64,000 nt of DNA from Shewanella baltica. Lineage in GTDB: Bacteria > Pseudomonadota > Gammaproteobacteria > Enterobacterales > Shewanellaceae. Of this stretch, positions 1-64,000 are shown in pieces (position 1 is the stretch's first letter; each line of letters starts with the position of its first letter). The position numbers were made by a program, and so were the translations under genes. Below the pieces are notes generated by a model. The model did not search any database. It saw nothing but the letters and a program-made list of their open reading frames with translations, and was not told the origin of the DNA. Location: NCBI RefSeq assembly GCF_900456975.1, contig NZ_UGYM01000002.1, forward strand, positions 3,100,001 through 3,164,000, given 5' to 3'.

Positions 1-2046
1 TTTACAACCGATAAGCTATTAGAAGTCGGTGTTAGCCAAGGCGCAGCCCAAGCACTTGAGCGCGTGACCTTAGTGGCAGGCAAGGCCGATACCCGCCACG
101 GCGCGGCGAATTTAACGAGTGCAGATAAAATTCTGGTGACCGGCGGCGCAAAAGGCGTGACCTTTGAATGTGCGCTAAGTTTGGCCAAACGCAGTAAGGC
201 ACACTTTATCCTTGCCGGCAGAAGTAGCCAACAGGCCATTCCCGCTTGGGCACAGGGCAAAAATAACAGTGAACTTAAAGCCGCAGCTATTACCCACATT
301 CAAAGCTTGGGCGAGAAACCCACGCCAAAACAAGTGGATGCCTTAGTATGGCCAGTTCAAAGCAGCCTAGAAATTGCAGCCGCACTGCAAGCCTTTACCG
401 CTGTGGGCGCGAGCGCTGAGTACTTAAGCCTCGATGTTAACAATCCAGATGCGATCGCCAGCACGATAGTGCCGATCACCGAGTTGTCGCCTATTACTGG
501 CATCATCCATGGTGCGGGCGTACTCGCCGATAAACACATCCAAGACAAAACCTTAGATGAGTTAGCACGGGTGTATGGCACTAAGGTCACAGGTATAAGC
601 AATCTACTTGCCGCACTGGATTTAGATAAATTAAAACTGATTGCCCTATTCTCTTCGGCGGCGGGTTTTTACGGCAATACTGGCCAAAGCGATTACGCCA
701 TGTCCAACGACATACTCAACAAAGCCGCACTGCAACTGGCGCAGCAACTGCCAAATGCCAAAGTGATGAGCTTCGATTGGGGTCCGTGGGATGGCGGCAT
801 GGTGAATCCTGCGCTGAAAAAGATGTTTATCGATCGCGGTGTTTATGTGATCCCGTTAAAGGCGGGTGCTGAGTTATTTGCGAGCCAATTACTGAGCAAC
901 ACAGGCGCACAATTGCTGGTCGGTACTGACATGCAAGGCAGCGCACCCCATGACGACACGCCTAACGAAGTACAAGAAACTGAAGGTAGCAATCTAAAAA
1001 AGCCTAAAGCGGATCTGACCACTGACTCGTCGGGTCCGCATGCTTTGCCTAACGCTGTAAATCCAAGCGCTGTAAATCCAAGCACTGTAAAACTGCAGCG
1101 CACACTGGACCCTAAGGCAATGATCTTTATTGAAGATCACTGCATTAACGGTAATCCCGTATTACCGACTGTGTGCGCGATTCAGTGGATGCGTGAAGCC
1201 GCCTTTGATGTGCTCAAGCAACCAGTCAAAGTGCAAAGCTACAAGCTGTTGAAGGGCATTATTTTCGACGCTGTGATGTTAGAAAAAGGTGCGTTAGAAA
1301 ACGGCGCGCCCATCACGCTAGAACTTGAGCTTGCACCGATTGCGTTAACGGATAAAGCCGCGAAAGACACAGACGAGTGCTTGAGTGGACAATTCAGTGC
1401 CTTAATCAGCTTTGAAGGTCGTCCGCAATATCAAGCCATCTTAGTGATTGATGATGCGCCTAGTGATAACTTAGGCACTAATAGCAAAGCAACTGCCTTT
1501 GACGCGCATAGCTTGGCAGGACTTTCTGCCATCACAACCGCAAGCAGCATTTACAGCGACGGCACGCTTTTCCACGGCCCAAGACTGCAAGGTATTGAGT
1601 CTGTGGTGAAGTTTGACGATGCGAGCTTAGTCGCCAAGGTGAGTATTCCCCATGTTGCGTTAGCGGATTGCGGGAGTTTTGTGCCCAATCTGGCCCCTAA
1701 AGGCTCACAAGCTTTTGCGGAAGATTTGTTGCTGCAGGCGATGCTGGTGTGGGCGAGACTAAAATATGGCGCGGCGAGTTTGCCATCAAGCATTGGTGAG
1801 TTTATTTCCCATGCGCCATTTGCCTTTGGCGATAAAGGCTATTTAGTACTGGAAGTGGTAAAACACTCTGGCCGTGCCCTTGAAGCCAATATTGCACTGT
1901 ATCATCAAGATGGTCGTTTAAGCTGCGAGATGAACAACGCCAAAGTCACGATTAGCAAAAACCTTAACGGTGCATTTTTAGCTAATAAAATTGCGAATAA
2001 AGTTGCTAATAAAAGCATTGAAAGCGTGGAGGCGAAAGTCGAGTGA
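1..2046 (+). CDS. pfaA: PfaA, C-terminal part (omega-3 polyunsaturated fatty acid synthase; KR and dehydratase-like domains)
   Basis: The reading frame is open from base 1, so this is the 3' end of a much longer gene whose KS, AT and ACP repeats lie upstream. The visible part starts with a ketoreductase domain: a Rossmann motif (ILVTGGAKGVTFE) and the SDR catalytic Ser-Tyr-Asn pattern in FSSAAGFYGN...DYAMSN. A Pro/Asn-rich linker follows, then a dehydratase-like (PS-DH) domain with the HxxxGxxxxP motif in DHCINGNPVLPT. Known role of the family: reduction and dehydration of carrier-bound beta-keto intermediates in anaerobic EPA/DHA synthesis in the cytosol. The linker contains a 15-nt tandem repeat (about 1054-1083). 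The stop TGA overlaps the GTG start of pfaB, so translation is probably coupled. Identity rests on the domains plus the pfaB-C-D neighbours. Confidence 0.95.
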   Translation, partial: FTTDKLLEVGVSQGAAQALERVTLVAGKADTRHGAANLTSADKILVTGGAKGVTFECALSLAKRSKAHFILAGRSSQQAIPAWAQGKNNSELKAAAITHIQSLGEKPTPKQVDALVWPVQSSLEIAAALQAFTAVGASAEYLSLDVNNPDAIASTIVPITELSPITGIIHGAGVLADKHIQDKTLDELARVYGTKVTGISNLLAALDLDKLKLIALFSSAAGFYGNTGQSDYAMSNDILNKAALQLAQQLPNAKVMSFDWGPWDGGMVNPALKKMFIDRGVYVIPLKAGAELFASQLLSNTGAQLLVGTDMQGSAPHDDTPNEVQETEGSNLKKPKADLTTDSSGPHALPNAVNPSAVNPSTVKLQRTLDPKAMIFIEDHCINGNPVLPTVCAIQWMREAAFDVLKQPVKVQSYKLLKGIIFDAVMLEKGALENGAPITLELELAPIALTDKAAKDTDECLSGQFSALISFEGRPQYQAILVIDDAPSDNLGTNSKATAFDAHSLAGLSAITTASSIYSDGTLFHGPRLQGIESVVKFDDASLVAKVSIPHVALADCGSFVPNLAPKGSQAFAEDLLLQAMLVWARLKYGAASLPSSIGEFISHAPFAFGDKGYLVLEVVKHSGRALEANIALYHQDGRLSCEMNNAKVTISKNLNGAFLANKIANKVANKSIESVEAKVE

Positions 2047-4340
2047 ACTTAGCCCACCCTTTAGCAACGACCCATAGCGGCCAAGCTGAAACGTCGATTG
2101 CTGACACTGCTAATGCTGACAAAAGCGCCAAGCCACTGCGTATTGCAGTGTTGCTTGGCGATGCCGTCAACCTTGACTCTCACTCAGCACAAATATTAGG
2201 GACGTTTGCGGAACGTGAAAGAGTTCAAATTTGCGCTGCCGATGCCAACCAATCGACAGCACATGAACCGACATTGCACGAGTCGAAAATGCATGAACCG
2301 TCAGTGCATGAACCGTCAGTGCATGAGCAAAGGTCGCTCACTGCGTTGTTAGGCCAAGCAACAACAGCCATTGAACAAGGCAAGCTCGTTGAACTGACAT
2401 TCAATGATGGCAATCTGCCCCAGTCTCTGTATTTGCTCGATGGTTTACGCGCTGCCAAACTGCGCCTTCACGCACACGCATTTATTGCTGGCTTTGCCGC
2501 TGGCAATGAAACAACAGATGTTGAAAATGCGGCGACTGTTGCTAATGCGGCCTTAGCGGCGGCAAAGCGCAGCCCAGCTCAAACCGTTCAACATCAGACT
2601 GTCGCCAACACTCTTAACGAGACATTTGTTGCGCTGCGCCAAGGTGTAACCGCACTCGCCGCGCGAACACAAGCGCCGCTTAAAGGCACTACTGGTATAA
2701 AACAGACAAACGACACCAATCATCAAACTGGCTATTGGTTTAGCGACCAACATCAAGCGCGGGTGTTGTGTCTAAATCTTGTAGCAAAGACGTCACATCA
2801 AGCGGATGAGTCTCGAAATCTAAGCCAAAGCCTAGTGCTGACCCAAGGCACACAACTTGCCGCGCCCAAAGCTCTTGTCGATGAAAACAGGCTGTTTGTG
2901 CCGATAAGTGGTGACAGTATTAATAAGCTAAAAGCAAAACTGTTTCAGTTGCTTGGTTCACTAGACATTGGCGCACTAGACACGTCATTTGCATCACATC
3001 AACTCGCATTCTTGTTTGAACGCTACAATGCCAACGCACCACTAGCATTAGTCTTAATGGCGGCATCGATTGATGATCTCAAACTTGAAGCTAAGGCCAT
3101 GCTTACGGCGCTTGAAAATGATGCGGTGCGTCATCATGGTCAGCACTTTAAGACACCAGCGGGCAGCTGCTTTACCGCTAAGCCGCTAGGGGATACGGGA
3201 CTGACCTTTGTATATCCTGGTGTTGGTACGGTTTACGCCAATATGTTCAACAACTTGCATGAGTACTTCCCCGCGCTGTATCACCAGCTAGAACGTGAAG
3301 GCGATTTAAGCGCCATGCTGCAATCACCGCAGATTTATGCGGCAGATGTTAAAACCGCGGCTGGCATGAACCTAAGTCAGCAAGCGATTAGTGGCGTGGG
3401 GGCCAGTTATCTATTCACTAAACTGTTGACCCAAGTCTTTAATATTAAACCTAAAATGGCGCTCGGTTACTCTATGGGCGAAGCGGCCATGTGGGCCAGC
3501 CTAGATGTGTGGCAAACACCCCACGGGATGATTAACGCCACTGAAAATAGCGATATTTTCAACCATGCGATTTCTGGCGAGCTAACCGCAGTCCGCCGAG
3601 CGTGGCAGCTTGCGGATGATGAAGCCATAGTGTGGAACAGCTTTGTGGTGCGCGCTGATAGCAATGAAATAAAGGCATTATTACCAGAGTTTCCTCGTGC
3701 TTATTTAGCCATCACCCAAGGTGATACTTGCGTCATTGCAGGCTGCGAAACAAGCTGTAAAGCCCTGCTTGCCAAGTTAGGCAAACGCGGGATTGCCGCC
3801 AATCGCGTCACGGCAATGCATACCGCGCCTGCCCTGTTAGTCCATTGGCAAGTACAAGATTTCTATACTCAAGCGCTAAAACCTGAGGCACTGGAACCTG
3901 AGGCGCTGAAAGCGGCGGCGCAAGATTCGTCTATCCGCTTTATCAGCGCAGCGCAAACTGCGCCAGTAATCGTGGATAGCCACAGCATTGGCCGCGCGAT
4001 TGCCGATACCTTTTGTTCGCCACTCGACTTTAGTGCGCTCATTCAAAATGCCACTGAGCAAGGCGCAAGGCTGTTTGTCGAAGTGGGCGCCGATAGGCAA
4101 ACTAGCACACTCATAGATAAAATTAGCCACGCCCACGCAAGCCAAAGCACGGCGAACGCGGCGACAGCCGCCATTGCCTGCAATGCCAAGGGTGCCGACG
4201 CGATTACCAGCTTACTCAAGTGTTTAGCTCAGCTGATAAGCCACAGAGTACCGCTGTCGCTCGCGCCGCTCATCCAGCCATTAAGTGCAAACAAAGCCCC
4301 TTTATCATCAGCAGTATCACCAAAAGGAGAACCCCTGTGA
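2043..4340 (+). CDS. pfaB: PfaB, omega-3 PUFA synthase acyltransferase subunit
   Basis: 765 residues from a GTG start that overlaps the pfaA stop (GTGA). The N-terminal half is KS-like in length but poorly conserved and rich in low-complexity linker. It includes five tandem 15-nt units (2262-2336), two of them identical, encoding HEPSV-type repeats. The C-terminal part carries an acyltransferase domain with the nucleophile elbow GYSMGE (Ser about 477). In the pfa family PfaB is an acyltransferase thought to influence the final chain length (EPA versus DHA). The position between pfaA and pfaC is the standard Shewanella order. A second 15-nt tandem duplication lies at 3876-3905 (LKPEA/LEPEA). 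The family and context are clear; the exact substrate is inferred. Confidence 0.95.
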   Translation: MNLAHPLATTHSGQAETSIADTANADKSAKPLRIAVLLGDAVNLDSHSAQILGTFAERERVQICAADANQSTAHEPTLHESKMHEPSVHEPSVHEQRSLTALLGQATTAIEQGKLVELTFNDGNLPQSLYLLDGLRAAKLRLHAHAFIAGFAAGNETTDVENAATVANAALAAAKRSPAQTVQHQTVANTLNETFVALRQGVTALAARTQAPLKGTTGIKQTNDTNHQTGYWFSDQHQARVLCLNLVAKTSHQADESRNLSQSLVLTQGTQLAAPKALVDENRLFVPISGDSINKLKAKLFQLLGSLDIGALDTSFASHQLAFLFERYNANAPLALVLMAASIDDLKLEAKAMLTALENDAVRHHGQHFKTPAGSCFTAKPLGDTGLTFVYPGVGTVYANMFNNLHEYFPALYHQLEREGDLSAMLQSPQIYAADVKTAAGMNLSQQAISGVGASYLFTKLLTQVFNIKPKMALGYSMGEAAMWASLDVWQTPHGMINATENSDIFNHAISGELTAVRRAWQLADDEAIVWNSFVVRADSNEIKALLPEFPRAYLAITQGDTCVIAGCETSCKALLAKLGKRGIAANRVTAMHTAPALLVHWQVQDFYTQALKPEALEPEALKAAAQDSSIRFISAAQTAPVIVDSHSIGRAIADTFCSPLDFSALIQNATEQGARLFVEVGADRQTSTLIDKISHAHASQSTANAATAAIACNAKGADAITSLLKCLAQLISHRVPLSLAPLIQPLSANKAPLSSAVSPKGEPL

Positions 4341-7300
4341 GTTCTCAGCATTCCCCTACTATTGATAAAACTACCGTGCCTACCATTGCGTCAAACCGCG
4401 CATCAAAAAGTGCGTCAAAAATTGCGATTGTCGGTCTCGCGACTCAGTATCCTGACGCCGATAATCCACAAACCTTCTGGCAAAATCTGTTGGATAAAAA
4501 AGACTCACGCACCCAAATTAGCCGCGAAAAGCTCAATGCTAATCCCGCCGATTACCAAGGTGTGCAGGGTCAGTCTGACCGTTTTTACTGTGATAAAGGC
4601 GGCTACATCCAACACTTCCAGTTTGATGCCAAAGGTTATCAACTGCCTGAGTCCGCCTTTGACGGTTTAGATGAAAGCTTTTTATGGGCACTCGATTGCA
4701 GTCGTAAAGCCCTCAAAGACGCAGGGATTGCTCCAAGCGATGCCGTACTGGCGCGCACAGGTATCGTGATGGGAACCTTGTCGTTCCCGACCGCCCGCTC
4801 CAACGAACTGTTTTTGCCTCTGTATCATCAAACCGTTGAAAAGGCGCTGCAAAACAAACTTAACCAAAGCGCTTTTCAACTGGCTGATTTTAACCAAGCT
4901 CACGCTGGAGAAGTGTTAAACGTCGAGCAAGCATTAAACGTCGCCAATGGCGCCGTTGCCCACACAGCTTCAAAGCTGGTCAGCGATGCACTCGGTTTAG
5001 GTGGCACTCAGTTAAGTCTCGATGCCGCCTGCGCTAGCTCAGTTTACGCACTTAAACTCGCCTGCGATTACCTAACAACTGGCAAGGCCGATATGATGCT
5101 TGCAGGCGCGGTATCGGGCGCAGATCCCTTCTTTATCAACATGGGATTCTCGATTTTCCACGCCTACCCTGATCATGGAATCTCGGCACCCTTTGATAGC
5201 AACAGCAAGGGCTTATTCGCCGGAGAAGGCGCTGGTGTTTTAGTCTTAAAACGCTTAGAAGATGCCGAGCGCGATGGCGATAACATCTATGCCGTCGTCA
5301 GCGGCATTGGTTTGTCGAACGACGGTAAAGGCCAGTTTGTATTAAGCCCCAACAGCAAGGGCCAAGTGCAAGCCTTCGAGCGCGCCTATAGTGCGGCAAA
5401 CACTCAGCCTGCCAATATCGAAGTGATTGAATGCCATGCCACCGGCACGCCGCTTGGGGATAAAGTCGAACTCGCCTCGATGGAGCGCTTCTTCGAGGAC
5501 AAACTCGCGGGCTCTGCAGTGCCGCTGATCGGTTCAGCAAAATCCAACTTAGGCCATTTACTCACCGCCGCAGGCATGCCGGGGATCATGAAGATGATTT
5601 TTGCCATGCGCTCGGGCCGACTGCCGCCAAGTATTAACTTATCAGCGCCGATATCTTCGCCTAAGGGCTTGTTTAGCGCAAAAAATCTGCCAACAGAATT
5701 GCATGCTTGGCCCGATAAAGCCGGAAACTCCCGCCGCCACGCCGGTGTTTCCGTGTTTGGTTTTGGCGGCTGTAATGCGCATTTGTTGCTGGAATCCTAT
5801 GCTGCCAATACAAACAAAAAGAATGAACAAGCCGCAGCCGCTGTAAGTTACCAGCACACGCCATTAAATATCATTGGTATAGCATCGCACTTTGGACCTT
5901 TATCCTCTATTAATGCACTGGATAACACGATAAGCGCAAAGCAAGATGCCTTTATCCCGCTGCCCGCTAAACGCTGGAAAGGCTTAGATAAACACCCTGA
6001 TATTCTAGCCAACTTTGGTTTAAGCGGAACTGGCCTCGCAGCCGCACCACAGGGCGCGTATATCGACCAGTTCGATTTTGACTTCCTGCGCTTTAAAGTG
6101 CCGCCTAATGAGGATGATCGCCTGATCTCCCAGCAACTGCTGCTGATCAAAGTGGCCGATGAAGCGATTCGTGATGCGAACTTAAAGCCCGGTGGCAAGG
6201 TTGCTGTATTAGTGGCGATGGAAACAGAGCTTGAATTGCACCAGTTCCGTGGCAGGGTGAACCTGCACACTCAACTGGCAGACAGCCTTAAAAAACAAGG
6301 GATCACCCTCACGCAAGCTGAGTATCTCGCCCTTGAAAAAATCGCCATGGACAGTGTGCTCGATGCCGCCAAACTGAACCAATACACCAGTTTTATTGGC
6401 AATATCATGGCGTCACGCATCGCATCCCTTTGGGACTTTAACGGCCCTGCCTTTACCATTTCGGCGGCGGAGCAATCGGTCGCCCGCTGTATCGATGTAG
6501 CCGAAAATCTGTTGTCCCAAGAGTCCTTAGATGCCGTAGTGATCGCTGCCGTCGATTTAAGTGGCAGCCTTGAGCAAGTGATCCTCAAAAACGCCGTATC
6601 GCCAGTGGCATTTAATGCCACTGGCACTGGTTGGAAAGTCGGTGAAGGTGCAGGCGCATTAGTGCTCACGACAACACAATCAAGTGCAGCCCAGCCAAGC
6701 GCTGACAATGCCAATAGCAACAGCTATGGCGACTGTTATGGTCATATCAGCGGCCAAGTGTTTGGCGCTATGTGTGACCCGCAAGGTCACAGCAACACGG
6801 CGCGCATTTGCGATGACTTGTTAACCCAAGCCAAGGTGAATAGCAGCCAAATTAGCTTGATTGAAACCAGTATTGCAGTTGAGCAACTTGCCGATTCGGA
6901 ACTGGTACTCAATACCCTGCTGCCGAGTGTAAGTGAGCGCAACCAAGCCGCAGATACCCTAGGTCACAACTTTGCCGCTGCGGGCATGGCGAGTATTTTG
7001 AGCGCGCTGCTTCAGCTTAAAAATCATGGGCAATTAAAAAACCAAGTACAGCCACAAGCTAATCAAGTGCAGCACGCGCTCGTTGCCACGTTTAGCCAAG
7101 GTAAATGCTCGCAATTATTGCTCAGTCAAAGTGCCACGCAAGCACACAGTTTGCAGCAAAGGCTTGAGCAAGACTTAACGCTTTCAGAGCAAAAACACTT
7201 AATAAAACAAGTGACACTCGGTGGCCGCGATATCTATCAGCATATCCTTGATACGCCGCTCGCTGGCCTTGATGCTATACAACAAAAAGCCCAAGCCATC

Positions 7301-10300
7301 ACTGCATTGCCAAAGCGCAGCCAACGCAAACATTTGGCCCAAATAGCGAGCAAAGACACGAGTGGCTTTGCAACAAGCAGCCCAACCACGGCTCTACAAA
7401 AAGAGACATTAAGCAGCATGCCAATTAATGCCCTAAGCACGCCCAATAACAACGCCGCTCAAGCAGAGCTAAAAGACGCTGCATTTATACGTAATCAGCA
7501 ACTCGCCCGTGAAGCTCATTTAGCCTTTTTACAAAGCCGTGAGCAAGGCCTGAAACTGGCCGATGCCTTGATGAAAGCCCAGCTTGCCAGCGAGTTAGCC
7601 GTCAATGACCAAGCTGCGCCGGTACAACAGCAAGCCACCGTTCAAGCATCTGCGACAGCGGTTCTCCCACATACTGCACTTTATCCAAACCAAGTGCTTT
7701 ATCCAAACCATGCAAAAGTGCCTCTGTACACGCCGCCAACACCGATAAGCAAGCCTTGTATTTGGGATTATGCGGATTTAGTCGAGTACGCCGAAGGTGA
7801 TATCGCTAAAGTATTTGGCCAAGATTACGCCATTATCGACAGCTACTCGCGCCGTGTACGCCTGCCAACCACAGACTATTTGCTGGTATCTCGGGTGACG
7901 AAATTAAACGCCCAGATGAACCAATATCAGCCTTGCACTATGACCACAGAATACGACATTCCTGTGGACGCGCCGTATTTGGTCGATGGTCAAATTCCGT
8001 GGGCCGTAGCGGTTGAATCGGGTCAATGCGACTTGATGCTGATCAGCTACTTAGGTATCGACTTTGAAAATAAGGGCGAGCGCGTTTATCGCCTGCTCGA
8101 TTGCACCCTGACCTTCCTTGGCGACTTACCGCGCGGTGGCGACACCCTGCGCTACGATATTTCCATCAATCACTTTGCCCGCAATGGCGATACCTTGTTG
8201 TTCTTCTTCTCCTACGAATGTTTCGTGGGCGACAAGCTGATCCTGAAAATGGATGGCGGCTGTGCCGGCTTCTTCACAGACAAGGAACTGGCCGACGGCA
8301 AAGGCGTTATTCACACCGAAGCCGAAATCAAAGCGCGCAACCTCGCCTTGAACAATCCGAATAAGCCGCGCTTTAATCCGTTACTGAACTGCGCGCAAAA
8401 CCAATTTGATTACAGCCAAATCCATAAACTGCTCGGCGCCGATATCGGTGACTGTTTTGGCGGCGCACACGCGGCTCATCAAGCCCAATATGGTTTGCAG
8501 CCCTCTTTATGTTTTGCATCCGAAAAATTCCTGATGATTGAACAGGTCAGCCATCTTGAGGTGCATGGCGGCGCGTGGGGCTTAGGTTCAGTTCAAGGCC
8601 ATAAACAGCTCGAAGCTGATCATTGGTATTTCCCGTGTCATTTCAAGGGCGACCAAGTGATGGCGGGATCGTTAATGGCTGAAGGTTGTGGACAATTACT
8701 GCAATTCTTTATGCTGCATATTGGAATGCATGCCAGTACAGAAGAAGGGGGTGTCAAAAACGGTCGTTTCCAGCCACTCGAAAACGCATCACAAAAAGTG
8801 CGCTGTCGCGGTCAAGTGTTGCCGCAATCTGGCCTGCTCACCTATCGTATGGAAATCACTGAAATCGGTATGAGCCCGCGCCCCTATGCTAAGGCGAATA
8901 TCGATATTCTGCTCAATGGTAAAGTGGTGGTGGACTTCCAAAACCTTGGGGTGATGCTCAAAGAAGAAGCCGAATGCACCCGCTACCTTGCGGATAACGA
9001 TGCCTGCACAGCTAACAATACGACTAAAAATGCTGCCAAAAATGCTGCTTCGGCTGCGACGCTGGTTTCAACAGCACCCGCATCGTTCGCTGCGCCGTTG
9101 ATGGCCCAGCTGCCAGATTTAACTGCGCCAACCAACAAAGGCGTAGTGCCGCTAAAGCATGTACCTGCGCCGATTGCGCCAGCGGATTCAAAGTACGCCA
9201 ACCGCGTGCCCGATACCCTGCCGTTCACGCCGTACCACATGTTCGAATTTGCCACGGGCGATATCGAAAACTGCTTCGGCCCTGATTTCAGCATCTATCG
9301 CGGCCTTATTCCACCGCGCACGCCTTGCGGTGATTTACAGCTCACGACTCGCGTCATTGCGATTGACGGCAAACGCGGCGAGCTGAAAAAGCCCTCTTCG
9401 TGTATCGCCGAATATGAAGTGCCTGCAAATGCTTGGTATTACGATAAAAACAGCCATCACGCCGTGATGCCCTATTCTGTGCTGATGGAAATATCACTGC
9501 AGCCAAATGGCTTTATCTCAGGTTATATGGGCACCACCTTGGGCTTCCCCGGCCAAGAGCTGTTTTTCCGTAACTTAGACGGTAGCGGTAAGTTGCTGCG
9601 CCACGTGGATTTACGCGGCAAAACCATAGTGAACGACTCACGTCTGTTATCGACTGTGATTGCTGGCAGCAACATCATCCAGAATTTCAGCTTCGAGCTA
9701 AGCTGCGATGGCGAGCCTTTCTACCAAGGTAAAGCGGTATTTGGTTACTTCAAGGGCGATGCGCTGAAAAACCAGTTAGGCATAGACAACGGCAAGATCA
9801 CACAGCCTTGGCATGTGCAAAATGGCATAGCCGCCGATAGCCAAATCAATCTGTTAGATAAACAGCATCGCAGCTTCAACGCGCCAGAAGGTCAGCCGCA
9901 TTACCGTTTAGCGGGCGGTCAGCTTAACTTTATCGACAAAGCCGACATCGTGAAGACCGGCGGTAAAGCGGGCCTTGGCTATTTATACGCCGAGCGCACC
10001 ATTGACCCGAGTGATTGGTTCTTCCAATTCCACTTCCATCAAGATCCGGTAATGCCAGGCTCATTAGGGGTTGAAGCCATTATCGAGCTGATGCAAACCT
10101 ATGCGATTGACCAAGACCTTGGTGCGAGCTTTAAGAGTCCAAAATTCGGCCAGATATTATCGGATATCAAATGGAAGTATCGCGGCCAAATTAACCCATT
10201 AAACAAGCAGATGTCGCTGGATGTACACATTACCAGCGTGACAGACGACAATGGCAAACGCATCATTATGGGCGATGCCAACTTGAGTAAAGATGGTCTG

Positions 10301-10348
10301 CGGATTTATGAAGTCAAAGATATCGCCATCTGTATTGAAGAAGCTTAA
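4337..10348 (+). CDS. pfaC: PfaC, omega-3 PUFA synthase (KS, chain-length factor, two FabA-like dehydratases)
   Basis: I start this at GTG 4337, which overlaps the pfaB stop (GTGA) and has AAGGAGA just upstream. The frame extends further 5' but only inside pfaB. The product is about 2003 residues. KS domain first: active-site Cys about 232 in LSLDAACASS, His in HATGTPLGD and the KSNLGHLLTAAG motif. Next is a KS-like chain-length factor in which the cysteine is replaced (ISAAEQSVAR, about 710). After a long Ala/Gln-rich linker come two FabA-type hotdog dehydratase/isomerases, with motifs near residues 1430 (CHFKGDQVMAGSL) and 1895 (FHFHQDPVMPGSL). These introduce the cis double bonds in the growing chain. 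The second matches the FabA motif better: it has MPGSL where the first has MAGSL. Confidence 0.96.
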   Translation: MSSQHSPTIDKTTVPTIASNRASKSASKIAIVGLATQYPDADNPQTFWQNLLDKKDSRTQISREKLNANPADYQGVQGQSDRFYCDKGGYIQHFQFDAKGYQLPESAFDGLDESFLWALDCSRKALKDAGIAPSDAVLARTGIVMGTLSFPTARSNELFLPLYHQTVEKALQNKLNQSAFQLADFNQAHAGEVLNVEQALNVANGAVAHTASKLVSDALGLGGTQLSLDAACASSVYALKLACDYLTTGKADMMLAGAVSGADPFFINMGFSIFHAYPDHGISAPFDSNSKGLFAGEGAGVLVLKRLEDAERDGDNIYAVVSGIGLSNDGKGQFVLSPNSKGQVQAFERAYSAANTQPANIEVIECHATGTPLGDKVELASMERFFEDKLAGSAVPLIGSAKSNLGHLLTAAGMPGIMKMIFAMRSGRLPPSINLSAPISSPKGLFSAKNLPTELHAWPDKAGNSRRHAGVSVFGFGGCNAHLLLESYAANTNKKNEQAAAAVSYQHTPLNIIGIASHFGPLSSINALDNTISAKQDAFIPLPAKRWKGLDKHPDILANFGLSGTGLAAAPQGAYIDQFDFDFLRFKVPPNEDDRLISQQLLLIKVADEAIRDANLKPGGKVAVLVAMETELELHQFRGRVNLHTQLADSLKKQGITLTQAEYLALEKIAMDSVLDAAKLNQYTSFIGNIMASRIASLWDFNGPAFTISAAEQSVARCIDVAENLLSQESLDAVVIAAVDLSGSLEQVILKNAVSPVAFNATGTGWKVGEGAGALVLTTTQSSAAQPSADNANSNSYGDCYGHISGQVFGAMCDPQGHSNTARICDDLLTQAKVNSSQISLIETSIAVEQLADSELVLNTLLPSVSERNQAADTLGHNFAAAGMASILSALLQLKNHGQLKNQVQPQANQVQHALVATFSQGKCSQLLLSQSATQAHSLQQRLEQDLTLSEQKHLIKQVTLGGRDIYQHILDTPLAGLDAIQQKAQAITALPKRSQRKHLAQIASKDTSGFATSSPTTALQKETLSSMPINALSTPNNNAAQAELKDAAFIRNQQLAREAHLAFLQSREQGLKLADALMKAQLASELAVNDQAAPVQQQATVQASATAVLPHTALYPNQVLYPNHAKVPLYTPPTPISKPCIWDYADLVEYAEGDIAKVFGQDYAIIDSYSRRVRLPTTDYLLVSRVTKLNAQMNQYQPCTMTTEYDIPVDAPYLVDGQIPWAVAVESGQCDLMLISYLGIDFENKGERVYRLLDCTLTFLGDLPRGGDTLRYDISINHFARNGDTLLFFFSYECFVGDKLILKMDGGCAGFFTDKELADGKGVIHTEAEIKARNLALNNPNKPRFNPLLNCAQNQFDYSQIHKLLGADIGDCFGGAHAAHQAQYGLQPSLCFASEKFLMIEQVSHLEVHGGAWGLGSVQGHKQLEADHWYFPCHFKGDQVMAGSLMAEGCGQLLQFFMLHIGMHASTEEGGVKNGRFQPLENASQKVRCRGQVLPQSGLLTYRMEITEIGMSPRPYAKANIDILLNGKVVVDFQNLGVMLKEEAECTRYLADNDACTANNTTKNAAKNAASAATLVSTAPASFAAPLMAQLPDLTAPTNKGVVPLKHVPAPIAPADSKYANRVPDTLPFTPYHMFEFATGDIENCFGPDFSIYRGLIPPRTPCGDLQLTTRVIAIDGKRGELKKPSSCIAEYEVPANAWYYDKNSHHAVMPYSVLMEISLQPNGFISGYMGTTLGFPGQELFFRNLDGSGKLLRHVDLRGKTIVNDSRLLSTVIAGSNIIQNFSFELSCDGEPFYQGKAVFGYFKGDALKNQLGIDNGKITQPWHVQNGIAADSQINLLDKQHRSFNAPEGQPHYRLAGGQLNFIDKADIVKTGGKAGLGYLYAERTIDPSDWFFQFHFHQDPVMPGSLGVEAIIELMQTYAIDQDLGASFKSPKFGQILSDIKWKYRGQINPLNKQMSLDVHITSVTDDNGKRIIMGDANLSKDGLRIYEVKDIAICIEEA

Positions 10349-10467
10349 TGCGGTAAATTCTATTTATTGAATCACTTAAAAATAATCCTGCCGCTGCGTT
10401 GGCTTTTTACACCCGAACTTTTTACTCAAGTAATAGCAACGCAGCAGCATTAAAAACGAGACCCAAG

Positions 10468-12114
10468 ATGACTAGCCATACTCTAGATCAATTCAATAGT
10501 AATAACGAAAAACTCAGCCCTTGGCCGTGGCAAGTCAACGATGCAGAGCTGAGCTTTGATATCGACTCATTAGGCAAAAAACTCAAAGATTTAAGCCAAG
10601 CCTGTTACTTAGTCAATCACAGTGAAAAAGGCTTAGGCATAGCGCAAACGGCTGAAGTGACCACAAGTGACAGCCAAGCGCCATTGGGCTCACACCCTGT
10701 CAGCGCCTTTGCCCCAGCCCTTGGCACCCAAAGTTTAGGCGACAGTAATTTTCGCCGCGTCCACGGCGTCAAATACGCTTACTACGCCGGCGCTATGGCC
10801 AACGGTATTGCCTCGGAAGAACTGGTTATCGCCCTTGGCCAAGCGGGCATTTTGTGCTCATTTGGCGCGGCAGGGTTAATTCCATCCCGTGTTGAAGCGG
10901 CCATTACTCGCATTCAAGCGGCGCTGCCCAATGGCCCCTACGCCTTTAACTTAATTCACAGCCCAAGCGAGCCCGCATTAGAGCGCGGCAGCGTTGAGCT
11001 GTTTTTAAAACATAAAGTGCGCACGGTCGAAGCCTCGGCATTTTTAGGTTTAACGCCGCAGATCGTCTATTACCGCGCAGCAGGTTTGAGCCGCGACGAA
11101 CATGGCGAGATAGTCATTGGCAACAAAGTCATAGCAAAAATCAGCCGCACCGAAGTCGCGACTAAGTTTATGGAGCCGGCGCCTGCCAAAATCCTCCAGC
11201 AATTAGTGAGTGATGGTCTTATCAGCCAAGATCAAATGGCGATGGCGCAACTCGTGCCAATGGCGGATGACATCACGGCCGAAGCCGATTCTGGCGGCCA
11301 TACCGACAATCGTCCATTGGTCACGCTATTGCCGACAATTTTGGCCCTAAAAGATGAAATCCAAGCTAAGTATCAATATAAAACGCCAATCCGTGTTGGC
11401 GCAGGCGGCGGCGTCGGCACTCCAGATGCAGCATTAGCGACCTTCAACATGGGCGCGGCCTTTATCGTCACAGGTTCTATCAACCAAGCTTGCGTCGAAG
11501 CGGGCGCGAGCGAACACACCCGTAAGTTACTCGCCACCACAGAAATGGCCGATGTGACTATGGCGCCTGCCGCCGATATGTTCGAAATGGGCGTGAAATT
11601 ACAAGTGGTAAAGCGTGGCACTCTGTTCCCGATGCGCGCCAATAAGCTTTATGAAATCTACACCCGTTACGATTCGATTGATGCCATCCCTGCGGACGAG
11701 CGTAAAAAGCTCGAAGAGCAAGTGTTCCGCTCATCACTCGATGACATTTGGGCTGGCACTGTCGCCCACTTTAACGAGCGCGATCCTAAGCAAATCGAGC
11801 GCGCACTGGATAATCCAAAACGTAAGATGGCGCTGATTTTCCGCTGGTATTTGGGTCTTTCGAGCCGCTGGTCAAACACAGGTGAAGTCGGCCGCGAAAT
11901 GGATTACCAAATCTGGGCAGGCCCAGCGCTGGGTGCATTTAACGCTTGGGCGAAAGGCAGTTATTTAGATGACTATAAAGCCCGTAATGCGGTCGATTTA
12001 GCCAAGCACTTAATGGTGGGCGCGGCGTATCAATCCCGGATTAACTTGCTGTTATCCCAAGGCGCGAGCATTCCAGTCACACTACTACGCTGGAAACCGC
12101 TGAATCGTTTTTAA
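10468..12114 (+). CDS. pfaD: PfaD, FMN-dependent enoyl reductase of PUFA synthesis
   Basis: 548 residues from ATG 10468, chosen because it has a GAGA ribosome site 7 nt upstream; an in-frame TTG at 10399 is unsupported. The protein is a nitronate-monooxygenase/2-nitropropane-dioxygenase type TIM barrel. FMN-binding segments are visible at SGGHTDNRP and in the glycine-rich VGAGGGVGTPDAAL followed by VTGSINQA. In pfa systems this trans-acting reductase saturates enoyl intermediates. It lies 119 bp after pfaC on the same strand and is followed by a hairpin with a T run, so it is probably the last gene of the operon. The phosphopantetheinyl transferase pfaE, needed to activate PfaA, is not nearby. 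Confidence 0.95.
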   Translation: MTSHTLDQFNSNNEKLSPWPWQVNDAELSFDIDSLGKKLKDLSQACYLVNHSEKGLGIAQTAEVTTSDSQAPLGSHPVSAFAPALGTQSLGDSNFRRVHGVKYAYYAGAMANGIASEELVIALGQAGILCSFGAAGLIPSRVEAAITRIQAALPNGPYAFNLIHSPSEPALERGSVELFLKHKVRTVEASAFLGLTPQIVYYRAAGLSRDEHGEIVIGNKVIAKISRTEVATKFMEPAPAKILQQLVSDGLISQDQMAMAQLVPMADDITAEADSGGHTDNRPLVTLLPTILALKDEIQAKYQYKTPIRVGAGGGVGTPDAALATFNMGAAFIVTGSINQACVEAGASEHTRKLLATTEMADVTMAPAADMFEMGVKLQVVKRGTLFPMRANKLYEIYTRYDSIDAIPADERKKLEEQVFRSSLDDIWAGTVAHFNERDPKQIERALDNPKRKMALIFRWYLGLSSRWSNTGEVGREMDYQIWAGPALGAFNAWAKGSYLDDYKARNAVDLAKHLMVGAAYQSRINLLLSQGASIPVTLLRWKPLNRF

Positions 12115-12162
12115 CCGCTTTTAGCCCTATTGCAGGCTGCTAACAAAGCGAATTAATGCAAG

Positions 12163-12226
12163 AGCCGACACTGATTGATGAATGAATGGATTAATTGATT
12201 CACGCATTAATAGTGTCGGCTTTTTA
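12163..12226 (+). terminator. Candidate rho-independent terminator after pfaD
   Basis: AGCCGACACT (12163-12172) pairs perfectly with AGTGTCGGCT (12212-12221), followed by a short T-rich stretch. The 39-nt loop is long for an intrinsic terminator, so efficiency is uncertain, but the position fits the end of the pfa operon. Confidence 0.6.
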
Positions 12227-12342
12227 TTCTGTTTCATTTGTTATCAACCTCAGCTCCCCGACCTTCAATCAAGGCTTTGCTCCAACGTCTCAAATCCCAA
12301 TATTAGGCTGAAACTCTTACCGAAGCTTAGGTAAAAATTGCC

Positions 12343-12360
12343 TGTACTACGTTTAGTACA
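12343..12360. promoter_or_regulatory. Inverted repeat TGTACTA-N4-TAGTACA, candidate activator site
   Basis: Perfect 7-bp inverted repeat with a 4-bp spacer (TGTACTA cgtt TAGTACA), about 70 bp upstream of the -24/-12 promoter at 12430. That distance suits an enhancer-binding-protein site. A second weaker repeat (TTACC...GGTAA, 12317-12334) lies just before it. The intergenic stretch 12115-12528 otherwise shows only the terminator and promoter listed here. The assignment to the neighbouring regulator is inference. Confidence 0.4.
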
Positions 12361-12429
12361 TTCGCGCCCACTTAAAACTAATCAATTAAATTTCATTTAA
12401 AATCAATAAACTAATTAAAATATGCAAAG

Positions 12430-12447
12430 TTGGCATTATGTTCGCAA
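12430..12447 (+). promoter_or_regulatory. Candidate sigma-54 (-24/-12) promoter
   Basis: TTGGCATTATGTTCGCAA has GG and GC separated by exactly 10 bp with the TTGGCA -24 element. It lies about 82 bp upstream of the DUF1328 gene start. A sigma-54 activator gene is 3.2 kb downstream and a second similar promoter is at 17983. Confidence 0.65.
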
Positions 12448-12528
12448 TCTAGAAATAACCATTAGCCGTTACCTTACAAATGACACAAACGGTCATGCGA
12501 AGGATTAAGACAAGGGCAGGAGGTTATT

Positions 12529-12705
12529 ATGTTAGGTTGGACATTAGTATTTCTAGTTGTCGCTGTTATTGCCGGACTGTTTGGATTTACGGGCATCGCT
12601 GGCGCGGCAGCGGGAATCGCAAAAATTATTTTCTTCTTATTTATTGTGTTACTCGTAATTTCACTGCTGATTAATGCCCTCAAGGGCAAGTCACCGCGAC
12701 TTTAA
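12529..12705 (+). CDS. DUF1328/UPF0391 (YtjA-like) small membrane protein
   Basis: 58 residues from an ATG with a strong GGAGG site 5 nt upstream. Two hydrophobic segments ([16 protein letters not shown] and [15 protein letters not shown]) surround the conserved small-residue stretch [12 protein letters not shown]. This is the signature of the DUF1328 family (E. coli YtjA). The function of the family is unknown; members are often stress-associated. It is the first gene after the sigma-54 promoter at 12430 and is followed 23 bp later by a lipoprotein gene, so the two are probably co-transcribed. Confidence 0.85.
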
Positions 12706-12728
12706 TTTTTTTAGAAAAGGAGATGTAT

Positions 12729-12923
12729 ATGAAACCATTTACTCTGATGACAAGCGCTTCACTGGCATTACTGCTCGCTTTAGGTTTAACCGCCTGTAGT
12801 GATAACAAAGCCGAAGATGCCGGCGAAAAAATTGATGAAGTGATGACAGATACAGGTAATGCCATTGAAGATGCCTGTGAAGAAGTGAAAGAAGGCGTTA
12901 AGGCTAAAGATACTAAGTGCTAA
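12729..12923 (+). CDS. Small secreted lipoprotein of unknown function
   Basis: 64 residues. I choose ATG 12729 over ATG 12723 because AAAAGGAG abuts the first and is 6 nt from the second. A short signal peptide ends in a lipobox (LTAC), so the protein should be lipidated. The mature part is a short acidic segment with two further cysteines (DACEE and the C-terminal KC) and a likely amphipathic helix. It resembles small entericidin-like or stress lipoproteins in size only; I do not recognise a specific family. It lies 23 bp after the DUF1328 gene and is closed by a terminator. Confidence 0.75.
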   Translation: MKPFTLMTSASLALLLALGLTACSDNKAEDAGEKIDEVMTDTGNAIEDACEEVKEGVKAKDTKC

Positions 12924-12938
12924 ACAAACCTCACTTTA

Positions 12939-12972
12939 GGGTGGCAATAGACTCGTCTACTGCCACCCTTTT
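12939..12972 (+). terminator. Rho-independent terminator
   Basis: GGGTGGCA (12939-12946) pairs with TGCCACCC (12961-12968), followed by TTTT. It closes the DUF1328-lipoprotein pair. Confidence 0.85.
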
Positions 12973-13090
12973 GAGTTAGCACCTAATTTAAACTTAAGTT
13001 AGAACCTAGTTTCAACGACGCGATTCACCGATGCAGTCAGCCGTTTAACATGCAGCGGTTAAATCAAAAATACAGCATTGGAGGGCGCGT

Positions 13091-14782
13091 ATGCTAAGCA
13101 AAATCCACATCAAATATTTCTACTTAGCAGGTGCCGTGTTGCTAGCCTATTTTGCGGTAACGGGCACGTCTCCCCTGCTCACCTTTATTTGGGCTTGGAC
13201 GAGCCTGTCGCTGTTTTTAGTCGGTTCAGCCTATTGGTTTAATCTGGCTAGCATTTTTAGAAAGCGCCAAGATGGCACTATCCCTTGGTATATTCGCTGG
13301 GGCTTTATTCCGTTTCTATTGGGCTGCCGGCTGTATAACCATTGGGCGAGAAAACGCGACTCAGTGCCGTCGATGCAAAAGATAGATGAGCAGTTGTATC
13401 TCGGCTGCCGATTATTTTCTGCGGATCTGGAGAAAATCAAAGCCAATAAGATCACCGCAATTCTTGATGTGACCGCCGAATTTGATGGCTTAGATTGGTC
13501 GCAGTTTGAAGATCATATCGAGTATTTAAACATTCCCATCCTCGACCATAGCGTGCCGACCAGCGCTCAGCTCAATCAAGCCGTTAACTGGTTGCATCGC
13601 CAAGTGCGCGCCAATAAACAGGTGCTGATCCACTGTGCTATGGGGCGTGGCCGCTCAGTACTGGTGCTCGCCGCCTATTTAGTCTGTAAAGATAAACAGC
13701 GCAACTTCGCCGAAGTATTACAACAAATTAAGCAGGTCCGCAAAACCGCGGGCTTAAACAAATGGCAATTACGCGCCCTTGAACACATGCTCAAGCAAGG
13801 CAAAATCAACATCCATAAAGTGGCGTGGATTATCGCCAACCCAGTCTCTGGCGGCGGCAAATGGCAACAATATGGCGAGCAAATCCAAGATGAACTAAAA
13901 GCCTATTTTGACCTAACGTTAAAACTCACTACCGAAAATATCAGCGCAAACACCTTCGCCAAAAAAGCCCGTAGTAGCGGCGCAGATATCATTATTGCCT
14001 GTGGTGGCGATGGCACAGTGACAGAGGTAGCATCGGAAATAGTGAACACTGATATCGCCTTAGGGATCATTCCGTTAGGCACGACTAACGCCCTCAGCCA
14101 CGCGCTATTTGGTTTAGGCAGTAAGCTCATTCCTGTCTCTCAGGCGCTGGACAATATTATCCAAGGGCATTACCAAGCCATTGATACAGCTCGTTGTAAT
14201 GAACAATTAGTCTTGTTACTTGTGGGGATAGGCTTTGAACAGCAGATGATTGAATCGGCCAACCGTGAACGTAAAAATGCCCTCGGCCAGTTTGCCTACC
14301 TCGATGGTTTATGGCGCGCCGTCAATGCCGATATCACTTTAACCATACAGCTCAGCTTAGATGATGCCGAGCCCACAACATTGACCACCCATAGCCTCAT
14401 TGTTGCCAATGCTGCCCCGTTTACCAGCGTATTAGCGCAAGGCGATGGCGAGCCAAATATGACAGATGGCCTGCTCGATATTACCTGGCTAGATGCCGGC
14501 AGTGAGCCGACAGACAAGCTCCTTAGTCTGGCCGAATTAGCCATTGCTGGATGGGTAAAAGAAGGTAATAAAGACACACATTCAAAGCGACCTAGCGCGC
14601 CTTCTACCGCGACCAAAGTCCACCACGCCCATGCGAAAAAAGTGAATATTAGTAGTCAGCCCAAGTGTAAATATGTGATTGATGGCGAAATCTTTGAACC
14701 CGCAGATCTCACCATTGAAGTCCAACCCGCATCCCTTAAGGTGTTTGTGCCTTATCAGGAAATAACTGAAGAGGATGGGTGA
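13091..14782 (+). CDS. Fusion of dual-specificity phosphatase and diacylglycerol-kinase-type lipid kinase
   Basis: 563 residues from ATG 13091, with GGAGGG just upstream. Two or three N-terminal hydrophobic segments (about 8-55) anchor it in the inner membrane. A tyrosine/dual-specificity phosphatase domain follows, with the P-loop HCAMGRGRS (Cys about 182, Arg six residues later). From about residue 235 there is a DAGK catalytic domain with NPVSGGGK, the nucleotide motif CGGDGT (about 304-309) and IPLGTTNAL. A pairing of lipid phosphorylation and phosphate removal in one chain suggests phospholipid or phosphatidylglycerophosphate-type metabolism, but the substrates cannot be read from the sequence. 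Its 3' end overlaps the convergent downstream gene by 47 bp. Confidence 0.88.
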   Translation: MLSKIHIKYFYLAGAVLLAYFAVTGTSPLLTFIWAWTSLSLFLVGSAYWFNLASIFRKRQDGTIPWYIRWGFIPFLLGCRLYNHWARKRDSVPSMQKIDEQLYLGCRLFSADLEKIKANKITAILDVTAEFDGLDWSQFEDHIEYLNIPILDHSVPTSAQLNQAVNWLHRQVRANKQVLIHCAMGRGRSVLVLAAYLVCKDKQRNFAEVLQQIKQVRKTAGLNKWQLRALEHMLKQGKINIHKVAWIIANPVSGGGKWQQYGEQIQDELKAYFDLTLKLTTENISANTFAKKARSSGADIIIACGGDGTVTEVASEIVNTDIALGIIPLGTTNALSHALFGLGSKLIPVSQALDNIIQGHYQAIDTARCNEQLVLLLVGIGFEQQMIESANRERKNALGQFAYLDGLWRAVNADITLTIQLSLDDAEPTTLTTHSLIVANAAPFTSVLAQGDGEPNMTDGLLDITWLDAGSEPTDKLLSLAELAIAGWVKEGNKDTHSKRPSAPSTATKVHHAHAKKVNISSQPKCKYVIDGEIFEPADLTIEVQPASLKVFVPYQEITEEDG

Positions 14783-15440
14783 TACATCTTGCTGGCACGC
14801 TTGAGTCATTACTAGGAACGACTTCCCATAAGCATTCTTCCTGCACTAAACAACCCGACATATTTTCAATATAGCTTTCAGGTAACACTTGCTTTTTAAG
14901 GGTTGGCAGAACGGTTTTTACGTAATTGTCATGAGCTGGGTTCGACGCCCAGCGCGTCATAACGATGAAGTAGTCACTCTGTTTTAGACTGCGGGCGACA
15001 CAACCGCCAAGCATGCCCTCTGCTTGTCCAAGATGAGCGTTCCAAATCGTTCGTTGGTCACTTAAAAAACGTTCGACATCTTGCACTCCTCGGCAATAAG
15101 CCAACCGAATGACATTGTGATTTTGATCTGCAGGATGATGAGTTAGCGAAGGGATACTCAGTATATTTTCAAAATAATGGACATCACACTGTTTATAAGT
15201 TGTTTGCTGACCACTTTTGGAGAACAGCTCGTCGTGAACTGACCCCATGAAAGCCGTAACATCCTCGAGTGATTGCCATACACCCACAATAATCGCCTGC
15301 CTTTCGGGTTGACTCCAACCACCGAACTGGCCTCTAAAACCTACGCAGTTGCTCAACGCTTTCCATATCTGTTGGCTTTGAGAAAAATCTTGCTCTTGTT
15401 CATTTCCAACCTGACAAGTAATCAACTTTACTATCGTCAA
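14736..15440 (-). CDS. Two-repeat ABM/DUF4937-like dimeric alpha-beta barrel protein
   Basis: 234 residues starting at TTG 15440, which has an AGGAG site 6 nt upstream; no ATG alternative is near. The protein shows two similar halves, each with a beta-strand start (MTIVKLITCQV; HNVIRLAYCRG), an Ile/Trp helix region and an ending with W-Q-S or R-W-A. That is the layout of antibiotic-biosynthesis-monooxygenase (ferredoxin-like) domains. Bacillus-type YdbC/DUF4937 proteins look similar. The function is unknown; members bind small hydrophobic ligands or haem. The last 47 bp run antisense through the end of the phosphatase-kinase gene. Confidence 0.65.
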   Translation of the reverse strand: MTIVKLITCQVGNEQEQDFSQSQQIWKALSNCVGFRGQFGGWSQPERQAIIVGVWQSLEDVTAFMGSVHDELFSKSGQQTTYKQCDVHYFENILSIPSLTHHPADQNHNVIRLAYCRGVQDVERFLSDQRTIWNAHLGQAEGMLGGCVARSLKQSDYFIVMTRWASNPAHDNYVKTVLPTLKKQVLPESYIENMSGCLVQEECLWEVVPSNDSSVPARCITHPLQLFPDKAQTP

Positions 15441-15561
15441 ATCTCGCTCCTAACGCTGCAAACAGTGGCCAAGCATAGTGAAATCCAATCCCAAAGAGCC
15501 GATGTCACTTGGCTTAAACCTCCTTGCTAGCAACCACATCAACGGTACGCTTAAGATGGCT

Positions 15562-15617
15562 AAAGCCGCAGGATAAAGCTCAATGAGATGTTAAACTCAC
15601 TCACATCTGCGGCTTTT
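15562..15617 (-). terminator. Terminator of the sigma-54 activator gene (possibly bidirectional)
   Basis: AAAGCCGCAG (15562-15571) pairs with CTGCGGCTTT (15607-15616), with a 35-nt loop. Read on the minus strand it lies 13 bp beyond the stop of the regulator. Confidence 0.55.
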
Positions 15618-15629
15618 GAGCGCAAAAAA

Positions 15630-17000
15630 CTATTCTACCGCCGATTCACCCGCTTCGACTTGCTGCTCGTACTTGCTGAGCTTGTTGTAAAGGGTTTTCA
15701 CGCTGATCCCCAGTTGCTCAGCGGTATCGGTTTTATTACCTTGAGTCGTTTCTAATGCTTGATAAATGGCGATTTTTTCTAAGTCATCTAAACGCATGCC
15801 CTGCGGGATAACGACTTGGTCATCGCAAGATGTCCCCATTTCACTTGCCTGTGGCAACTGTAAATGGCTGGGTAAAATCTCTTGGTCTGCCAGAATATAG
15901 GCTCGCTCAATGGCATGCTTTAATTCACGCACATTACCCGACCAAGGGTACGCAGCGATCATCTGCGCACTGTCATCAGCGAGGCTTTTATTCTGCTTTT
16001 CGGCCACGTTACGATAGGCAAGAAAATGCTGCGCCAGCCCAAGAATATCATCGCCACGCTCCCTTAAGGGTGGAACGCGGATAGGGAACTGGGCCAAACG
16101 GAAATATAAATCCTCGCGAAATTGCCCAGCCTCGATTGCCGCTATGGGATCGCGATTGGTTGCCGCCACAATCCGCACATTGGCGAGTTGCACTTTGGCA
16201 CCGCCAACGGGGCGATATTCACTATTTTCAAGCACTCTGAGTAACTTCACTTGATGCTCAATTGGCATTTCGGTGACTTCATCGAGAAATAAGGTTCCGC
16301 CTTCTGCCTGCTCAAATACGCCTTTGTGATCGCGATGAGCGCCAGTGAATGCGCCTTTTACGTGGCCAAACAACTCGCTATCGACCAATTCAGGGCTTAA
16401 GGCGCCGCAGTTAATCGCGATAAAAGGCTCGTTCAGCCTAGGGCTGGCAAGATGTATGGTATTGGCGACCAGCTCTTTACCCGCCCCGCTCTCACCAATG
16501 ATCAGCACATTACTGTCGGTCGCGGAGACGCGGCGAATCGTGCGATACAGCTTATGCATAGCTGCAGAGGAACCGACAAGTAAACCATATTGGTCTAGCT
16601 CGCTGGAAAAAGGCCGAGGCCGGATTGGTGATGAGACTAGATACTGGGCAAAATCGGCGAAGATATCGCTGATTAACGTCATGTCGTAGGGTTTGCGAAA
16701 ATGATAACCGGCAAAATGCGACATTAACTGATCAAGATTGGGGTTCGGCTGACCATCGGAGAGAAAAATAAACTCGATATTGGACAAGGCCGCATTGTCC
16801 AGCAGCCCGAGATAATCCTCACGGCTAAGGCTGGACAGCTCAATAATGGCAACATCGACGTGATTCGCCTCAAGCTGTTCTATCCAAGGCAAATCATCGA
16901 CACTGCGTAGTTTATTAAAGTCGGCAGCGCCGGCGAGTTCTAAGATGGCTTGTTCGGCGTTTACATCCTGCAGGTGATAAAAAAGTGTCAATCGAGCCAT
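15630..17000 (-). CDS. Orphan sigma-54-dependent transcriptional activator (Fis family)
   Basis: 456 residues. Residues 1-120 form a receiver-like domain, but the strand that normally ends in the phosphoacceptor Asp reads VDVAIIELSS, with Glu instead, and no partner kinase is nearby. The AAA+ domain has Walker A GESGAGKE (about 169-176), the sigma-54 contact loop GAFTGA (about 216-221) and Walker B-like GGTLFLDEV. The C-terminal Fis-type helix-turn-helix (TAEQLGISVKTLYNKLSKY) binds enhancers. The GAFTGA loop means it should really work with RpoN. Two -24/-12 promoters flank it (12430 and 17983), so I infer it controls the neighbouring stress-type genes. The Glu substitution may make it constitutively active or ligand- or partner-controlled. 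Confidence 0.88.
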   Translation of the reverse strand: MARLTLFYHLQDVNAEQAILELAGAADFNKLRSVDDLPWIEQLEANHVDVAIIELSSLSREDYLGLLDNAALSNIEFIFLSDGQPNPNLDQLMSHFAGYHFRKPYDMTLISDIFADFAQYLVSSPIRPRPFSSELDQYGLLVGSSAAMHKLYRTIRRVSATDSNVLIIGESGAGKELVANTIHLASPRLNEPFIAINCGALSPELVDSELFGHVKGAFTGAHRDHKGVFEQAEGGTLFLDEVTEMPIEHQVKLLRVLENSEYRPVGGAKVQLANVRIVAATNRDPIAAIEAGQFREDLYFRLAQFPIRVPPLRERGDDILGLAQHFLAYRNVAEKQNKSLADDSAQMIAAYPWSGNVRELKHAIERAYILADQEILPSHLQLPQASEMGTSCDDQVVIPQGMRLDDLEKIAIYQALETTQGNKTDTAEQLGISVKTLYNKLSKYEQQVEAGESAVE

Positions 17001-17249
17001 GCTATCCCACTCCCTGTGTATAAAGGGCTACTGTATGTCAGTCGTGAAATTTTAACAACAGCAGCGGTAATAGTTGCCGATATTCTAAGAAGATGGCGCA
17101 ATGAACCGAGAATATCAGTCTAAAAATCAGTCTGTTAACATACCATTAAAAATGAGAACAAAATATGCATGGTAGCTGAACGAAACGCAATTAGTTAATC
17201 CAAACCGTTAAACAGGACAGTGCCGAACACTGGCATTAGGAGGCCCATA

Positions 17250-17705
17250 ATGAAGTCTAATGTTGTGCAACATCAGACTGATATCCGTGCCGATATCAGT
17301 TTGATTGATGAAATAATAAAGCTCAATCAAGAGGGGCTAACATTTTACAACCAAGCGATGACGTACGTCGAAGACTATAACCTTAAGCGAATTTTTTCGA
17401 CTAAAGCGAATATCCACCAGCGAATGTTGAGGCGATTTGAACAGCTGCGCCCTTTGGCTAGCGAGCCGCTTCATGGCCTGAGTCATACGATACCAGTCAC
17501 TTACACTCAAGCGACAGAGTTGCTGCATCAGTGCCATATATCGCAGGCGATGGCCGCACTTGTCGCCATTGAACAACAAGTGTTAATCCAGATGAAACAA
17601 GCGGTAAGGCAAGCACATCAGCCACAGCTTGCCAATCAGCTCGCAGAAGGTGCCGCTTGGTTGCAAATCAGTTGCGATGGTATGAGTTCGCTCAATTCTG
17701 GTTAA
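17250..17705 (+). CDS. PA2169/DUF2383-like ferritin-fold helical protein
   Basis: 151 residues from ATG 17250, chosen for the AGGAGG site 6 nt upstream. The sequence is almost wholly helical, with pattern LIDEIIKLNQEGLTFYNQA...YVEDYNLKRIFSTKANIHQRMLRRFEQL. This resembles the four-helix PA2169/DUF2383 family, which is often found with stress or envelope genes. No metal-binding ExxH motif is evident, so iron storage is not supported. The gene diverges from the sigma-54 activator across a 249-bp gap, but I found no -24/-12 promoter there. The family assignment is moderate. Confidence 0.6.
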   Translation: MKSNVVQHQTDIRADISLIDEIIKLNQEGLTFYNQAMTYVEDYNLKRIFSTKANIHQRMLRRFEQLRPLASEPLHGLSHTIPVTYTQATELLHQCHISQAMAALVAIEQQVLIQMKQAVRQAHQPQLANQLAEGAAWLQISCDGMSSLNSG

Positions 17706-17821
17706 TCCTTTGCACTTGTTACATCAGTTTGTATCAGTGCGCATCAGTATGAGCCTCTTTACCTGGCAATATCCAGCTTTAACGCACCGCGCAACTCCAC
17801 ACACTATTTCGCACACACTTT

Positions 17822-17846
17822 ACCGCACACAGTCGTGCGGTTTTTT
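17822..17846 (+). terminator. Rho-independent terminator
   Basis: ACCGCAC (17822-17828) pairs with GTGCGGT (17835-17841) across a 6-nt loop, followed by six T. It ends the 17250-17705 transcript. Confidence 0.85.
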
Positions 17847-17889
17847 ATGCTTTAAAGATGACTCTGCTTGCCAGAAAAAATTACATTTT

Positions 17890-17908
17890 GTCGGTAAAAA
17901 AGACCGAC
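17890..17908. promoter_or_regulatory. Inverted repeat upstream of the sigma-54 promoter
   Basis: GTCGGT-N7-ACCGAC, 75 bp upstream of the -24 element at 17983. The position suits an activator site, but its sequence differs from the 12343 repeat, so the two cannot both be consensus sites for one protein. Confidence 0.3.
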
Positions 17909-17982
17909 TTAAACAAAAGACTCCTTCTGTCAAAATATCAAAAACAGCACATAAAAACCTTAAAATCAACACCTTAACTATA

Positions 17983-18000
17983 TTGGCACGATTCACGCAT
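17983..18000 (+). promoter_or_regulatory. Candidate sigma-54 (-24/-12) promoter
   Basis: TTGGCACGATTCACGCAT has the ideal -24 element TTGGCACG and GC exactly 10 bp after GG. It sits 36 bp before the BON-protein start codon. Confidence 0.75.
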
Positions 18001-18035
18001 TATCTAACATCGAGAAAACAACGGAGGATATGATT

Positions 18036-18590
18036 ATGAAAACCACAACAGCATCAGTACTAGCGACCTTACTTGTCGGTTCAATCAGTTTAAATGTCGC
18101 AGCGGCTCAAGATTGGAAGGACGGGGCTAAGGATGCGTGGATCGATGGTAAAGCTGAAACCACTTTACTGCTCAACACTAACCTCAATTCCTTTGACATT
18201 ATAACGGATGTTAAAGACGGAAACGTGACGTTAACGGGTAAAGTGGAAAGCAGTGTCGATAAAGCTCTTGCCACTGAACTGATCAAAAGTTTAGACGGCG
18301 TAAAAGATGTCGATAACCAACTCACTGTAATGAATGAGAAAGAAGGCACCAGTGAAGTTGTCGCGACTTTGACCGATTCTAAGGTTGCCACAGTCGTCAA
18401 AACCCGTTTACTGTTTTCAACCGATGTTTCCGGCACCCAGATTAATGTGGATGTCGCTAATGGTATCGTCACCTTAAAAGGTGAAGTTGCTAGCGATGCC
18501 GAACGTCAGTTAGCGCTGAAAATTGCCGAGAATACCGACGATGTGAAAAAGGTTGTCGATAAAATCAAAGTCGTAAAAAAAGCCTCTTAA
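18036..18590 (+). CDS. Periplasmic BON-domain (OsmY-like) stress protein
   Basis: 184 residues. ATG 18036 lies 8 nt from GGAGG, whereas the upstream in-frame ATG 18030 is only 2 nt away. A signal peptide (MKTTTASVLATLLVGSISLNVAAAQ) is followed by two BON domains of about 65 residues, each with the G-x-V-T-L-x-G-x-V core (DGNVTLTGKV; NGIVTLKGEV). BON domains bind phospholipid surfaces; OsmY-type proteins protect the envelope during osmotic or stationary-phase stress. A strong -24/-12 promoter precedes it, giving RpoN control in place of the RpoS control known in E. coli. Confidence 0.88.
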   Translation: MKTTTASVLATLLVGSISLNVAAAQDWKDGAKDAWIDGKAETTLLLNTNLNSFDIITDVKDGNVTLTGKVESSVDKALATELIKSLDGVKDVDNQLTVMNEKEGTSEVVATLTDSKVATVVKTRLLFSTDVSGTQINVDVANGIVTLKGEVASDAERQLALKIAENTDDVKKVVDKIKVVKKAS

Positions 18591-18603
18591 CGCTAGCTAA
18601 AGC

Positions 18604-18648
18604 TGCACTTTCTGTAACTGCACTTTCTGTAACTGCACTTTCTGAAAC
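18604..18648. repeat. Three tandem 15-nt repeats
   Basis: Unit TGCACTTTCTGTAAC occurs at 18604-18618 and 18619-18633, with a near copy at 18634-18648. It lies just past the BON-gene stop codon. Confidence 0.9.
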
Positions 18649-18817
18649 TAGCTTTCAAAAGTAGCGCTTTAACAGTCAGAGTTAAGTAAAAGGCGTTAAT
18701 CTTGCCTCAACTTTTGAACTCGATTGATAAGAAAGAGTAATAACAAAAAACCAGCCTAGGCTTAATGCCGATCAGTTAAGACAGATCGCTTGACGATCTC
18801 GCTGAAAAGATCAAAAT

Positions 18818-18846
18818 CCGATGACCTCATGTCATCGGATTTTTTT
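18818..18846 (+). terminator. Hairpin with T run at the left end of the IS
   Basis: TCCGATGAC and GTCATCGGA pair across a short CTCAT loop and are followed by seven T, ending directly before the transposase ATG. Such a structure would stop transcription coming from outside and limit transposase expression, as described for other IS4-type elements. Confidence 0.7.
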
Positions 18847-20169
18847 ATGCAACTCTCAGAAGCACTCGCCCGCACTCATATTATCCGCCTAACCGAATTC
18901 ACCTGCTTAGCTGATGTGTTAGAACCTGAGTTAATTCAATCTTGTTTGGACTCTCAGGGTGTGGCGACATTAAGACGGCGTAAATTGCCGATGGACGCGA
19001 TGATTTGGGCCGTTATCGGCATGGCTTTGTTCCGAGGGGAGTCTGTGCGGTCACTCATCAACAAACTCGACATTGTTTTGCCGCAAGAGATTGATTATGT
19101 TGCACGCAGCGCCGTGACTCAGGCGCGTAAACGATTAGGCAGTGAGGTTATTCGAGAAGTGTTTAGTCGCAGCGCCAATACCTGGCACGCGAGAGCTGAA
19201 CACCCACATTGGTGCGGTCTTAACTTGTATGGTGTTGACGGTGTAGTGTGGCGGACACCCGATAGTGTCCAAAATCAAGCCGCCTTTGCGCGTACCGCAA
19301 ACGCTTCAGGCGAAGCGGCTTATCCGCAAATTCGCATGGTTTGCTTGATGGAATTAAGTAGCCATTTGTTGGTCAACAGCGCCTTTGATTCGGTTGCCGA
19401 AAATGAAATGAACTTAGCATCTCAGCTCATTCCTAGCATTCCCAATCACAGTCTAACCCTATTTGACCGAGGATTTTACTCGCTCGGCCTGTTACATGCT
19501 TGGCAGCAAGCACAACCTGATAGCCACTGGTTGTTGCCATTGAAGAAAGGCACTCAATATGAGGTGGTTCGAACATTGGGAAAACATGACCAGTGGGTGA
19601 AACTCACCACCACGCCTCAAGCCAGAAAGAAATGGCCGCAGCTCCCTGATACCCTTGAAGCGCGTTTACTCACTAAGACAGTGAAAGGTAAGTCAGTCGC
19701 CATTTTGACCTCGTTGACTGACCCGATGCGTTACCCCAGCGAAGACATCGTCGACTTATATGCCCATCGATGGGAAATCAAACTGGGCTACAGAGAGATG
19801 AAACAACATCTGTTGGAGAGTCGTTTTACGCTACGCAGTCAACTACCGGAGCTGGTGATTCAAGAGCTGTGGGGCGTGCTACTGGCCTATAATCTCATTA
19901 GATATAAGATGTTGCTGTTGGCTAAAAGCTTACCATCGGTCCATCCTAATCAACTGAGTTTTAGGGATGCGGCGAGTTATATCATCTTCAAGTTGACGCA
20001 ACTGCCATCACAAACGCCGGGGAATGTCCCGAGAGACGTATTGGATATAGAACGCAATGCACGGCAATTTAAGTTGGATGGTAAACGGGAAAGAGCTTAT
20101 CCAAGAGTCCTTAAAATGAGCAAAAACAAGTTTCCGGTTAGACCAAAGAAAAATGCCGTTCACTCTTAA
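18847..20169 (+). CDS. IS4-family DDE transposase
   Basis: 440 residues from ATG 18847. A longer frame from TTG 18790 would read through the hairpin and is less likely. The N-terminal IS4-type domain leads into the DDE core: first Asp in LYGVDGVVW, second in [10 protein letters not shown], and the Glu in the Y(2)R(3)E(6)K signature [12 protein letters not shown]. The frame is intact with no stop or shift, so the transposase could be active. The gene fills the space between the inverted repeats. Confidence 0.92.
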
Positions 20170-20315
20170 GTGAACGGCATTAAGCCTAGGCTGGTTTTTT
20201 TATGTCCATTATTAGATTTAATCAAACAAGGTTTTCTAGGCCACGTAGATAAGACTAGGTTTGAGAAAACGAAATCAAGGTAGGAAAATTGAACGACATC
20301 AGGCTAATGCTGGAA

Positions 20316-20405
20316 GCGATAGTACCTTAAGCGATAACACCTTAAGCAATAGTGCCTGAAACTATATTTTCAGAAACAATCATGCCTAAAAAATCATGCC
20401 TGAAG
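20316..20405. repeat. Degenerate 15-nt tandem repeats
   Basis: GCGATAGTACCTTAA (20316-20330), GCGATAACACCTTAA (20331-20345) and GCAATAGTGCCTGAA (20346-20360) form a 15-nt array. It decays into ACAATCATGCCTAAA-like units up to 20405. It abuts the 3' end of the DUF3224 gene. Confidence 0.75.
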
Positions 20406-20410
20406 TCGCG

Positions 20411-20833
20411 TTAAAATGCTGGCTCAGCGCTGGCTTCAAAGCCAAACTGGAACTCATAAAAATGCTGACCATTTTCGATACTGATGGCCATAGTGCCCGT
20501 TAAGCCCTGCAACTCGCCCGCACCGGAATGGGGAACCACTTCTAAGATCAAACGGTTTTGTCCATCGGTCATAATGCCAAAATGTTGCAGCACGAAACTG
20601 CCCTGCTTACCACACACCTTGCCAACCACTTGCTCAATCGCCACATAGCCAGCCGAGCCTTTGACTGACGTCATTGCACTGAGCATTTCCCCTTGGCTAC
20701 GGCCCTCAAGCTCGCCATAAAAGGTTTTATCTAAACCCATACGACCTAACGTTACGCCGCCCACACCTGTAGCATAGGTGCTATCTGGGGTGAGCTTAAC
20801 ATCAAATTTCCCAGTGATTTTACTAACTTGCAT
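20411..20833 (-). CDS. DUF3224 family protein
   Basis: 140 residues. The pattern matches the single-domain DUF3224 family: an N-terminal GKFDVKL strand, the central GSFVLQHFGIM stretch, and a C-terminal VPHSGAGELQGLTGTM segment. These are small lipocalin-like beta-barrel proteins with no established function. An AAGGAGA site lies upstream of the ATG on the minus strand. It is a single-gene unit, separate from the IS that ends about 210 bp away. Confidence 0.8.
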   Translation of the reverse strand: MQVSKITGKFDVKLTPDSTYATGVGGVTLGRMGLDKTFYGELEGRSQGEMLSAMTSVKGSAGYVAIEQVVGKVCGKQGSFVLQHFGIMTDGQNRLILEVVPHSGAGELQGLTGTMAISIENGQHFYEFQFGFEASAEPAF

Positions 20834-20987
20834 GACACTCTCCTTGTCAAAACATTATGCCAAGTCTATCTACCCGAGAATACTTGCCGCTGCGGCAAGC
20901 ATCACACACGGAACGAAAAATAACTTAGCACAAGCCTGCGCAGATCCATAATGCATTTACTCCCGACCCTTTGCGCACGACTACTCA

Positions 20988-21773
20988 CTACTGAGTTATG
21001 TGAGTAATGCCAGTTTCGCTCACTGTCACCTCTAAGGTTTTGACGATTTCAGGGCTTTCAGACATAGGTTGGTCAGGCGCTCTATCGCGATAAGTCACGG
21101 CAATTTTGAATGGAGCTTCGAAGGGATAAACAGGTTCAATATTGTCCACCTCAATGCGATCACCCAGCATAACGCTGCCTAAATGCTTCAAGTTATTGTG
21201 TTCGAAATCGAGGCTAAATAAGCCAAGATACCAAAATGCCCCCGAACCTTGAGTCGTCACAATAAACGGTGCCACAAAGGGCATAGTCTGCATTTTAGGA
21301 TCATCTTGAATGGGCGCGTTACTCTGGGTGTCGGGCTCTAAAGCGGGATCGAAATTTAACGGCGTAATGCGCAAATAATCCAGTAATACTCGGCCTTTTA
21401 CCTCGCCATCTTGATAATCGCCCATCGCAAATTCCGTTTGCTTGATCTTAATAAAATGGGTCAAGGCAACCGATTTACCGCCCTCTGGTAGGGTAATTTC
21501 AAACGGGTTAGCGGTATTTAAGCTAAAGAGTTTAAGCATCACTTCCGACGCATTCGCCACCGGCTTAACCTCCAGCGGTGTCACCACTTCGACCTCATTG
21601 GCCTGTGCCTGCGTTTTTTCCTGCGCCATAGCCTCGTCGTATTGCATGACCTTACCATCTTCCATCACCATATAAATATCATCATTGGTCATGTTGAAAC
21701 GGTAAATACCTGCGGCGAGTATGGCTAATATCACTAAGGTGCCCGCTAAGGTTAACTTTACAAACGTACTCAT
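20988..21773 (-). CDS. Membrane-anchored hypothetical protein
   Basis: 261 residues from ATG 21773, chosen for the GGGGAGAG site just upstream; the open frame extends to 21830 without support. One N-terminal membrane helix (VKLTLAGTLVILAILAAGIY) is followed by a periplasmic domain of mixed beta structure. I do not recognise a family. Near the C-terminus the repeated TVSETGITHIT-like strands and PFEAPFKIAVTYRD suggest a beta-sandwich. It is convergent with nothing and lies 155 bp after the DUF3224 gene. Confidence 0.6.
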   Translation of the reverse strand: MSTFVKLTLAGTLVILAILAAGIYRFNMTNDDIYMVMEDGKVMQYDEAMAQEKTQAQANEVEVVTPLEVKPVANASEVMLKLFSLNTANPFEITLPEGGKSVALTHFIKIKQTEFAMGDYQDGEVKGRVLLDYLRITPLNFDPALEPDTQSNAPIQDDPKMQTMPFVAPFIVTTQGSGAFWYLGLFSLDFEHNNLKHLGSVMLGDRIEVDNIEPVYPFEAPFKIAVTYRDRAPDQPMSESPEIVKTLEVTVSETGITHITQ

Positions 21774-21987
21774 TTTCTCTCCCCAATAGCGCGCTTTGTG
21801 CGCTGCTTTTCTAACACTGATCAACTTCAAATCAATGTCGGAGCAGTATTACAGATACTGAGTTAAAGCGGAGTGGGTAAAGTGTAAAAAAGTGACACTA
21901 TTTTGAGTTTTGTCAGGCTAAGTTCAGCAACATACCCTTTACTCGGCAAATATAATGGGCCGAGTAAATACTCAGCCCAAGACTTAG

Positions 21988-23115
21988 CTACTTCTCGTTT
22001 TTCCACAAGGCTGGGGTTTGACTCGGTTGCCAATTACTTTGGGAGAAATGGGCTTGCACTAAGGAATAGATTTTATCTTGATACGAGACAAAATCAGGCT
22101 GCTGATAATCATGCTGATCCTGCCAAGCGGGGGCATAGTTATCTAGCGTGTCGAAACGGTATCCTTGGCGCTGCGCCTCTTCCACAAAGCGTTTAATTTT
22201 AGGCAAGTTGATGGTCGCACCTTGACCACGGTGAGCATTCTCAAACAGGAAGTCGTGGGTCAAGATCACCACTTTACCGTCGTGCAAACCATCGCTACAG
22301 TCTAAGTTCTGCGTGCGACTGTTAAGAGGGTTCATTGTGGTGCCCGCACAGGTGTTGATCACTTGATTGATTTTATCCACCAGCTCAGCCCCATCGGCCA
22401 TAGATTCGGCGGGAAAAGCCACGCCCCAATCCTCTGGCCCCCAATCAAAGTCCCAACCAAATATTTTATAGTCACTCTCGGCGAGCATGTTTTGAATTTG
22501 CACCGCAACTTGCGAACTGTTGGTAGAGGTTTCAGCGGTACAAGCAAAAGCGGGGTCCCAAGGCGGCACAGTATCAGAGGTGGCACACAAGCCGTCGCCT
22601 TTGAGTTTACTGCTCACTCGCCAGCCATTGGTATAGGGCAAACGCGCCAACTTAGTCATCTTGTTGTTTGGATAACTGGCGGCATTAGGGATAAGTTCAA
22701 CCACTTTGGCGGTGTTCGTCACAAAATAGGTAAAGTCGGTAGCCGCATCTTGATAGGATTTAACTGGCCAGAGGCCCACTTGATTGCAATAAACCGCCCC
22801 CGATTGCACACCATCGGTGCAGTTATGCAGCATATGATCGTAACTGTGGTTTGCCAGAATATGACCATCGTCTAGCAAACGTTGTAGGGCGACAGCCGCC
22901 AACGCTTCGTTTTCATCCCCTTCGCCATACATATGAAAAGCATTGATAAAGAACGTCGCCTTGATATTGGCGTCTTTTAAGGCGTCTAACAGTCCTAAGG
23001 TCGCATCAATTGGACCATCATCAAAGGTGAGGTAAATGGTTTTATCGCTGGCGTGGGCAACACTTAAGCTCGCTAAACAAAGTCCAACTGCGGCGGCTAT
23101 CGATTTCAGTTTCAT
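21988..23115 (-). CDS. Secreted chitin oligosaccharide deacetylase with C-terminal chitin-binding module
   Basis: 375 residues from ATG 23115 (AGGATGAG upstream); the open frame to 23205 has no supporting start. The signal peptide ends near VAHAS. The NodB/CE4 deacetylase domain has motif 1 TFDDGP (about 30-35, catalytic Asp/metal Asp) and the metal-binding HSYDH (about 90-94). A CBM5/12-type chitin-binding segment ends the protein, with aromatic pattern FVSYQDKIYSLVQAHFSQSNWQP. Marine chitin-oligosaccharide deacetylases of Vibrio and Shewanella have this form and convert GlcNAc2 to GlcNAc-GlcN. It diverges from the TonB receptor, so the two probably respond together. Confidence 0.9.
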   Translation of the reverse strand: MKLKSIAAAVGLCLASLSVAHASDKTIYLTFDDGPIDATLGLLDALKDANIKATFFINAFHMYGEGDENEALAAVALQRLLDDGHILANHSYDHMLHNCTDGVQSGAVYCNQVGLWPVKSYQDAATDFTYFVTNTAKVVELIPNAASYPNNKMTKLARLPYTNGWRVSSKLKGDGLCATSDTVPPWDPAFACTAETSTNSSQVAVQIQNMLAESDYKIFGWDFDWGPEDWGVAFPAESMADGAELVDKINQVINTCAGTTMNPLNSRTQNLDCSDGLHDGKVVILTHDFLFENAHRGQGATINLPKIKRFVEEAQRQGYRFDTLDNYAPAWQDQHDYQQPDFVSYQDKIYSLVQAHFSQSNWQPSQTPALWKNEK

Positions 23116-23370
23116 GATCTCATCCTGTAGATAATGCTTAAAGCTAATGTTTAAAATTAATGAGTTAATGCCAACTATGTCCAAACTCACACACAGTGGC
23201 GGCACTCATTCGCTCGGCATCTCTATAGTGAGTAATCCAGCCAGCGTTAGTTATACCATCCTAGCAACAAGCCATACTTTTCTACGCTAAGTTGATAAAT
23301 CTCCCATCACCACTCAAGTTGAAATCACCGCCGCCCTCGCGTTAAACACAATAGAAAAATACCAATCCTA

Positions 23371-23398
23371 GTGTGAAAAGTACCGCATCAACAATTCG
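23371..23398 (+). promoter_or_regulatory. Motif shared with the permease promoter
   Basis: GTGTGAAAAGTACCG followed by CAACAATTCG lies about 90 bp before the TonB-receptor start. A close relative (TGTGAGAAAAGTATCG followed by CACCATTCG, 29098-29129) lies about 95 bp before the permease. Candidate site for the AraC regulator of this locus. Confidence 0.4.
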
Positions 23399-23458
23399 AT
23401 AACAGGTAAGTTAACTGAAGAAAAAAACAACACTAAAGCACTACAGGAACGCTATAAC

Positions 23459-26095
23459 ATGTCAGAAGGTCAATTATTTAAGAGCTCTTTGCTCGCATTG
23501 TGTATCGCTAACGCCTTATTCGGGATGAGCTCAACCGCAGTCGCGGCGGAGCAACAAGAGGCAACGGCAGAAAATATGGAGGTGATCCAAGTACGCGGCA
23601 TACGTCGTTCGATTGAAGCCTCATTGAATACCAAACGCTTCGCCGACTCCACGGTCGATGCCATCACCTCGGAAGACATAGGTAAGTTTCCCGATAAAAA
23701 CATCGGTGATGCGCTGCAGCGAATTTCTGGGGTGACGGTCGATAGGCAATACGGCGAAGTAAGCGGCGTCACTATTCGCGGTACAGCGCCAGAGCAGAGC
23801 CGTATTTTGCTTAACGGTCAAACCGTTGCCAGCACTTCTTGGTATGACTTGGGTCCTGCCACTCGTACCTTCAATATGGAATTGTTGTCGGCCGAGCAAG
23901 TGAACGCCGTTGAAGTGCACAAAACCCCGACCGCCAGACTTGAAGAAGGTGCGCTGGGCGGCACTGTCGATCTCAAAACCCGCAAGCCCTTAGATCTCGA
24001 TGCCCACACCTATCAAGTCGCTGGCGAGCTGAGCCAAAGCAGCCTGTACGATGAAACAGACCCGAGTGGCTCTTTCCTCGGGAGCTGGAAAAATGACGAC
24101 GAAAAGTTCGGCATTTTAGGCGCCTATTCAGTAGAAAAAATTACCAGCGGCCGCCAAGTGCTGGAATCTCTCAGTGGTTATTATGAATACTTCGCCGCCG
24201 ATCCCGCGCAAAATCAAGAATCTACCGTTGGCGCTTGGGGCATTGGCTCGCAGGCATTTAGAGCGGAACGTGAACGGACCAGCGCCCAAGTCACACTGCA
24301 ATTTGCACCAACTGACAATACCGAGTTCACCTTAGATTACTTTAATTTTGAACTCGATATCCCCCACGTAAACCACAACTTCTTAACCGTTGGCGCTCGC
24401 GGTTCAGGCTCCACCAACGTAGTGAATAACGCCCAAGGCGGCACATCATCGGCAACGATTCTGCCGGCGTATGCGTCGATTATTTATAACCCTGTGGTGC
24501 GCCACGCGGTCAATATGAAGTCTGACGTACTCAACTTGACCGGAAAATACGTCGGGGACAGTTTTACGATTAGCGGCGTCATTGGCCAATCGACCTCAGA
24601 TGGCGGCACCCAAGGCGGTTCATCTTCTTGGTGGATCCCAGCGACAGATCAAGGCGGTAAAATTGGCGATCCCGCCTTCCCTAACGGTCAAGGCAGTGTC
24701 GATGGTGGCTTTAGTTACGACGCCACGGGTCCCTACCAAGTGGTGCTGACGAGTTTAGATGCTAACGATGCCAGCCAGTTCAAGCACGCTCAAGAGGCGA
24801 ACTACGAAACCACAGTGCAAGATCATAAAGTGACCTACGCACAGACCGATTTCGAATATCAACTCGACCATGATTTTATTAACAAAATTGCGGTCGGGAT
24901 TAAATACAACACCAGTGATTTCGAGCGTAATGCCTTCAACCGTAACCCCGCAGAAATTCTAGGTTTCGTGCCTAATGGCAACCTCGCTAACTGGAGCGAT
25001 GGCGTGCTGTCTGGGCTACATTCCCAGAGCGGCGGCAATGTACTCGACTCCTATGCCAAGTTAGATGAAGACAAATGGTGGGCCTTTATCAGCGAGAAAT
25101 ACGCCAATGGCGAGTTAGTGGAAGTCGCCGATCTCGGTAACACCTTCACTGTCGAAGAGGATATGTTGGCCCTGTACGCCCAAGCGGATTTCAGCGGCGA
25201 ATTCTACCGTGGTAACTTTGGCGTGCGTTACGTTAACACAGACCAAACCTCAACTGGTTTTGCCGATGGCAAGCCCTACAATGAATCCGTCAATTACGAT
25301 AATTGGCTACCGAGTATCAACGTCGCCTTTGATCTGCAAGAAGATTTAATCCTACGTGCTTCGGCCTCTTCCGTGATGGCACGTAACAACTATAGCGATC
25401 TTAAACCTGGTTTAGCCATAGCGAAAAACTTTGGTACTGCAACCGGCGGCAATCCAAATTTGAAACCCTATAAGGCGAATCAAGCCGACCTTGGCATCGA
25501 ATGGTACTTCACTGAATCTTCTATGCTGTCGGCGGCCTTGTTCTACAAAGATATTGATAACGTAGTGTTTGTCACTGAGTCGACGCAGTACATTGAAGGT
25601 TGCGGCGCGTCAGAATCCGAGTGGGATAAATGCCGCGTCACAGCCCCTGCCAACGGCGGTAGCGGCTCAGTGACTGGGCTTGAAATCCAGCTTCAACATA
25701 ACTTTGAAAGCGGTTTTGGCTTCTTGACCAACTACACCTATGTTGACAGTAAGAGCACTCGCCCCGATGGCACTGAACAAATGATTGAAGGCGTGTCAGA
25801 AAACTCCTTCAACGGCTCACTCTTCTACGAAGATGATCTATTCAGCGCCCGTATCGCCTATAACTGGCGTTCAGAATACTTAGGCGTGGGTAACATTCAA
25901 AACGTGTTAAACGACAGCTATCAACAAGTCGATGCCTCGATTATTTGGCATGCGATGGAGAACTTAGATGTTTCACTCGAAGGGGTTAACTTAACCAATG
26001 AAGTGGTGCAATCCTATGATGTTAAATACGGATTGACCCAAAATACCATCGAATTTGGTTCACGTTATTTCGTCGGTGCCAGCTACAAATTTTAA
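23459..26095 (+). CDS. TonB-dependent receptor (Xanthomonas/Caulobacter type), probable chitooligosaccharide uptake
   Basis: 878 residues with a signal peptide ending near STAVAA. The plug domain has DIGKFPDKNIGDALQRISGVTVDR and VTIRGTAPEQSRILLNG, typical of the TonB-Xanth-Caul class that pairs with tryptophan-halogenase-like proteins. The C-terminus ends in a barrel strand with terminal Phe (FVGASYKF). The substrate is inferred from the flanking deacetylase, permease, kinase and GH20 genes: chitin-derived, possibly partly deacetylated, oligosaccharides. A terminator follows, so the downstream flavoprotein gene may be expressed at a lower level or from its own promoter. Confidence 0.9.
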   Translation: MSEGQLFKSSLLALCIANALFGMSSTAVAAEQQEATAENMEVIQVRGIRRSIEASLNTKRFADSTVDAITSEDIGKFPDKNIGDALQRISGVTVDRQYGEVSGVTIRGTAPEQSRILLNGQTVASTSWYDLGPATRTFNMELLSAEQVNAVEVHKTPTARLEEGALGGTVDLKTRKPLDLDAHTYQVAGELSQSSLYDETDPSGSFLGSWKNDDEKFGILGAYSVEKITSGRQVLESLSGYYEYFAADPAQNQESTVGAWGIGSQAFRAERERTSAQVTLQFAPTDNTEFTLDYFNFELDIPHVNHNFLTVGARGSGSTNVVNNAQGGTSSATILPAYASIIYNPVVRHAVNMKSDVLNLTGKYVGDSFTISGVIGQSTSDGGTQGGSSSWWIPATDQGGKIGDPAFPNGQGSVDGGFSYDATGPYQVVLTSLDANDASQFKHAQEANYETTVQDHKVTYAQTDFEYQLDHDFINKIAVGIKYNTSDFERNAFNRNPAEILGFVPNGNLANWSDGVLSGLHSQSGGNVLDSYAKLDEDKWWAFISEKYANGELVEVADLGNTFTVEEDMLALYAQADFSGEFYRGNFGVRYVNTDQTSTGFADGKPYNESVNYDNWLPSINVAFDLQEDLILRASASSVMARNNYSDLKPGLAIAKNFGTATGGNPNLKPYKANQADLGIEWYFTESSMLSAALFYKDIDNVVFVTESTQYIEGCGASESEWDKCRVTAPANGGSGSVTGLEIQLQHNFESGFGFLTNYTYVDSKSTRPDGTEQMIEGVSENSFNGSLFYEDDLFSARIAYNWRSEYLGVGNIQNVLNDSYQQVDASIIWHAMENLDVSLEGVNLTNEVVQSYDVKYGLTQNTIEFGSRYFVGASYKF

Positions 26096-26111
26096 ACTTG
26101 AGTCACACCAT

Positions 26112-26135
26112 AGCCGACCTTAGGGTCGGCTTTTT
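26112..26135 (+). terminator. Rho-independent terminator
   Basis: AGCCGACC (26112-26119) pairs with GGTCGGC T (26124-26131) over a 4-nt loop, then TTTT. It lies between the TonB receptor and the halogenase-like gene. Confidence 0.85.
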
Positions 26136-26162
26136 GCGTTGATAATGCAGTGGGGATAAGCC

Positions 26163-27668
26163 ATGAAAGTGAAGCAAGCAATCAGAAAAATCATTATCTT
26201 AGGTGGCGGCACCGCAGGCTGGATGGCAGCGGCCGCCCTCGCGAATAACCCCGTATTTGCCGCCATTGAACTCTGTTTAGTGGAATCGGACAACATAGGC
26301 ACTATCGGCGTTGGCGAAGGCTCGACGCCACACCTAAAACGCTTTATGGACAACTTAGGCATTAGCGAAAAAGATTGGATGGAGCAATGCCACGCCAGCT
26401 ATAAAACCGGCATCGACTTTATCAATTGGAATGGTGACGGGCAGCAATACTTCCACCCTTTCTATTTTCAAATGGATGTGAAACCCGCTGAAGTTTTCTT
26501 TATCAACGCCAATGCAAGACGCCGAGGGCATGGCAATGCCGTTAAACCCGATGCGTTTTTCTCTAGCGGCGTACTGGCCAAACACAATCTCAGCCCAAGG
26601 CCGAAGAAAACACTACCCTGCGCTAACGAATACGGCTATCACTTCGATGCGACTGAGCTGGCCAACTACTTAAAAGATTATGCCTGCCAGCGCGGCGTAC
26701 GGCAGATCATTGCTGATGTGGTCGAGGTTTCAACCACCCAACACCAGCAGATTGAGACACTGATCCTAGCAAATGGCGAACGACTGAGCGCCGACTTTTT
26801 CATCGATGCCAGCGGCTTTAGCGCTAAGTTAATTCATAAAGCCCTAGGCGTGCCCTTTCAATCCTTCGCCGAGGAGTTGCTCAACGACAGCGCCGTCACT
26901 GTACCTGTACCTGCATTATTGGACTCCACTCAAACGCAGCAGGCAAAGTACCATACCCGCGCCACGGCGCTCAGTGCGGGCTGGCTATGGCAAATCCCCC
27001 TCACCCACAGGCTTGGCAATGGCTATGTTTATAGCAGTCGCCACCTCAGTGCCAATGCCGCGGCTAAGGAATTATTGCACAATGTAAATTTACCCGAGTC
27101 GACCCAAGTGCGGTTTCTTAAAATGCGGGTCGGCGTCAGTGACAAGGCTTGGCACAACAATGTGCTAGCAATAGGACTCGCGCAAAGTTTTATCGAGCCA
27201 CTCGAAGCCACGTCCATCATGATGACCCAATTCACCCTTGAAAAATTTATGTCGTTATTCGAGCGCTATCAATTGAATAAGCAAGCAGAGACCTTAAGTC
27301 GACAAACACTCAATCAGGCGGTCATGCAGTTAGTGCTCGGCATAAAGGATTACATTCAGGCACATTATGTCACCAGCCAGCGCAGCGAACCCTATTGGGT
27401 GGCAGCGAGAAAAGTCGCTATTTCCCAAAGGCTGACGCAACTATTAAAAGCTTGGTATCAAGGGGAAGACTTTGATCTGCTGCTTTACCAATACGATCAG
27501 CAACTCGCCTACTTTCGCCCCTCTTGGTATGCGCTGTTAGCGGGAATGGATTACCACGACCCCAAACTGAAGCGCCCATTTGAGCCGATTTCAGCGGACA
27601 TTACGGCGCAGGCAATAAGCTATTGCCAAACCTTAGTGGAGCAGTATTTTCAGCCTAAGCATTCGTGA
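26163..27668 (+). CDS. Tryptophan-halogenase-family flavoprotein
   Basis: 501 residues. The FAD fingerprint ILGGGTAGWMAAAAL lies at the N-terminus, and WLWQIP matches the WxWxIP motif of flavin-dependent halogenases. The conserved Lys between these motifs is not easy to place by eye. Proteins of this class are regularly encoded beside TonB-Xanth-Caul receptors in polysaccharide-use loci of Shewanella, Caulobacter and Xanthomonas, where no halogenation role is established. It follows the receptor by 67 bp on the same strand and is convergent with the AraC gene only 9 bp downstream. Confidence 0.85.
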   Translation: MKVKQAIRKIIILGGGTAGWMAAAALANNPVFAAIELCLVESDNIGTIGVGEGSTPHLKRFMDNLGISEKDWMEQCHASYKTGIDFINWNGDGQQYFHPFYFQMDVKPAEVFFINANARRRGHGNAVKPDAFFSSGVLAKHNLSPRPKKTLPCANEYGYHFDATELANYLKDYACQRGVRQIIADVVEVSTTQHQQIETLILANGERLSADFFIDASGFSAKLIHKALGVPFQSFAEELLNDSAVTVPVPALLDSTQTQQAKYHTRATALSAGWLWQIPLTHRLGNGYVYSSRHLSANAAAKELLHNVNLPESTQVRFLKMRVGVSDKAWHNNVLAIGLAQSFIEPLEATSIMMTQFTLEKFMSLFERYQLNKQAETLSRQTLNQAVMQLVLGIKDYIQAHYVTSQRSEPYWVAARKVAISQRLTQLLKAWYQGEDFDLLLYQYDQQLAYFRPSWYALLAGMDYHDPKLKRPFEPISADITAQAISYCQTLVEQYFQPKHS

Positions 27669-27677
27669 TAGTAAGGG

Positions 27678-28652
27678 TTAAATCGCCCTTTGTTTACTGC
27701 TAAAGCGCTGACGAAAGCGACTCGGCGTGACGCCTTTAAATTGAATAAAGCGTCGATTGAAATTAGATAAATTATTGAAACCACACTGATCGCTGATGGT
27801 TGAAATCGGGCTCTGGTTCGAGAGTAATAACTTGCACGCCTTAGCGATCCTGAGTTGATTGATAAACTCAGTTAAGGTTTTCTCGGTGCGTTTTTTAAAG
27901 AAGCGATGGAAATGATTGGTGCTCATGTGCGCCAACTTTGCCAAGTCCTGTGCCGACAAGGCCTGAGTGTAATTGTCATAAATATGCTCAATCACTTTAT
28001 CGAGCTTTTTCACGGTAAAGTCGAGCTTACTGCCGTGGGTGAACAAGGTACTGGACAAGAGTTCTTGCTGACTATCCTGTTGTAATAACGTTAATAATTC
28101 CAATAACAAAATATAGCGTTTAAAGGGATTGGCCGTCTCCATCGCGATAAACACGCTATGCGCCTTGCGCGCCGTTTCCTCACTAAACAACACGCCCCGT
28201 TTGGCATGGGTCAACAGCGAATGCAAGGATGCTAACTCGCGCTGCTCATTCACAATTTGGTGCAGCCAGGCTGCGGGAATTTGCGCCACATACACGACTT
28301 CCTTCACTCGACTTTTCGAAGCGGAGCCCATCAAAACGGGCTCTTTCAAACCGACCGCAGTTGAAGTGCCGCCTTTCAAACCGTCATCCTTTGAAACCTC
28401 GTCAGTTAAAACATCAAGGTTAGCCTCGGATTGCCAGCCGTGGGGCATGTCTGGGCCGATGATCACTAAATCATAATCGCCATAGCGGGCAATATGATCG
28501 CCCACATAACGCATGCCATAACTGTTGAGGGTTAAGCAGATTTCGTACTCGGGGTGATAATGCCAGTTGAGATCCATGTGGTCCCATTCATAGCGAAAGT
28601 AACGCCAAGAGCTGTTTTCATCGGGGATCACTTTTTCACACAGAGGTTTCAT
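27678..28652 (-). CDS. AraC-family transcriptional regulator
   Basis: 324 residues; ATG 28652 with TGGAG upstream. The N-terminal cupin-like sensor (HYHPEYEICLTLNSYGMRYVGD...GPDMPHGW) suits sugar binding. The C-terminal double helix-turn-helix has LAKLAHMSTNHFHRFFKK and ISDQCGFNNLSNFNRRF. A charged insert near residues 80-105 (DEVSKDDGLKGGTSTAVG) looks like a linker expansion. It is flanked by the halogenase-like gene and the sugar permease, so it most likely controls this chitosugar locus. The shared motif at 23371 and 29098 is the candidate operator. Confidence 0.88.
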   Translation of the reverse strand: MKPLCEKVIPDENSSWRYFRYEWDHMDLNWHYHPEYEICLTLNSYGMRYVGDHIARYGDYDLVIIGPDMPHGWQSEANLDVLTDEVSKDDGLKGGTSTAVGLKEPVLMGSASKSRVKEVVYVAQIPAAWLHQIVNEQRELASLHSLLTHAKRGVLFSEETARKAHSVFIAMETANPFKRYILLLELLTLLQQDSQQELLSSTLFTHGSKLDFTVKKLDKVIEHIYDNYTQALSAQDLAKLAHMSTNHFHRFFKKRTEKTLTEFINQLRIAKACKLLLSNQSPISTISDQCGFNNLSNFNRRFIQFKGVTPSRFRQRFSSKQRAI

Positions 28653-29191
28653 CCATTAAACTCCAGTTACTCATTCCTTTACCTTAGCTTCAATCAACTC
28701 TTACAGATCAACGCCATTCACTCAAGCTAGCCGTTATTGCATCCTGTTAAATTATTCAATTACTTAGACCTTATTTTTAATGCCAGCCTTAACCTATCAG
28801 CTCGGCGAAATCGCTGTGCCTCGCGCACTATTGTCTATAGCAAGTCAGCCCTACAGTGATACTCAACTCCGCCACTCCGATACTATTCTATCCAATGTTA
28901 ATTAAAGGTAATTATTTTACAAGTAAACACTTTATCAGCAGATACTAAAACACGGTTTTACCTATGCCTATCCGCAGCAGCTAACTGCAACTCGTATCTA
29001 TCACCAGTATCTATCGCCAGTATTTACAAGTATCTACAGCCCGTATTAACTGCACCTGATGTAAATCAGCTAAATCAGCGCGAACAGGATTTGCATATGT
29101 GAGAAAAGTATCGACAGAGGCACCATTCGTATCACCGCCATAGCGAGCGTCAGTCCACAATGAATTTCACTTAATTCAATTGGCTAAGCAC
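28653..29191. other. 539-bp intergenic region with repeated CAGTATCTATC-type units
   Basis: No protein gene is supported here. The region separates the divergent AraC and permease genes. It holds a short direct repeat (AGTATCTATCACC and AGTATCTATCGCC, about 29003-29030) and the regulatory motif near 29098. Confidence 0.6.
29098..29129 (+). promoter_or_regulatory. Motif shared with the TonB-receptor promoter
   Basis: TGTGAGAAAAGTATCG, then CACCATTCG, matches the element at 23371-23398 in sequence and in distance to the start codon. Confidence 0.4.
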
Positions 29192-30490
29192 ATGAAACAC
29201 AAACTCATCATTCTGTTTGTCCTCTGCACTTTCTTTGTGATTTCCTTGATGACCAACAGTATGGGGCCGATTTTCCCTGCGTTAATTGACAGTTATGCTA
29301 TCGGCCTGACGTTGGCGGGGTTATTTCCCTTTGCGTTTTTTATCGCCTACGGAGTGACATCGATTCCTGCGGGGATTTTGGTGGACAAATACGGTGAAAA
29401 GCGGGTGATCATCTTAGCCTTTAGCCTAGCGTTTATCGGCGCCGTTACTTTTGTGTGTCTCCCTTCTTTTAGCATCGCCATGTTTAGCCTGTTTTGTATC
29501 GGCACTGGCATGAGCTTATTGCAGGTAGCAGTGAATCCCTTACTGCGCCAAGCCGCGGGGCCTGAGCACTTTGCCTTTTTCTCCGTACTGGCCCAACTCG
29601 CCTTTGGCGGCGCCGCAACCTTAGCGCCGCTGGTGTACCAGCATTTTGTCGCCTTAGATCAAGCCAGTGCAGCATCAGCCAACTATGTGCAACAGCTATT
29701 GCCAGAGAACATGAGTTGGCTCGCCATGTACTGGTTATTTGCAGTGGTCGCACTCGCCATGGTGCTCTTTGCCAGCCTAGTGAAGATGCCCAAAGTGGAT
29801 AAATTGGCAGATGAGTCGGCGGGTGCACTGGAGACCCATTTACGCCTTTTCAAAGATAAAACCGTTTTGAAATTCTTCTTCGCTATCGCCGCCTACGTTG
29901 CACTTGAGCAAGGGCTTGCTAACAGTATCTCAGTCTTTTTGTCGCAATATCATGGTCTTGATACCTTAAGTGTCGGCGCCAATGTGGTTAGCGATTTTTG
30001 GTTTTACATGACGCTCGGCTGCCTACTCGGTTTGCTGCTACTTAAGCTTATCGACAGTCAGATCTTGCTGCTCAGTTTTTCCCTTAGTTCACTGGTTTGT
30101 TTTCTGGTGGCGATTTGGGGACCGAGCCAACTAGCATTAATTTGTTTCCCATTGGTTGGCTTTTTCATTTCTATCATGTGGTCGGTGATCTTCTCGTTGG
30201 CGCTCAATTCTCGCGCCCAAGATCATGGATCATTCGCTGGCATTCTCTGCACTGGCATTATCGGCGGCGCGTTTATCTCGCCGATCATTGGTGTTATCAG
30301 CGAGCTATCCGGCGAGTTACGGTTCGGGATGTTAGTGCTGTTAATCCCTATGGCTTACATAGGTTATGTCGCGCTAACGGCTCGCCCCTTGATTAAAAAC
30401 ACCACCCTATTTTCAACAAAAGCGGCATCAAAGGATGACGGTTCTAAGCAGATGGCAACAACCAACACGAGAGGCAACAAGCTATTATGA
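29192..30490 (+). CDS. MFS sugar permease (FucP/NagP-like)
   Basis: 432 residues from ATG 29192; an in-frame TTG at 29180 is less likely. About twelve membrane helices are visible. The first loop has the MFS motif GILVDKYGEKRV, and the early helix has SMGPIFPALIDSYAI, as in the fucose/glucose/GlcNAc permease branch. The substrate is probably GlcNAc, glucosamine or a disaccharide, judging by the neighbouring ROK kinase and GH20. Its last codon overlaps the kinase start (ATGA, 30487-30490), so the two are translationally coupled. Confidence 0.85.
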   Translation: MKHKLIILFVLCTFFVISLMTNSMGPIFPALIDSYAIGLTLAGLFPFAFFIAYGVTSIPAGILVDKYGEKRVIILAFSLAFIGAVTFVCLPSFSIAMFSLFCIGTGMSLLQVAVNPLLRQAAGPEHFAFFSVLAQLAFGGAATLAPLVYQHFVALDQASAASANYVQQLLPENMSWLAMYWLFAVVALAMVLFASLVKMPKVDKLADESAGALETHLRLFKDKTVLKFFFAIAAYVALEQGLANSISVFLSQYHGLDTLSVGANVVSDFWFYMTLGCLLGLLLLKLIDSQILLLSFSLSSLVCFLVAIWGPSQLALICFPLVGFFISIMWSVIFSLALNSRAQDHGSFAGILCTGIIGGAFISPIIGVISELSGELRFGMLVLLIPMAYIGYVALTARPLIKNTTLFSTKAASKDDGSKQMATTNTRGNKLL

Positions 30491-31335
30491 GCGTCCTATG
30501 TTTAGATCTTGGGGGAACTAAACTGATGTTGGCACAGGTGGAAGGTAAAACCTTACTCGACACTTGGCGGTATCCCGTTCCCGCCGATGGCAATTTCGAA
30601 CAGTTATTCGATTTCCTCGTGACCTGTATCCACAGCCATCTCACGCCTGAAACCTATGGTATTTCCATCGGGATACCCGGCATGGTGGATATGCAAAGCG
30701 GCACTTTACTCGAAGTGCTCAATATCCCTGCGTTGACGGCAACGCAGTTAGCCCAGCAACTTAAAAATACCTTTGAAATGGATGTTGTTGTGAATAACGA
30801 CGCTAACCTCTTTGCCCTTGGCGAAGCAGTGCTCAACAGCAATCAAGACATGCTCGGGATTACCTTAGGCACAGGCGTGGGCGCTGGGGTGATTTTTAAT
30901 GGTCAGCTGTATTCGGGTAAACATTGCGCCGCAGGAGAAATCGGCAGTTTGAGCTATCGCGATGGCATTATTGAGCACTACTGCTCGGGGCAATACTTCA
31001 CCGTTCATCATCACATGAGTGGCGAGCATTTGTATCAAAAAGCCTGTGAAGGTGACAGCCAAGCGCTGCAAGCCTTCGCCCATTTTGGTGAACACTTGGC
31101 GCACATGATCGCCCAAACCTTACTGGTATACGATCCTAAAGATATCGTCCTTGGCGGCTCAGTCAGCCAAAGCTTTCCCTTCTTTATTGAAGCGCTTAAA
31201 CAGAAATTGCAAAGCTTAGTCTATGGCCCGCAACTGGCGGACTTGACGATTTCAGCCAGCCAACATCACAATGCGGCACTCATTGGCGCGGCACAATGGT
31301 TTTTACAACAACAGAAATCAAGCGATTTCAACTAA
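30487..31335 (+). CDS. ROK-family sugar kinase lacking the zinc-binding cluster
   Basis: 282 residues. The N-terminal phosphate loop CLDLGGTKLML, the acidic VVNNDANLFALGEAV (catalytic Asp) and LGTGVGAGVIFNGQL are classic ROK motifs. Most ROK kinases then carry an HxxxxxxxxCxCGxxGCxE zinc site. Here the segment reads GEIGSLSYRDGIIEHYCSGQYF, so the cysteine module is gone and the chain is short. The likely reaction is phosphorylation of GlcNAc or glucosamine after import by the coupled permease. A GlcNAc kinase annotation is inference from the locus. Confidence 0.85.
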   Translation: MSVLCLDLGGTKLMLAQVEGKTLLDTWRYPVPADGNFEQLFDFLVTCIHSHLTPETYGISIGIPGMVDMQSGTLLEVLNIPALTATQLAQQLKNTFEMDVVVNNDANLFALGEAVLNSNQDMLGITLGTGVGAGVIFNGQLYSGKHCAAGEIGSLSYRDGIIEHYCSGQYFTVHHHMSGEHLYQKACEGDSQALQAFAHFGEHLAHMIAQTLLVYDPKDIVLGGSVSQSFPFFIEALKQKLQSLVYGPQLADLTISASQHHNAALIGAAQWFLQQQKSSDFN

Positions 31336-31401
31336 CATCACAATGCTCCAGCAATTGATTGGCGCGGCGCAATGGTTTTTACAATAAAAGGACTTAGCTA
31401 A

Positions 31402-34158
31402 GTGAAAGGACTAATAAAACAAAGAGGGATGATTAAGTGGCAGGGGATTAAGACGGCCTTAATCAGCGGCGTAATGGCCGTGCTTCCCGCGATGCCTGTG
31501 CTTTCAATACTTGCGATGCCATCAGTACAGGCCGCCAATGCTGTGCAGGAGGCAAATCATGTCGCACTTAATCTATTGGCCGATAAACTTCAGCTAAGTT
31601 ATCAGTTAACCGCCAGTTACCTTGAAACCTGTCCCGCAAAAGAAACCCAATGCTATCGCTCTGCCATTGAGCTAACCCTGCCCACACAGTTATCCAACGA
31701 CAAGCTATCTAGTGACAAGCTATCCAGCGAAGAGTTAAATCATGGCGATTGGCAAATTTATTTCAGCCAGCTATCGCCCGTTTATTTTGTCGATGCGGGT
31801 GACTTTAACATTGAGCATATCAATGGCGATTTACACAAAATCACTCCTAAAGCCAGCTTTAAGGGCTTCGTCGCCAATCAAGTTTATCGTATTGAGTTTT
31901 ATAGCAAAGGCAGCCAAATCACCCGCTCCGAGTTTATGCCAAATTTCTTTGTCGCTATGAGCGATAAGGCGCAGGTCATTAAGAGCACTCAAACAAGGCG
32001 CGATCCAGAAACAGGCTTAACCCAGCAAGACTACCTGGCGCCTTTTAATGCTGAAAAACAATTCTTACTGGCAAAAAACGATGCAACCCCCTTTGCCGAT
32101 GGCCAGTATTTAGCCGAGCAATATCAAGCCTTAGCCGCAGACAAAGCACCTGACATTAGCGGCAAACTTATCCCCACACCACTTCATAGCCAAAGCCTAA
32201 ACTCGGCGCCTTTATCCCTTGCTGAAGGTTATCGACTCGCGGCTGCAACTGTCGATTTTAAGGGCCGGCAGGCGGCGTTGGATTACCTCGATTCTTTAGG
32301 CTTTTCGGCCAAGGACAAAGGCACGCCGCTGTTATTGCAACTCGATACTCAAGCTCCTAAAGTCGCCAGCACTGAAGCCCATGATAGTGAAATTAAAAGT
32401 AGCGAAGCCTATCGGTTAACCATAACGGCCGAGCAAATCAGTATTCGAGCGGGCAGTGAAGCGGGACTCTTCTACGGTCTACAAAGCCTCGCAGGGTTGA
32501 TCAGTTTAAGTGACGATCAACTGGTCGCCATCGAGATCCAAGACCAGCCTCGCTACGCCTTTCGCGGCCTGCACATCGATTTAGCCCGTAACTTCCACTC
32601 GCTAGATTTTATTAAACGCATCATTCCACAGCTCGCCGCCTATAAAATCAATAAACTGCATTTGCACTTAGCCGACGACGAAGGCTGGCGTTTAGCCATA
32701 CCCGGCTTACCCGAACTGACCGATGTGGGCGCAAAACGCTGTTTCGATTTAACCGAGCAAACCTGTTTATTGCCACAACTGGGCAGCGGAATTGCGGACG
32801 TTAATCCCGTCGATGGCTACTTAACCGTGGCGCAATACCAAGAAATATTACAACTGGCTGATGCTCACCATATCGAAGTGATCCCTTCATTGGACATGCC
32901 AGGGCATTCCCGCGCCGCGATAAAATCCATGGAGGCGCGTTATCACCATTATCTATCCAAGGGAGACAAAGCTAAGGCGGAGGAGTTTTTACTGACTGAA
33001 TTTGCAGATAAAACCCAATATTCATCGCTTCAGTATTATCACGACAACACACTCAATGTGTGCTTGGCGAGCACCTATCACTTTATCAATACTGTGATTG
33101 ATGAAGTCAAAAAAATGCATCAAGCCGTAGGCATTCCCTTAGTGCATTACCACATAGGCGCCGATGAAACCGCGGGCGCTTGGGTCGACTCTCCCACGTG
33201 TATCGCAATGAAAAAACAAAAAGCCGATGAGTTAACCGGACTGCATTCACTCAATGGTTACTTTATCGAACGCGTTGCTAACATGCTGGCAGATAAAGGG
33301 ATTATTGCCGCAGGTTGGAATGATGGCATGGGTGAAGTGCGCCCCAAAAACATGCCCGCCCAAGTACAATCTAACGCTTGGTCACTGATTTCAGACAACG
33401 GCCATCAAATCGCCCATAAGCAAGTCAATCTTGGCTGGAAGGTCGTGCTCTCAACGCCGGAAGTCACCTATTTTGATTTTCCCTATGCTAGCCATCCAGA
33501 TGAGCGCGGTAATCATTGGGCTGCAAGGGCAATTGACAGTTTTAAGGTGTTTAGCTTTATGCCCGACAACCTGCCCGCCCATGCTGAGCGCTGGCGTAAT
33601 AGTTTAAATCAGCCATTTATTGCGGACGACAGCCACAGCCAGCTCAAGCCGGGACACAGATTTTACGGCTTGCAGGGGCATCTTTGGAGCGAAATGGTGC
33701 AATCGGATGAGCAAGCAGAATACATGCTATTCCCGCGCATGATAGCCCTTGCAGAACGGGCATGGCACAAGGCGCCGTGGGAATTAGCCTATGATTATCA
33801 AGGTAAAATCTATAGCCAACAGACTCAACATTTTGCCAGCCAACTCAATGGCCAAGCCGAGCAAGTCCTCAAACAGGATTGGCAAACCTTCGCCGCGGTT
33901 TACGCCAATAAAGTGCAGCCTAAGTTAGCAAAAGCGGGAGTTTTCTACCGCATAGCGCCACCTGGAATACGTATTGAAAATCAGCTGTTAGTGCTCAATA
34001 GCTTATATCCCAATGCCGAGCTGGAATACCAACTCGACTCAGGACCTTGGCTAAGCTACCGCCAATCATTCAAGCTTAATGATGTCAAACACATCCGCGC
34101 TAGAGTCAAAGATGGCGCACGTTACTCTCGCCCATCGACTTGGCAAAGCTCACTCTAA
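31402..34158 (+). CDS. GH20 beta-N-acetylhexosaminidase (chitobiase-like), secreted
   Basis: 918 residues. I keep GTG 31402 because AAGGA lies about 10 nt upstream and the N-terminus gives a full signal peptide ending near VQAAN; ATG 31429 is a weaker alternative. An N-terminal carbohydrate-binding-like domain and the chitobiase GH20b domain (about 270-385) lead into the GH20 barrel. The catalytic pair is in HIGADE (Asp588-Glu589). A C-terminal chitobiase-type Ig-like segment ends the protein. It would release GlcNAc from chitooligosaccharides outside the cytosol. A 15-nt tandem duplication (31696-31725) codes for a DKLSS repeat. Confidence 0.92.
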   Translation: MKGLIKQRGMIKWQGIKTALISGVMAVLPAMPVLSILAMPSVQAANAVQEANHVALNLLADKLQLSYQLTASYLETCPAKETQCYRSAIELTLPTQLSNDKLSSDKLSSEELNHGDWQIYFSQLSPVYFVDAGDFNIEHINGDLHKITPKASFKGFVANQVYRIEFYSKGSQITRSEFMPNFFVAMSDKAQVIKSTQTRRDPETGLTQQDYLAPFNAEKQFLLAKNDATPFADGQYLAEQYQALAADKAPDISGKLIPTPLHSQSLNSAPLSLAEGYRLAAATVDFKGRQAALDYLDSLGFSAKDKGTPLLLQLDTQAPKVASTEAHDSEIKSSEAYRLTITAEQISIRAGSEAGLFYGLQSLAGLISLSDDQLVAIEIQDQPRYAFRGLHIDLARNFHSLDFIKRIIPQLAAYKINKLHLHLADDEGWRLAIPGLPELTDVGAKRCFDLTEQTCLLPQLGSGIADVNPVDGYLTVAQYQEILQLADAHHIEVIPSLDMPGHSRAAIKSMEARYHHYLSKGDKAKAEEFLLTEFADKTQYSSLQYYHDNTLNVCLASTYHFINTVIDEVKKMHQAVGIPLVHYHIGADETAGAWVDSPTCIAMKKQKADELTGLHSLNGYFIERVANMLADKGIIAAGWNDGMGEVRPKNMPAQVQSNAWSLISDNGHQIAHKQVNLGWKVVLSTPEVTYFDFPYASHPDERGNHWAARAIDSFKVFSFMPDNLPAHAERWRNSLNQPFIADDSHSQLKPGHRFYGLQGHLWSEMVQSDEQAEYMLFPRMIALAERAWHKAPWELAYDYQGKIYSQQTQHFASQLNGQAEQVLKQDWQTFAAVYANKVQPKLAKAGVFYRIAPPGIRIENQLLVLNSLYPNAELEYQLDSGPWLSYRQSFKLNDVKHIRARVKDGARYSRPSTWQSSL

Positions 34159-34174
34159 TCGTTCATCGCACAAT

Positions 34175-34200
34175 GTCGGCCATCACATGTGATGGCCGAC
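34175..34200. repeat. 26-bp perfect palindrome
   Basis: Starts GTCGGCCATCACA and continues as its exact reverse complement, 17 bp after the GH20 stop. A second perfect palindrome (GCGTTAACGC, 34201-34210) abuts it. There is no T run, so it is not a standard terminator; it may be an mRNA 3' hairpin or a protein site. Confidence 0.85.
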
Positions 34201-34347
34201 GCGTTAACGCCCAACTGATGCCGCTGATATTTGTTTTTTTTGGAAACGCTCACGTTATCAATCTGAGATTGCGACTTTATGCTTGAAGCTCTCTAAAAAG
34301 TTAATTAATTATTTAAAATCAAATTGATACACAGCTACCTAACAGGG

Positions 34348-34776
34348 TTAATTTATTACACCTCTCTTAGGTTGAATAAATTTTGCCTTAGCAGTCACAC
34401 ACGCGATATCAGCCACATAAAGTGAGGCTTCCAATTGGTACATTCCCATACGCTGGCTCACGATTCGGCCGACAATTTTAATGGCATCTCCCACCTTTAT
34501 TGGCGCAACAAAACGCACAGTCATTTCAGCAGTTAATGCTTTTATGCCCTGCATAAACAAACAATGGGTCATAGCGGCATCCACTAAGGAACTGGCAACG
34601 CCTCCATGTAGTAGGTTGTTATAGCCCTGAAGCTGGCGATTGACCTTATGATAACCCACAACCTGATCCTTACCGTCAGCAAAAAACTTACACTGCAAAG
34701 ACAAAGGGTTTTGAGTCGCGTCGCCACAGACAAGGCATTGGCTGTGGCTTTGTTTACAATCTTGATAATTGTTCAC
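34348..34776 (-). CDS. PaaI-like hotdog thioesterase
   Basis: 142 residues from a GTG start with AGGTG upstream. The hotdog core motif is LLHGGVASSLVDAAMTH, followed by TAEMTVRFVAPIKVGD, as in the PaaI/4HBT-3 group. Such enzymes hydrolyse acyl- or aryl-CoA. Two CxxC-like cysteines at the N-terminus (CLVCGD) are unusual and could bind zinc or react with sulfur species. It is the last gene of the minus-strand set with the persulfide reductase, 62 bp downstream of it. Confidence 0.82.
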   Translation of the reverse strand: MNNYQDCKQSHSQCLVCGDATQNPLSLQCKFFADGKDQVVGYHKVNRQLQGYNNLLHGGVASSLVDAAMTHCLFMQGIKALTAEMTVRFVAPIKVGDAIKIVGRIVSQRMGMYQLEASLYVADIACVTAKAKFIQPKRGVIN

Positions 34777-34838
34777 GCTGCACCTATTTATTGATGGATG
34801 TAAATGGTTTTAAAATCCATCTTTAATGCTGTTCTTCA

Positions 34839-36548
34839 CTAAAAACGTGCATTAACCATTTGATAAGTTTTATAGCCACCACTGAGGTTGCGTACCTTAA
34901 AACCATGTTGCACTAACATCCGATAAGCGACATGCCCGCGCAGACCCACTTGGCAAAATACGAGCAGTTCTTTGTCTTTAGGAAGTTCATTGAGCCTGTC
35001 TCTCAGTACTGGCAACGGAATATTAATCGCACCAACAATGGCACCCACTGCCGTTAGCTCGCTCGGGTTGCGCACATCGATAATGACTTGTTCAGCCGTC
35101 AGATGATCTAGTTCCTGAGAATGGCAAATGGATTCATCACCTAATAAGACGTTTGCAGCCACCATGCCGGCTTGATTCACTACATCACGCGCCGAGCCAA
35201 AGGGTGGTGCATAAGTGAGTTCAAGATCGGCTAAATCATAAACTGTCATTCCTGCCCGTTGTGCTACTGCTAACACATCAATGCGTTTGTCGACGCCATC
35301 AATCCCAGCGGCTTGAGCCCCTAAAATACGGCCGTTATCAGGGCAAAACAACAGCTTTAGGGTAATGGGATGTGCTCTAGGGTAATAGCTGGCATGGCTA
35401 GCGGTGTGCACATAAATCTTTTCAAACGGAATAACTTGCCTTAGCAAACTCTTCTCGTTTAACCCCGTTGAGGCGATTGCCATATCAAACAATTTACAAA
35501 TTGCAGTACCTTGGGTGGCACGATACAGCTTATTGCCGCCAAGCATATTATCTGCGGCTAATCGACCTTGACGATTGGCGGGACCTGCGAGTGGAATAAG
35601 TATTGGATTACCTGTAACAAAATCATCAGTTTCAATCGCATCGCCTACGGCATAGATGTCCGGGTCAGAAGTGCGCATACTGGCGTCAACGTAAATTCCA
35701 CCGAGCTTGCCTAAGGTTAAACCGCATTCAGATGCTAAGCGGGTTTCAGGCTTAACACCTATGGCAAGGATCACTAAATCTGTAGCTAAGCTGCTGTTAT
35801 CACTCAAATCTAAATGTAGATGGTAATGAGGAAACACTGGCGTATCGTAGTCATCGGTAATGTCGGATTCAGCCGGTTGAATAGGACGCTCATGAACTGC
35901 GGTCAATCCTGTTTTTAAACGTAAATCCACGCCATTATCGACTAATTTTTGATGCAGTATATTGGCCATTTCAACATCGACCGGCCCCATCACTTGGTCG
36001 GCAAGCTCTAGTAAACTCACCTCTAATCCTCGATGTCGTAGTGCTTCTGCCATCTCTAAACCAATAAAGCCACCACCGACGACAGTGGCATGCTTAGGTT
36101 TATGCAGCAGAAGGTTAGCTAACACCTTATCCATATCGGGAATATTTCGCAGGCTATGCACAAAATGACTATTAATGCCGCTAATTGGAGGTTTGATTGG
36201 CGAGGCACCTGGACTTAGCAACAACTTATCATATGACTCTTGATAGACTTCATCTGTGAGCAGATTACGTATGCTTAACTGCTTGGTTTGTCGATTAATT
36301 GCAATCACATCATTAAACACGCGCACTTCAATATTAAAACGTGATTTAAAGCTTTCAGGCGTTTGCAGCAACAAGGCCTCTCTAGACTCTATCTCACCGC
36401 CAATATGATAAGGCAAGCCACAGTTCGCAAATGAAATAAACTCGCCTCGCTCTAACATGATAATTTCAGCAGTTTCTGATACACGTCTTGCTCTTGCTGC
36501 TGCAGATGCGCCACCAGCAACACCGCCTACAATCACTATTTTAGTCAT
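34839..36548 (-). CDS. NADH-dependent persulfide reductase (CoA-disulfide reductase fused to rhodanese)
   Basis: 569 residues from ATG 36548 (GGAG 6 nt upstream). FAD domain: IVIVGGVAGGASAAARARR; redox Cys about 43 in SFANCGLPYHIGG; NAD site VVGGGFIGLEMAEAL; dimerisation domain; then a C-terminal rhodanese with active loop CQVGLR (Cys about 532). Both cysteines and the overall size match Npsr of Shewanella loihica PV-4, which reduces CoA-persulfides and polysulfides. The gene lies 36 bp after a Fur-family gene and probably works in sulfur detoxification or sulfur respiration in the cytosol. Confidence 0.92.
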   Translation of the reverse strand: MTKIVIVGGVAGGASAAARARRVSETAEIIMLERGEFISFANCGLPYHIGGEIESREALLLQTPESFKSRFNIEVRVFNDVIAINRQTKQLSIRNLLTDEVYQESYDKLLLSPGASPIKPPISGINSHFVHSLRNIPDMDKVLANLLLHKPKHATVVGGGFIGLEMAEALRHRGLEVSLLELADQVMGPVDVEMANILHQKLVDNGVDLRLKTGLTAVHERPIQPAESDITDDYDTPVFPHYHLHLDLSDNSSLATDLVILAIGVKPETRLASECGLTLGKLGGIYVDASMRTSDPDIYAVGDAIETDDFVTGNPILIPLAGPANRQGRLAADNMLGGNKLYRATQGTAICKLFDMAIASTGLNEKSLLRQVIPFEKIYVHTASHASYYPRAHPITLKLLFCPDNGRILGAQAAGIDGVDKRIDVLAVAQRAGMTVYDLADLELTYAPPFGSARDVVNQAGMVAANVLLGDESICHSQELDHLTAEQVIIDVRNPSELTAVGAIVGAINIPLPVLRDRLNELPKDKELLVFCQVGLRGHVAYRMLVQHGFKVRNLSGGYKTYQMVNARF

Positions 36549-36584
36549 GTTCTTCTCCAATAAAATTAACGAATAATATTTCGT

Positions 36585-37016
36585 CTATCTACCCGATTTG
36601 CTCTCAAGCTTTTGCTTATAATCAAAACAGTGACCATAAATATTAAGGCTGTGATGATCGATACTCATACCGTGACGTTCAGCTGCTAACCATAAACGTA
36701 AGTCAATCAAAGGATCGGCAAACTCAACTAACTTGCCGCAAGTTAAGCAGATTAAATGCTCATGACGCGGTTTCCCATTGAGCTCATACATCGCATTTTC
36801 AGACTCAAAAAGCCGCCTTACCACTAAGCCGGCTTGTTCGAAATGCGCCATGATTCGGTACACAGTATTCAGGCCCATGGTCTCGCCCTGCGCATTTAAC
36901 CCCTGATAGATATTTTCGATGGTTAAATGTTGCTTATCGACTTGAGTTAAAAACTTAAGCAACTTGCATCTTTGAGTGGTGACTTTGAGGCCCGAGTCTT
37001 TCAATACTGCTTGCAT
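36585..37016 (-). CDS. Fur-family metalloregulator
   Basis: 143 residues. The winged-helix part has GLKVTTQRCKLLKFL and NTVYRIMAHFEQAGLV. The metal-site part has HEHLICLTCGKLVEF with a single CxxC; the C-terminal second CxxC of classical Fur/PerR is missing (GHCFDYKQ instead). It could be an iron, peroxide or zinc sensor. It lies between the DUF134 and persulfide reductase genes on the same strand with gaps of 45 and 36 bp, so it likely regulates them. Confidence 0.85.
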   Translation of the reverse strand: MQAVLKDSGLKVTTQRCKLLKFLTQVDKQHLTIENIYQGLNAQGETMGLNTVYRIMAHFEQAGLVVRRLFESENAMYELNGKPRHEHLICLTCGKLVEFADPLIDLRLWLAAERHGMSIDHHSLNIYGHCFDYKQKLESKSGR

Positions 37017-37061
37017 TACACTTACCTAGACACGTCGATACGCGTTACCAGTGTTCAATAC

Positions 37062-37343
37062 TCAGTTGATATTGTTTGTCATCAGCGCTTTACCGTTGAT
37101 TAAGCTATCAACCACCTTATACCTTGCCCCTTTAACTAAATTCGCCAAGGTTTGACGTGATACACCCATTGATTTAGCCGCTTCCTGTTGCTGCATACCG
37201 AGTAAATCAACTAAGCGCATAGCCTCGATTTCGTCCTCGGCCAGCGGCACCTGCTCTAACTGTGTCATAGGAATGCCATTAGGCTTAAAACAGATATTGG
37301 CTCTTTGGCCACAAATAGTTCTGGGGATTTTTGGTCTGACCAT
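37062..37343 (-). CDS. DUF134/UPF0251 helix-turn-helix protein
   Basis: 93 residues from ATG 37343 with GAGGTG upstream. Signature elements: MVRPKIPRTI near the start, EDEIEAMRLVDLLGMQQQEAAKSMGVSRQTLANLV (helix-turn-helix). Members often accompany anaerobic or metal-cofactor genes and are predicted DNA-binding proteins. It is the first gene of the four-gene set. Two CATATGC elements upstream could be its operator. Confidence 0.88.
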   Translation of the reverse strand: MVRPKIPRTICGQRANICFKPNGIPMTQLEQVPLAEDEIEAMRLVDLLGMQQQEAAKSMGVSRQTLANLVKGARYKVVDSLINGKALMTNNIN

Positions 37344-37360
37344 GTTACACCTCGTTTATA

Positions 37361-37397
37361 GCATATGCCATTTATATTCGGTTTAGTTCTCATATGC
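37361..37397 (-). promoter_or_regulatory. Paired GCATATGC-like sites before the DUF134 gene
   Basis: GCATATGC (37361-37368, a perfect palindrome) and TCATATGC (37390-37397) lie 18-47 bp upstream of the DUF134 start, with centres about 29 bp apart. They may be an autoregulatory operator; the assignment is inference. Confidence 0.35.
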
Positions 37398-37598
37398 AAC
37401 CTATATCAGTAGACGAGGAAAATGCTAAAAGCGGCCTAAGCCATGAAAGCACCGTTCGCTATTTGCATTTGAGCTTTTCAATATCACCTAAACTCAGGCT
37501 ATAATCGCCACAACTAAGGCAAATGCCGATTGACAGCGTCGTGAGTTGCTCATTTTTAAGCCATATCATTCACTCAATTTTTAAGGATTTCACTGCCG

Positions 37599-37841
37599 AT
37601 GACAACTGCTTCTACTAGCCCCTTTGCCGTGTTAAATCAAACCACTGCGACCTCGTTCAATGAGCAGAAAAATCTGATTAAACGGGTATTTAAAGGTAAG
37701 CCAGTGCAATGTCCTAGCTGTAAACAGACATTAAAAGTGATATTGCCTGAGCAGGCAAAGGCAGAACAAGCGGCAGGAATTTACTGTGCCAAAGGCTGTA
37801 CTGATATCGAACTCGATATGGAAGCCGTCGCGGGACTCTAG
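37599..37841 (+). CDS. Small four-cysteine protein, unknown function
   Basis: 80 residues from ATG 37599. The middle has a CPSCKQTLKV knuckle and, 25 residues on, YCAKGCTDIEL, giving a CxxC...CxxxC arrangement likely to bind zinc. It follows an FKGKPV basic stretch. I do not recognise a named family; it looks like a lineage-specific Shewanella-type protein. It is convergent with the FAH hydrolase gene; an inverted repeat (CTACGGCG/CGCCGTAG, 37886-37916) lies between them. Confidence 0.65.
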   Translation: MTTASTSPFAVLNQTTATSFNEQKNLIKRVFKGKPVQCPSCKQTLKVILPEQAKAEQAAGIYCAKGCTDIELDMEAVAGL

Positions 37842-37984
37842 CAAATTAGAATCAAAACTTTTGCCGTAACACTTTCGAATTAACACTACGGCGGTATTAC
37901 GGATAACACGCCGTAGCAGCATTAATTACTTCGCTATTTATTGATATTGTTCGTGCGAACTTCAACCTTTTCAAGACTCAAGAC

Positions 37985-38611
37985 TCAAGACACTTGCCAT
38001 TGCCATTCGAGTAAAGGCTCAGCACTCGCTTGCAGACCCCGGCTCAGCGTGACGTTAAATACACTTTTAGCGGGAATCGCTCCCACGCCCTTGGGCGTGC
38101 CTGTCATCACAATATCGCCTTCATCGAGACTGATAAACGCTTGCAACTCGGACAAAATGGTCTGAGGTTTGTAGATCATTAAATCGATATGCCCCTCTTG
38201 CACCAAGTTGTCGTTGATACTCAAAGAAAAATGCAGCGGCGCCTCGGCATCATCAATCGCCACAAAGGGGCTGAATAATGCGGCCCCATCGAAGGCCTTT
38301 GCTCGCTCCCAAGGCAATCCCTTGGCTTTTAACTTGCTTTGTAAATCACGCTTAGTGAGATCTAACCCAACAGCAACGCTGCTAAAGCGGCCATCTTGAA
38401 ACATAAAACACAGCTCGGTTTCATAGTGCAAGGCTTCACCTTGATGCTCAGCAAGCAATACTGTCGACATCGCCGAATTGGGCTTTAAAAACACCACCAT
38501 GTCGTCGGGTATGTCATTGCCCAACTCATGGATATGATCGACATAATTACGTCCAATGCAGACAATTTTTGTCGGTACGATACGCTTTTCACCCAACACG
38601 ACTGATTTCAT
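37985..38611 (-). CDS. Fumarylacetoacetate hydrolase family protein (acylpyruvase-like)
   Basis: 208 residues with AAGGA upstream of the ATG. FAH motifs: IVCIGRNYVDHIHELG, the metal-binding HYETELCFM, and DIVMTGTPKGVGAI. Short single-domain members act as acylpyruvate hydrolases or oxaloacetate decarboxylases. It is transcribed alone, divergent from the chemoreceptor gene. Confidence 0.85.
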   Translation of the reverse strand: MKSVVLGEKRIVPTKIVCIGRNYVDHIHELGNDIPDDMVVFLKPNSAMSTVLLAEHQGEALHYETELCFMFQDGRFSSVAVGLDLTKRDLQSKLKAKGLPWERAKAFDGAALFSPFVAIDDAEAPLHFSLSINDNLVQEGHIDLMIYKPQTILSELQAFISLDEGDIVMTGTPKGVGAIPAKSVFNVTLSRGLQASAEPLLEWQWQVS

Positions 38612-38819
38612 TTTTAATCCTTTTTACGATACGGTTGAGATTATTTTTAAATAATCAAACCAAGAAGTTAACCTTAACTAGCGCTAAACTCTCAATAGAA
38701 TAATTCACTTTACTTGTGACGAACTCTGCTACACTTGAATTAATATTTCAATAAAAACAGCGATCTAATCATTAATAAACCCATTTTACAGGGACAGTCA
38801 TAGAAGAGGTTTTCGCACT

Positions 38820-40847
38820 ATGTTGACGCTTACCATAAAACAAAAAATCATTTTTAGCTTTAGTGCCATCGGCGCCCTGCTCATCGCTGGCAGCAGCTTC
38901 TTCTATTATTCACTCTCACAAGTACAAACCGCCTATCAAAATATCGAAACCTTAGCCGTACCGGTGCAAAAGCAGAGTAATAGCTTGCAACTGGTACTGT
39001 TGAAAATGTCACGCCTTGCCACCTTGGCCCATAGCCAGCAAGACACAGCCGCCTTAACCAAAAGTCAGCAAGCATTTACAGCGCTGCAGAAGAAATATCA
39101 AAGTATCGAAAATGAGTTAACGGAGCGAGTGGCAGATCAACCTAAGATGCAGACTTCCCTGCACGAGGCGCAGGCAAGATACCAAGCCTATTTGCAACAA
39201 AGCCAAGCCATGTTTAGTGCGAAACTCGCCAATGAACAAGCAAAGCAGCAATACCAACAACTTTTCCAACGCTTTAACGATGCCAAGACCAACGCCAGTA
39301 ATGCGATGATCGATCTCGAAACCCTGTCCATCCCCGATAATCCTACTCTGCTCGAAGAGATTGTCGGTACTGGCACGCGTATCGACGACATGTTGTATAC
39401 GCTAACCAACACTATGGGAGAGCTGATCCACACTCAAAGTTTGGAGGTGATCCAATCGCACCAGCAAGATGTCAGCATCTTACTGGGTAACCTCACCACT
39501 AACTTTACCTTTTTAAAACAACAAACTGATGGGCTTGATACCTTAGGCTTGCTGCAAACCTTCGAACAGCAATATGCGATTATCAATACCTTACTCGCAG
39601 CGCCTGCCGAGCTTTATAAAACACAACAAGCCGTGGTTGAGGCGCAGCTACAAGCCGAGCAACATTACCTCGATGCCGATAAAGAATTTAACGCCAACAA
39701 TCTCGCCTTAGACAAGTTAATCACCTTAGCCGATCGCCGATTTAGCAGCCTGCAAACCATTGCCAGCAATGCCATTGAGCAAGGGCAAACCTTAGCGATA
39801 GTGCTCGCATTGGTGTTTATCGTTATGGTGAGTTTTATTTCCTTCTTCACCTCCAAGGCCATGCTCAATCCATTAGCCTTAGTGAATGGCGCACTCGCAA
39901 GCATCGCCCGTGGGGATTTATCTAAACGCATTCACAAACGCCATGATGATGAATTTGGCGCCCTAATTGATAACATGAATACCTTGAGTGATGATCTTGC
40001 CAAGCTATTAACCAATATCAGCCAAAATGCCCATTCGCTGGACAGCTCAGCCACCCAAACCAATGAGCAAGGTCAGCGCATCGCCAATGCCGCAACCGCG
40101 CAAATCAGCCGCGTAGATGAAACTAAAGCCTTAGCAGAACTGATGTTTACCAGTTCTAATTTGGTGACAGAACAGGCCAGTGAGTCGGCGAAACAAATTA
40201 GCCAAGCCTCGAAATACGGCAATCAAGTGAAGCAAATTGCCGATGATAATCGCAATAAAATTGCCGAACTGAGCGCCCGTTTAAGTAGTTCGGTTGAGGT
40301 CATGTCTCGCTTGAGCATTCAAAGCGATAATATTGGCAGCATTTTAACCACCATTAGCAGCATTGCCGAACAAACCAATTTGCTGGCACTGAACGCCGCC
40401 ATTGAAGCCGCCAGAGCGGGGGAACATGGACGGGGTTTTGCCGTCGTGGCCGATGAGGTGCGATCCCTTGCCTCACGCACCCAAGCTGCCACCGCCGAAA
40501 TTCAAACCATGATTACGGCCCTGCAAAAAGAGACCTCCACGGCAGCGAGTGCTATTACCACAGGGCAAAATCAGGCAAACGAATGTGTCGGACAAAGCCA
40601 AACCCTGCAGGATGCTATCGCCCACATAGAAAGTACCTTACACACGCTCAATGACATGAGTCTAGAGATCACCCACGCCGCCCATGAGCAGTTAGATTAC
40701 AGTCAACGTATTGAGTCGAGCATGAGCGAGGCAGCGCAAGCAGCAGATCAAAATGCCAATGAAGCCATGGACATGGCCAAACGCAGCAACGAAGTCACCA
40801 CGCTTGCGCATTCACTCACCAGCTCAGTGGAACGCTTTAAACTCTAG
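38820..40847 (+). CDS. Methyl-accepting chemotaxis protein
   Basis: 675 residues. TM1 near 7-30, a long periplasmic all-helical sensor (about 31-325) rich in Gln with coiled-coil character, TM2 ([19 protein letters not shown]), a HAMP domain ([22 protein letters not shown]), and the signalling hairpin with [37 protein letters not shown] split by no gaps. The sensor is of the helical-bimodular type. No CheR-binding pentapeptide is visible at the C-terminus. The ligand is unknown. It is convergent with the AstE-like gene. Confidence 0.93.
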
Positions 40848-40939
40848 TGAGTTTAGGTTTTTAGTAATGTCGAAAATGGTATTCGTGGGATGACTAGAGA
40901 CAAGAGTTAGCGAGGTAAAAATAAGCACTTAAAAATGAT

Positions 40940-40975
40940 CACAGAAGTCGCAAAACTATCTTAGCGACTTCTGTG
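40940..40975. terminator. Hairpin between convergent genes
   Basis: CACAGAAGTCGC (40940-40951) and GCGACTTCTGTG (40964-40975) form a 12-bp stem. A T-rich stretch follows on the minus strand (ATCATTTTTAAG), so it probably serves the minus-strand gene ending at 41006. Confidence 0.55.
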
Positions 40976-41005
40976 GCTGTCTATCCAATTTCAACACATC
41001 TGCAG

Positions 41006-42019
41006 TTAAGCATATTCCATCAAAAATTCATCGAGCTGTTCGTTAGCCATTTCAATTTCGTCACCTTCAAACTGGGCGATATGGAACATACCCTCGCCTT
41101 CGTTGGTAACAGGAATATTGCTGATCCCTATGATGATGCCGTCGGTTGGTGCACGAATGGCCACACTGTCACCGCCGTGGGGGCTGACGATATGGGCGAT
41201 GATATAACCCTTAGTCACCCGCTGGCCGAGCTTGAGTTTCATATTCACTAAGCCGTCGGATTCGCTGCGCACCCAATAACTTCGAATGGCGCTAACACTC
41301 GACCCCTTATTGCTTACCCGTCCCTTCAACATGCCTAAACTGCGCATTACATTGAGCACGCCCTTAAGGCCAGATTTTATCGACAATTCACTGAAACGTA
41401 ATGCCTCGCCCGCCTCGTACAAAATACACGGAATGCCCTGCTGGTTAGCGTAGCCCCGCATGGAAACACTGCGCGCTTTAGAATGCATAATAAGCGGCGC
41501 ACCAAAGGCATTCGCCATGGCCAGCATAGTCTCGTCGCTGGTATCACAGCGAATTTGCGGCAAGTTGTCTCTGTGAATCGCGCCCGTGTGCAAATCAATA
41601 ACATGGGTTGCATGGACTAATAACTGAGTGGCAAAGAGGTTGGCTAACCGGCTTGCCAACGCCCCTTTACTGGAGCCAGGGAAGCAGCGGTTAAGATCGC
41701 GTCTATCGGGTAAATAACGGGATTGCTGAATAAAACCAAACACATTTACAATCGGCACCACAATTAACGTGCCCGTCAGATTCTTGGGATTCACTCTGGC
41801 TAATAACCGCCGACAAATCTCGATACCATTGAGTTCATCCCCATGAATGGCGGCGCAAACCAGCAAAGTTGGACCGGGTTTGGCCCCGTGAAACACTTCC
41901 ACATGAATATCGAGTTGCGTATCGGTATACAACTTAGCGGCGGCCAGCTTGATCCCCAGTTGAGTCCCTGCTGTGACTCGTTTACCTGCTAATTCAAATG
42001 CTTCACGTCTTTTTACCAT
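41006..42019 (-). CDS. Succinylglutamate desuccinylase/aspartoacylase-family M14 deacylase
   Basis: 337 residues with GGGAG upstream of the ATG. Zinc ligands are visible in AAIHGDELNGIE (His and Glu) and VIDLHTGA (His). The C-terminal third is a beta-rich domain with RAPTDGIIIGI, typical of the AstE/AspA-like group that includes the alpha-subunit deacylases. It is not next to other arginine-catabolism (ast) genes, so the substrate is uncertain and AstE itself is unlikely. Confidence 0.82.
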   Translation of the reverse strand: MVKRREAFELAGKRVTAGTQLGIKLAAAKLYTDTQLDIHVEVFHGAKPGPTLLVCAAIHGDELNGIEICRRLLARVNPKNLTGTLIVVPIVNVFGFIQQSRYLPDRRDLNRCFPGSSKGALASRLANLFATQLLVHATHVIDLHTGAIHRDNLPQIRCDTSDETMLAMANAFGAPLIMHSKARSVSMRGYANQQGIPCILYEAGEALRFSELSIKSGLKGVLNVMRSLGMLKGRVSNKGSSVSAIRSYWVRSESDGLVNMKLKLGQRVTKGYIIAHIVSPHGGDSVAIRAPTDGIIIGISNIPVTNEGEGMFHIAQFEGDEIEMANEQLDEFLMEYA

Positions 42020-42175
42020 GGCAACTCCCTTGTACTATCGAATGTTGTCCCGCGCGGCTGACCCATATTAGCTAATAGCGCTCGGCTATCGCTTATCGCC
42101 AGATGTCTAACACTAGAAACTAAAAAATAGAAGCTTAAAACTAGAAACTAAATAATCACGTGAAGTTTAAACGAT

Positions 42176-42751
42176 TTATTGCGGCTCAAATTGGTTCAGC
42201 CAAGATTTTAAAATCTGCAGCAACATAGGTCTATCTTCAACGCTCACGCCCGCTAACAATGCACTCTGACATTGAATATGCTGCGGCAAGGCCTTATCAA
42301 TGAGCGCCTTACCCTCAGCAGTTAACGAGACATGTACGGCGCGGCGATCTTCCTTACTGTGCGCCCGCTCAATCAGCCCCTTATTTTCGAGTCTGTCTAA
42401 ACGGCTCGTCATAGCGCCAGAGCTTAGCATCATGCTCTGATAAAGCTGTGAAGGTGAGAGTGTAAACGGCTCACCCGAACGCCTTAAGGTGGCAAGCACA
42501 TCGAACTCGCCCTGACCTAAGCCAAATTCGGCGTGGCATTGCAGCAGTACCACTTCAATATATTTCGTTAAACGCGCGATTCGCCCAAGCACAGCCATAG
42601 GGATCAAATCATCAGTCACCCCTTGTTGCTGCCACTGGCCGACAATGCTATCTAAACCATCTTCGCTTTCAAGGCCATCTACTTTGGTGTTCGAAGCCGC
42701 TTGGTCTTTATCCGCAGGGCTTGCGTGCGTGAGTGTCGTTTTCGCTGTCAT
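42176..42751 (-). CDS. MarR-family repressor
   Basis: 191 residues. The core winged helix has FDVLATLRRSGEPFTLSPSQLYQSMMLSSGAMTSRLDRLENKGLIER and a wing with DRRAVHVSLTAEG. An N-terminal extension of about 45 residues (KDQAASNTKVDGLESEDGLD) is unusual. It diverges from an MFS exporter gene across 229 bp with two palindromes of MarR type, so it probably represses both. Confidence 0.88.
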   Translation of the reverse strand: MTAKTTLTHASPADKDQAASNTKVDGLESEDGLDSIVGQWQQQGVTDDLIPMAVLGRIARLTKYIEVVLLQCHAEFGLGQGEFDVLATLRRSGEPFTLSPSQLYQSMMLSSGAMTSRLDRLENKGLIERAHSKEDRRAVHVSLTAEGKALIDKALPQHIQCQSALLAGVSVEDRPMLLQILKSWLNQFEPQ

Positions 42752-42765
42752 AGCTTTATCTCAAC

Positions 42766-42780
42766 ATAAAGATTCTTTAT
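42766..42780. promoter_or_regulatory. Palindrome ATAAAG-ATT-CTTTAT, candidate MarR operator
   Basis: Perfect 6-bp arms 15 bp upstream of the MarR start codon, a position suited to autorepression. Confidence 0.45.
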
Positions 42781-42821
42781 ATCATTCTTTACATCTTAGT
42801 CATTTTCTCGCAGAATTAAAA

Positions 42822-42839
42822 TATCTTTATATCAAGATA
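42822..42839. promoter_or_regulatory. Palindrome TATCTT-N6-AAGATA, candidate MarR operator
   Basis: Perfect 6-bp arms with a TATATC spacer in the MarR/MFS divergent region. MarR-family operators commonly have this size and AT-rich form. Confidence 0.5.
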
Positions 42840-42980
42840 CATCTGAAAGAGATTCTTTTTGAACTGTAGCGATGCTGTTTCAAATTGCTGTTATTGAAAG
42901 GAAATTATCGTAAATGTGCTAAATGCCGCTACAGGTCACTCTTTCAGCAAATCAAACTCAGCTTATTTTGGAGACAATCC

Positions 42981-44186
42981 ATGCGGTCACCCCAGTCAGA
43001 GAAAGCGAATTTATTGCTTCTCGGAATCGCGTTCATTCTTATCGGTCTAAATCTGCGCCCCATTCTCGCTTCCGTCGGGCCTTTACTGCCCAGCATACAA
43101 GAGGATATCAGCTTAAGTTTTACCTTAGCGTCTATGCTGACATTGCTGCCCGTGCTCGCCATGGGACTGGGCTGCTTTGCGGGTTTTAGTATCGCTAAAC
43201 GGTTAGGTTTTAATACCGTGATGACGGGATCGTTGCTCCTGCTGATCGTCGCCACGGCAATGCGTTTTTGGGCGATGGATGCAAGCTGGCTTATCTGCTC
43301 GGCATTACTGGCGGGAATCGGTATCGCTCTTATTCAAACCATCATGCCCGCCATGATCAAACTCAATTTCGGTGAACGGGTGCCCTTAATGATGGGGCTT
43401 TACGTCACCGCCATTATGGGCGGCGCTGCTTTGGCCGCCAGCAGTGCGCCTTTTATCGGGATGAACTTAGGTTGGCGTGCGGGCTTAGGCCATTGGACTT
43501 GGTTAGGCGTAGTGGCACTGGCGCTATGGATGATGGTTAAACATAACGCCGCATTGCCGAATCAAACTGCGGAGCAAACTGTGCAGCTTAGCTTTTGGCG
43601 TTTTCGTCGCAGTTGGCTATTAGCGATATTTTTTGCTTTAGGCACAAGCTGTTATGTCTGCGTGCTTGCATGGTTAGCCCCCTACGCGGTCGAGTTAGGT
43701 TATAGCCAAACGCAATCGGGATTAGTGTTAGGTTTCTTAACCAGCATGGAAGTGATCGCGGGCTTAGTGTTTCCTTGGCTTGCCAGCAAGTCAACGGACA
43801 GACGCGCTATTATTGCCCTACTGTGCTTACTGCAACTCATCGGCTTTATGGGACTCGCACTCGCCCCTCAAGTGTCGCTATTTTTATGGGCGGGACTTGC
43901 GGGATTAGGCATAGGCGGAATTTTTCCACTCGGATTAATTGTGACTATGGATCATCAACAAAATCCGATGTTAGCGGGTAAATTAACCGCCTTTGTACAA
44001 GGTGTGGGTTATACGATTGCCGCCATTTCGCCTTGGATTGCTGGATTGATCCGCGATAATTTCAATAGCTTTAACAGTGCATGGTTGTTGCTCGGGGGCT
44101 TAAGTCTGATGGCGTGGATACTATCTTGGCAATTTAATCCGCAGGGTTATGCACGCCAATATCAAGTCACCCGCTGCGTATCTTAA
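42981..44186 (+). CDS. MFS transporter of the CynX/NimT type
   Basis: 401 residues from ATG 42981 (GGAGA 6 nt upstream); the frame opens earlier at 42885 but lacks a ribosome site. Twelve helices; NLRPILASVGPLLPSIQEDI in the first helix is typical of the CynX/NimT (cyanate/2-nitroimidazole) branch. The MarR-type repressor next to it suggests export of a toxic or aromatic compound. A bidirectional terminator follows. Confidence 0.87.
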   Translation: MRSPQSEKANLLLLGIAFILIGLNLRPILASVGPLLPSIQEDISLSFTLASMLTLLPVLAMGLGCFAGFSIAKRLGFNTVMTGSLLLLIVATAMRFWAMDASWLICSALLAGIGIALIQTIMPAMIKLNFGERVPLMMGLYVTAIMGGAALAASSAPFIGMNLGWRAGLGHWTWLGVVALALWMMVKHNAALPNQTAEQTVQLSFWRFRRSWLLAIFFALGTSCYVCVLAWLAPYAVELGYSQTQSGLVLGFLTSMEVIAGLVFPWLASKSTDRRAIIALLCLLQLIGFMGLALAPQVSLFLWAGLAGLGIGGIFPLGLIVTMDHQQNPMLAGKLTAFVQGVGYTIAAISPWIAGLIRDNFNSFNSAWLLLGGLSLMAWILSWQFNPQGYARQYQVTRCVS

Positions 44187-44204
44187 CTCTCTAATTCAAA
44201 ATAA

Positions 44205-44242
44205 AAAAACCGCCATGTCGATTAACGAGCATGGCGGTTTTT
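44205..44242. terminator. Bidirectional rho-independent terminator
   Basis: AAAAACCGCCATG (44205-44217) pairs with CATGGCGGTTTTT (44230-44242). It serves the convergent MFS and PhnA-like genes. Confidence 0.9.
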
Positions 44243-44293
44243 ATGGTGTGCGGCTCGATAAATCGAGCCCACACTAGGTACAACTTAAACAAC

Positions 44294-44857
44294 TTAAGAC
44301 TTTTTAACGAAGCACGTCAGGATCACAATGCGAGTACCGTTAACACGGCCTTCAATGTGCTCTGGGTTGTTAGTCAAAGCAATGTTACGCACAGCTGTGC
44401 CGCGCTTAGCCACAAAGCTAGTGCCTTTCACGTTTAAATCTTTGATGATCACGACCGTATCACCAGCGTTAATCACGGCACCATTACTGTCTAACGTTGG
44501 GGTAGTGTCGTCACCTGCGGCGGCAACTTCAGCATCGCCCCACGCTTTTACATCGTCTTCAAGGTAAAGCATATCCAGTAAATCTTGCGCCCAGCTTTCG
44601 CCATTTAAGCGCTTAAGCATACGATATGACATCACTTGAACTGCCTGTACAGGGCTCCACATGCTGTCGTTCAGACAACGCCAGTGGTTCATGTCCATGG
44701 TATCCGGTGCCGCAATTTGGCCACTGCAGGTTTCACAAATCATGATCTCATTGTCACGGCCATCGGAGGCTGGCAGATCATAAATAGAGAGTTCGATCTC
44801 GCTGCCACACAGTTCACACTTGCCGCCACAGCGACTTAGCAATTCATTTTCAGTCAT
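44294..44857 (-). CDS. PhnA/YjdM-like zinc-ribbon protein
   Basis: 187 residues. The N-terminal zinc ribbon has CGGKCELCGS and ICETCSG; the C-terminal PhnA domain has DSNGAVINAGDTVVIIKDLNVKGTS and ends with a small SH3-like barrel. Despite the historic name, this family is not part of phosphonate breakdown. No phn genes are near. The role is unknown. Confidence 0.88.
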   Translation of the reverse strand: MTENELLSRCGGKCELCGSEIELSIYDLPASDGRDNEIMICETCSGQIAAPDTMDMNHWRCLNDSMWSPVQAVQVMSYRMLKRLNGESWAQDLLDMLYLEDDVKAWGDAEVAAAGDDTTPTLDSNGAVINAGDTVVIIKDLNVKGTSFVAKRGTAVRNIALTNNPEHIEGRVNGTRIVILTCFVKKS

Positions 44858-44991
44858 TTTTCTGTTCTATATGCCTAGTAAAACGCGGATTATGCCATAA
44901 ACCGGCTTTTTTCGGCAGGGGGCTGAGGCAATATAACCCTATCTTTTATAAGTTTTATAAACCGCGCCCACACTGCCTTGGTGATTAATCT

Positions 44992-47211
44992 TTAAAATTC
45001 ATAAGCTAAACTCAAGCGAACATCGCGCCCTGCTGCAGGGATCCCATCGGAGAGAAACGGCACCACTTGCAGATTGGTGAGGTTTTTCACCATCAAACGC
45101 ACGCTTAATCCCTTTAAACCAGCTTGGGGCTCATAGGCGAGGTACAGGTTCTGCAAGAAGTAATTTTCGCTCGGCGACTCGGCATTAAAGATATCGCCAT
45201 GGGGAACACTGGTTTGCGCATCATACCAAGCGCCCTGCCAAGCCACTGAAATATCATCGGTAATATACATGCCTAAACGCAGACGAATATCGAGCGGCGC
45301 CATGTTGGCTAAATACTCGTCGTCATCTTGGCTGTCTCTGAGTGACCCATTGTGTTGTCCTTGCAGCCATGAAACCGCCAGATCACTGAACACGTCTTGA
45401 TAGCGATATTGGGCCTCAAAATCAGCACCGTAAATATGGTAGCCATCAAGATTGGTATACCCACTTTGAATTAACTGGGTTTTATCAGACTTAGCCCCAC
45501 GGCGCTGGGCGATATCATCGCGGCCTAGGTTGGCAAACAGAGTGAGCTGCGTCGACAGCGCATCATCGTTGGCAAGCAGATGCTGGTGCTGTGTCATCAA
45601 GCCTAGCTTGAAAGCGTGTAAGCGTTCGACATCGATGTCGCGACTCGTGCCGGTAATGCTGGCTTTGGCGTATTGCACGGCATAAATCTCATCCACCACA
45701 GGGGCTTGCAAGCTATAGGCGTAATCAAAGTTTAACCGAGAGTAGTTTGTCAGTTGATAATCTATGCCTAATCTTGGTGAAAACCCCGAGTGGTGAGTCG
45801 AGCTATAATCGTGACCCGCGCTGATGTCGTTATAATCTGGCGCAATATTTGGCCGACCTATGCTGTAGATAAAGTCATATCGCAGCGAGGGAGTGACGGT
45901 TAAGTCGTTGGTGAGATGAATCGCGTCGCGAACATACACGGCATAAGTGTCTTGGCGACCTTCAGGTTGATAATAAGGTGTGTACCAGCCAAAGTTTTTC
46001 TCAGGATTCTTCTCATAACTCTTGTTAAACACAAGCGAAGTACGGTCGAGACTGCGGTACTGCAATCCTGTGGTGATCTCGTGATCGCCAATCAAACTCA
46101 AGTTGTTGATATCAATATAATCACGTTTGTAATCTAGCCAAGATTCGTGGCCGAAGTTGCCTACGGAAACCGTCATTTTCTCCCACGCAATATCGGGTCT
46201 TACCCAGTGGCGCGCATTCGCCGAATGGGAGATCACCACTTGGGTATCAATCAGCGGATTGCTCGGCGAATAACGATAATTGGCAGACCAAGTGTTGTCT
46301 TCATAGGTGTTATAGGCGGTTGTGGCATACAGCGCCTGCTCGTAGGAGCCGTACTTTTTGATGTTGTAGTCTGAGATGGCAGGCATGGGGCCACGGCGAT
46401 TGGCCCAAGGTTTGCGGCCCTCATCGAGATAATGGGTCACGCTCAAGGCCAGTTGGTGATCGCCCTGCTCATAATCAATCTTGCCTAGGTAGTTATCTTG
46501 CTCATAGCCCGAATATTCAAACTCATCGCCATTGGCTAAAGTCACATCCCCCGCATCACGGCGTGTAAGGTGCAACAAACCCGATAAGTGTGGATTCACC
46601 CTGCCATAGACAGTTCCCGTATAACCCACAGCGTCATTATTACTGGCGTAGCTGGTTTTAACTCGCGCGCCAATCGCTTGATCGTATTTAAGAAAATCAT
46701 CGGCCGATTTAGTGACCACATACATGGCCCCACCAAAACCGCCATTGCCCGAGCGCACGTCATGGGCACCTTTGATCACTTCCACTCGTTTGATGAGATC
46801 AGGATCGAGGAAAAATGAGCCATAGCGATACTGCTCAAATCCCACCGGAGCATTATCCACATAAACGTTAAAATCTTCGGTCTCGCCAAAGCCCCAGATA
46901 TTAATCCGCTCACCGCCGCTGCGGGTGCCACCATCGATATGGGCCCCCGCCATATCATCAATCACTTCGGCGAAGGTCGTCGCCTGCATCTCCTCGATTT
47001 GTTCCATGGAAATAATCGCTTCACCAGGTTTAGCGACTGTGATGGCCCTACGATATTGCTGCCCATGAACCTGCAGGATTTCAATCGGCTCAACCTTAGG
47101 CTCGCCCAATACCTCATTTGCGTACAACGGCATTGAGGGCAACAAACATAATCCCATCAGCGACAGATTTCTATTCGCTTTCCATTTCCCAAATTTAGGC
47201 AGGCAACCCAT
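44992..47211 (-). CDS. TonB-dependent receptor, possibly haem or siderophore type
   Basis: 739 residues. Signal peptide (NLSLMGLCLLPSMPLYA), plug domain with ISMEQIEEMQATTFAEVIDDMAG and RVEVIKGAHDVRSGNGGFGGAMYVVTK, and a barrel ending in Phe (RLSLAYEF). The YVDNAPVGFEQYRYGSFFLDPDLI stretch recalls the haem/haemoglobin receptor branch (HutA-like), but there is no adjacent haem-use gene. The ligand is therefore uncertain. A weak Fur-like site precedes it. Confidence 0.85.
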   Translation of the reverse strand: MGCLPKFGKWKANRNLSLMGLCLLPSMPLYANEVLGEPKVEPIEILQVHGQQYRRAITVAKPGEAIISMEQIEEMQATTFAEVIDDMAGAHIDGGTRSGGERINIWGFGETEDFNVYVDNAPVGFEQYRYGSFFLDPDLIKRVEVIKGAHDVRSGNGGFGGAMYVVTKSADDFLKYDQAIGARVKTSYASNNDAVGYTGTVYGRVNPHLSGLLHLTRRDAGDVTLANGDEFEYSGYEQDNYLGKIDYEQGDHQLALSVTHYLDEGRKPWANRRGPMPAISDYNIKKYGSYEQALYATTAYNTYEDNTWSANYRYSPSNPLIDTQVVISHSANARHWVRPDIAWEKMTVSVGNFGHESWLDYKRDYIDINNLSLIGDHEITTGLQYRSLDRTSLVFNKSYEKNPEKNFGWYTPYYQPEGRQDTYAVYVRDAIHLTNDLTVTPSLRYDFIYSIGRPNIAPDYNDISAGHDYSSTHHSGFSPRLGIDYQLTNYSRLNFDYAYSLQAPVVDEIYAVQYAKASITGTSRDIDVERLHAFKLGLMTQHQHLLANDDALSTQLTLFANLGRDDIAQRRGAKSDKTQLIQSGYTNLDGYHIYGADFEAQYRYQDVFSDLAVSWLQGQHNGSLRDSQDDDEYLANMAPLDIRLRLGMYITDDISVAWQGAWYDAQTSVPHGDIFNAESPSENYFLQNLYLAYEPQAGLKGLSVRLMVKNLTNLQVVPFLSDGIPAAGRDVRLSLAYEF

Positions 47212-47275
47212 TCAACGTCTTCCTATTAACAAACTAATCTAAAAATAGGGCGGCATTATAGGCACTAATGAAGAA

Positions 47276-47291
47276 GATAAGAATAGTTCTC
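47276..47291 (-). promoter_or_regulatory. Weak Fur-like site before the TonB receptor
   Basis: GATAAGAATAGTTCTC keeps the outer GAnAA...TTnTC symmetry of a Fur box but is imperfect. It lies about 65 bp upstream of the receptor start. The rest of 47212-47547 shows no gene; a short GCATCTAGGC-type direct repeat is visible near 47490. Confidence 0.3.
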
Positions 47292-47547
47292 ACTTGGCTT
47301 TACGTGTAAATAACGGACTGGTTGAAAACAGAGAGAAGCGGCGCACTCCAAAAAATTTAAGTGAAGATCTTGTCGAAGGATGGCAGTATTAGTGCCATAT
47401 TTGACAGCCTTTCATCCTCTTAAGAGTGTACGACTTCGCAATACGAGTGAATATACGGGCGACTCGCCTGACGTTCGCCCTGCTTGTATCTAGGCGCATC
47501 TAGGCTGTTGGCACTCGTTTCAAATGCATTAATAAGGTTCACCGATA

Positions 47548-48261
47548 ATGGCCACGCTCACGACTAAAATCCCTATTGCGACAGGTGCAACGTTCAGCCC
47601 AGCGAGTTTGCAATTTTTAAATCAACTGGCGCAAAACAACTCCCGCGACTGGTTTAAAGCCCATCAAGCAGAATACGAAGAGACAGTGCGAACCCCTGCG
47701 CTGCAGTTTATTGAGCAAATGCAGCCCAGTATTCTCGCCCTCTCGCCTCGGCTCACTGCCGTGCCGAAAAAAGTCGGTGGCAGTCTTATGCGTCCCCAAC
47801 GAGACAGCCGTTTCAGCAAAGATAAAACGCCCTATAAAACCAATGTCGGTATTCAATTCCGCCATTTTCAGGGCAAAGACGTGCATGCGCCGGGACTGTA
47901 CTTACACATTGCCGAAGATGGCTGTTTTATTGCCGCAGGGATTTGGCACCCAGAATCGAAAGCCTTAAATGCCATTCGCACTTGCATCGATGAGAACCCC
48001 AACGGCTATAAAAAAGCGCTACAAACCATACAAAGTAATGGATTTAACATGGATGGCGATAGCTTAACTCGACCACCAAAGGGATTTGATAAAAACCACC
48101 CTATGCTGGCCGAGCTAAAACGCAAAGATTTTATCGCCATAAAAAATATCGCTTTTGAAGAACTCTGTCGCCCAGATACCGCCAGTTTCTGTGCCGAGCA
48201 ATTTGCGCACTGTACTCAATTGATGGCCTATCTGTGTTTCGCGCTGGACTTGGATTTCTAG
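47548..48261 (+). CDS. DUF2461 (TIGR02453) family protein
   Basis: 237 residues. Family landmarks are NNSRDWFKAHQAEYEETVRTP, RPQRDSRFSKDKTPYKTNVGIQFRH and the LYLHIAEDGCFIAAGIWHPE core. Function of the family is not established. A bidirectional hairpin follows; the TetR gene lies on the opposite strand beyond it. Confidence 0.9.
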   Translation: MATLTTKIPIATGATFSPASLQFLNQLAQNNSRDWFKAHQAEYEETVRTPALQFIEQMQPSILALSPRLTAVPKKVGGSLMRPQRDSRFSKDKTPYKTNVGIQFRHFQGKDVHAPGLYLHIAEDGCFIAAGIWHPESKALNAIRTCIDENPNGYKKALQTIQSNGFNMDGDSLTRPPKGFDKNHPMLAELKRKDFIAIKNIAFEELCRPDTASFCAEQFAHCTQLMAYLCFALDLDF

Positions 48262-48298
48262 ACAATAGGATTTTAAAAATAGACTTTTAAAAAGCAAA

Positions 48299-48324
48299 AT
48301 GGCCTAGACAAAAATCTAGGCCAT
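48299..48324. terminator. Hairpin after DUF2461
   Basis: ATGGCCTAGA (48299-48308) and TCTAGGCCAT (48315-48324), 6-nt A-rich loop. The T run is weak, but the stem is perfect and lies between convergent genes. Confidence 0.6.
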
Positions 48325-48402
48325 TAAAACAGCAACTTGTGCCGTTAAACGGCTTGATTTGCACTTAAGCATTTGTAGTTAAACTGCATAGTTAAACTGC
48401 AC

Positions 48403-48993
48403 TTAAACTTTTGTATTTAAACTGCCTATGTAGCCCTGCAATACCGCGAATGCATTGTCTAGCAGTTCATATTCACCCGCTTTACCTAACACTCTAATCC
48501 CTTGTAATTGCAGTACTAAAAATGCAGCGACCTGATGCGGCTGTACATTGGCCAATAACTCACCTCGCGCTTGGCAGTCCTGCAACACTTGGGTGAATGA
48601 GGTATGTAATCGGCAAAATAACCGCTGACATTCCTGCAGCACACTCTCATCGTCGAGGCTCTTTTCTAATACGGCATTTTGCATAAAACAGCCGTATTTC
48701 TGTTCCCGCTGCAGGGCAACAAAGCGCGCTAGATAAGCTGCTATTTCGGCCAAGCCTGCTTTTTCATGCAGCAGAGTATCTGAGGCACCAAAAGAGTAGT
48801 TATCAAGGTAGAAGCTGAGGCACTCGCGGTAAAGATTCTGCTTGTCACCGAAACTGTTATAAAGGCTAAATCGATTAATGCCTAAATGGCCGACGAGATC
48901 GGAAATTGAGGTTTCGGCAAAGCCCTTTTGCCAAAAAAGCTCCATCGCTAATATGAGTTTTTCCTGCCGATCAAAATTACAACTTCGTGCCAT
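48403..48993 (-). CDS. TetR-family repressor next to two glutathione transferase genes
   Basis: 196 residues from ATG 48993; an upstream frame to 49056 exists but this ATG is the first methionine of a typical TetR N-terminus (FDRQEKLILAMELFWQKGF). The helix-turn-helix reads TSISDLVGHLGINRFSLYNSFGDKQNLY, matching the TetR subclass with the NemR/AcuR-like C-terminal domain. It diverges from two GST genes and two GATCGTT elements flank the GST promoter, so it probably represses them in response to electrophiles. Confidence 0.85.
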   Translation of the reverse strand: MARSCNFDRQEKLILAMELFWQKGFAETSISDLVGHLGINRFSLYNSFGDKQNLYRECLSFYLDNYSFGASDTLLHEKAGLAEIAAYLARFVALQREQKYGCFMQNAVLEKSLDDESVLQECQRLFCRLHTSFTQVLQDCQARGELLANVQPHQVAAFLVLQLQGIRVLGKAGEYELLDNAFAVLQGYIGSLNTKV

Positions 48994-49096
48994 AAGCCTG
49001 CGACCTAATCTCTTGAATACGCGCTCACAATCAGCTTTACCACTCCTCTTTACCACACTCTTCTTTACTACAGAAAGTTGAGGGGCAAATCATTCT

Positions 49097-49125
49097 TGAC
49101 TGATCGTTTAGATATGACGTAAATT
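49097..49125 (+). promoter_or_regulatory. Sigma-70 promoter of the GST pair
   Basis: TTGACT (-35, 49097-49102), 17-bp spacer, TAAATT (-10, 49120-49125). The TetR-type element at 49099 overlaps the -35. Confidence 0.65.
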
Positions 49126-49143
49126 CTATCCTAACCGATCGTT
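49099..49143. promoter_or_regulatory. Paired ACYGATCGTT elements, candidate TetR operator
   Basis: ACTGATCGTT (49099-49108) and ACCGATCGTT (49134-49143) are direct repeats 35 bp apart, one on the -35 and one just past the -10 of the GST promoter. This is where a repressor would bind. Confidence 0.5.
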
Positions 49144-49205
49144 CCGTTAAAGCCTTATATGCTCAAATCGAGCATAAAGCACAGATAAAAACTACAGGAC
49201 TTTAG

Positions 49206-49832
49206 ATGAAACTCTACGAATTAGCTCCGACTCCCAGCGCGCGTCGCGTCAGTATTTTTCTTGCGGAAAAAGGCATAGAAGTGCCAAGAGTGAACGTCGA
49301 TATCCGCGGAGGAGAAAATTTAAGTACCGAATTTAAAGCCAAAAGTGTAAATGGCCGCATTCCATTGCTCGAACTCGATGATGGCAGCTACCTATGTGAA
49401 TCCGTTGCCATTTGCCGCTATTTAGAAGAAATCCACCCAAGTGTTCACTCGCTGTTTGGTAATACGCCACTTGATCGCGCCAAAGTAGAAATGTGGCAAC
49501 GTATCATAGAGTTACAAGGCTTAATGGTTGGGTTTCAAGCCTTTCGTAATTTAAGCGGTGTCTATAAAGACAGGGAAAATTGTGTCGAGTCTTGGGGCGC
49601 AGAATCACGCCAAAGGGTCATTGACTTCCTACCAAGCTTAGACCAACAATTAAGCAAGTCGCCCTTTGTGGCAGGCGATGAATTCAGCATTGCCGATATT
49701 TCGGCTTACGTTTTTATCAGCTTTATTAAGAATTTAGATATTGAAGTCACTGACAGCTTGCCGCATCTTAAGGCTTGGTTCATCACTATGGCGCAGCGTC
49801 CTGCCATAGTATCGTTAACCCCTAAAAAATAG
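49206..49832 (+). CDS. Glutathione S-transferase
   Basis: 208 residues. Thioredoxin-fold domain with MKLYELAPTPSARRVSIFLAEKGIE (Ser at the usual active position) and the glutathione-binding VNGRIPLLELDDGSYLCESVAICRYLEE; an all-helical domain with FSIADISAYVFI follows. It is the first of two GST genes in tandem, 66 bp apart, behind a TetR-type promoter. Detoxification of electrophiles is the likely role. Confidence 0.9.
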   Translation: MKLYELAPTPSARRVSIFLAEKGIEVPRVNVDIRGGENLSTEFKAKSVNGRIPLLELDDGSYLCESVAICRYLEEIHPSVHSLFGNTPLDRAKVEMWQRIIELQGLMVGFQAFRNLSGVYKDRENCVESWGAESRQRVIDFLPSLDQQLSKSPFVAGDEFSIADISAYVFISFIKNLDIEVTDSLPHLKAWFITMAQRPAIVSLTPKK

Positions 49833-49898
49833 CGGCACGAATGCTTGAATGGGCACTAAAGTGAGTAGCTATAAGCGTTATAACCTAAAGGAATCATA

Positions 49899-50567
49899 AT
49901 GATAGATTTATACACAGCCGCGACCCCTAACGGTTTTAAAATCTCCATCGCACTGGAAGAAATGGGGCTAGAATATCGCGTCCATAAGCTAGATTTCAGC
50001 ACCAATGAACAAAAACAGCCTGAGTTTATTGCCATTAATCCAAATGGCCGAATTCCCGCCATTATCGACCGCGACAACGAAGATTTTGTGGTATTCGAAT
50101 CCGGTGCAATTCTGCTGTATCTCGCCGAAAAAACAGGTAAATTCCTGCCAGTCGATCCTAAAAAGCGCTCTCAGGTTATTCAATGGTTGATGTTCCAAAT
50201 GAGCGGCGTCGGACCCATGATGGGCCAGGCAAACGTATTCTTCCGATACTTCCCAGAAAAAATCCCCGCAGCCATTGACCGTTATCAAAAAGAAGGTCGA
50301 CGTTTATTCGAAGTCATGAATACTCAACTCGCGACAAATCAATATCTTGCTGGTGACGAATACACGATTGCCGACATTGCCACTTGGCCTTGGGTACGTA
50401 TCCACGAGTGGAGCGGCATCAATATGGAAGGTTTGACCCATTTGCAACGTTGGTTAGATGAGTTAGCGCTCAGACCTGCGTGCCAAAAAGGCATAATCAC
50501 GCCGCCACCGGTGGAAATGAGCGATGAAGAACGGGCTAAGCAAATCCAAAAGATGGTGACGAAATAG
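49899..50567 (+). CDS. Glutathione S-transferase (YfcG/Ure2-like)
   Basis: 222 residues. [26 protein letters not shown] has the Asn-Gly in place of a Ser/Cys catalytic residue, as in the Nu-class YfcG/YghU proteins, which act as disulfide-bond reductases. [32 protein letters not shown] and [19 protein letters not shown] also match. It is co-oriented with the previous GST gene and ends before a strong terminator. Confidence 0.9.
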
Positions 50568-50652
50568 TCATCTGCTAAACGGTCATTGCGCGAATAGCCC
50601 GCAAATAACCGTTAGGTACTGAATGCACCATGAGTCTCAGTGACTCAACCAC

Positions 50653-50691
50653 AAAAAGCCCCGTTAGCTGATGCTAATTCGGGGCTTTTTT
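50653..50691 (+). terminator. Rho-independent terminator after the GST pair
   Basis: AAAAAGCCCCG (50653-50663) and CGGGGCTTTTTT (50680-50691). Confidence 0.9.
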
Positions 50692-50805
50692 ACTGCCTGT
50701 TATCGGGCAAAACTGCTACACTCTGCGCCACTTATTTTTCCCCTCTGTTCAGCTATGCCTCTTACATAAAGGCGCAGTCACAGAAGCATGATCTAGGCTA
50801 AATTT

Positions 50806-52197
50806 ATGGGTAATCCAAGCAGCTTCTCTTCCGGTATAGCATCTAACTCAGTCACATCATCGGCGTTAAATGTTCAGGCAAGCACTCCAGCGCAAAAACG
50901 CGCACTCAGTTACGCCAGTACAATTAAGCAATTATTCGATGAAATTCAAAGCAGTAAAATGCCCGCCGACCGTATTCTGGCAAACTACTTTAGAGAACAT
51001 AAAAAACACGGCTCGAAGGATCGTAAAGTCATTCGTGAATCCTTATTTAGTCTGTTCCGCTGGTGGGGATGGTTTCAGCGATTAGGCGATCAGCAAGAAT
51101 CAGCCGTTTATTTTGCCAGCCTAAGCGCCAGTGCCCTATTGGAAGCTCACGCATGGCAAGATATTGCCAGCGCTTGGCATGAGTTATCACAATCGCCCAT
51201 CGATTATCAGCAAGCTCAAGCACTTACTGTTGAAAGTCTCGACGACAAACTGGCACTGATACAGTATTTATTCCCTGCGACTGAGTTTAAGGCACAGGAT
51301 TTATTACCCGACTGGTTCTGGCAAGTATGCCCTGTTGATACAGCGCAGCAAACGCAATTAATTGCAGCTATGTCTAGTCGCCCGCCGATTTGGGGACGCG
51401 CGCAAGGGATCACGAGTCAAGATGCAGCGACACAACTGCAAGCGCTCGGCATAGAAGCGAGTTATGGTCATTACTTTAGCGATGCCATCAATCTTGGCAG
51501 TAAGAGTATGAATCTTAATGAAATCGCCCTGTATAAAGACGGTAACATCGAGATCCAAGATTTGGCTTCACAGGTCATAGGGCAAATTTGCGCGCCTGAA
51601 CCCGATGCCCATTGGTGGGATGCCTGTAGCGGTGCTGGCGGAAAAACCCTACAACTGCGCTCTTTGATGTTAGCTAAAGCTGCTGATAACCAAACGTCAT
51701 CTGCGGGCAGCATCATATCGTCCGATATTCGCTCCAATGCCCTAGAAGAACTCACTAAGCGCGCCCAAAGAGCCCACTTTAAGGGCATTAGTGTGGCCCG
51801 TTGGAAGAGTGATGCCCTCCCCGTGCCTGCGGATCATTTCGACGGTGTGTTAGTCGATGCCCCGTGCAGTTGTACTGGCACTTGGCGACGTAATCCTGAT
51901 ATGCGTTGGTTGGATGGTGTTGAAGCCGTGGCCGATAAAGCCGCGTTACAGCTCGATATTTTAAGCCGCAGTAGCCGCGCAGTTAAGGCCGGCGGCATCC
52001 TCGTTTACGCCACTTGCTCCTTGTCGACCATTGAGAACCAAGACCTGGTAACGGCGTTTTTACAGCAACATCCAGAGTTCACGCTCACGCCGATACGCCA
52101 TCCTTTTAGCGGTGAACAAACAGAAATGTTGACCGTGTGGCCCTTTGAGGCCAACAGCGATGGCATGTTTGTCGCACGTATGCTCCGCAGTAAGTAA
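50806..52197 (+). CDS. NOL1/NOP2/Sun-family RNA (cytosine-5) methyltransferase
   Basis: 463 residues. An N-terminal NusB-like segment (KQLFDEIQSSKMPADRILANYFREHK) is followed by the methyltransferase core: SAM motif DACSGAGGKTLQLR, PCSCTGTWRRNPD (release Cys) and YATCSLSTIENQD (catalytic Cys). It resembles RsmB but lacks its typical neighbours (fmt, def), so it is a RsmB/RsmF-like rRNA or tRNA m5C methyltransferase. The N-terminal ~20 residues are Ser-rich and the start is uncertain. Confidence 0.87.
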   Translation: MGNPSSFSSGIASNSVTSSALNVQASTPAQKRALSYASTIKQLFDEIQSSKMPADRILANYFREHKKHGSKDRKVIRESLFSLFRWWGWFQRLGDQQESAVYFASLSASALLEAHAWQDIASAWHELSQSPIDYQQAQALTVESLDDKLALIQYLFPATEFKAQDLLPDWFWQVCPVDTAQQTQLIAAMSSRPPIWGRAQGITSQDAATQLQALGIEASYGHYFSDAINLGSKSMNLNEIALYKDGNIEIQDLASQVIGQICAPEPDAHWWDACSGAGGKTLQLRSLMLAKAADNQTSSAGSIISSDIRSNALEELTKRAQRAHFKGISVARWKSDALPVPADHFDGVLVDAPCSCTGTWRRNPDMRWLDGVEAVADKAALQLDILSRSSRAVKAGGILVYATCSLSTIENQDLVTAFLQQHPEFTLTPIRHPFSGEQTEMLTVWPFEANSDGMFVARMLRSK

Positions 52198-52221
52198 CAC
52201 TAACTCATTATTTTGTATCAA

Positions 52222-52253
52222 AACTTGGCGTCCTCCTTTCTGGGCGCCAAGTT
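52222..52253 (+). terminator. Hairpin after the RNA methyltransferase gene
   Basis: AACTTGGCG (52222-52230) pairs with CGCCAAGTT (52245-52253). There is no T run. Confidence 0.4.
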
Positions 52254-52485
52254 CAATCGAATAATGTGACTTACGATTAAAATCAGATTTACTCTTTTAT
52301 TATCATAAAGATAAGCCACATCCTCCCAGTTAAAATCACAGATACGTTTATTTCAGTGGCAAGATATGGCTCTTGGGCAAAACTTTTCACCATCAATGAT
52401 GAAATATTTCGCTTTAGCTTCATCTCACCTTTGGGTAAAAAGATCGGGTGCTGCGAATGGCACAGGTATTTTTGGAATTTTGACC

Positions 52486-52647
52486 ATGTCACACTCCTAT
52501 GAATTTGACGACGATGATGCGCCATGGGGCGATAACGTCAAAGGTAAGCAAAAGAATAAACGCGTGAAACAGCGCCGCAGGGATACTAAGCGACGTTACT
52601 CGGACGATAATACAGAGGTGGATTTCTACCAAAATAAATCGAAGTAA
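52486..52647 (+). CDS. Small charged protein of unknown function
   Basis: 53 residues if ATG 52486 is used: an acidic start (YEFDDDDAPWGDN) and a basic middle (KQKNKRVKQRRRDTKRRYSDDN). The frame is open to 52366 but the N-terminal extension has no coding character. There is no clear ribosome site. The alternating charge is typical of small RNA- or nucleoid-associated proteins, but I recognise no family. Confidence 0.45.
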   Translation: MSHSYEFDDDDAPWGDNVKGKQKNKRVKQRRRDTKRRYSDDNTEVDFYQNKSK

Positions 52648-52717
52648 CTGAACCTAAGTCCCCTAGCCCCACGGGTTTGTTTAACGAATTCGTTCTGTGC
52701 TGAACCTGCCAAATCTG

Positions 52718-52744
52718 AGCAAGTTGGATAACATCCAACTTGCT
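52718..52744. repeat. 12-bp inverted repeat with 3-nt loop
   Basis: AGCAAGTTGGAT (52718-52729), AAC, ATCCAACTTGCT (52733-52744). A very stable hairpin without a T run, in the 236-bp gap before the fusion flavoprotein gene. Confidence 0.8.
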
Positions 52745-52883
52745 ACTCAATCCTGTTACCCCCTCTCAAATTCTTAATAAATCAATTGTAAAATCAATGG
52801 GCTTAATAGCTTATTTGCCCTATGCTTTTTGGGTTATAGCTTTCAAATCATTGGACTTACACTGAAATTTAAGGATGAACGCC

Positions 52884-55800
52884 ATGGAAAAACAGCGCCC
52901 CGACTTTATTTATCCCCAAGGCAGTATGTTGATGCACTCCCCCTTAGTGTTAAATAAAGCCGATATGTACGGTTTTTTTCTGAAGGGGAAACAGGTAAAT
53001 CTCCAACGCTCTATCGATAAGACCTTGAATCAAGTTGCCGGTAGTGCAATGTATTTTAAAGTGTTATCGCCCTACGTACTGACAACCTTCACTCAGATTG
53101 AAAAAGCTTACTCCGCGTATCCAGAAGACAGAGCCAAAGGTTGGATCCAAGAAACGGACATCATCACTTGGGTCATGGTCGGGCGCCAAGATAGCAGCGA
53201 CAGCACACAAATCAGCCAAGTCTACTTTCAGCCGCTACACATTTGGGTGAACGATGCCATGGCCTTAATTAATGGCCGTGAACTCTTTGGTTATCCTAAA
53301 TATCTATGTGAATACACTATGCCAGCTGTGGGTGAGCCTCTGACGCGATTATCCCTTGCTGCCAAAAGTTTTTTACATTTCTCACCAGAAACTGAACTCG
53401 CCCTGCATCCATTGATTGAAGTGAATTGCGATGCCAAACCCGAGGCGCAGCTTTCCACCCTTGAAGCGATAACCCAAACCTGGCAACTCTTTAAAGAACA
53501 AACCGATTTCATACCAGAGCTCGACCAGCTCGGCGAAGAGCAGCTGTTTCATCTGCTATTTAAACCCGCAATCGATCAAGTATTTCTAAAGCAGTTCCCC
53601 GACTCATCTGGGCAAAAAGCCGTTTATCAAGCCATCGTCGCCGCACCTGCCCAAGTGAATAAAGTGCACAGTGTTGCCCTGCTCAAAAATGATTTTGTCG
53701 CGACCATTTTTGATAATGCCAGCTTCCCGCTAAAGGAAACCTTAGGCGTCGAGATTGGCGAGCAGCATGTCTTACTGCCTTACCATGTGAACTTTGATTT
53801 TGAAGTGCCACCCGGTGAAGTATTAGTCGATAACTCCGAAATCAAAAAACAGAAAATCGCCATTCTCGGTGGCGGTGTCGCGGCGATGACCGCTGCCTGT
53901 TATCTGACCGACAAACCCGGCTGGCAGAATCAATATGAGATTGATGTCTATCAACTCGGCTGGCGTATCGGTGGCAAAGGGGCAAGCGGCCGCAATGCTG
54001 CAATGGGACAACGCATTGAAGAACATGGCTTACATATTTGGTTTGGTTTTTATCAAAACGCGTTTGCCTTAATGCGTAAAGCTTATGAAGAATTAGATAG
54101 GCCAGAAGGAGCGCCGCTCGCGACCTTTTTTGATGCCTTTAAACCCCATAACTTCATCGTATTACAGGAAGAAGTCGAAGGCCGCTCGGTAAGCTGGCCA
54201 ATCACTTTCCCTACACTACCGGGCATCCCTGGTGATGGCACCGAAACCCTCACCTTCTGGAAAGTCGTTAAAGTCGCCTTTGCGTGGATAAAGGAATGGC
54301 TCAAGGACATGGATGACTTGCTTGATGCCGATGAAAAAGCCATGGGAACACCTAAAAACTGGCTCGATAGCAGCTGGTTTGAACGCTTAAAAGATAAGTT
54401 AGAAGATTCAGTCGAAGATGCCAAAGAATCACTCGACGCGCTCGGCGATAAGCTCGAATGCCATTTCAATCAAATGATTGGCCGCGAGTGCGATGAGCAT
54501 GTCCACAGTGAAAGTGACGATGGCTTTGTCGAATCGGCCGTCGATGCCCTGCATAAACGACTCGTCAAACGCTTTAGCGGCCATTTAGATAACAATGACG
54601 AACTGCGCCACTTGTACATCGCCGCCGATCTGGGGCTTACGATACTCAAGGGCATGTTTGCCGATGATGTGTTTGAAAAAGGCTTCGATGCCATTAATGG
54701 TTATGATTACCGCGAATGGCTAACCAAACACGGTGCCAGTCTTAAGTACACAGTCGACAGCGCACCCGTGCGTGGTTTTTACGACTTAGTCTTCGCCTAT
54801 GAAAAAGGCAACTTCGACAAACCCAATGTCGAGGCGGGGACAATTATCCGCTCTATGCTTCGTATCGCCCTGTGCTATCAAGGTGGTGTAATGTGGAAAA
54901 TGCAGGCCGGCATGGGCGATGTGGTCTTTACGCCTTTCTACGAAGTGCTCAAACGCCGAGGTGTCAACTTCCACTACTTCAATCGCGTCGATAACCTCGA
55001 ATGCCGCAATCAAAGCGTTCAAGCGATTGAAATCACCGAGCAAGTTGCCTTGGCACCGACAGTCACAAGCTACGATCCCTTGGTCGATGTTAAAGGTCTC
55101 GCCTGCTGGCCGAGCACGCCCAATTATGAGCAACTTGAGCCTGAACAAGCTGCGCTGCTTAAAGCCCATAATATCAATCTGGAACACTTCTGGAGCGATT
55201 GGGACAGCGTATATGAAACGCACTTTGGCAAAGCCCTGCCGAAAAAGCGCTTAGTCAAAGGTGTGGATTTCGACAAAGTCATCTTCGGTCTTTCCATCGG
55301 TTCAGTGCCCCATGTGGCGAGTGAAGTGATGGCACAAAGCCCAGCCCTCACACTTTGCGTTGATAAGGTGCAAACCGTTGCCACTCAAGCCTATCAACTG
55401 TGGATGAACCAAGATCTTAATGGAATAGGCTGGCCGAATTACTCTGAAGATGGCGAGGAGCCAGTATTATCGGGCTTCACCGAACCCTACGATACTTGGG
55501 CATCGATGAACCAACTGCTAGACAAAGAAGATTGGCGCGGCTTAGAACCTAAAAATGCCAGCTACTTTTGCTCGGCATTGCCTGTCGAAGCCTATCCACC
55601 AAGCTCGGATGTGGATTTTCAACAACGGAAAACCTTAGAAGCTAAAGCCGGTGCTATCCACCAGCTCAATACCGAAATCCATAAACTTTGGCAAAATGTC
55701 GGTGATAGCTTCCCTTGGGAATGGCTTCACGATGAACAAGACCGTCAAGGCGTTGCCCGTTTCGATAGCCAATATTGGCGCGCAAATGTGGACCCATCCG

Positions 55801-56006
55801 AACGTTATGTGTTGTCGGTTAAGGACAGTTCGCAGTATCGCATCACAACAGATGGAACAGGGATAGATAACTTGTATATGACGGGCGATTGGATAAAGAC
55901 AGGTCTCAATGTGGGCTGCGTCGAAGCGGCGACGATGGCGGGTATGCACACCTCAAAAGCAATATCGGGTCATCCCGTCTTGATAAAGGGCGAGAAAGAC
56001 TTCTAA
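52884..56006 (+). CDS. Fusion of acetoacetate-decarboxylase-like domain and phytoene-desaturase-like FAD oxidoreductase
   Basis: 1040 residues. ATG 52884 is 8 nt from AAGGA; ATG 52875 overlaps that site. Residues 1-300 resemble acetoacetate decarboxylase (PQGSMLMHSPLVLNKADMYGFF..., NGRELFGYPKYLCEYTMP), although I cannot place the Schiff-base Lys by eye with certainty. From about 320 an FAD amine-oxidase/carotenoid-desaturase-like domain begins (IAILGGGVAAMTAACYLTD and GWRIGGKGASGRN). It ends with the typical C-terminal FAD segment (MTGDWIKTGLNVGCVEAATMAGMHTS). A long insert with many acidic residues lies near 440-560. The gene stands alone between terminators. The substrate is unknown, perhaps a polyene or lipid. 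Confidence 0.85.
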   Translation: MEKQRPDFIYPQGSMLMHSPLVLNKADMYGFFLKGKQVNLQRSIDKTLNQVAGSAMYFKVLSPYVLTTFTQIEKAYSAYPEDRAKGWIQETDIITWVMVGRQDSSDSTQISQVYFQPLHIWVNDAMALINGRELFGYPKYLCEYTMPAVGEPLTRLSLAAKSFLHFSPETELALHPLIEVNCDAKPEAQLSTLEAITQTWQLFKEQTDFIPELDQLGEEQLFHLLFKPAIDQVFLKQFPDSSGQKAVYQAIVAAPAQVNKVHSVALLKNDFVATIFDNASFPLKETLGVEIGEQHVLLPYHVNFDFEVPPGEVLVDNSEIKKQKIAILGGGVAAMTAACYLTDKPGWQNQYEIDVYQLGWRIGGKGASGRNAAMGQRIEEHGLHIWFGFYQNAFALMRKAYEELDRPEGAPLATFFDAFKPHNFIVLQEEVEGRSVSWPITFPTLPGIPGDGTETLTFWKVVKVAFAWIKEWLKDMDDLLDADEKAMGTPKNWLDSSWFERLKDKLEDSVEDAKESLDALGDKLECHFNQMIGRECDEHVHSESDDGFVESAVDALHKRLVKRFSGHLDNNDELRHLYIAADLGLTILKGMFADDVFEKGFDAINGYDYREWLTKHGASLKYTVDSAPVRGFYDLVFAYEKGNFDKPNVEAGTIIRSMLRIALCYQGGVMWKMQAGMGDVVFTPFYEVLKRRGVNFHYFNRVDNLECRNQSVQAIEITEQVALAPTVTSYDPLVDVKGLACWPSTPNYEQLEPEQAALLKAHNINLEHFWSDWDSVYETHFGKALPKKRLVKGVDFDKVIFGLSIGSVPHVASEVMAQSPALTLCVDKVQTVATQAYQLWMNQDLNGIGWPNYSEDGEEPVLSGFTEPYDTWASMNQLLDKEDWRGLEPKNASYFCSALPVEAYPPSSDVDFQQRKTLEAKAGAIHQLNTEIHKLWQNVGDSFPWEWLHDEQDRQGVARFDSQYWRANVDPSERYVLSVKDSSQYRITTDGTGIDNLYMTGDWIKTGLNVGCVEAATMAGMHTSKAISGHPVLIKGEKDF

Positions 56007-56052
56007 ACTCGTACTTATAGACCGAGGACAACACTCAGCTTAAGGTAAAAAT

Positions 56053-56083
56053 AAAACGGCGCAGAATTTATCTGCGCCGTTTT
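56053..56083. terminator. Bidirectional rho-independent terminator
   Basis: AAAACGGCGCAGA (56053-56065) and TCTGCGCCGTTTT (56071-56083), between the convergent fusion flavoprotein and GGDEF genes. Confidence 0.92.
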
Positions 56084-56150
56084 GTTTTACCTAACTTTTA
56101 TCTAGCTTTTATCTCGCATCCATTGCAAACCATTTGATTGAACGCAGTCG

Positions 56151-57824
56151 CTAGCTTAAATGCAGTCTCACATCGACCCCGCGCGTATCGACATACTCTT
56201 GGCGGCGCTTATCCATTCGCGATTGGTACAAGTTAGTGTCAGCAGAACGCAGCCATTCATGGGGATCGGCCACCTCAGAGTTTAACGAGATCCCAAAACT
56301 ACACTGACAATCCTTAAAGCCTTGGCTGGCTAATTGTTCGCCTAAACCATTTAACGAACTCAGCAATAGCGGGATCCCAGCCGAAGACGTCACAACCACA
56401 AACTCATCACCACTAATACGATAAAGCTTTAAATGCGCTAAGTCCGTTGCTTGCAATAACTGCACTACCACTTGCAGTAATCTATCGCCCTCTTGATGGC
56501 CGAGCGTTTCGTTAACACTTTTCAGGCTATCGATATTCAATAGCGCTAACGCCATAGGCTGCACTACTTTATCGGCGAAGCCTAATTGAGAGTTCATATA
56601 TTCATCAAAGGCATAACGATTACCGACTCGGGTCAAGCCATCTAAGCGGGCCTTTTCCCACGCAATCGCAAGCTCTTCAATATGCGCCTTACGTTCCTCT
56701 GCGAGTAACTTAAGCTTATTCGCTAACGCTAAGGACAATAGCAGCGCATCAGCCGTGCCGCCCATCAGCGTCGCCAGCTCCGCATGTTCGATAAAATCAG
56801 GGGTTAGCCCCATATTCCCGGGCAAAATAATCACCGCAGGCAAGAGTAAACAAGTAAAGGCGAGAATAAAATAACGCGCTGGGGCAAAGCCTTTCATCAA
56901 GCACACATTACCGCAGGTAATCGCTAAGGCAATCCACAGCATGATCAGCACTGAGGCAATAATCGCCGTATAGGGCAACAACCAAATACTGGTCGGCAAA
57001 GCAACAATACAAGCAAACATCAAATACTGACTAAGGCGCCACAATCGTGGTGAGTAGCTAGGCAGCTGCAAGAAGTGCTTGTAAAACATGATATTAAAAA
57101 TCGGCAAACTGATAAAAAACAGATGGTGCAACTCAAGGTAATGGAAATTAAACAAGTGCGCCGGCAAATGGAAGGTCAGTGCCCAGCCACCAAAATACGC
57201 GAAGACATAAAGACCATAATAAAGAAAAGCTTTATCGAGAATAGATATATAAATCAGAAGATTATATAAGGCGATAAATAATAAGCCGCCTAAGCACAGC
57301 AGCACTGCCATGGCGAGGCGATCAGACATCAACTGATGATCCGTCAAGCTTTGCAGAGCTATCTCGGGAGGAGATGAGTAATAACGGCTACTGAGCTTAA
57401 CCAACAGCCAATAATCCGTGCCCATATTCAAGGTGACCTTACGGCCATAATCGAATAAAAATTCGTAGGGGGCACTGTAGCCGCTGTGGGCATGCTGTGA
57501 ACTGCCATCACTGCCGAGTATCCAATAATCTACGGATTCGATAATCGAATTACTCGCATCAACTACCCAATTCGACTGACGTTGATTGACCATCACAGGC
57601 GTGATCATCCAATAGTCACCGCCGGTTAAACTCACAGAGTTAGCTTCATCGAGTTGGCCCATCCAATTGGGCACAGCATCAAACTGTTTTGGGGGCTGTT
57701 GATCCGCTTGAGCATGGAACAAATACGGCGAGTCCAACGCAATTTCAGCGCTTAATACAGAGGGACTTAATGTCCATATAAAAAGTAAAAAACACCAAAA
57801 TAGGGTTTGTTTAAGTTTGTTCAT
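56151..57824 (-). CDS. 7TMR-DISM membrane diguanylate cyclase (GGDEF)
   Basis: 557 residues. Signal peptide, periplasmic 7TMR-DISMED2 sensor (to about residue 175), seven membrane helices (about 185-370), a short coiled-coil linker (LKLLAEERKAHIEELAIAWEKARLDGLTRVGNRYAFDEYM) and a C-terminal GGDEF domain. The active-site motif reads SGDEF (RISGDEFVVV). Ser at the first position is seen in active cyclases, so synthesis of c-di-GMP is plausible. I see no RxxD inhibition site in the expected position by eye. The sensor may bind a carbohydrate or other small ligand. Confidence 0.88.
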   Translation of the reverse strand: MNKLKQTLFWCFLLFIWTLSPSVLSAEIALDSPYLFHAQADQQPPKQFDAVPNWMGQLDEANSVSLTGGDYWMITPVMVNQRQSNWVVDASNSIIESVDYWILGSDGSSQHAHSGYSAPYEFLFDYGRKVTLNMGTDYWLLVKLSSRYYSSPPEIALQSLTDHQLMSDRLAMAVLLCLGGLLFIALYNLLIYISILDKAFLYYGLYVFAYFGGWALTFHLPAHLFNFHYLELHHLFFISLPIFNIMFYKHFLQLPSYSPRLWRLSQYLMFACIVALPTSIWLLPYTAIIASVLIMLWIALAITCGNVCLMKGFAPARYFILAFTCLLLPAVIILPGNMGLTPDFIEHAELATLMGGTADALLLSLALANKLKLLAEERKAHIEELAIAWEKARLDGLTRVGNRYAFDEYMNSQLGFADKVVQPMALALLNIDSLKSVNETLGHQEGDRLLQVVVQLLQATDLAHLKLYRISGDEFVVVTSSAGIPLLLSSLNGLGEQLASQGFKDCQCSFGISLNSEVADPHEWLRSADTNLYQSRMDKRRQEYVDTRGVDVRLHLS

Positions 57825-58070
57825 CGGCTTATTAAGTTAAGGGGCCATAGATCATTTATACAGCTATGAAGTAAATGCTAATGCTGTCAATCTTAGTTGA
57901 TAGTTGGAATTGTAGGTTAACTTTATGGCCACATTTAGTTTTTTACAATCAGTTAGGCTAAATTAGTCGAATATCCCATGCCGTATGGAGCTATTTTAGT
58001 CTCAAAGTCCAAACCGTGGCCTGAAATCCAAAATACAACTTAATACTGACTTATTTTTTGCTGGGATCCT

Positions 58071-58922
58071 ATGCAGCCTCTATTGATGATTTTAGCCGCA
58101 CAACTCCTGATTGCCAGTGGCAACCTCTTGGTCAAGTTGCTTGAAAATGATGCCCCGGTGTTCCAACTGGTGCTCTACAGACAACTCTTTGCCACCTTGC
58201 TAGTGCTGCCTTTTGTGTGGCGCTTGCAGGGTAATCTCAAACTGAGCCCTTATTACAAAGTGCATCTTGCCCGCGCCCTATTGATTGGGCTCGGCAACGC
58301 CATTTTTATGCTCGCCATTTTGCATCTTCCCCTCGCAACGGTAACCGCCGTGATTTATACCTCACCTTTGTTACTCCTCGTGCTTTCTGCGTTATTTTTG
58401 CATGAACGCATAGGCTATCGACGCTCAGTTGCGGGGATCATTGGCTTTACTGGCATTCTACTTATCAGCCAACCAACCGAATTTAACCTGTATATAGGTT
58501 TAGCCTTTTTCGGCGCTATGACGTCGGCGTTGAATAGTTTGATTTTAAAGGCCTATTCGACCCATGAACATCCTTTCTCTATGCTCTTTTGGTCTAATGC
58601 CTTTGCGATGATATTTCTGATACCGGCGACCTTATACGAAGGCGCGGACTTTAGTTTGCCAGTGGCACAGGTGGGATTAACGTTGGGACTATTTTATATT
58701 GGCATGACCTATCTCATCATTCACGCCTATCGACGTGCCGATGCGAGCCAAATGGCGCCTGTAGAATATACCGGATTGATTTTTGCGGCCTTGTTCGGCT
58801 GGTTGATACTCGATGAAGAACTCAGCCTAGTGATGTTAATCGGCATCGGATTAGTCATTTTTTCATCCATATTGCCCAGCTACAGCGAGCTAAAAGCAAA
58901 ATGGAAAAGCCGGCGAAGTTGA
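58071..58922 (+). CDS. EamA/DMT-family transporter
   Basis: 283 residues with about ten hydrophobic helices in two EamA repeats. The first starts LLIASGNLLVKLLENDAPVFQLVLYRQLFATLLVLPFV and the second begins near FFGAMTSALNSLILKAYSTHEHPFSMLFW, which is the usual inverted-repeat form. It is an inner-membrane exporter of metabolites. It is convergent with the YfaZ-like gene. Confidence 0.87.
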   Translation: MQPLLMILAAQLLIASGNLLVKLLENDAPVFQLVLYRQLFATLLVLPFVWRLQGNLKLSPYYKVHLARALLIGLGNAIFMLAILHLPLATVTAVIYTSPLLLLVLSALFLHERIGYRRSVAGIIGFTGILLISQPTEFNLYIGLAFFGAMTSALNSLILKAYSTHEHPFSMLFWSNAFAMIFLIPATLYEGADFSLPVAQVGLTLGLFYIGMTYLIIHAYRRADASQMAPVEYTGLIFAALFGWLILDEELSLVMLIGIGLVIFSSILPSYSELKAKWKSRRS

Positions 58923-58934
58923 CCTCGGCCGGCT
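58908..58934 (+). terminator. Hairpin at the end of the DMT gene
   Basis: AGCCGGC (58908-58914) and GCCGGCT (58928-58934); it overlaps the last codons and is followed by CTTTAC. Confidence 0.4.
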
Positions 58935-58982
58935 CTTTACATCGACTGCTAAGTTAACGCAGCGAGATCAAAACGATTTGTT

Positions 58983-59522
58983 TTAGAAGCGGAATTTGCC
59001 GCCAATATACACGCCATCTTCGAAAGTGAAATCGCGCGCATTATCGTACTCATAGGCAATCTTGCGATAACCAACATAAAACGCCATGTTTGGCGTTACG
59101 CGGTATTGCACTTTTGAATCGAGCTCATATTGACCATCAACATTACCAAACGATAAGACTGACGGTGCGTAGTAAGCGGCGGCGTGTAATGAAATATTAG
59201 GTCCCATAGATAGCGCATAACGGCCACCAACAGAAATGGCGCTACCATTTGGAGAATAGTCAGACCAAAGCTGACTTAACTTAGCGCCAACTTCAAAGTG
59301 ATGCACGCCCACATCATGGGTCATGTGCATTGCACCTTGGGCAATATGGCCGCCCTCGTCGGCATAGATATAACCTAACACTGCATTAGTATCTTTGCTC
59401 AATTGCAGTTCTAACTCAGTAGAAACCACATCGTTGTTCAACCCAAGATTAAATTCTGACGCATTCACTTGCAGCGCTGCCGCACTCAATAATAAAACAC
59501 TTGCTACTCTGAACTTAGCCAT
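58983..59522 (-). CDS. YfaZ-like outer-membrane beta-barrel
   Basis: 179 residues. Signal peptide ending at ALQVNA, then repeating short amphipathic strands (ISVGGRYALSM, ISLHAAAYYAPSVL, MAFYVGYRKIAYEY) and a terminal Phe (GGKFRF). The pattern fits the YfaZ family of small predicted porins. Function is unknown. Confidence 0.83.
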   Translation of the reverse strand: MAKFRVASVLLLSAAALQVNASEFNLGLNNDVVSTELELQLSKDTNAVLGYIYADEGGHIAQGAMHMTHDVGVHHFEVGAKLSQLWSDYSPNGSAISVGGRYALSMGPNISLHAAAYYAPSVLSFGNVDGQYELDSKVQYRVTPNMAFYVGYRKIAYEYDNARDFTFEDGVYIGGKFRF

Positions 59523-59687
59523 AAAAACACCTCAATAAATGACTGTGGGTAATAGCCGCGGATCATACCGAATAAATAAAGAAAATCAGCCTATTTGCGT
59601 ATAAATGGGGATTTTTCGCGATGGATATACAAATGTAAAACAAACTCGAAACAGCTGAAGATCTAAGTCTTTTCACTTACCGTACAA

Positions 59688-60206
59688 TTACACCACTTGA
59701 ATGCGATCACCCACTAAAGACAGCATTATCGCTTCAGCGTCGACATTGGCACTTAAGGCTAAGTAATACCAACCCACAGTGTTGCCCGTGCCGCGGACAC
59801 TCAAATAATCACGCCAAAATTGAAAGCCCGCCTTCAACAAATTTGCTTGGCTCGACGTATTCTCGGCGCGAATAGTGGCGTATAAAATCGAGATCCCTAA
59901 AGCCTTCGCCACTTCGATACGTTTTTGCGTTAAACCTTTGGCAATGCCTTGACGTCGATAATGGGACGACACCACCAGATAACCCAGTTCACCGACAGTG
60001 CCTTTACCAACAGTGCCTTTACCGGCTTTTATCGCAGCGCAACCGACTATCTCACCCTCGATAGTTTTCGCTAAGATCACCGCACGAGAATCGAAAAATA
60101 CCTGATGGTCAAGCGGATGGGCATTATCATCACGCCCATCAATCAATTGTGCCGCCAGCGCTAATTCCTCTGGTTGTTCACTTATTACAAACTGAATGTC
60201 ACTCAT
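59688..60206 (-). CDS. GNAT-family N-acetyltransferase
   Basis: 172 residues. The acetyl-CoA-binding motif A is LGYLVVSSHYRRQGIAKGLTQKRIEVAKALG (R-Q-G-I-A). A five-residue duplication (GKGTV) from a perfect 15-nt tandem repeat lies just before it (59993-60022). The substrate is unknown. Confidence 0.83.
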   Translation of the reverse strand: MSDIQFVISEQPEELALAAQLIDGRDDNAHPLDHQVFFDSRAVILAKTIEGEIVGCAAIKAGKGTVGKGTVGELGYLVVSSHYRRQGIAKGLTQKRIEVAKALGISILYATIRAENTSSQANLLKAGFQFWRDYLSVRGTGNTVGWYYLALSANVDAEAIMLSLVGDRIQVV

Positions 60207-60346
60207 ATCCAGATTAAACCGTTAATGTTGCCAACATACGGGAAATGCACGCCACTTAGCTGTGCACTCATATCCCACTTCGCTTTCACTCTCATACTAC
60301 AAATCTAACAGAGCACTGCTGATATAACTGTTTATATACCAATGCA

Positions 60347-61717
60347 CTACAGATACAGGAGGGTCGCCATACCTAAGAAAGTAAAGAAGCCCACCACATC
60401 CGTCACTGTGGTTAAGATCACTGAACCCGACAGCGCCGCATCTTGATTAAACTTCTGCAGCACCATAGGCACGACCACGCCAGCAATTGCCGCCACGGCC
60501 ATGTTGATCAAAATTGCACAGCCAATCACTATGCCTATGGTCGCTTCACCGAACCACCAGCCAGAGACTAAACCTATGACTATCGCCCACAAAAATCCGT
60601 TAACTATGCCAATACCGAGTTCGTTCTTCATTAACGAAAACAAGTTACCCGCTGAAATCTGTCCCATAGCCATGCCGCGGATCATCAGCGTCAACGACTG
60701 ACTACCCGCAATGCCGCCCATAGAAGCCACAATCGGCATCAATACCGCTAACGCGACCACTTGGGATAGCACATTTTCAAATAAGCCAATCGTCGCCGAA
60801 GCGAGGAAAGCCGTCAGTAAATTGATCCCGAGCCACACAGCGCGGCGCTGGGCGCCTTTCATAATCGGCGCGAACAAGTCGTCGGACTCATCCATACCCG
60901 CAGTTGCCATCAACTGCGCTTCATAATGCTCACGTACTAAAGCGGTCGCGGTTCGCAGCGTCACGCGACCAATTAACTCTCCAGACTCATCGATCACAGG
61001 CAATTCGATTTCGCGGCTGTGCTCTATCGCTTCGGCCGCTTCCAATAAACTCGTGTCAGCGGATAACGCACGGCTATCCTCGGACAAGAGTGAAATCAAT
61101 AACTCATCGGGATTATGTTTAAAAATGTCATACCGACGCACTGTGCCTTGATACTTATCCTGATCATCAACGATAAACAAATTGTCGTTACAATCGAGTT
61201 CGATACGGCGGAAAAAGCGCTGTGCCTGCGCAACGCTCGCCTTATCACTGAGCACCAACATTTGATGATCGGTATAACGGCCGATTTCATTCTCAGAGTA
61301 CTGATCGTAGAGTTCGAATCGTTGTCGCTGACGCTCGCCCATCTGAGCCAAGGCGCGATCGGTAAAACTTTCAGGGAGATAATCACTCCACTCAATTAAA
61401 TCTTCTGGGCTTAACTGGGCAAATAGCAAGTCCACTTCATTGTCGGGCATCCGTTTGAGGATCCCCATGCGCGGATCGGCACGCATTAAGCTCAACACTG
61501 TCACTCGGTCAGCAAATTCAACTTGCTGCCAACGCTCGTAACGCTCATCCAAGGGCAAGGATTCAAGCGCTAAGGCTATGGTTCCAGGTTCTGAGTCATT
61601 CAAAATTTCGCTAAACACTTCAGCCTGTTCTTCGCCTTCAACTTCAGTGAGTTGTTGAACAACCTGCCCCACGTCAGCTTGCATGTTTGTTTCGTATTCT
61701 GCGTCATTTTCTGTCAC
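60347..61717 (-). CDS. mgtE: MgtE-family magnesium transporter
   Basis: 456 residues from GTG 61717 (AAAAGGG upstream); the open frame to 61804 would add an unlikely extension. The MgtE N-domain (superhelix, to about 130), a pair of CBS domains (about 135-260) and a five-helix channel domain with the conserved PIVASMGGIAGSQSLTLMIRGMAMG are all present. The usual length is about 450 residues, so it is complete. It transports Mg2+ across the inner membrane and is gated by cytosolic Mg2+ bound to the CBS/N domains. Confidence 0.92.
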   Translation of the reverse strand: MTENDAEYETNMQADVGQVVQQLTEVEGEEQAEVFSEILNDSEPGTIALALESLPLDERYERWQQVEFADRVTVLSLMRADPRMGILKRMPDNEVDLLFAQLSPEDLIEWSDYLPESFTDRALAQMGERQRQRFELYDQYSENEIGRYTDHQMLVLSDKASVAQAQRFFRRIELDCNDNLFIVDDQDKYQGTVRRYDIFKHNPDELLISLLSEDSRALSADTSLLEAAEAIEHSREIELPVIDESGELIGRVTLRTATALVREHYEAQLMATAGMDESDDLFAPIMKGAQRRAVWLGINLLTAFLASATIGLFENVLSQVVALAVLMPIVASMGGIAGSQSLTLMIRGMAMGQISAGNLFSLMKNELGIGIVNGFLWAIVIGLVSGWWFGEATIGIVIGCAILINMAVAAIAGVVVPMVLQKFNQDAALSGSVILTTVTDVVGFFTFLGMATLLYL

Positions 61718-61868
61718 ACAGATGCCCTTTTCTTTAGCTACAAAATTGCTGTAACTATATTGATAATTAAGTAAATTAGCAAACCCACAAAATGAATTGC
61801 GCACAACTATATTGCTGAAAATTATTTTTAGGTTTATGCTGTTTGACTAAGATCCTATGGAGGTGAAC

Positions 61869-62354
61869 ATGACTACGAATATATACAGCCAATCAGCGAC
61901 AGACATTCAAGGCAACACAGTAAGTTTAGAGCAGTATCGAGGCAAAGTACTCTTGATCGTCAACACCGCCAGTGAATGTGGATTTACACCGCAATACAAG
62001 GGATTAGAAGCGTTATATCAAGAATACAAAGATCAAGGATTAGTAATTTTGGGCTTTCCTTGCAATCAATTTGGCGCCCAAGAAAAAGCCGATGAGCAAG
62101 GTATTCAAGCCTTTTGTGAATTGAATTTTGGCGTGACGTTTCCGCTATTTTCTAAAATAGAAGTGAATGGCGAACATACCCATCCACTTTATCAATACCT
62201 TAAGAAAGCTGCTCCCGGTGTATTAGGTACTCAAGGTATCAAATGGAATTTCACCAAATTTTTAGTTAATCGCCAAGGCGAAGCGATTGAACGATTTGCA
62301 TCGACCACGAAACCCGAAGCATTAGAAAGTAAAATTGCCGCTTTACTAAAATAA
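61869..62354 (+). CDS. Glutathione peroxidase (cysteine type)
   Basis: 161 residues from ATG 61869, 5 nt after GGAGG. The peroxidatic residue is Cys37 ([16 protein letters not shown], codon TGT), not selenocysteine. The catalytic Gln and Trp are in [11 protein letters not shown] and KWNFTKF. It reduces hydrogen peroxide or lipid hydroperoxides with thioredoxin or glutathione. It is followed by the candidate small RNA region. Confidence 0.92.
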
Positions 62355-62469
62355 TTTACTCGCTATCTATTTGAAATTTTGCGTTTTATAAAAATTTAGA
62401 TTTATTTTAACTTTTTTATGGAACTTTAACCGTACAAGCCCCCTCAAATGTATTGAACAGTGAATGTCT

Positions 62470-62559
62470 TTTTCATGTTCATCATCTCCCTGGGGCTTCT
62501 AGCGCGGCCCCCTTGACCTAGGAATAGGTCACTAGGCAACCATTGGGTTGCCTTTTTTT
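62470..62559 (+). ncRNA. Candidate small RNA 1 (boundaries approximate)
   Basis: Starts near the pyrimidine-rich GTTCATCATCTCCC (62477-62490), has two hairpins (GGGGC/GCCCC; TGACCTA-GGAA-TAGGTCA, 62514-62531) and ends in a terminator GGCAACC-ATTG-GGTTGCC (62535-62552) with seven T. No open reading frame fits. The 5' end is not defined by a clear promoter. Confidence 0.55.
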
Positions 62560-62631
62560 ATCACAATGATTTATATGTAAAATAAATGTAATGTCTCATT
62601 TCAACTGCTTTTTATCTCTCAGAAATTCTTT

Positions 62632-62926
62632 TTTAAACTTTTTGGTGTTTTTTTGCGATATCGATGAACTTAATTAAAAATGGCGACTCTGAGTATAGGT
62701 AAGGATTAACGGATAAGATTAAATGCACCTTGAGAATGAAATATGTGAAGACGCAGTTTCATCTACTCAAATGACACAGTTTCTGTTTTATCGCATTGAG
62801 TCTAATTAGTTGGTCGTTCATCATCATCTCCCTTTTGGGACACAATAGAAAACACGCTAGCGCACTGAATTCTACTTGTATCCCGCACTGATTTCCTTGT
62901 GGCAACCTTAGGTTGCCATTTTTTTT
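62632..62926. repeat. Direct repeat copy A (295 bp; 444-bp tandem spacing)
   Basis: About 97% identical without net gaps to 63076-63370, at a constant offset of 444 bp. The repeat includes the whole of candidate RNA 2 and its upstream 180 bp. Confidence 0.95.
62811..62926 (+). ncRNA. Candidate small RNA 2
   Basis: Contains GTTCATCATCATCTCCC (62816-62832), a TCCC-TTTT-GGGA mini-hairpin, and the terminator GGCAACC-TTA-GGTTGCC (62901-62917) followed by ATTTTTTTT. Same layout as RNA 1 and RNA 3. Confidence 0.6.
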
Positions 62927-63075
62927 GCTCAAATTTCAACAAGCGCTAACGCTAGCTCATAGATTAATAAACTGACACGCTTTTAATTTTTATCGCTATG
63001 ATTTTAATGTAAAACAAATGTAGCACTTAAGTGTGAGCACTCAATATTTACCAGAAAAATACCCCAGAAAATATT

Positions 63076-63370
63076 TTTAAACTTTTTGGGATTTTTTTCT
63101 GATATCGGTGAACTTAATTAAAAATGGCGACTCTGAGTATAGGTAAGGATTAACGGATAAGATTAAATGCACCTTGAGAATGAAATATGTGAAGTCGCAG
63201 TTTCATCTACTCAAATGACACAGTTTCTGTTTTATCGCATTGAGTCTAATTAGTTGGTCGTTCATCATCATCTCCCTTTTGGGACACAATAGAAAACACG
63301 CTAGCGCACTGAGTTCTATTTGTATCCCGCACTGATTTCCTTGTGGCAACCTTAGGTTGCCATTTTTTTG
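63076..63370. repeat. Direct repeat copy B
   Basis: See copy A at 62632. The few differences include GAAGACGC versus GAAGTCGC and GAATTCTACTTG versus GAGTTCTATTTG. Confidence 0.95.
63255..63370 (+). ncRNA. Candidate small RNA 3
   Basis: Near-identical to RNA 2: seed GTTCATCATCATCTCCC at 63260-63276, terminator GGCAACC-TTA-GGTTGCC at 63345-63361 with seven T after it. Confidence 0.6.
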
Positions 63371-63415
63371 CCTAAATTTCTATACGCACCTAAATCTCTA
63401 TAATCGCCTAAATAT

Positions 63416-64000
63416 CTATAATATTAGTGACTTGTCCAATTGAACTTGAATCGAAGGATGATAACCTGCGCGAGCCTTTGTATAGATATCTTTTAATTCA
63501 GCGTGATATCCCGCGATTTGCAGCTCAGCATAAAGTGGCCGCACAAATTTACCGCGGCCAATACGTACTAGATAAACACTTAATGCCGGCAACACAGGGT
63601 CGTAATGATTGCGAATCGCCACCCTGAACCAATCACAGGCAATTTCCGCATTGGTCGATTGGGTGAATTGGAACATTTCATCCAGATCCATCAGTTGCAC
63701 TTGGCTGACGACTTCAGGCAATTGGGTCAGAAAATACTGCCAATGATGTACTCGCCAATCTTTCACGCTTAATTGGCTCGCGGTCGTTCCCTGTAAAAAA
63801 CACGCCAACGCATCATCGACTTTATCTAAACTCATGGATGTTGGTCCGCAATATCCCTCGGGCAAACCTTCGCCATAAATCCACGTTAGCAGCTCGGCTT
63901 CGGTAATCTTATCTGAGTGTAATAGCAGTAAGGTTTGCTGCGCGTATTCGACAAACACTTCGGTGGTAATCGCCTTAAAGGCAAAATGATCCACATAGTT
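63416..64000 (-). CDS. M1-family aminopeptidase (leukotriene-A4-hydrolase-like), C-terminal part
   Basis: The frame runs out of the window at 64000, so this is the 3' part (194 visible residues) of a longer gene. The visible segment is an armadillo-like helical C-terminal domain with ITTEVFVEYAQQTLL near the start, WIYGEGLPEGYCGPTS, and ARAGYHPSIQVQLDK near the end. This layout is that of LTA4-hydrolase-type M1 aminopeptidases. The zinc motif HExxH would lie upstream, outside the window. Confidence 0.82.
   Translation of the reverse strand, partial: NYVDHFAFKAITTEVFVEYAQQTLLLLHSDKITEAELLTWIYGEGLPEGYCGPTSMSLDKVDDALACFLQGTTASQLSVKDWRVHHWQYFLTQLPEVVSQVQLMDLDEMFQFTQSTNAEIACDWFRVAIRNHYDPVLPALSVYLVRIGRGKFVRPLYAELQIAGYHAELKDIYTKARAGYHPSIQVQLDKSLIL

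Follow-up and report, generated by a model that had tools for sequence, protein, structure and literature searches.

The gap between the glutathione peroxidase gene gpx and an M1 family aminopeptidase gene (domains PF01433/PF09127) of Shewanella baltica carries three related units, all on the plus strand and spanning 62455-63372 of the window, that is, of the whole stretch of 64,000 nucleotides analysed. From the sequence evidence we read these units as sigma-E type small-RNA copies which are predicted to block outer-membrane protein mRNAs, with tsx in first place, and we put the probability of this reading at roughly three in four. Concerning its parts, it appears very likely that the small-RNA family is real, under selection, spread across the genus and equipped with sigma-E type promoters, and likely that its main work is to block the translation of tsx and further envelope mRNAs. 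Genus-wide conservation, stem covariation, the sigma-E type promoters and synteny strongly support the assignment of the units as paralogous small RNAs.

A preliminary description of this DNA had claimed that the 1-kb gap has no protein gene and that units 2 and 3 are near-identical. Indeed, no protein gene is apparent, as the listed open reading frames (at least 30 aa) reach 57 aa at most, and units 2 and 3 form a 300-nt direct repeat with 97% identity and a spacing of 444 bp. The pyrimidine stretch and the terminator which it assigned to each unit are likewise found, TCATCATCTCCCT being present in all three units and a scan of 62000-63800 returning one GGCAACC/GGTTGCC terminator with a T run per unit; these are the only three sites in that interval, compared to a mean of 1.3 (sd 1.1) in shuffles. 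Each unit comprises TTCATCATCTCCC, a CTAGCGC-bearing hairpin and the GGCAACC/GGTTGCC terminator, and the folding z-scores of units 1, 2 and 3 are -4.4, -2.4 and -2.2, respectively. The features of the locus are the following:

61869-62354, plus strand: left neighbour, glutathione peroxidase gene gpx (PF00255), synteny marker.
62420-62448, plus strand: unit 1 sigma-E type promoter, GGAACTT (62420-62426) and TCAAA (62444-62448), from sequence and a pattern scan with shuffles.
62455-62560, plus strand: unit 1 small-RNA candidate of the short-leader class, ending in the terminator at 62534-62560.
62478-62490, plus strand: unit 1 predicted seed TTCATCATCTCCC, from the alignment of units.
62492-62511, plus strand: unit 1 hairpin, its loop holding the conserved CTAGCGC (62499-62505), from fold and alignment.
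62514-62531, plus strand: unit 1 second hairpin, with a GGAA loop, from the fold.
62666-62692, plus strand: unit 2 sigma-E type promoter, GAACTT (62666-62671) and TCTGA (62688-62692), from sequence and a pattern scan.
62698-62927, plus strand: whole predicted transcript of unit 2, about 230 nt, from promoter position, terminator and fold.
62817-62832, plus strand: unit 2 predicted seed TTCATCATCATCTCCC, from alignment and covariance model.
62857-62863, plus strand: unit 2 hairpin tip CTAGCGC on a covarying stem, from the covariation test.
62899-62927, plus strand: unit 2 terminator, from the terminator scan.
63110-63136, plus strand: unit 3 sigma-E type promoter, GAACTT (63110-63115) and TCTGA (63132-63136), from sequence and a pattern scan.
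63142-63370, plus strand: whole predicted transcript of unit 3, about 229 nt, duplicating unit 2 at 97% identity.
63261-63276, plus strand: unit 3 predicted seed TTCATCATCATCTCCC, from repeat, covariance model and fold.
63301-63307, plus strand: unit 3 hairpin tip CTAGCGC.
63343-63370, plus strand: unit 3 terminator, from the terminator scan.
63416-64000, minus strand: right neighbour, C-terminal part of the M1 family aminopeptidase gene (PF09127), synteny marker.

Two earlier statements on the units need to be revised in part. The GGAA-loop hairpin said to be particular to unit 1 is present, but its loop is not conserved (GTAA in locus L006), and the loop was ruled out as a fixed protein site since it varies among relatives. 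Also, the proposed transcript length of 100-120 nt does not apply to units 2 and 3: their promoters lie about 155 nt upstream of the seed, and the predicted primary transcripts are therefore about 230 nt long, the predicted order in unit 2 being folded leader, seed, hairpin and terminator.

The assignment of the promoters as sigma-E type results from a pattern analysis of 87 units, which are all the distinct ones in the fetched loci that combine a terminator with a strict seed and have 300 nt of upstream sequence. The strict pattern, GAACT-N14-18-TC(T/A)(G/A)A within 300 nt upstream of the unit, is found in 56 of these (dinucleotide shuffles: mean 0.62, max 2) and in 34 of 59 dissimilar upstream sequences (mean 0.58, max 3). 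The pattern was widened post hoc, after the misses of the strict one showed variants (GAACC, TCATA), and in this form it matches 87/87 units and 59/59 dissimilar upstreams, the shuffles giving means of 2.20 (max 6) and 1.50 (max 3), respectively. As the widening was post hoc, 60 further units without the strict seed, which had not been used for it, were tested: 49 have the strict pattern (shuffles 0.5) and 55 the widened one (1.3), the five misses having GAACT plus a TCCAA. The distance from the -35 element to the seed separates two main classes, a short-leader one with 50-61 nt in 24 of the 87 units (58 nt in unit 1) and a long-leader one with 139-218 nt in 54 (155 nt in units 2 and 3), and nine units fall between them. 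The host genome encodes RpoE (334 bits), and its own rpoE promoter, GAACTTTTTCAAAGTACGCGAGTCTAC, equals that listed for rpoE (SO_1342) of S. oneidensis MR-1, the start of which has been mapped by primer extension (PMC4336711); the MR-1 RpoE promoters gathered in Table 1 of that paper include no small RNA. Other candidate signals were rejected: sigma-70 promoters amount to 3 sites in the scan compared to 5.5 in shuffles, the GTCTAA that directly precedes seeds 2 and 3 varies (GTCGAA in loci L005, L007 and L008), and a sigma-54 promoter reading, from a look by eye near units 2 and 3 only, was dropped.

The structure of the RNA is under selection, and the covariation of its stem is direct evidence for this. 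The seven base pairs beneath the GCUAGCGC tip were scored in 49 distinct hairpin tips of the long type: 82% of cells are paired, compared to 49% when 3' arms are exchanged between sequences (sd 3%, max 60% of 1000) and to 27-43% when the register is slid, and as many as six pair types occur per position. The tip itself is conserved, CUAGCGC standing there in 81 of the 87 distinct units, in both leader classes and across Shewanella. Conservation of the seed was analysed in 146 distinct units collected by tip and terminator with no seed filter. UCAUCAU is present in 145 of these and a CCC follows UCAUCA by at most 9 nt in 135, the exact spacing of the window (the strict seed) being kept in only 81; this spacing varies in relatives, with UUCAUCAUUCUCCC and UUCAUCAUCAUUCCC as common variants. 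In the predicted folds the seed part CAUCAUCUCCC has a mean unpaired probability of 0.91 in unit 1 and 0.84 in unit 2, and, setting the predicted transcript start 5 nt after the -10 element, pairing is lower in the seed than over the RNA as a whole in 58 of the 59 transcripts predicted (unpaired 0.72 vs 0.43). Ten window-type long leaders fold back on themselves with 11-19 pairs, compared to 0.3-2.2 with shuffled leaders, and in the predicted fold of such transcripts the seed is left between two helices; among long leaders overall, the leader helix is above shuffles in only 17 of 36. Some long leaders (loci L010, L011, L056 and L092) contain extra UCAUCA repeats, e.g. CUUCAUCACGG and CCUCAUCAGCC, which could be additional pairing sites.

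The conserved stretch might instead be the start of small proteins encoded on the minus strand (GGGAG-ATGATGATG), as units 2 and 3 do have a 22-codon open reading frame with a Shine-Dalgarno-like start in that orientation. However, across the 87 units the length of this frame varies from 4 to 69 codons and is below 15 in 60 of them, an instability for which it was rejected, and promoters, covariation and terminators are all on the plus strand, so that we consider a coding origin extremely improbable.

The units are a property of the genus. A DNA search gives matches in 25 of 60 genomes (own included), some of them through the terminator alone, and a pattern scan of the named genomes yields 31 stretches, 30 from Shewanella and an archaeal one which was dropped and taken for chance. 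The custom covariance model put forward in the preliminary description was built from 26 units, several of them from the searched genomes, the base pairs specified in it being those of the terminator stem only, and matches 111 of 117 Shewanella genomes at E<=0.01, the best E of each matching genome being <=1.9e-5 and the number of matches ranging from 1 to 9 per genome. Six of the 117 (G018, G080, G083, G086, G089 and G112) have no match with this model, and in genome G004 a stretch of 2.3 kb contains seven consecutive units. In a sample of 295 genomes evenly drawn from the order, 46 match, of which 21 are Shewanella (own included; best E from 1.9e-17 to 1.7e-5) and 25 are others; outside the genus nothing in this sample scores better than E 3.7e-4, several of these matches covering the 3' part of the model only, and the one listed genome from a different genus within the family gives no model match. 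Unit 1 scores 62.8 bits (E 5.1e-10) with the model, which was built partly from it. A fourth unit is detected beyond the window, at genome position 3165795-3165888 (48.1 bits, E 6.9e-7); it is more diverged and has its own GAACTA...GTCAGA promoter, a CTAGCGC tip and a terminator.

Synteny, another of the earlier proposals, holds in other Shewanella, gpx having the same orientation as the units in 40 of 48 loci and the peptidase the opposite one in 39, in a set where some loci come from one genome and some are too short to show gpx or the peptidase. At least two units occur in 48 of 60 loci with tip-bearing units. An array of this kind could be a decaying or neutral repeat, namely terminators duplicated after gpx and having no function in trans, which would agree with the recent 97% duplicate, with the 1-9 matches per genome and with the usual position near gpx. 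Yet promoter, UCAUCAU, covarying stem and terminator are kept while other positions diverge, and neutrality is thereby rendered very improbable; a selected small-RNA family is the reading retained in what follows.

Regarding the targets, the exact complement GGGAGATGATG was rejected, since three of its four occurrences in the genome are the units themselves and the fourth is not at the start of a gene, from which it follows that pairing with targets would be imperfect. Admitting wobble and at most two mismatches, the seed complement is found at 101 places in the whole genome (units included), compared to 42 for the mirrored pattern; of these, 30 loci plus 40 further regions were examined. The matches at gene starts include Tsx (PF03502), OmpW (PF03922), a TonB receptor (PF07715) and three lipoproteins, one with an MtrC/MtrF-like domain, one collagen-like and one unnamed, and also COX1, a phage protein and others. 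The most consistent of these is tsx, which was found in 22 of the 27 Shewanella genomes searched and whose start was read in 21 (G019, in pieces, was left out). In all 21 (19 distinct sequences) the start is GGGGTTG-ATGATGAA, and GGGGTTGATGATGAA forms with the seed a duplex of -19.7 to -20.0 kcal/mol, whereas five tsx copies from four genomes outside Shewanella all lack GGGGTTG and reach -5.8 to -12.4 over a wider interval; the E. coli tsx start has no GGGGTTG-type complementary site. The earlier proposal that the seed covers a Shine-Dalgarno sequence and start codon is therefore sustained for tsx, with the same complementary site in 21/21, but not as an exact complement, which lies at no gene start. 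The 12-mer GGGGTTGATGAT is found exactly only twice in the genome, once at tsx and once, at genome positions 628556-628567, directly before a gene for a secreted protein with a lamin-tail domain (nuclease-like).

The remaining candidates are less uniform. The ompW duplex amounts to -18.0 to -20.9 in the species group of the window and is weaker in most others (down to -5.6; -13.8 at locus L232), and with longer seed segments unit 2 reaches -22.0 with tsx and -24.6 with ompW, and unit 1 -19.4 and -17.4. A ranking by duplex energy of 967 called genes, from a spread sample of the genome, gives secreted proteins a slight lead only (p 0.06; z 2.5 in a second analysis), which does not go beyond 150 control seeds keeping the AUCAUC core: the z is reached by 16 of the 150, and the 11 secreted proteins within the top 40 of the 967 by 44. 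Most of the apparent signal-peptide bias is thus explained by AUGAUG-type starts, and the case for targets rests on tsx. OmpW, the TonB receptor and outer-membrane cytochromes are weaker target candidates. Fifth among the 967 sampled genes is the start of an outer-membrane cytochrome gene (MMNAQTTKIALLLAASAV..., duplex -18.7), which we take to be MtrC-like.

How far the tsx site reflects pairing can be judged from its upstream columns. At about 62-100% protein identity, positions -15 to -1 of tsx have 8 invariant columns over 19 distinct sequences, whereas the control gpx has none over 26 sequences from a set that differs in part. In 13 closer gpx sequences (at least 80% identity) 5 of the 15 columns are invariant, so that the usual constraint on a ribosome-binding site accounts for part of the tsx signal. 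This would fit sigma-E small RNAs which act mainly by another route, as a protein or RNA sponge or by pairing through the CUAGCGC tip, the tsx match being then a constrained ribosome-binding site; the conservation of the tip, the secreted-protein enrichment not exceeding controls, and genome G018, in which the tsx site is present and the family has no match, go in the same direction. However, UCAUCAU is as conserved as the tip in the units collected by tip and terminator and is predicted to be unpaired, the contrast in invariant columns between tsx and gpx stands at the wider range of identities, and none of the five tsx copies from other genera has the site. We consider a different main route improbable, and a seed acting on tsx remains the preferred reading.

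According to this preferred reading, RpoE would transcribe the units under envelope stress, and the UCAUCAUC(U)CCC segment would pair with the ribosome-binding site and start codons of target mRNAs, probably with the help of Hfq. By repressing tsx, OmpW and further envelope mRNAs, the units would slow down the production of membrane proteins, and that there are several copies may be due to dosage or to a division of labour. The Hfq-related features visible in the units are the terminator and T run only; an hfq mutant of S. oneidensis has been described (PMC3575234). A broader proposal, which we regard as rather doubtful, is that in the tandem array, with up to seven copies in a row, copy dosage sets how strongly envelope stress shuts down outer-membrane traffic, which would extend over Tsx, OmpW and the outer-membrane cytochromes of the MtrC/OmcA type that serve extracellular electron transfer, the CUAGCGC tip being a second recognition element.

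If the preferred reading is true, the family would be the repressor arm of the sigma-E response in Shewanella, which is a main model in the study of extracellular electron transfer, and the differing copy numbers of the family form a natural series in which the multiplication of sibling small RNAs can be studied. The kind is known, namely sigma-E small RNAs which turn down outer-membrane proteins, and such repressors (MicA, RybB, VrrA) are known as single genes. Among the literature matches listed, the titles and abstract beginnings name neither this family, nor a tandem expansion, a long-leader class or a CUAGCGC tip, nor any sigma-E small-RNA repressor for Shewanella. In S. piezotolerans WP3, 209 small-RNA candidates have been predicted (PMC5471319), and the family may be among them, the individual entries being given in the supplements of that paper.

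The comparison with known systems points to MicA (RF00078), and not to Qrr or OmrA/OmrB, as the closest functional relative; from the relation to the latter drawn in the preliminary description, what stands is that the units are paralogous small RNAs. The E. coli micA promoter is GAACT-N17-TCTGAGTATA and that of unit 2 GAACT...TCTGAGTATA, of sigma-E type by sequence; the MicA seed TATCATCATCCC compares to TTCATCATC(AT)CCC in Shewanella (TTCATCATCATCTCCC in unit 2), the UCAUCAUCCC-type pairing region of MicA being found in the Shewanella units, and the -35 element lies 52 nt from the seed in E. coli micA, a distance within that of the short-leader class. In E. coli, tsx is repressed by MicA (PMC3551931), and OmpW has been reported as MicA-dependent (PMC4618604). 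These likenesses in promoter, seed and spacing would be expected also if the units were true, strongly diverged MicA orthologues rather than an independent analogue. Against such descent, the RF00078 model finds none of 36 Shewanella genomes over the gathering cut-off of 41 bits, its best score at family units (23.9 bits, in four units of G028) is below that of chance places in Shewanella, which reach 30.3, and no MicA hit at E<=5 is obtained in the 12 Shewanella loci scanned. Furthermore, E. coli micA is flanked by luxS and gshA, unlike the Shewanella units between gpx and the M1 peptidase, and the latter have an extra covarying hairpin with the CUAGCGC tip and a long-leader class. We thus hold orthology to be unlikely; by analogy of promoter and seed the units would work like MicA, while lying outside RF00078.

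Other sigma-E dependent repressors of outer-membrane protein mRNAs are VrrA and MicV of Vibrio and RybB of enterobacteria, to which the units, having no Rfam match, are likened by their predicted function only. The Rfam covariance search suggested in the preliminary description left the units without any family match: a cmscan of 61500-64000 at E<=5 returned four weak unrelated matches only, and none for the Qrr and OmrA/OmrB families. Like OmrA/OmrB and Qrr, where Omr copies are tandem and Qrr has 4-5 distal copies (PMC4211561), the units occur as several related copies; unlike these, they have sigma-E type promoters and stand in rows of up to seven (G004). VrrA has been named a functional analogue of MicA, and CT_532 of Bordetella pertussis has been proposed as a MicA homologue acting on outer-membrane protein mRNA (PMC12235514). 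By this description CT_532 resembles the Shewanella units as a proposed MicA-type RNA outside enterobacteria, and the overall logic of the Shewanella family would be that of enterobacterial MicA.
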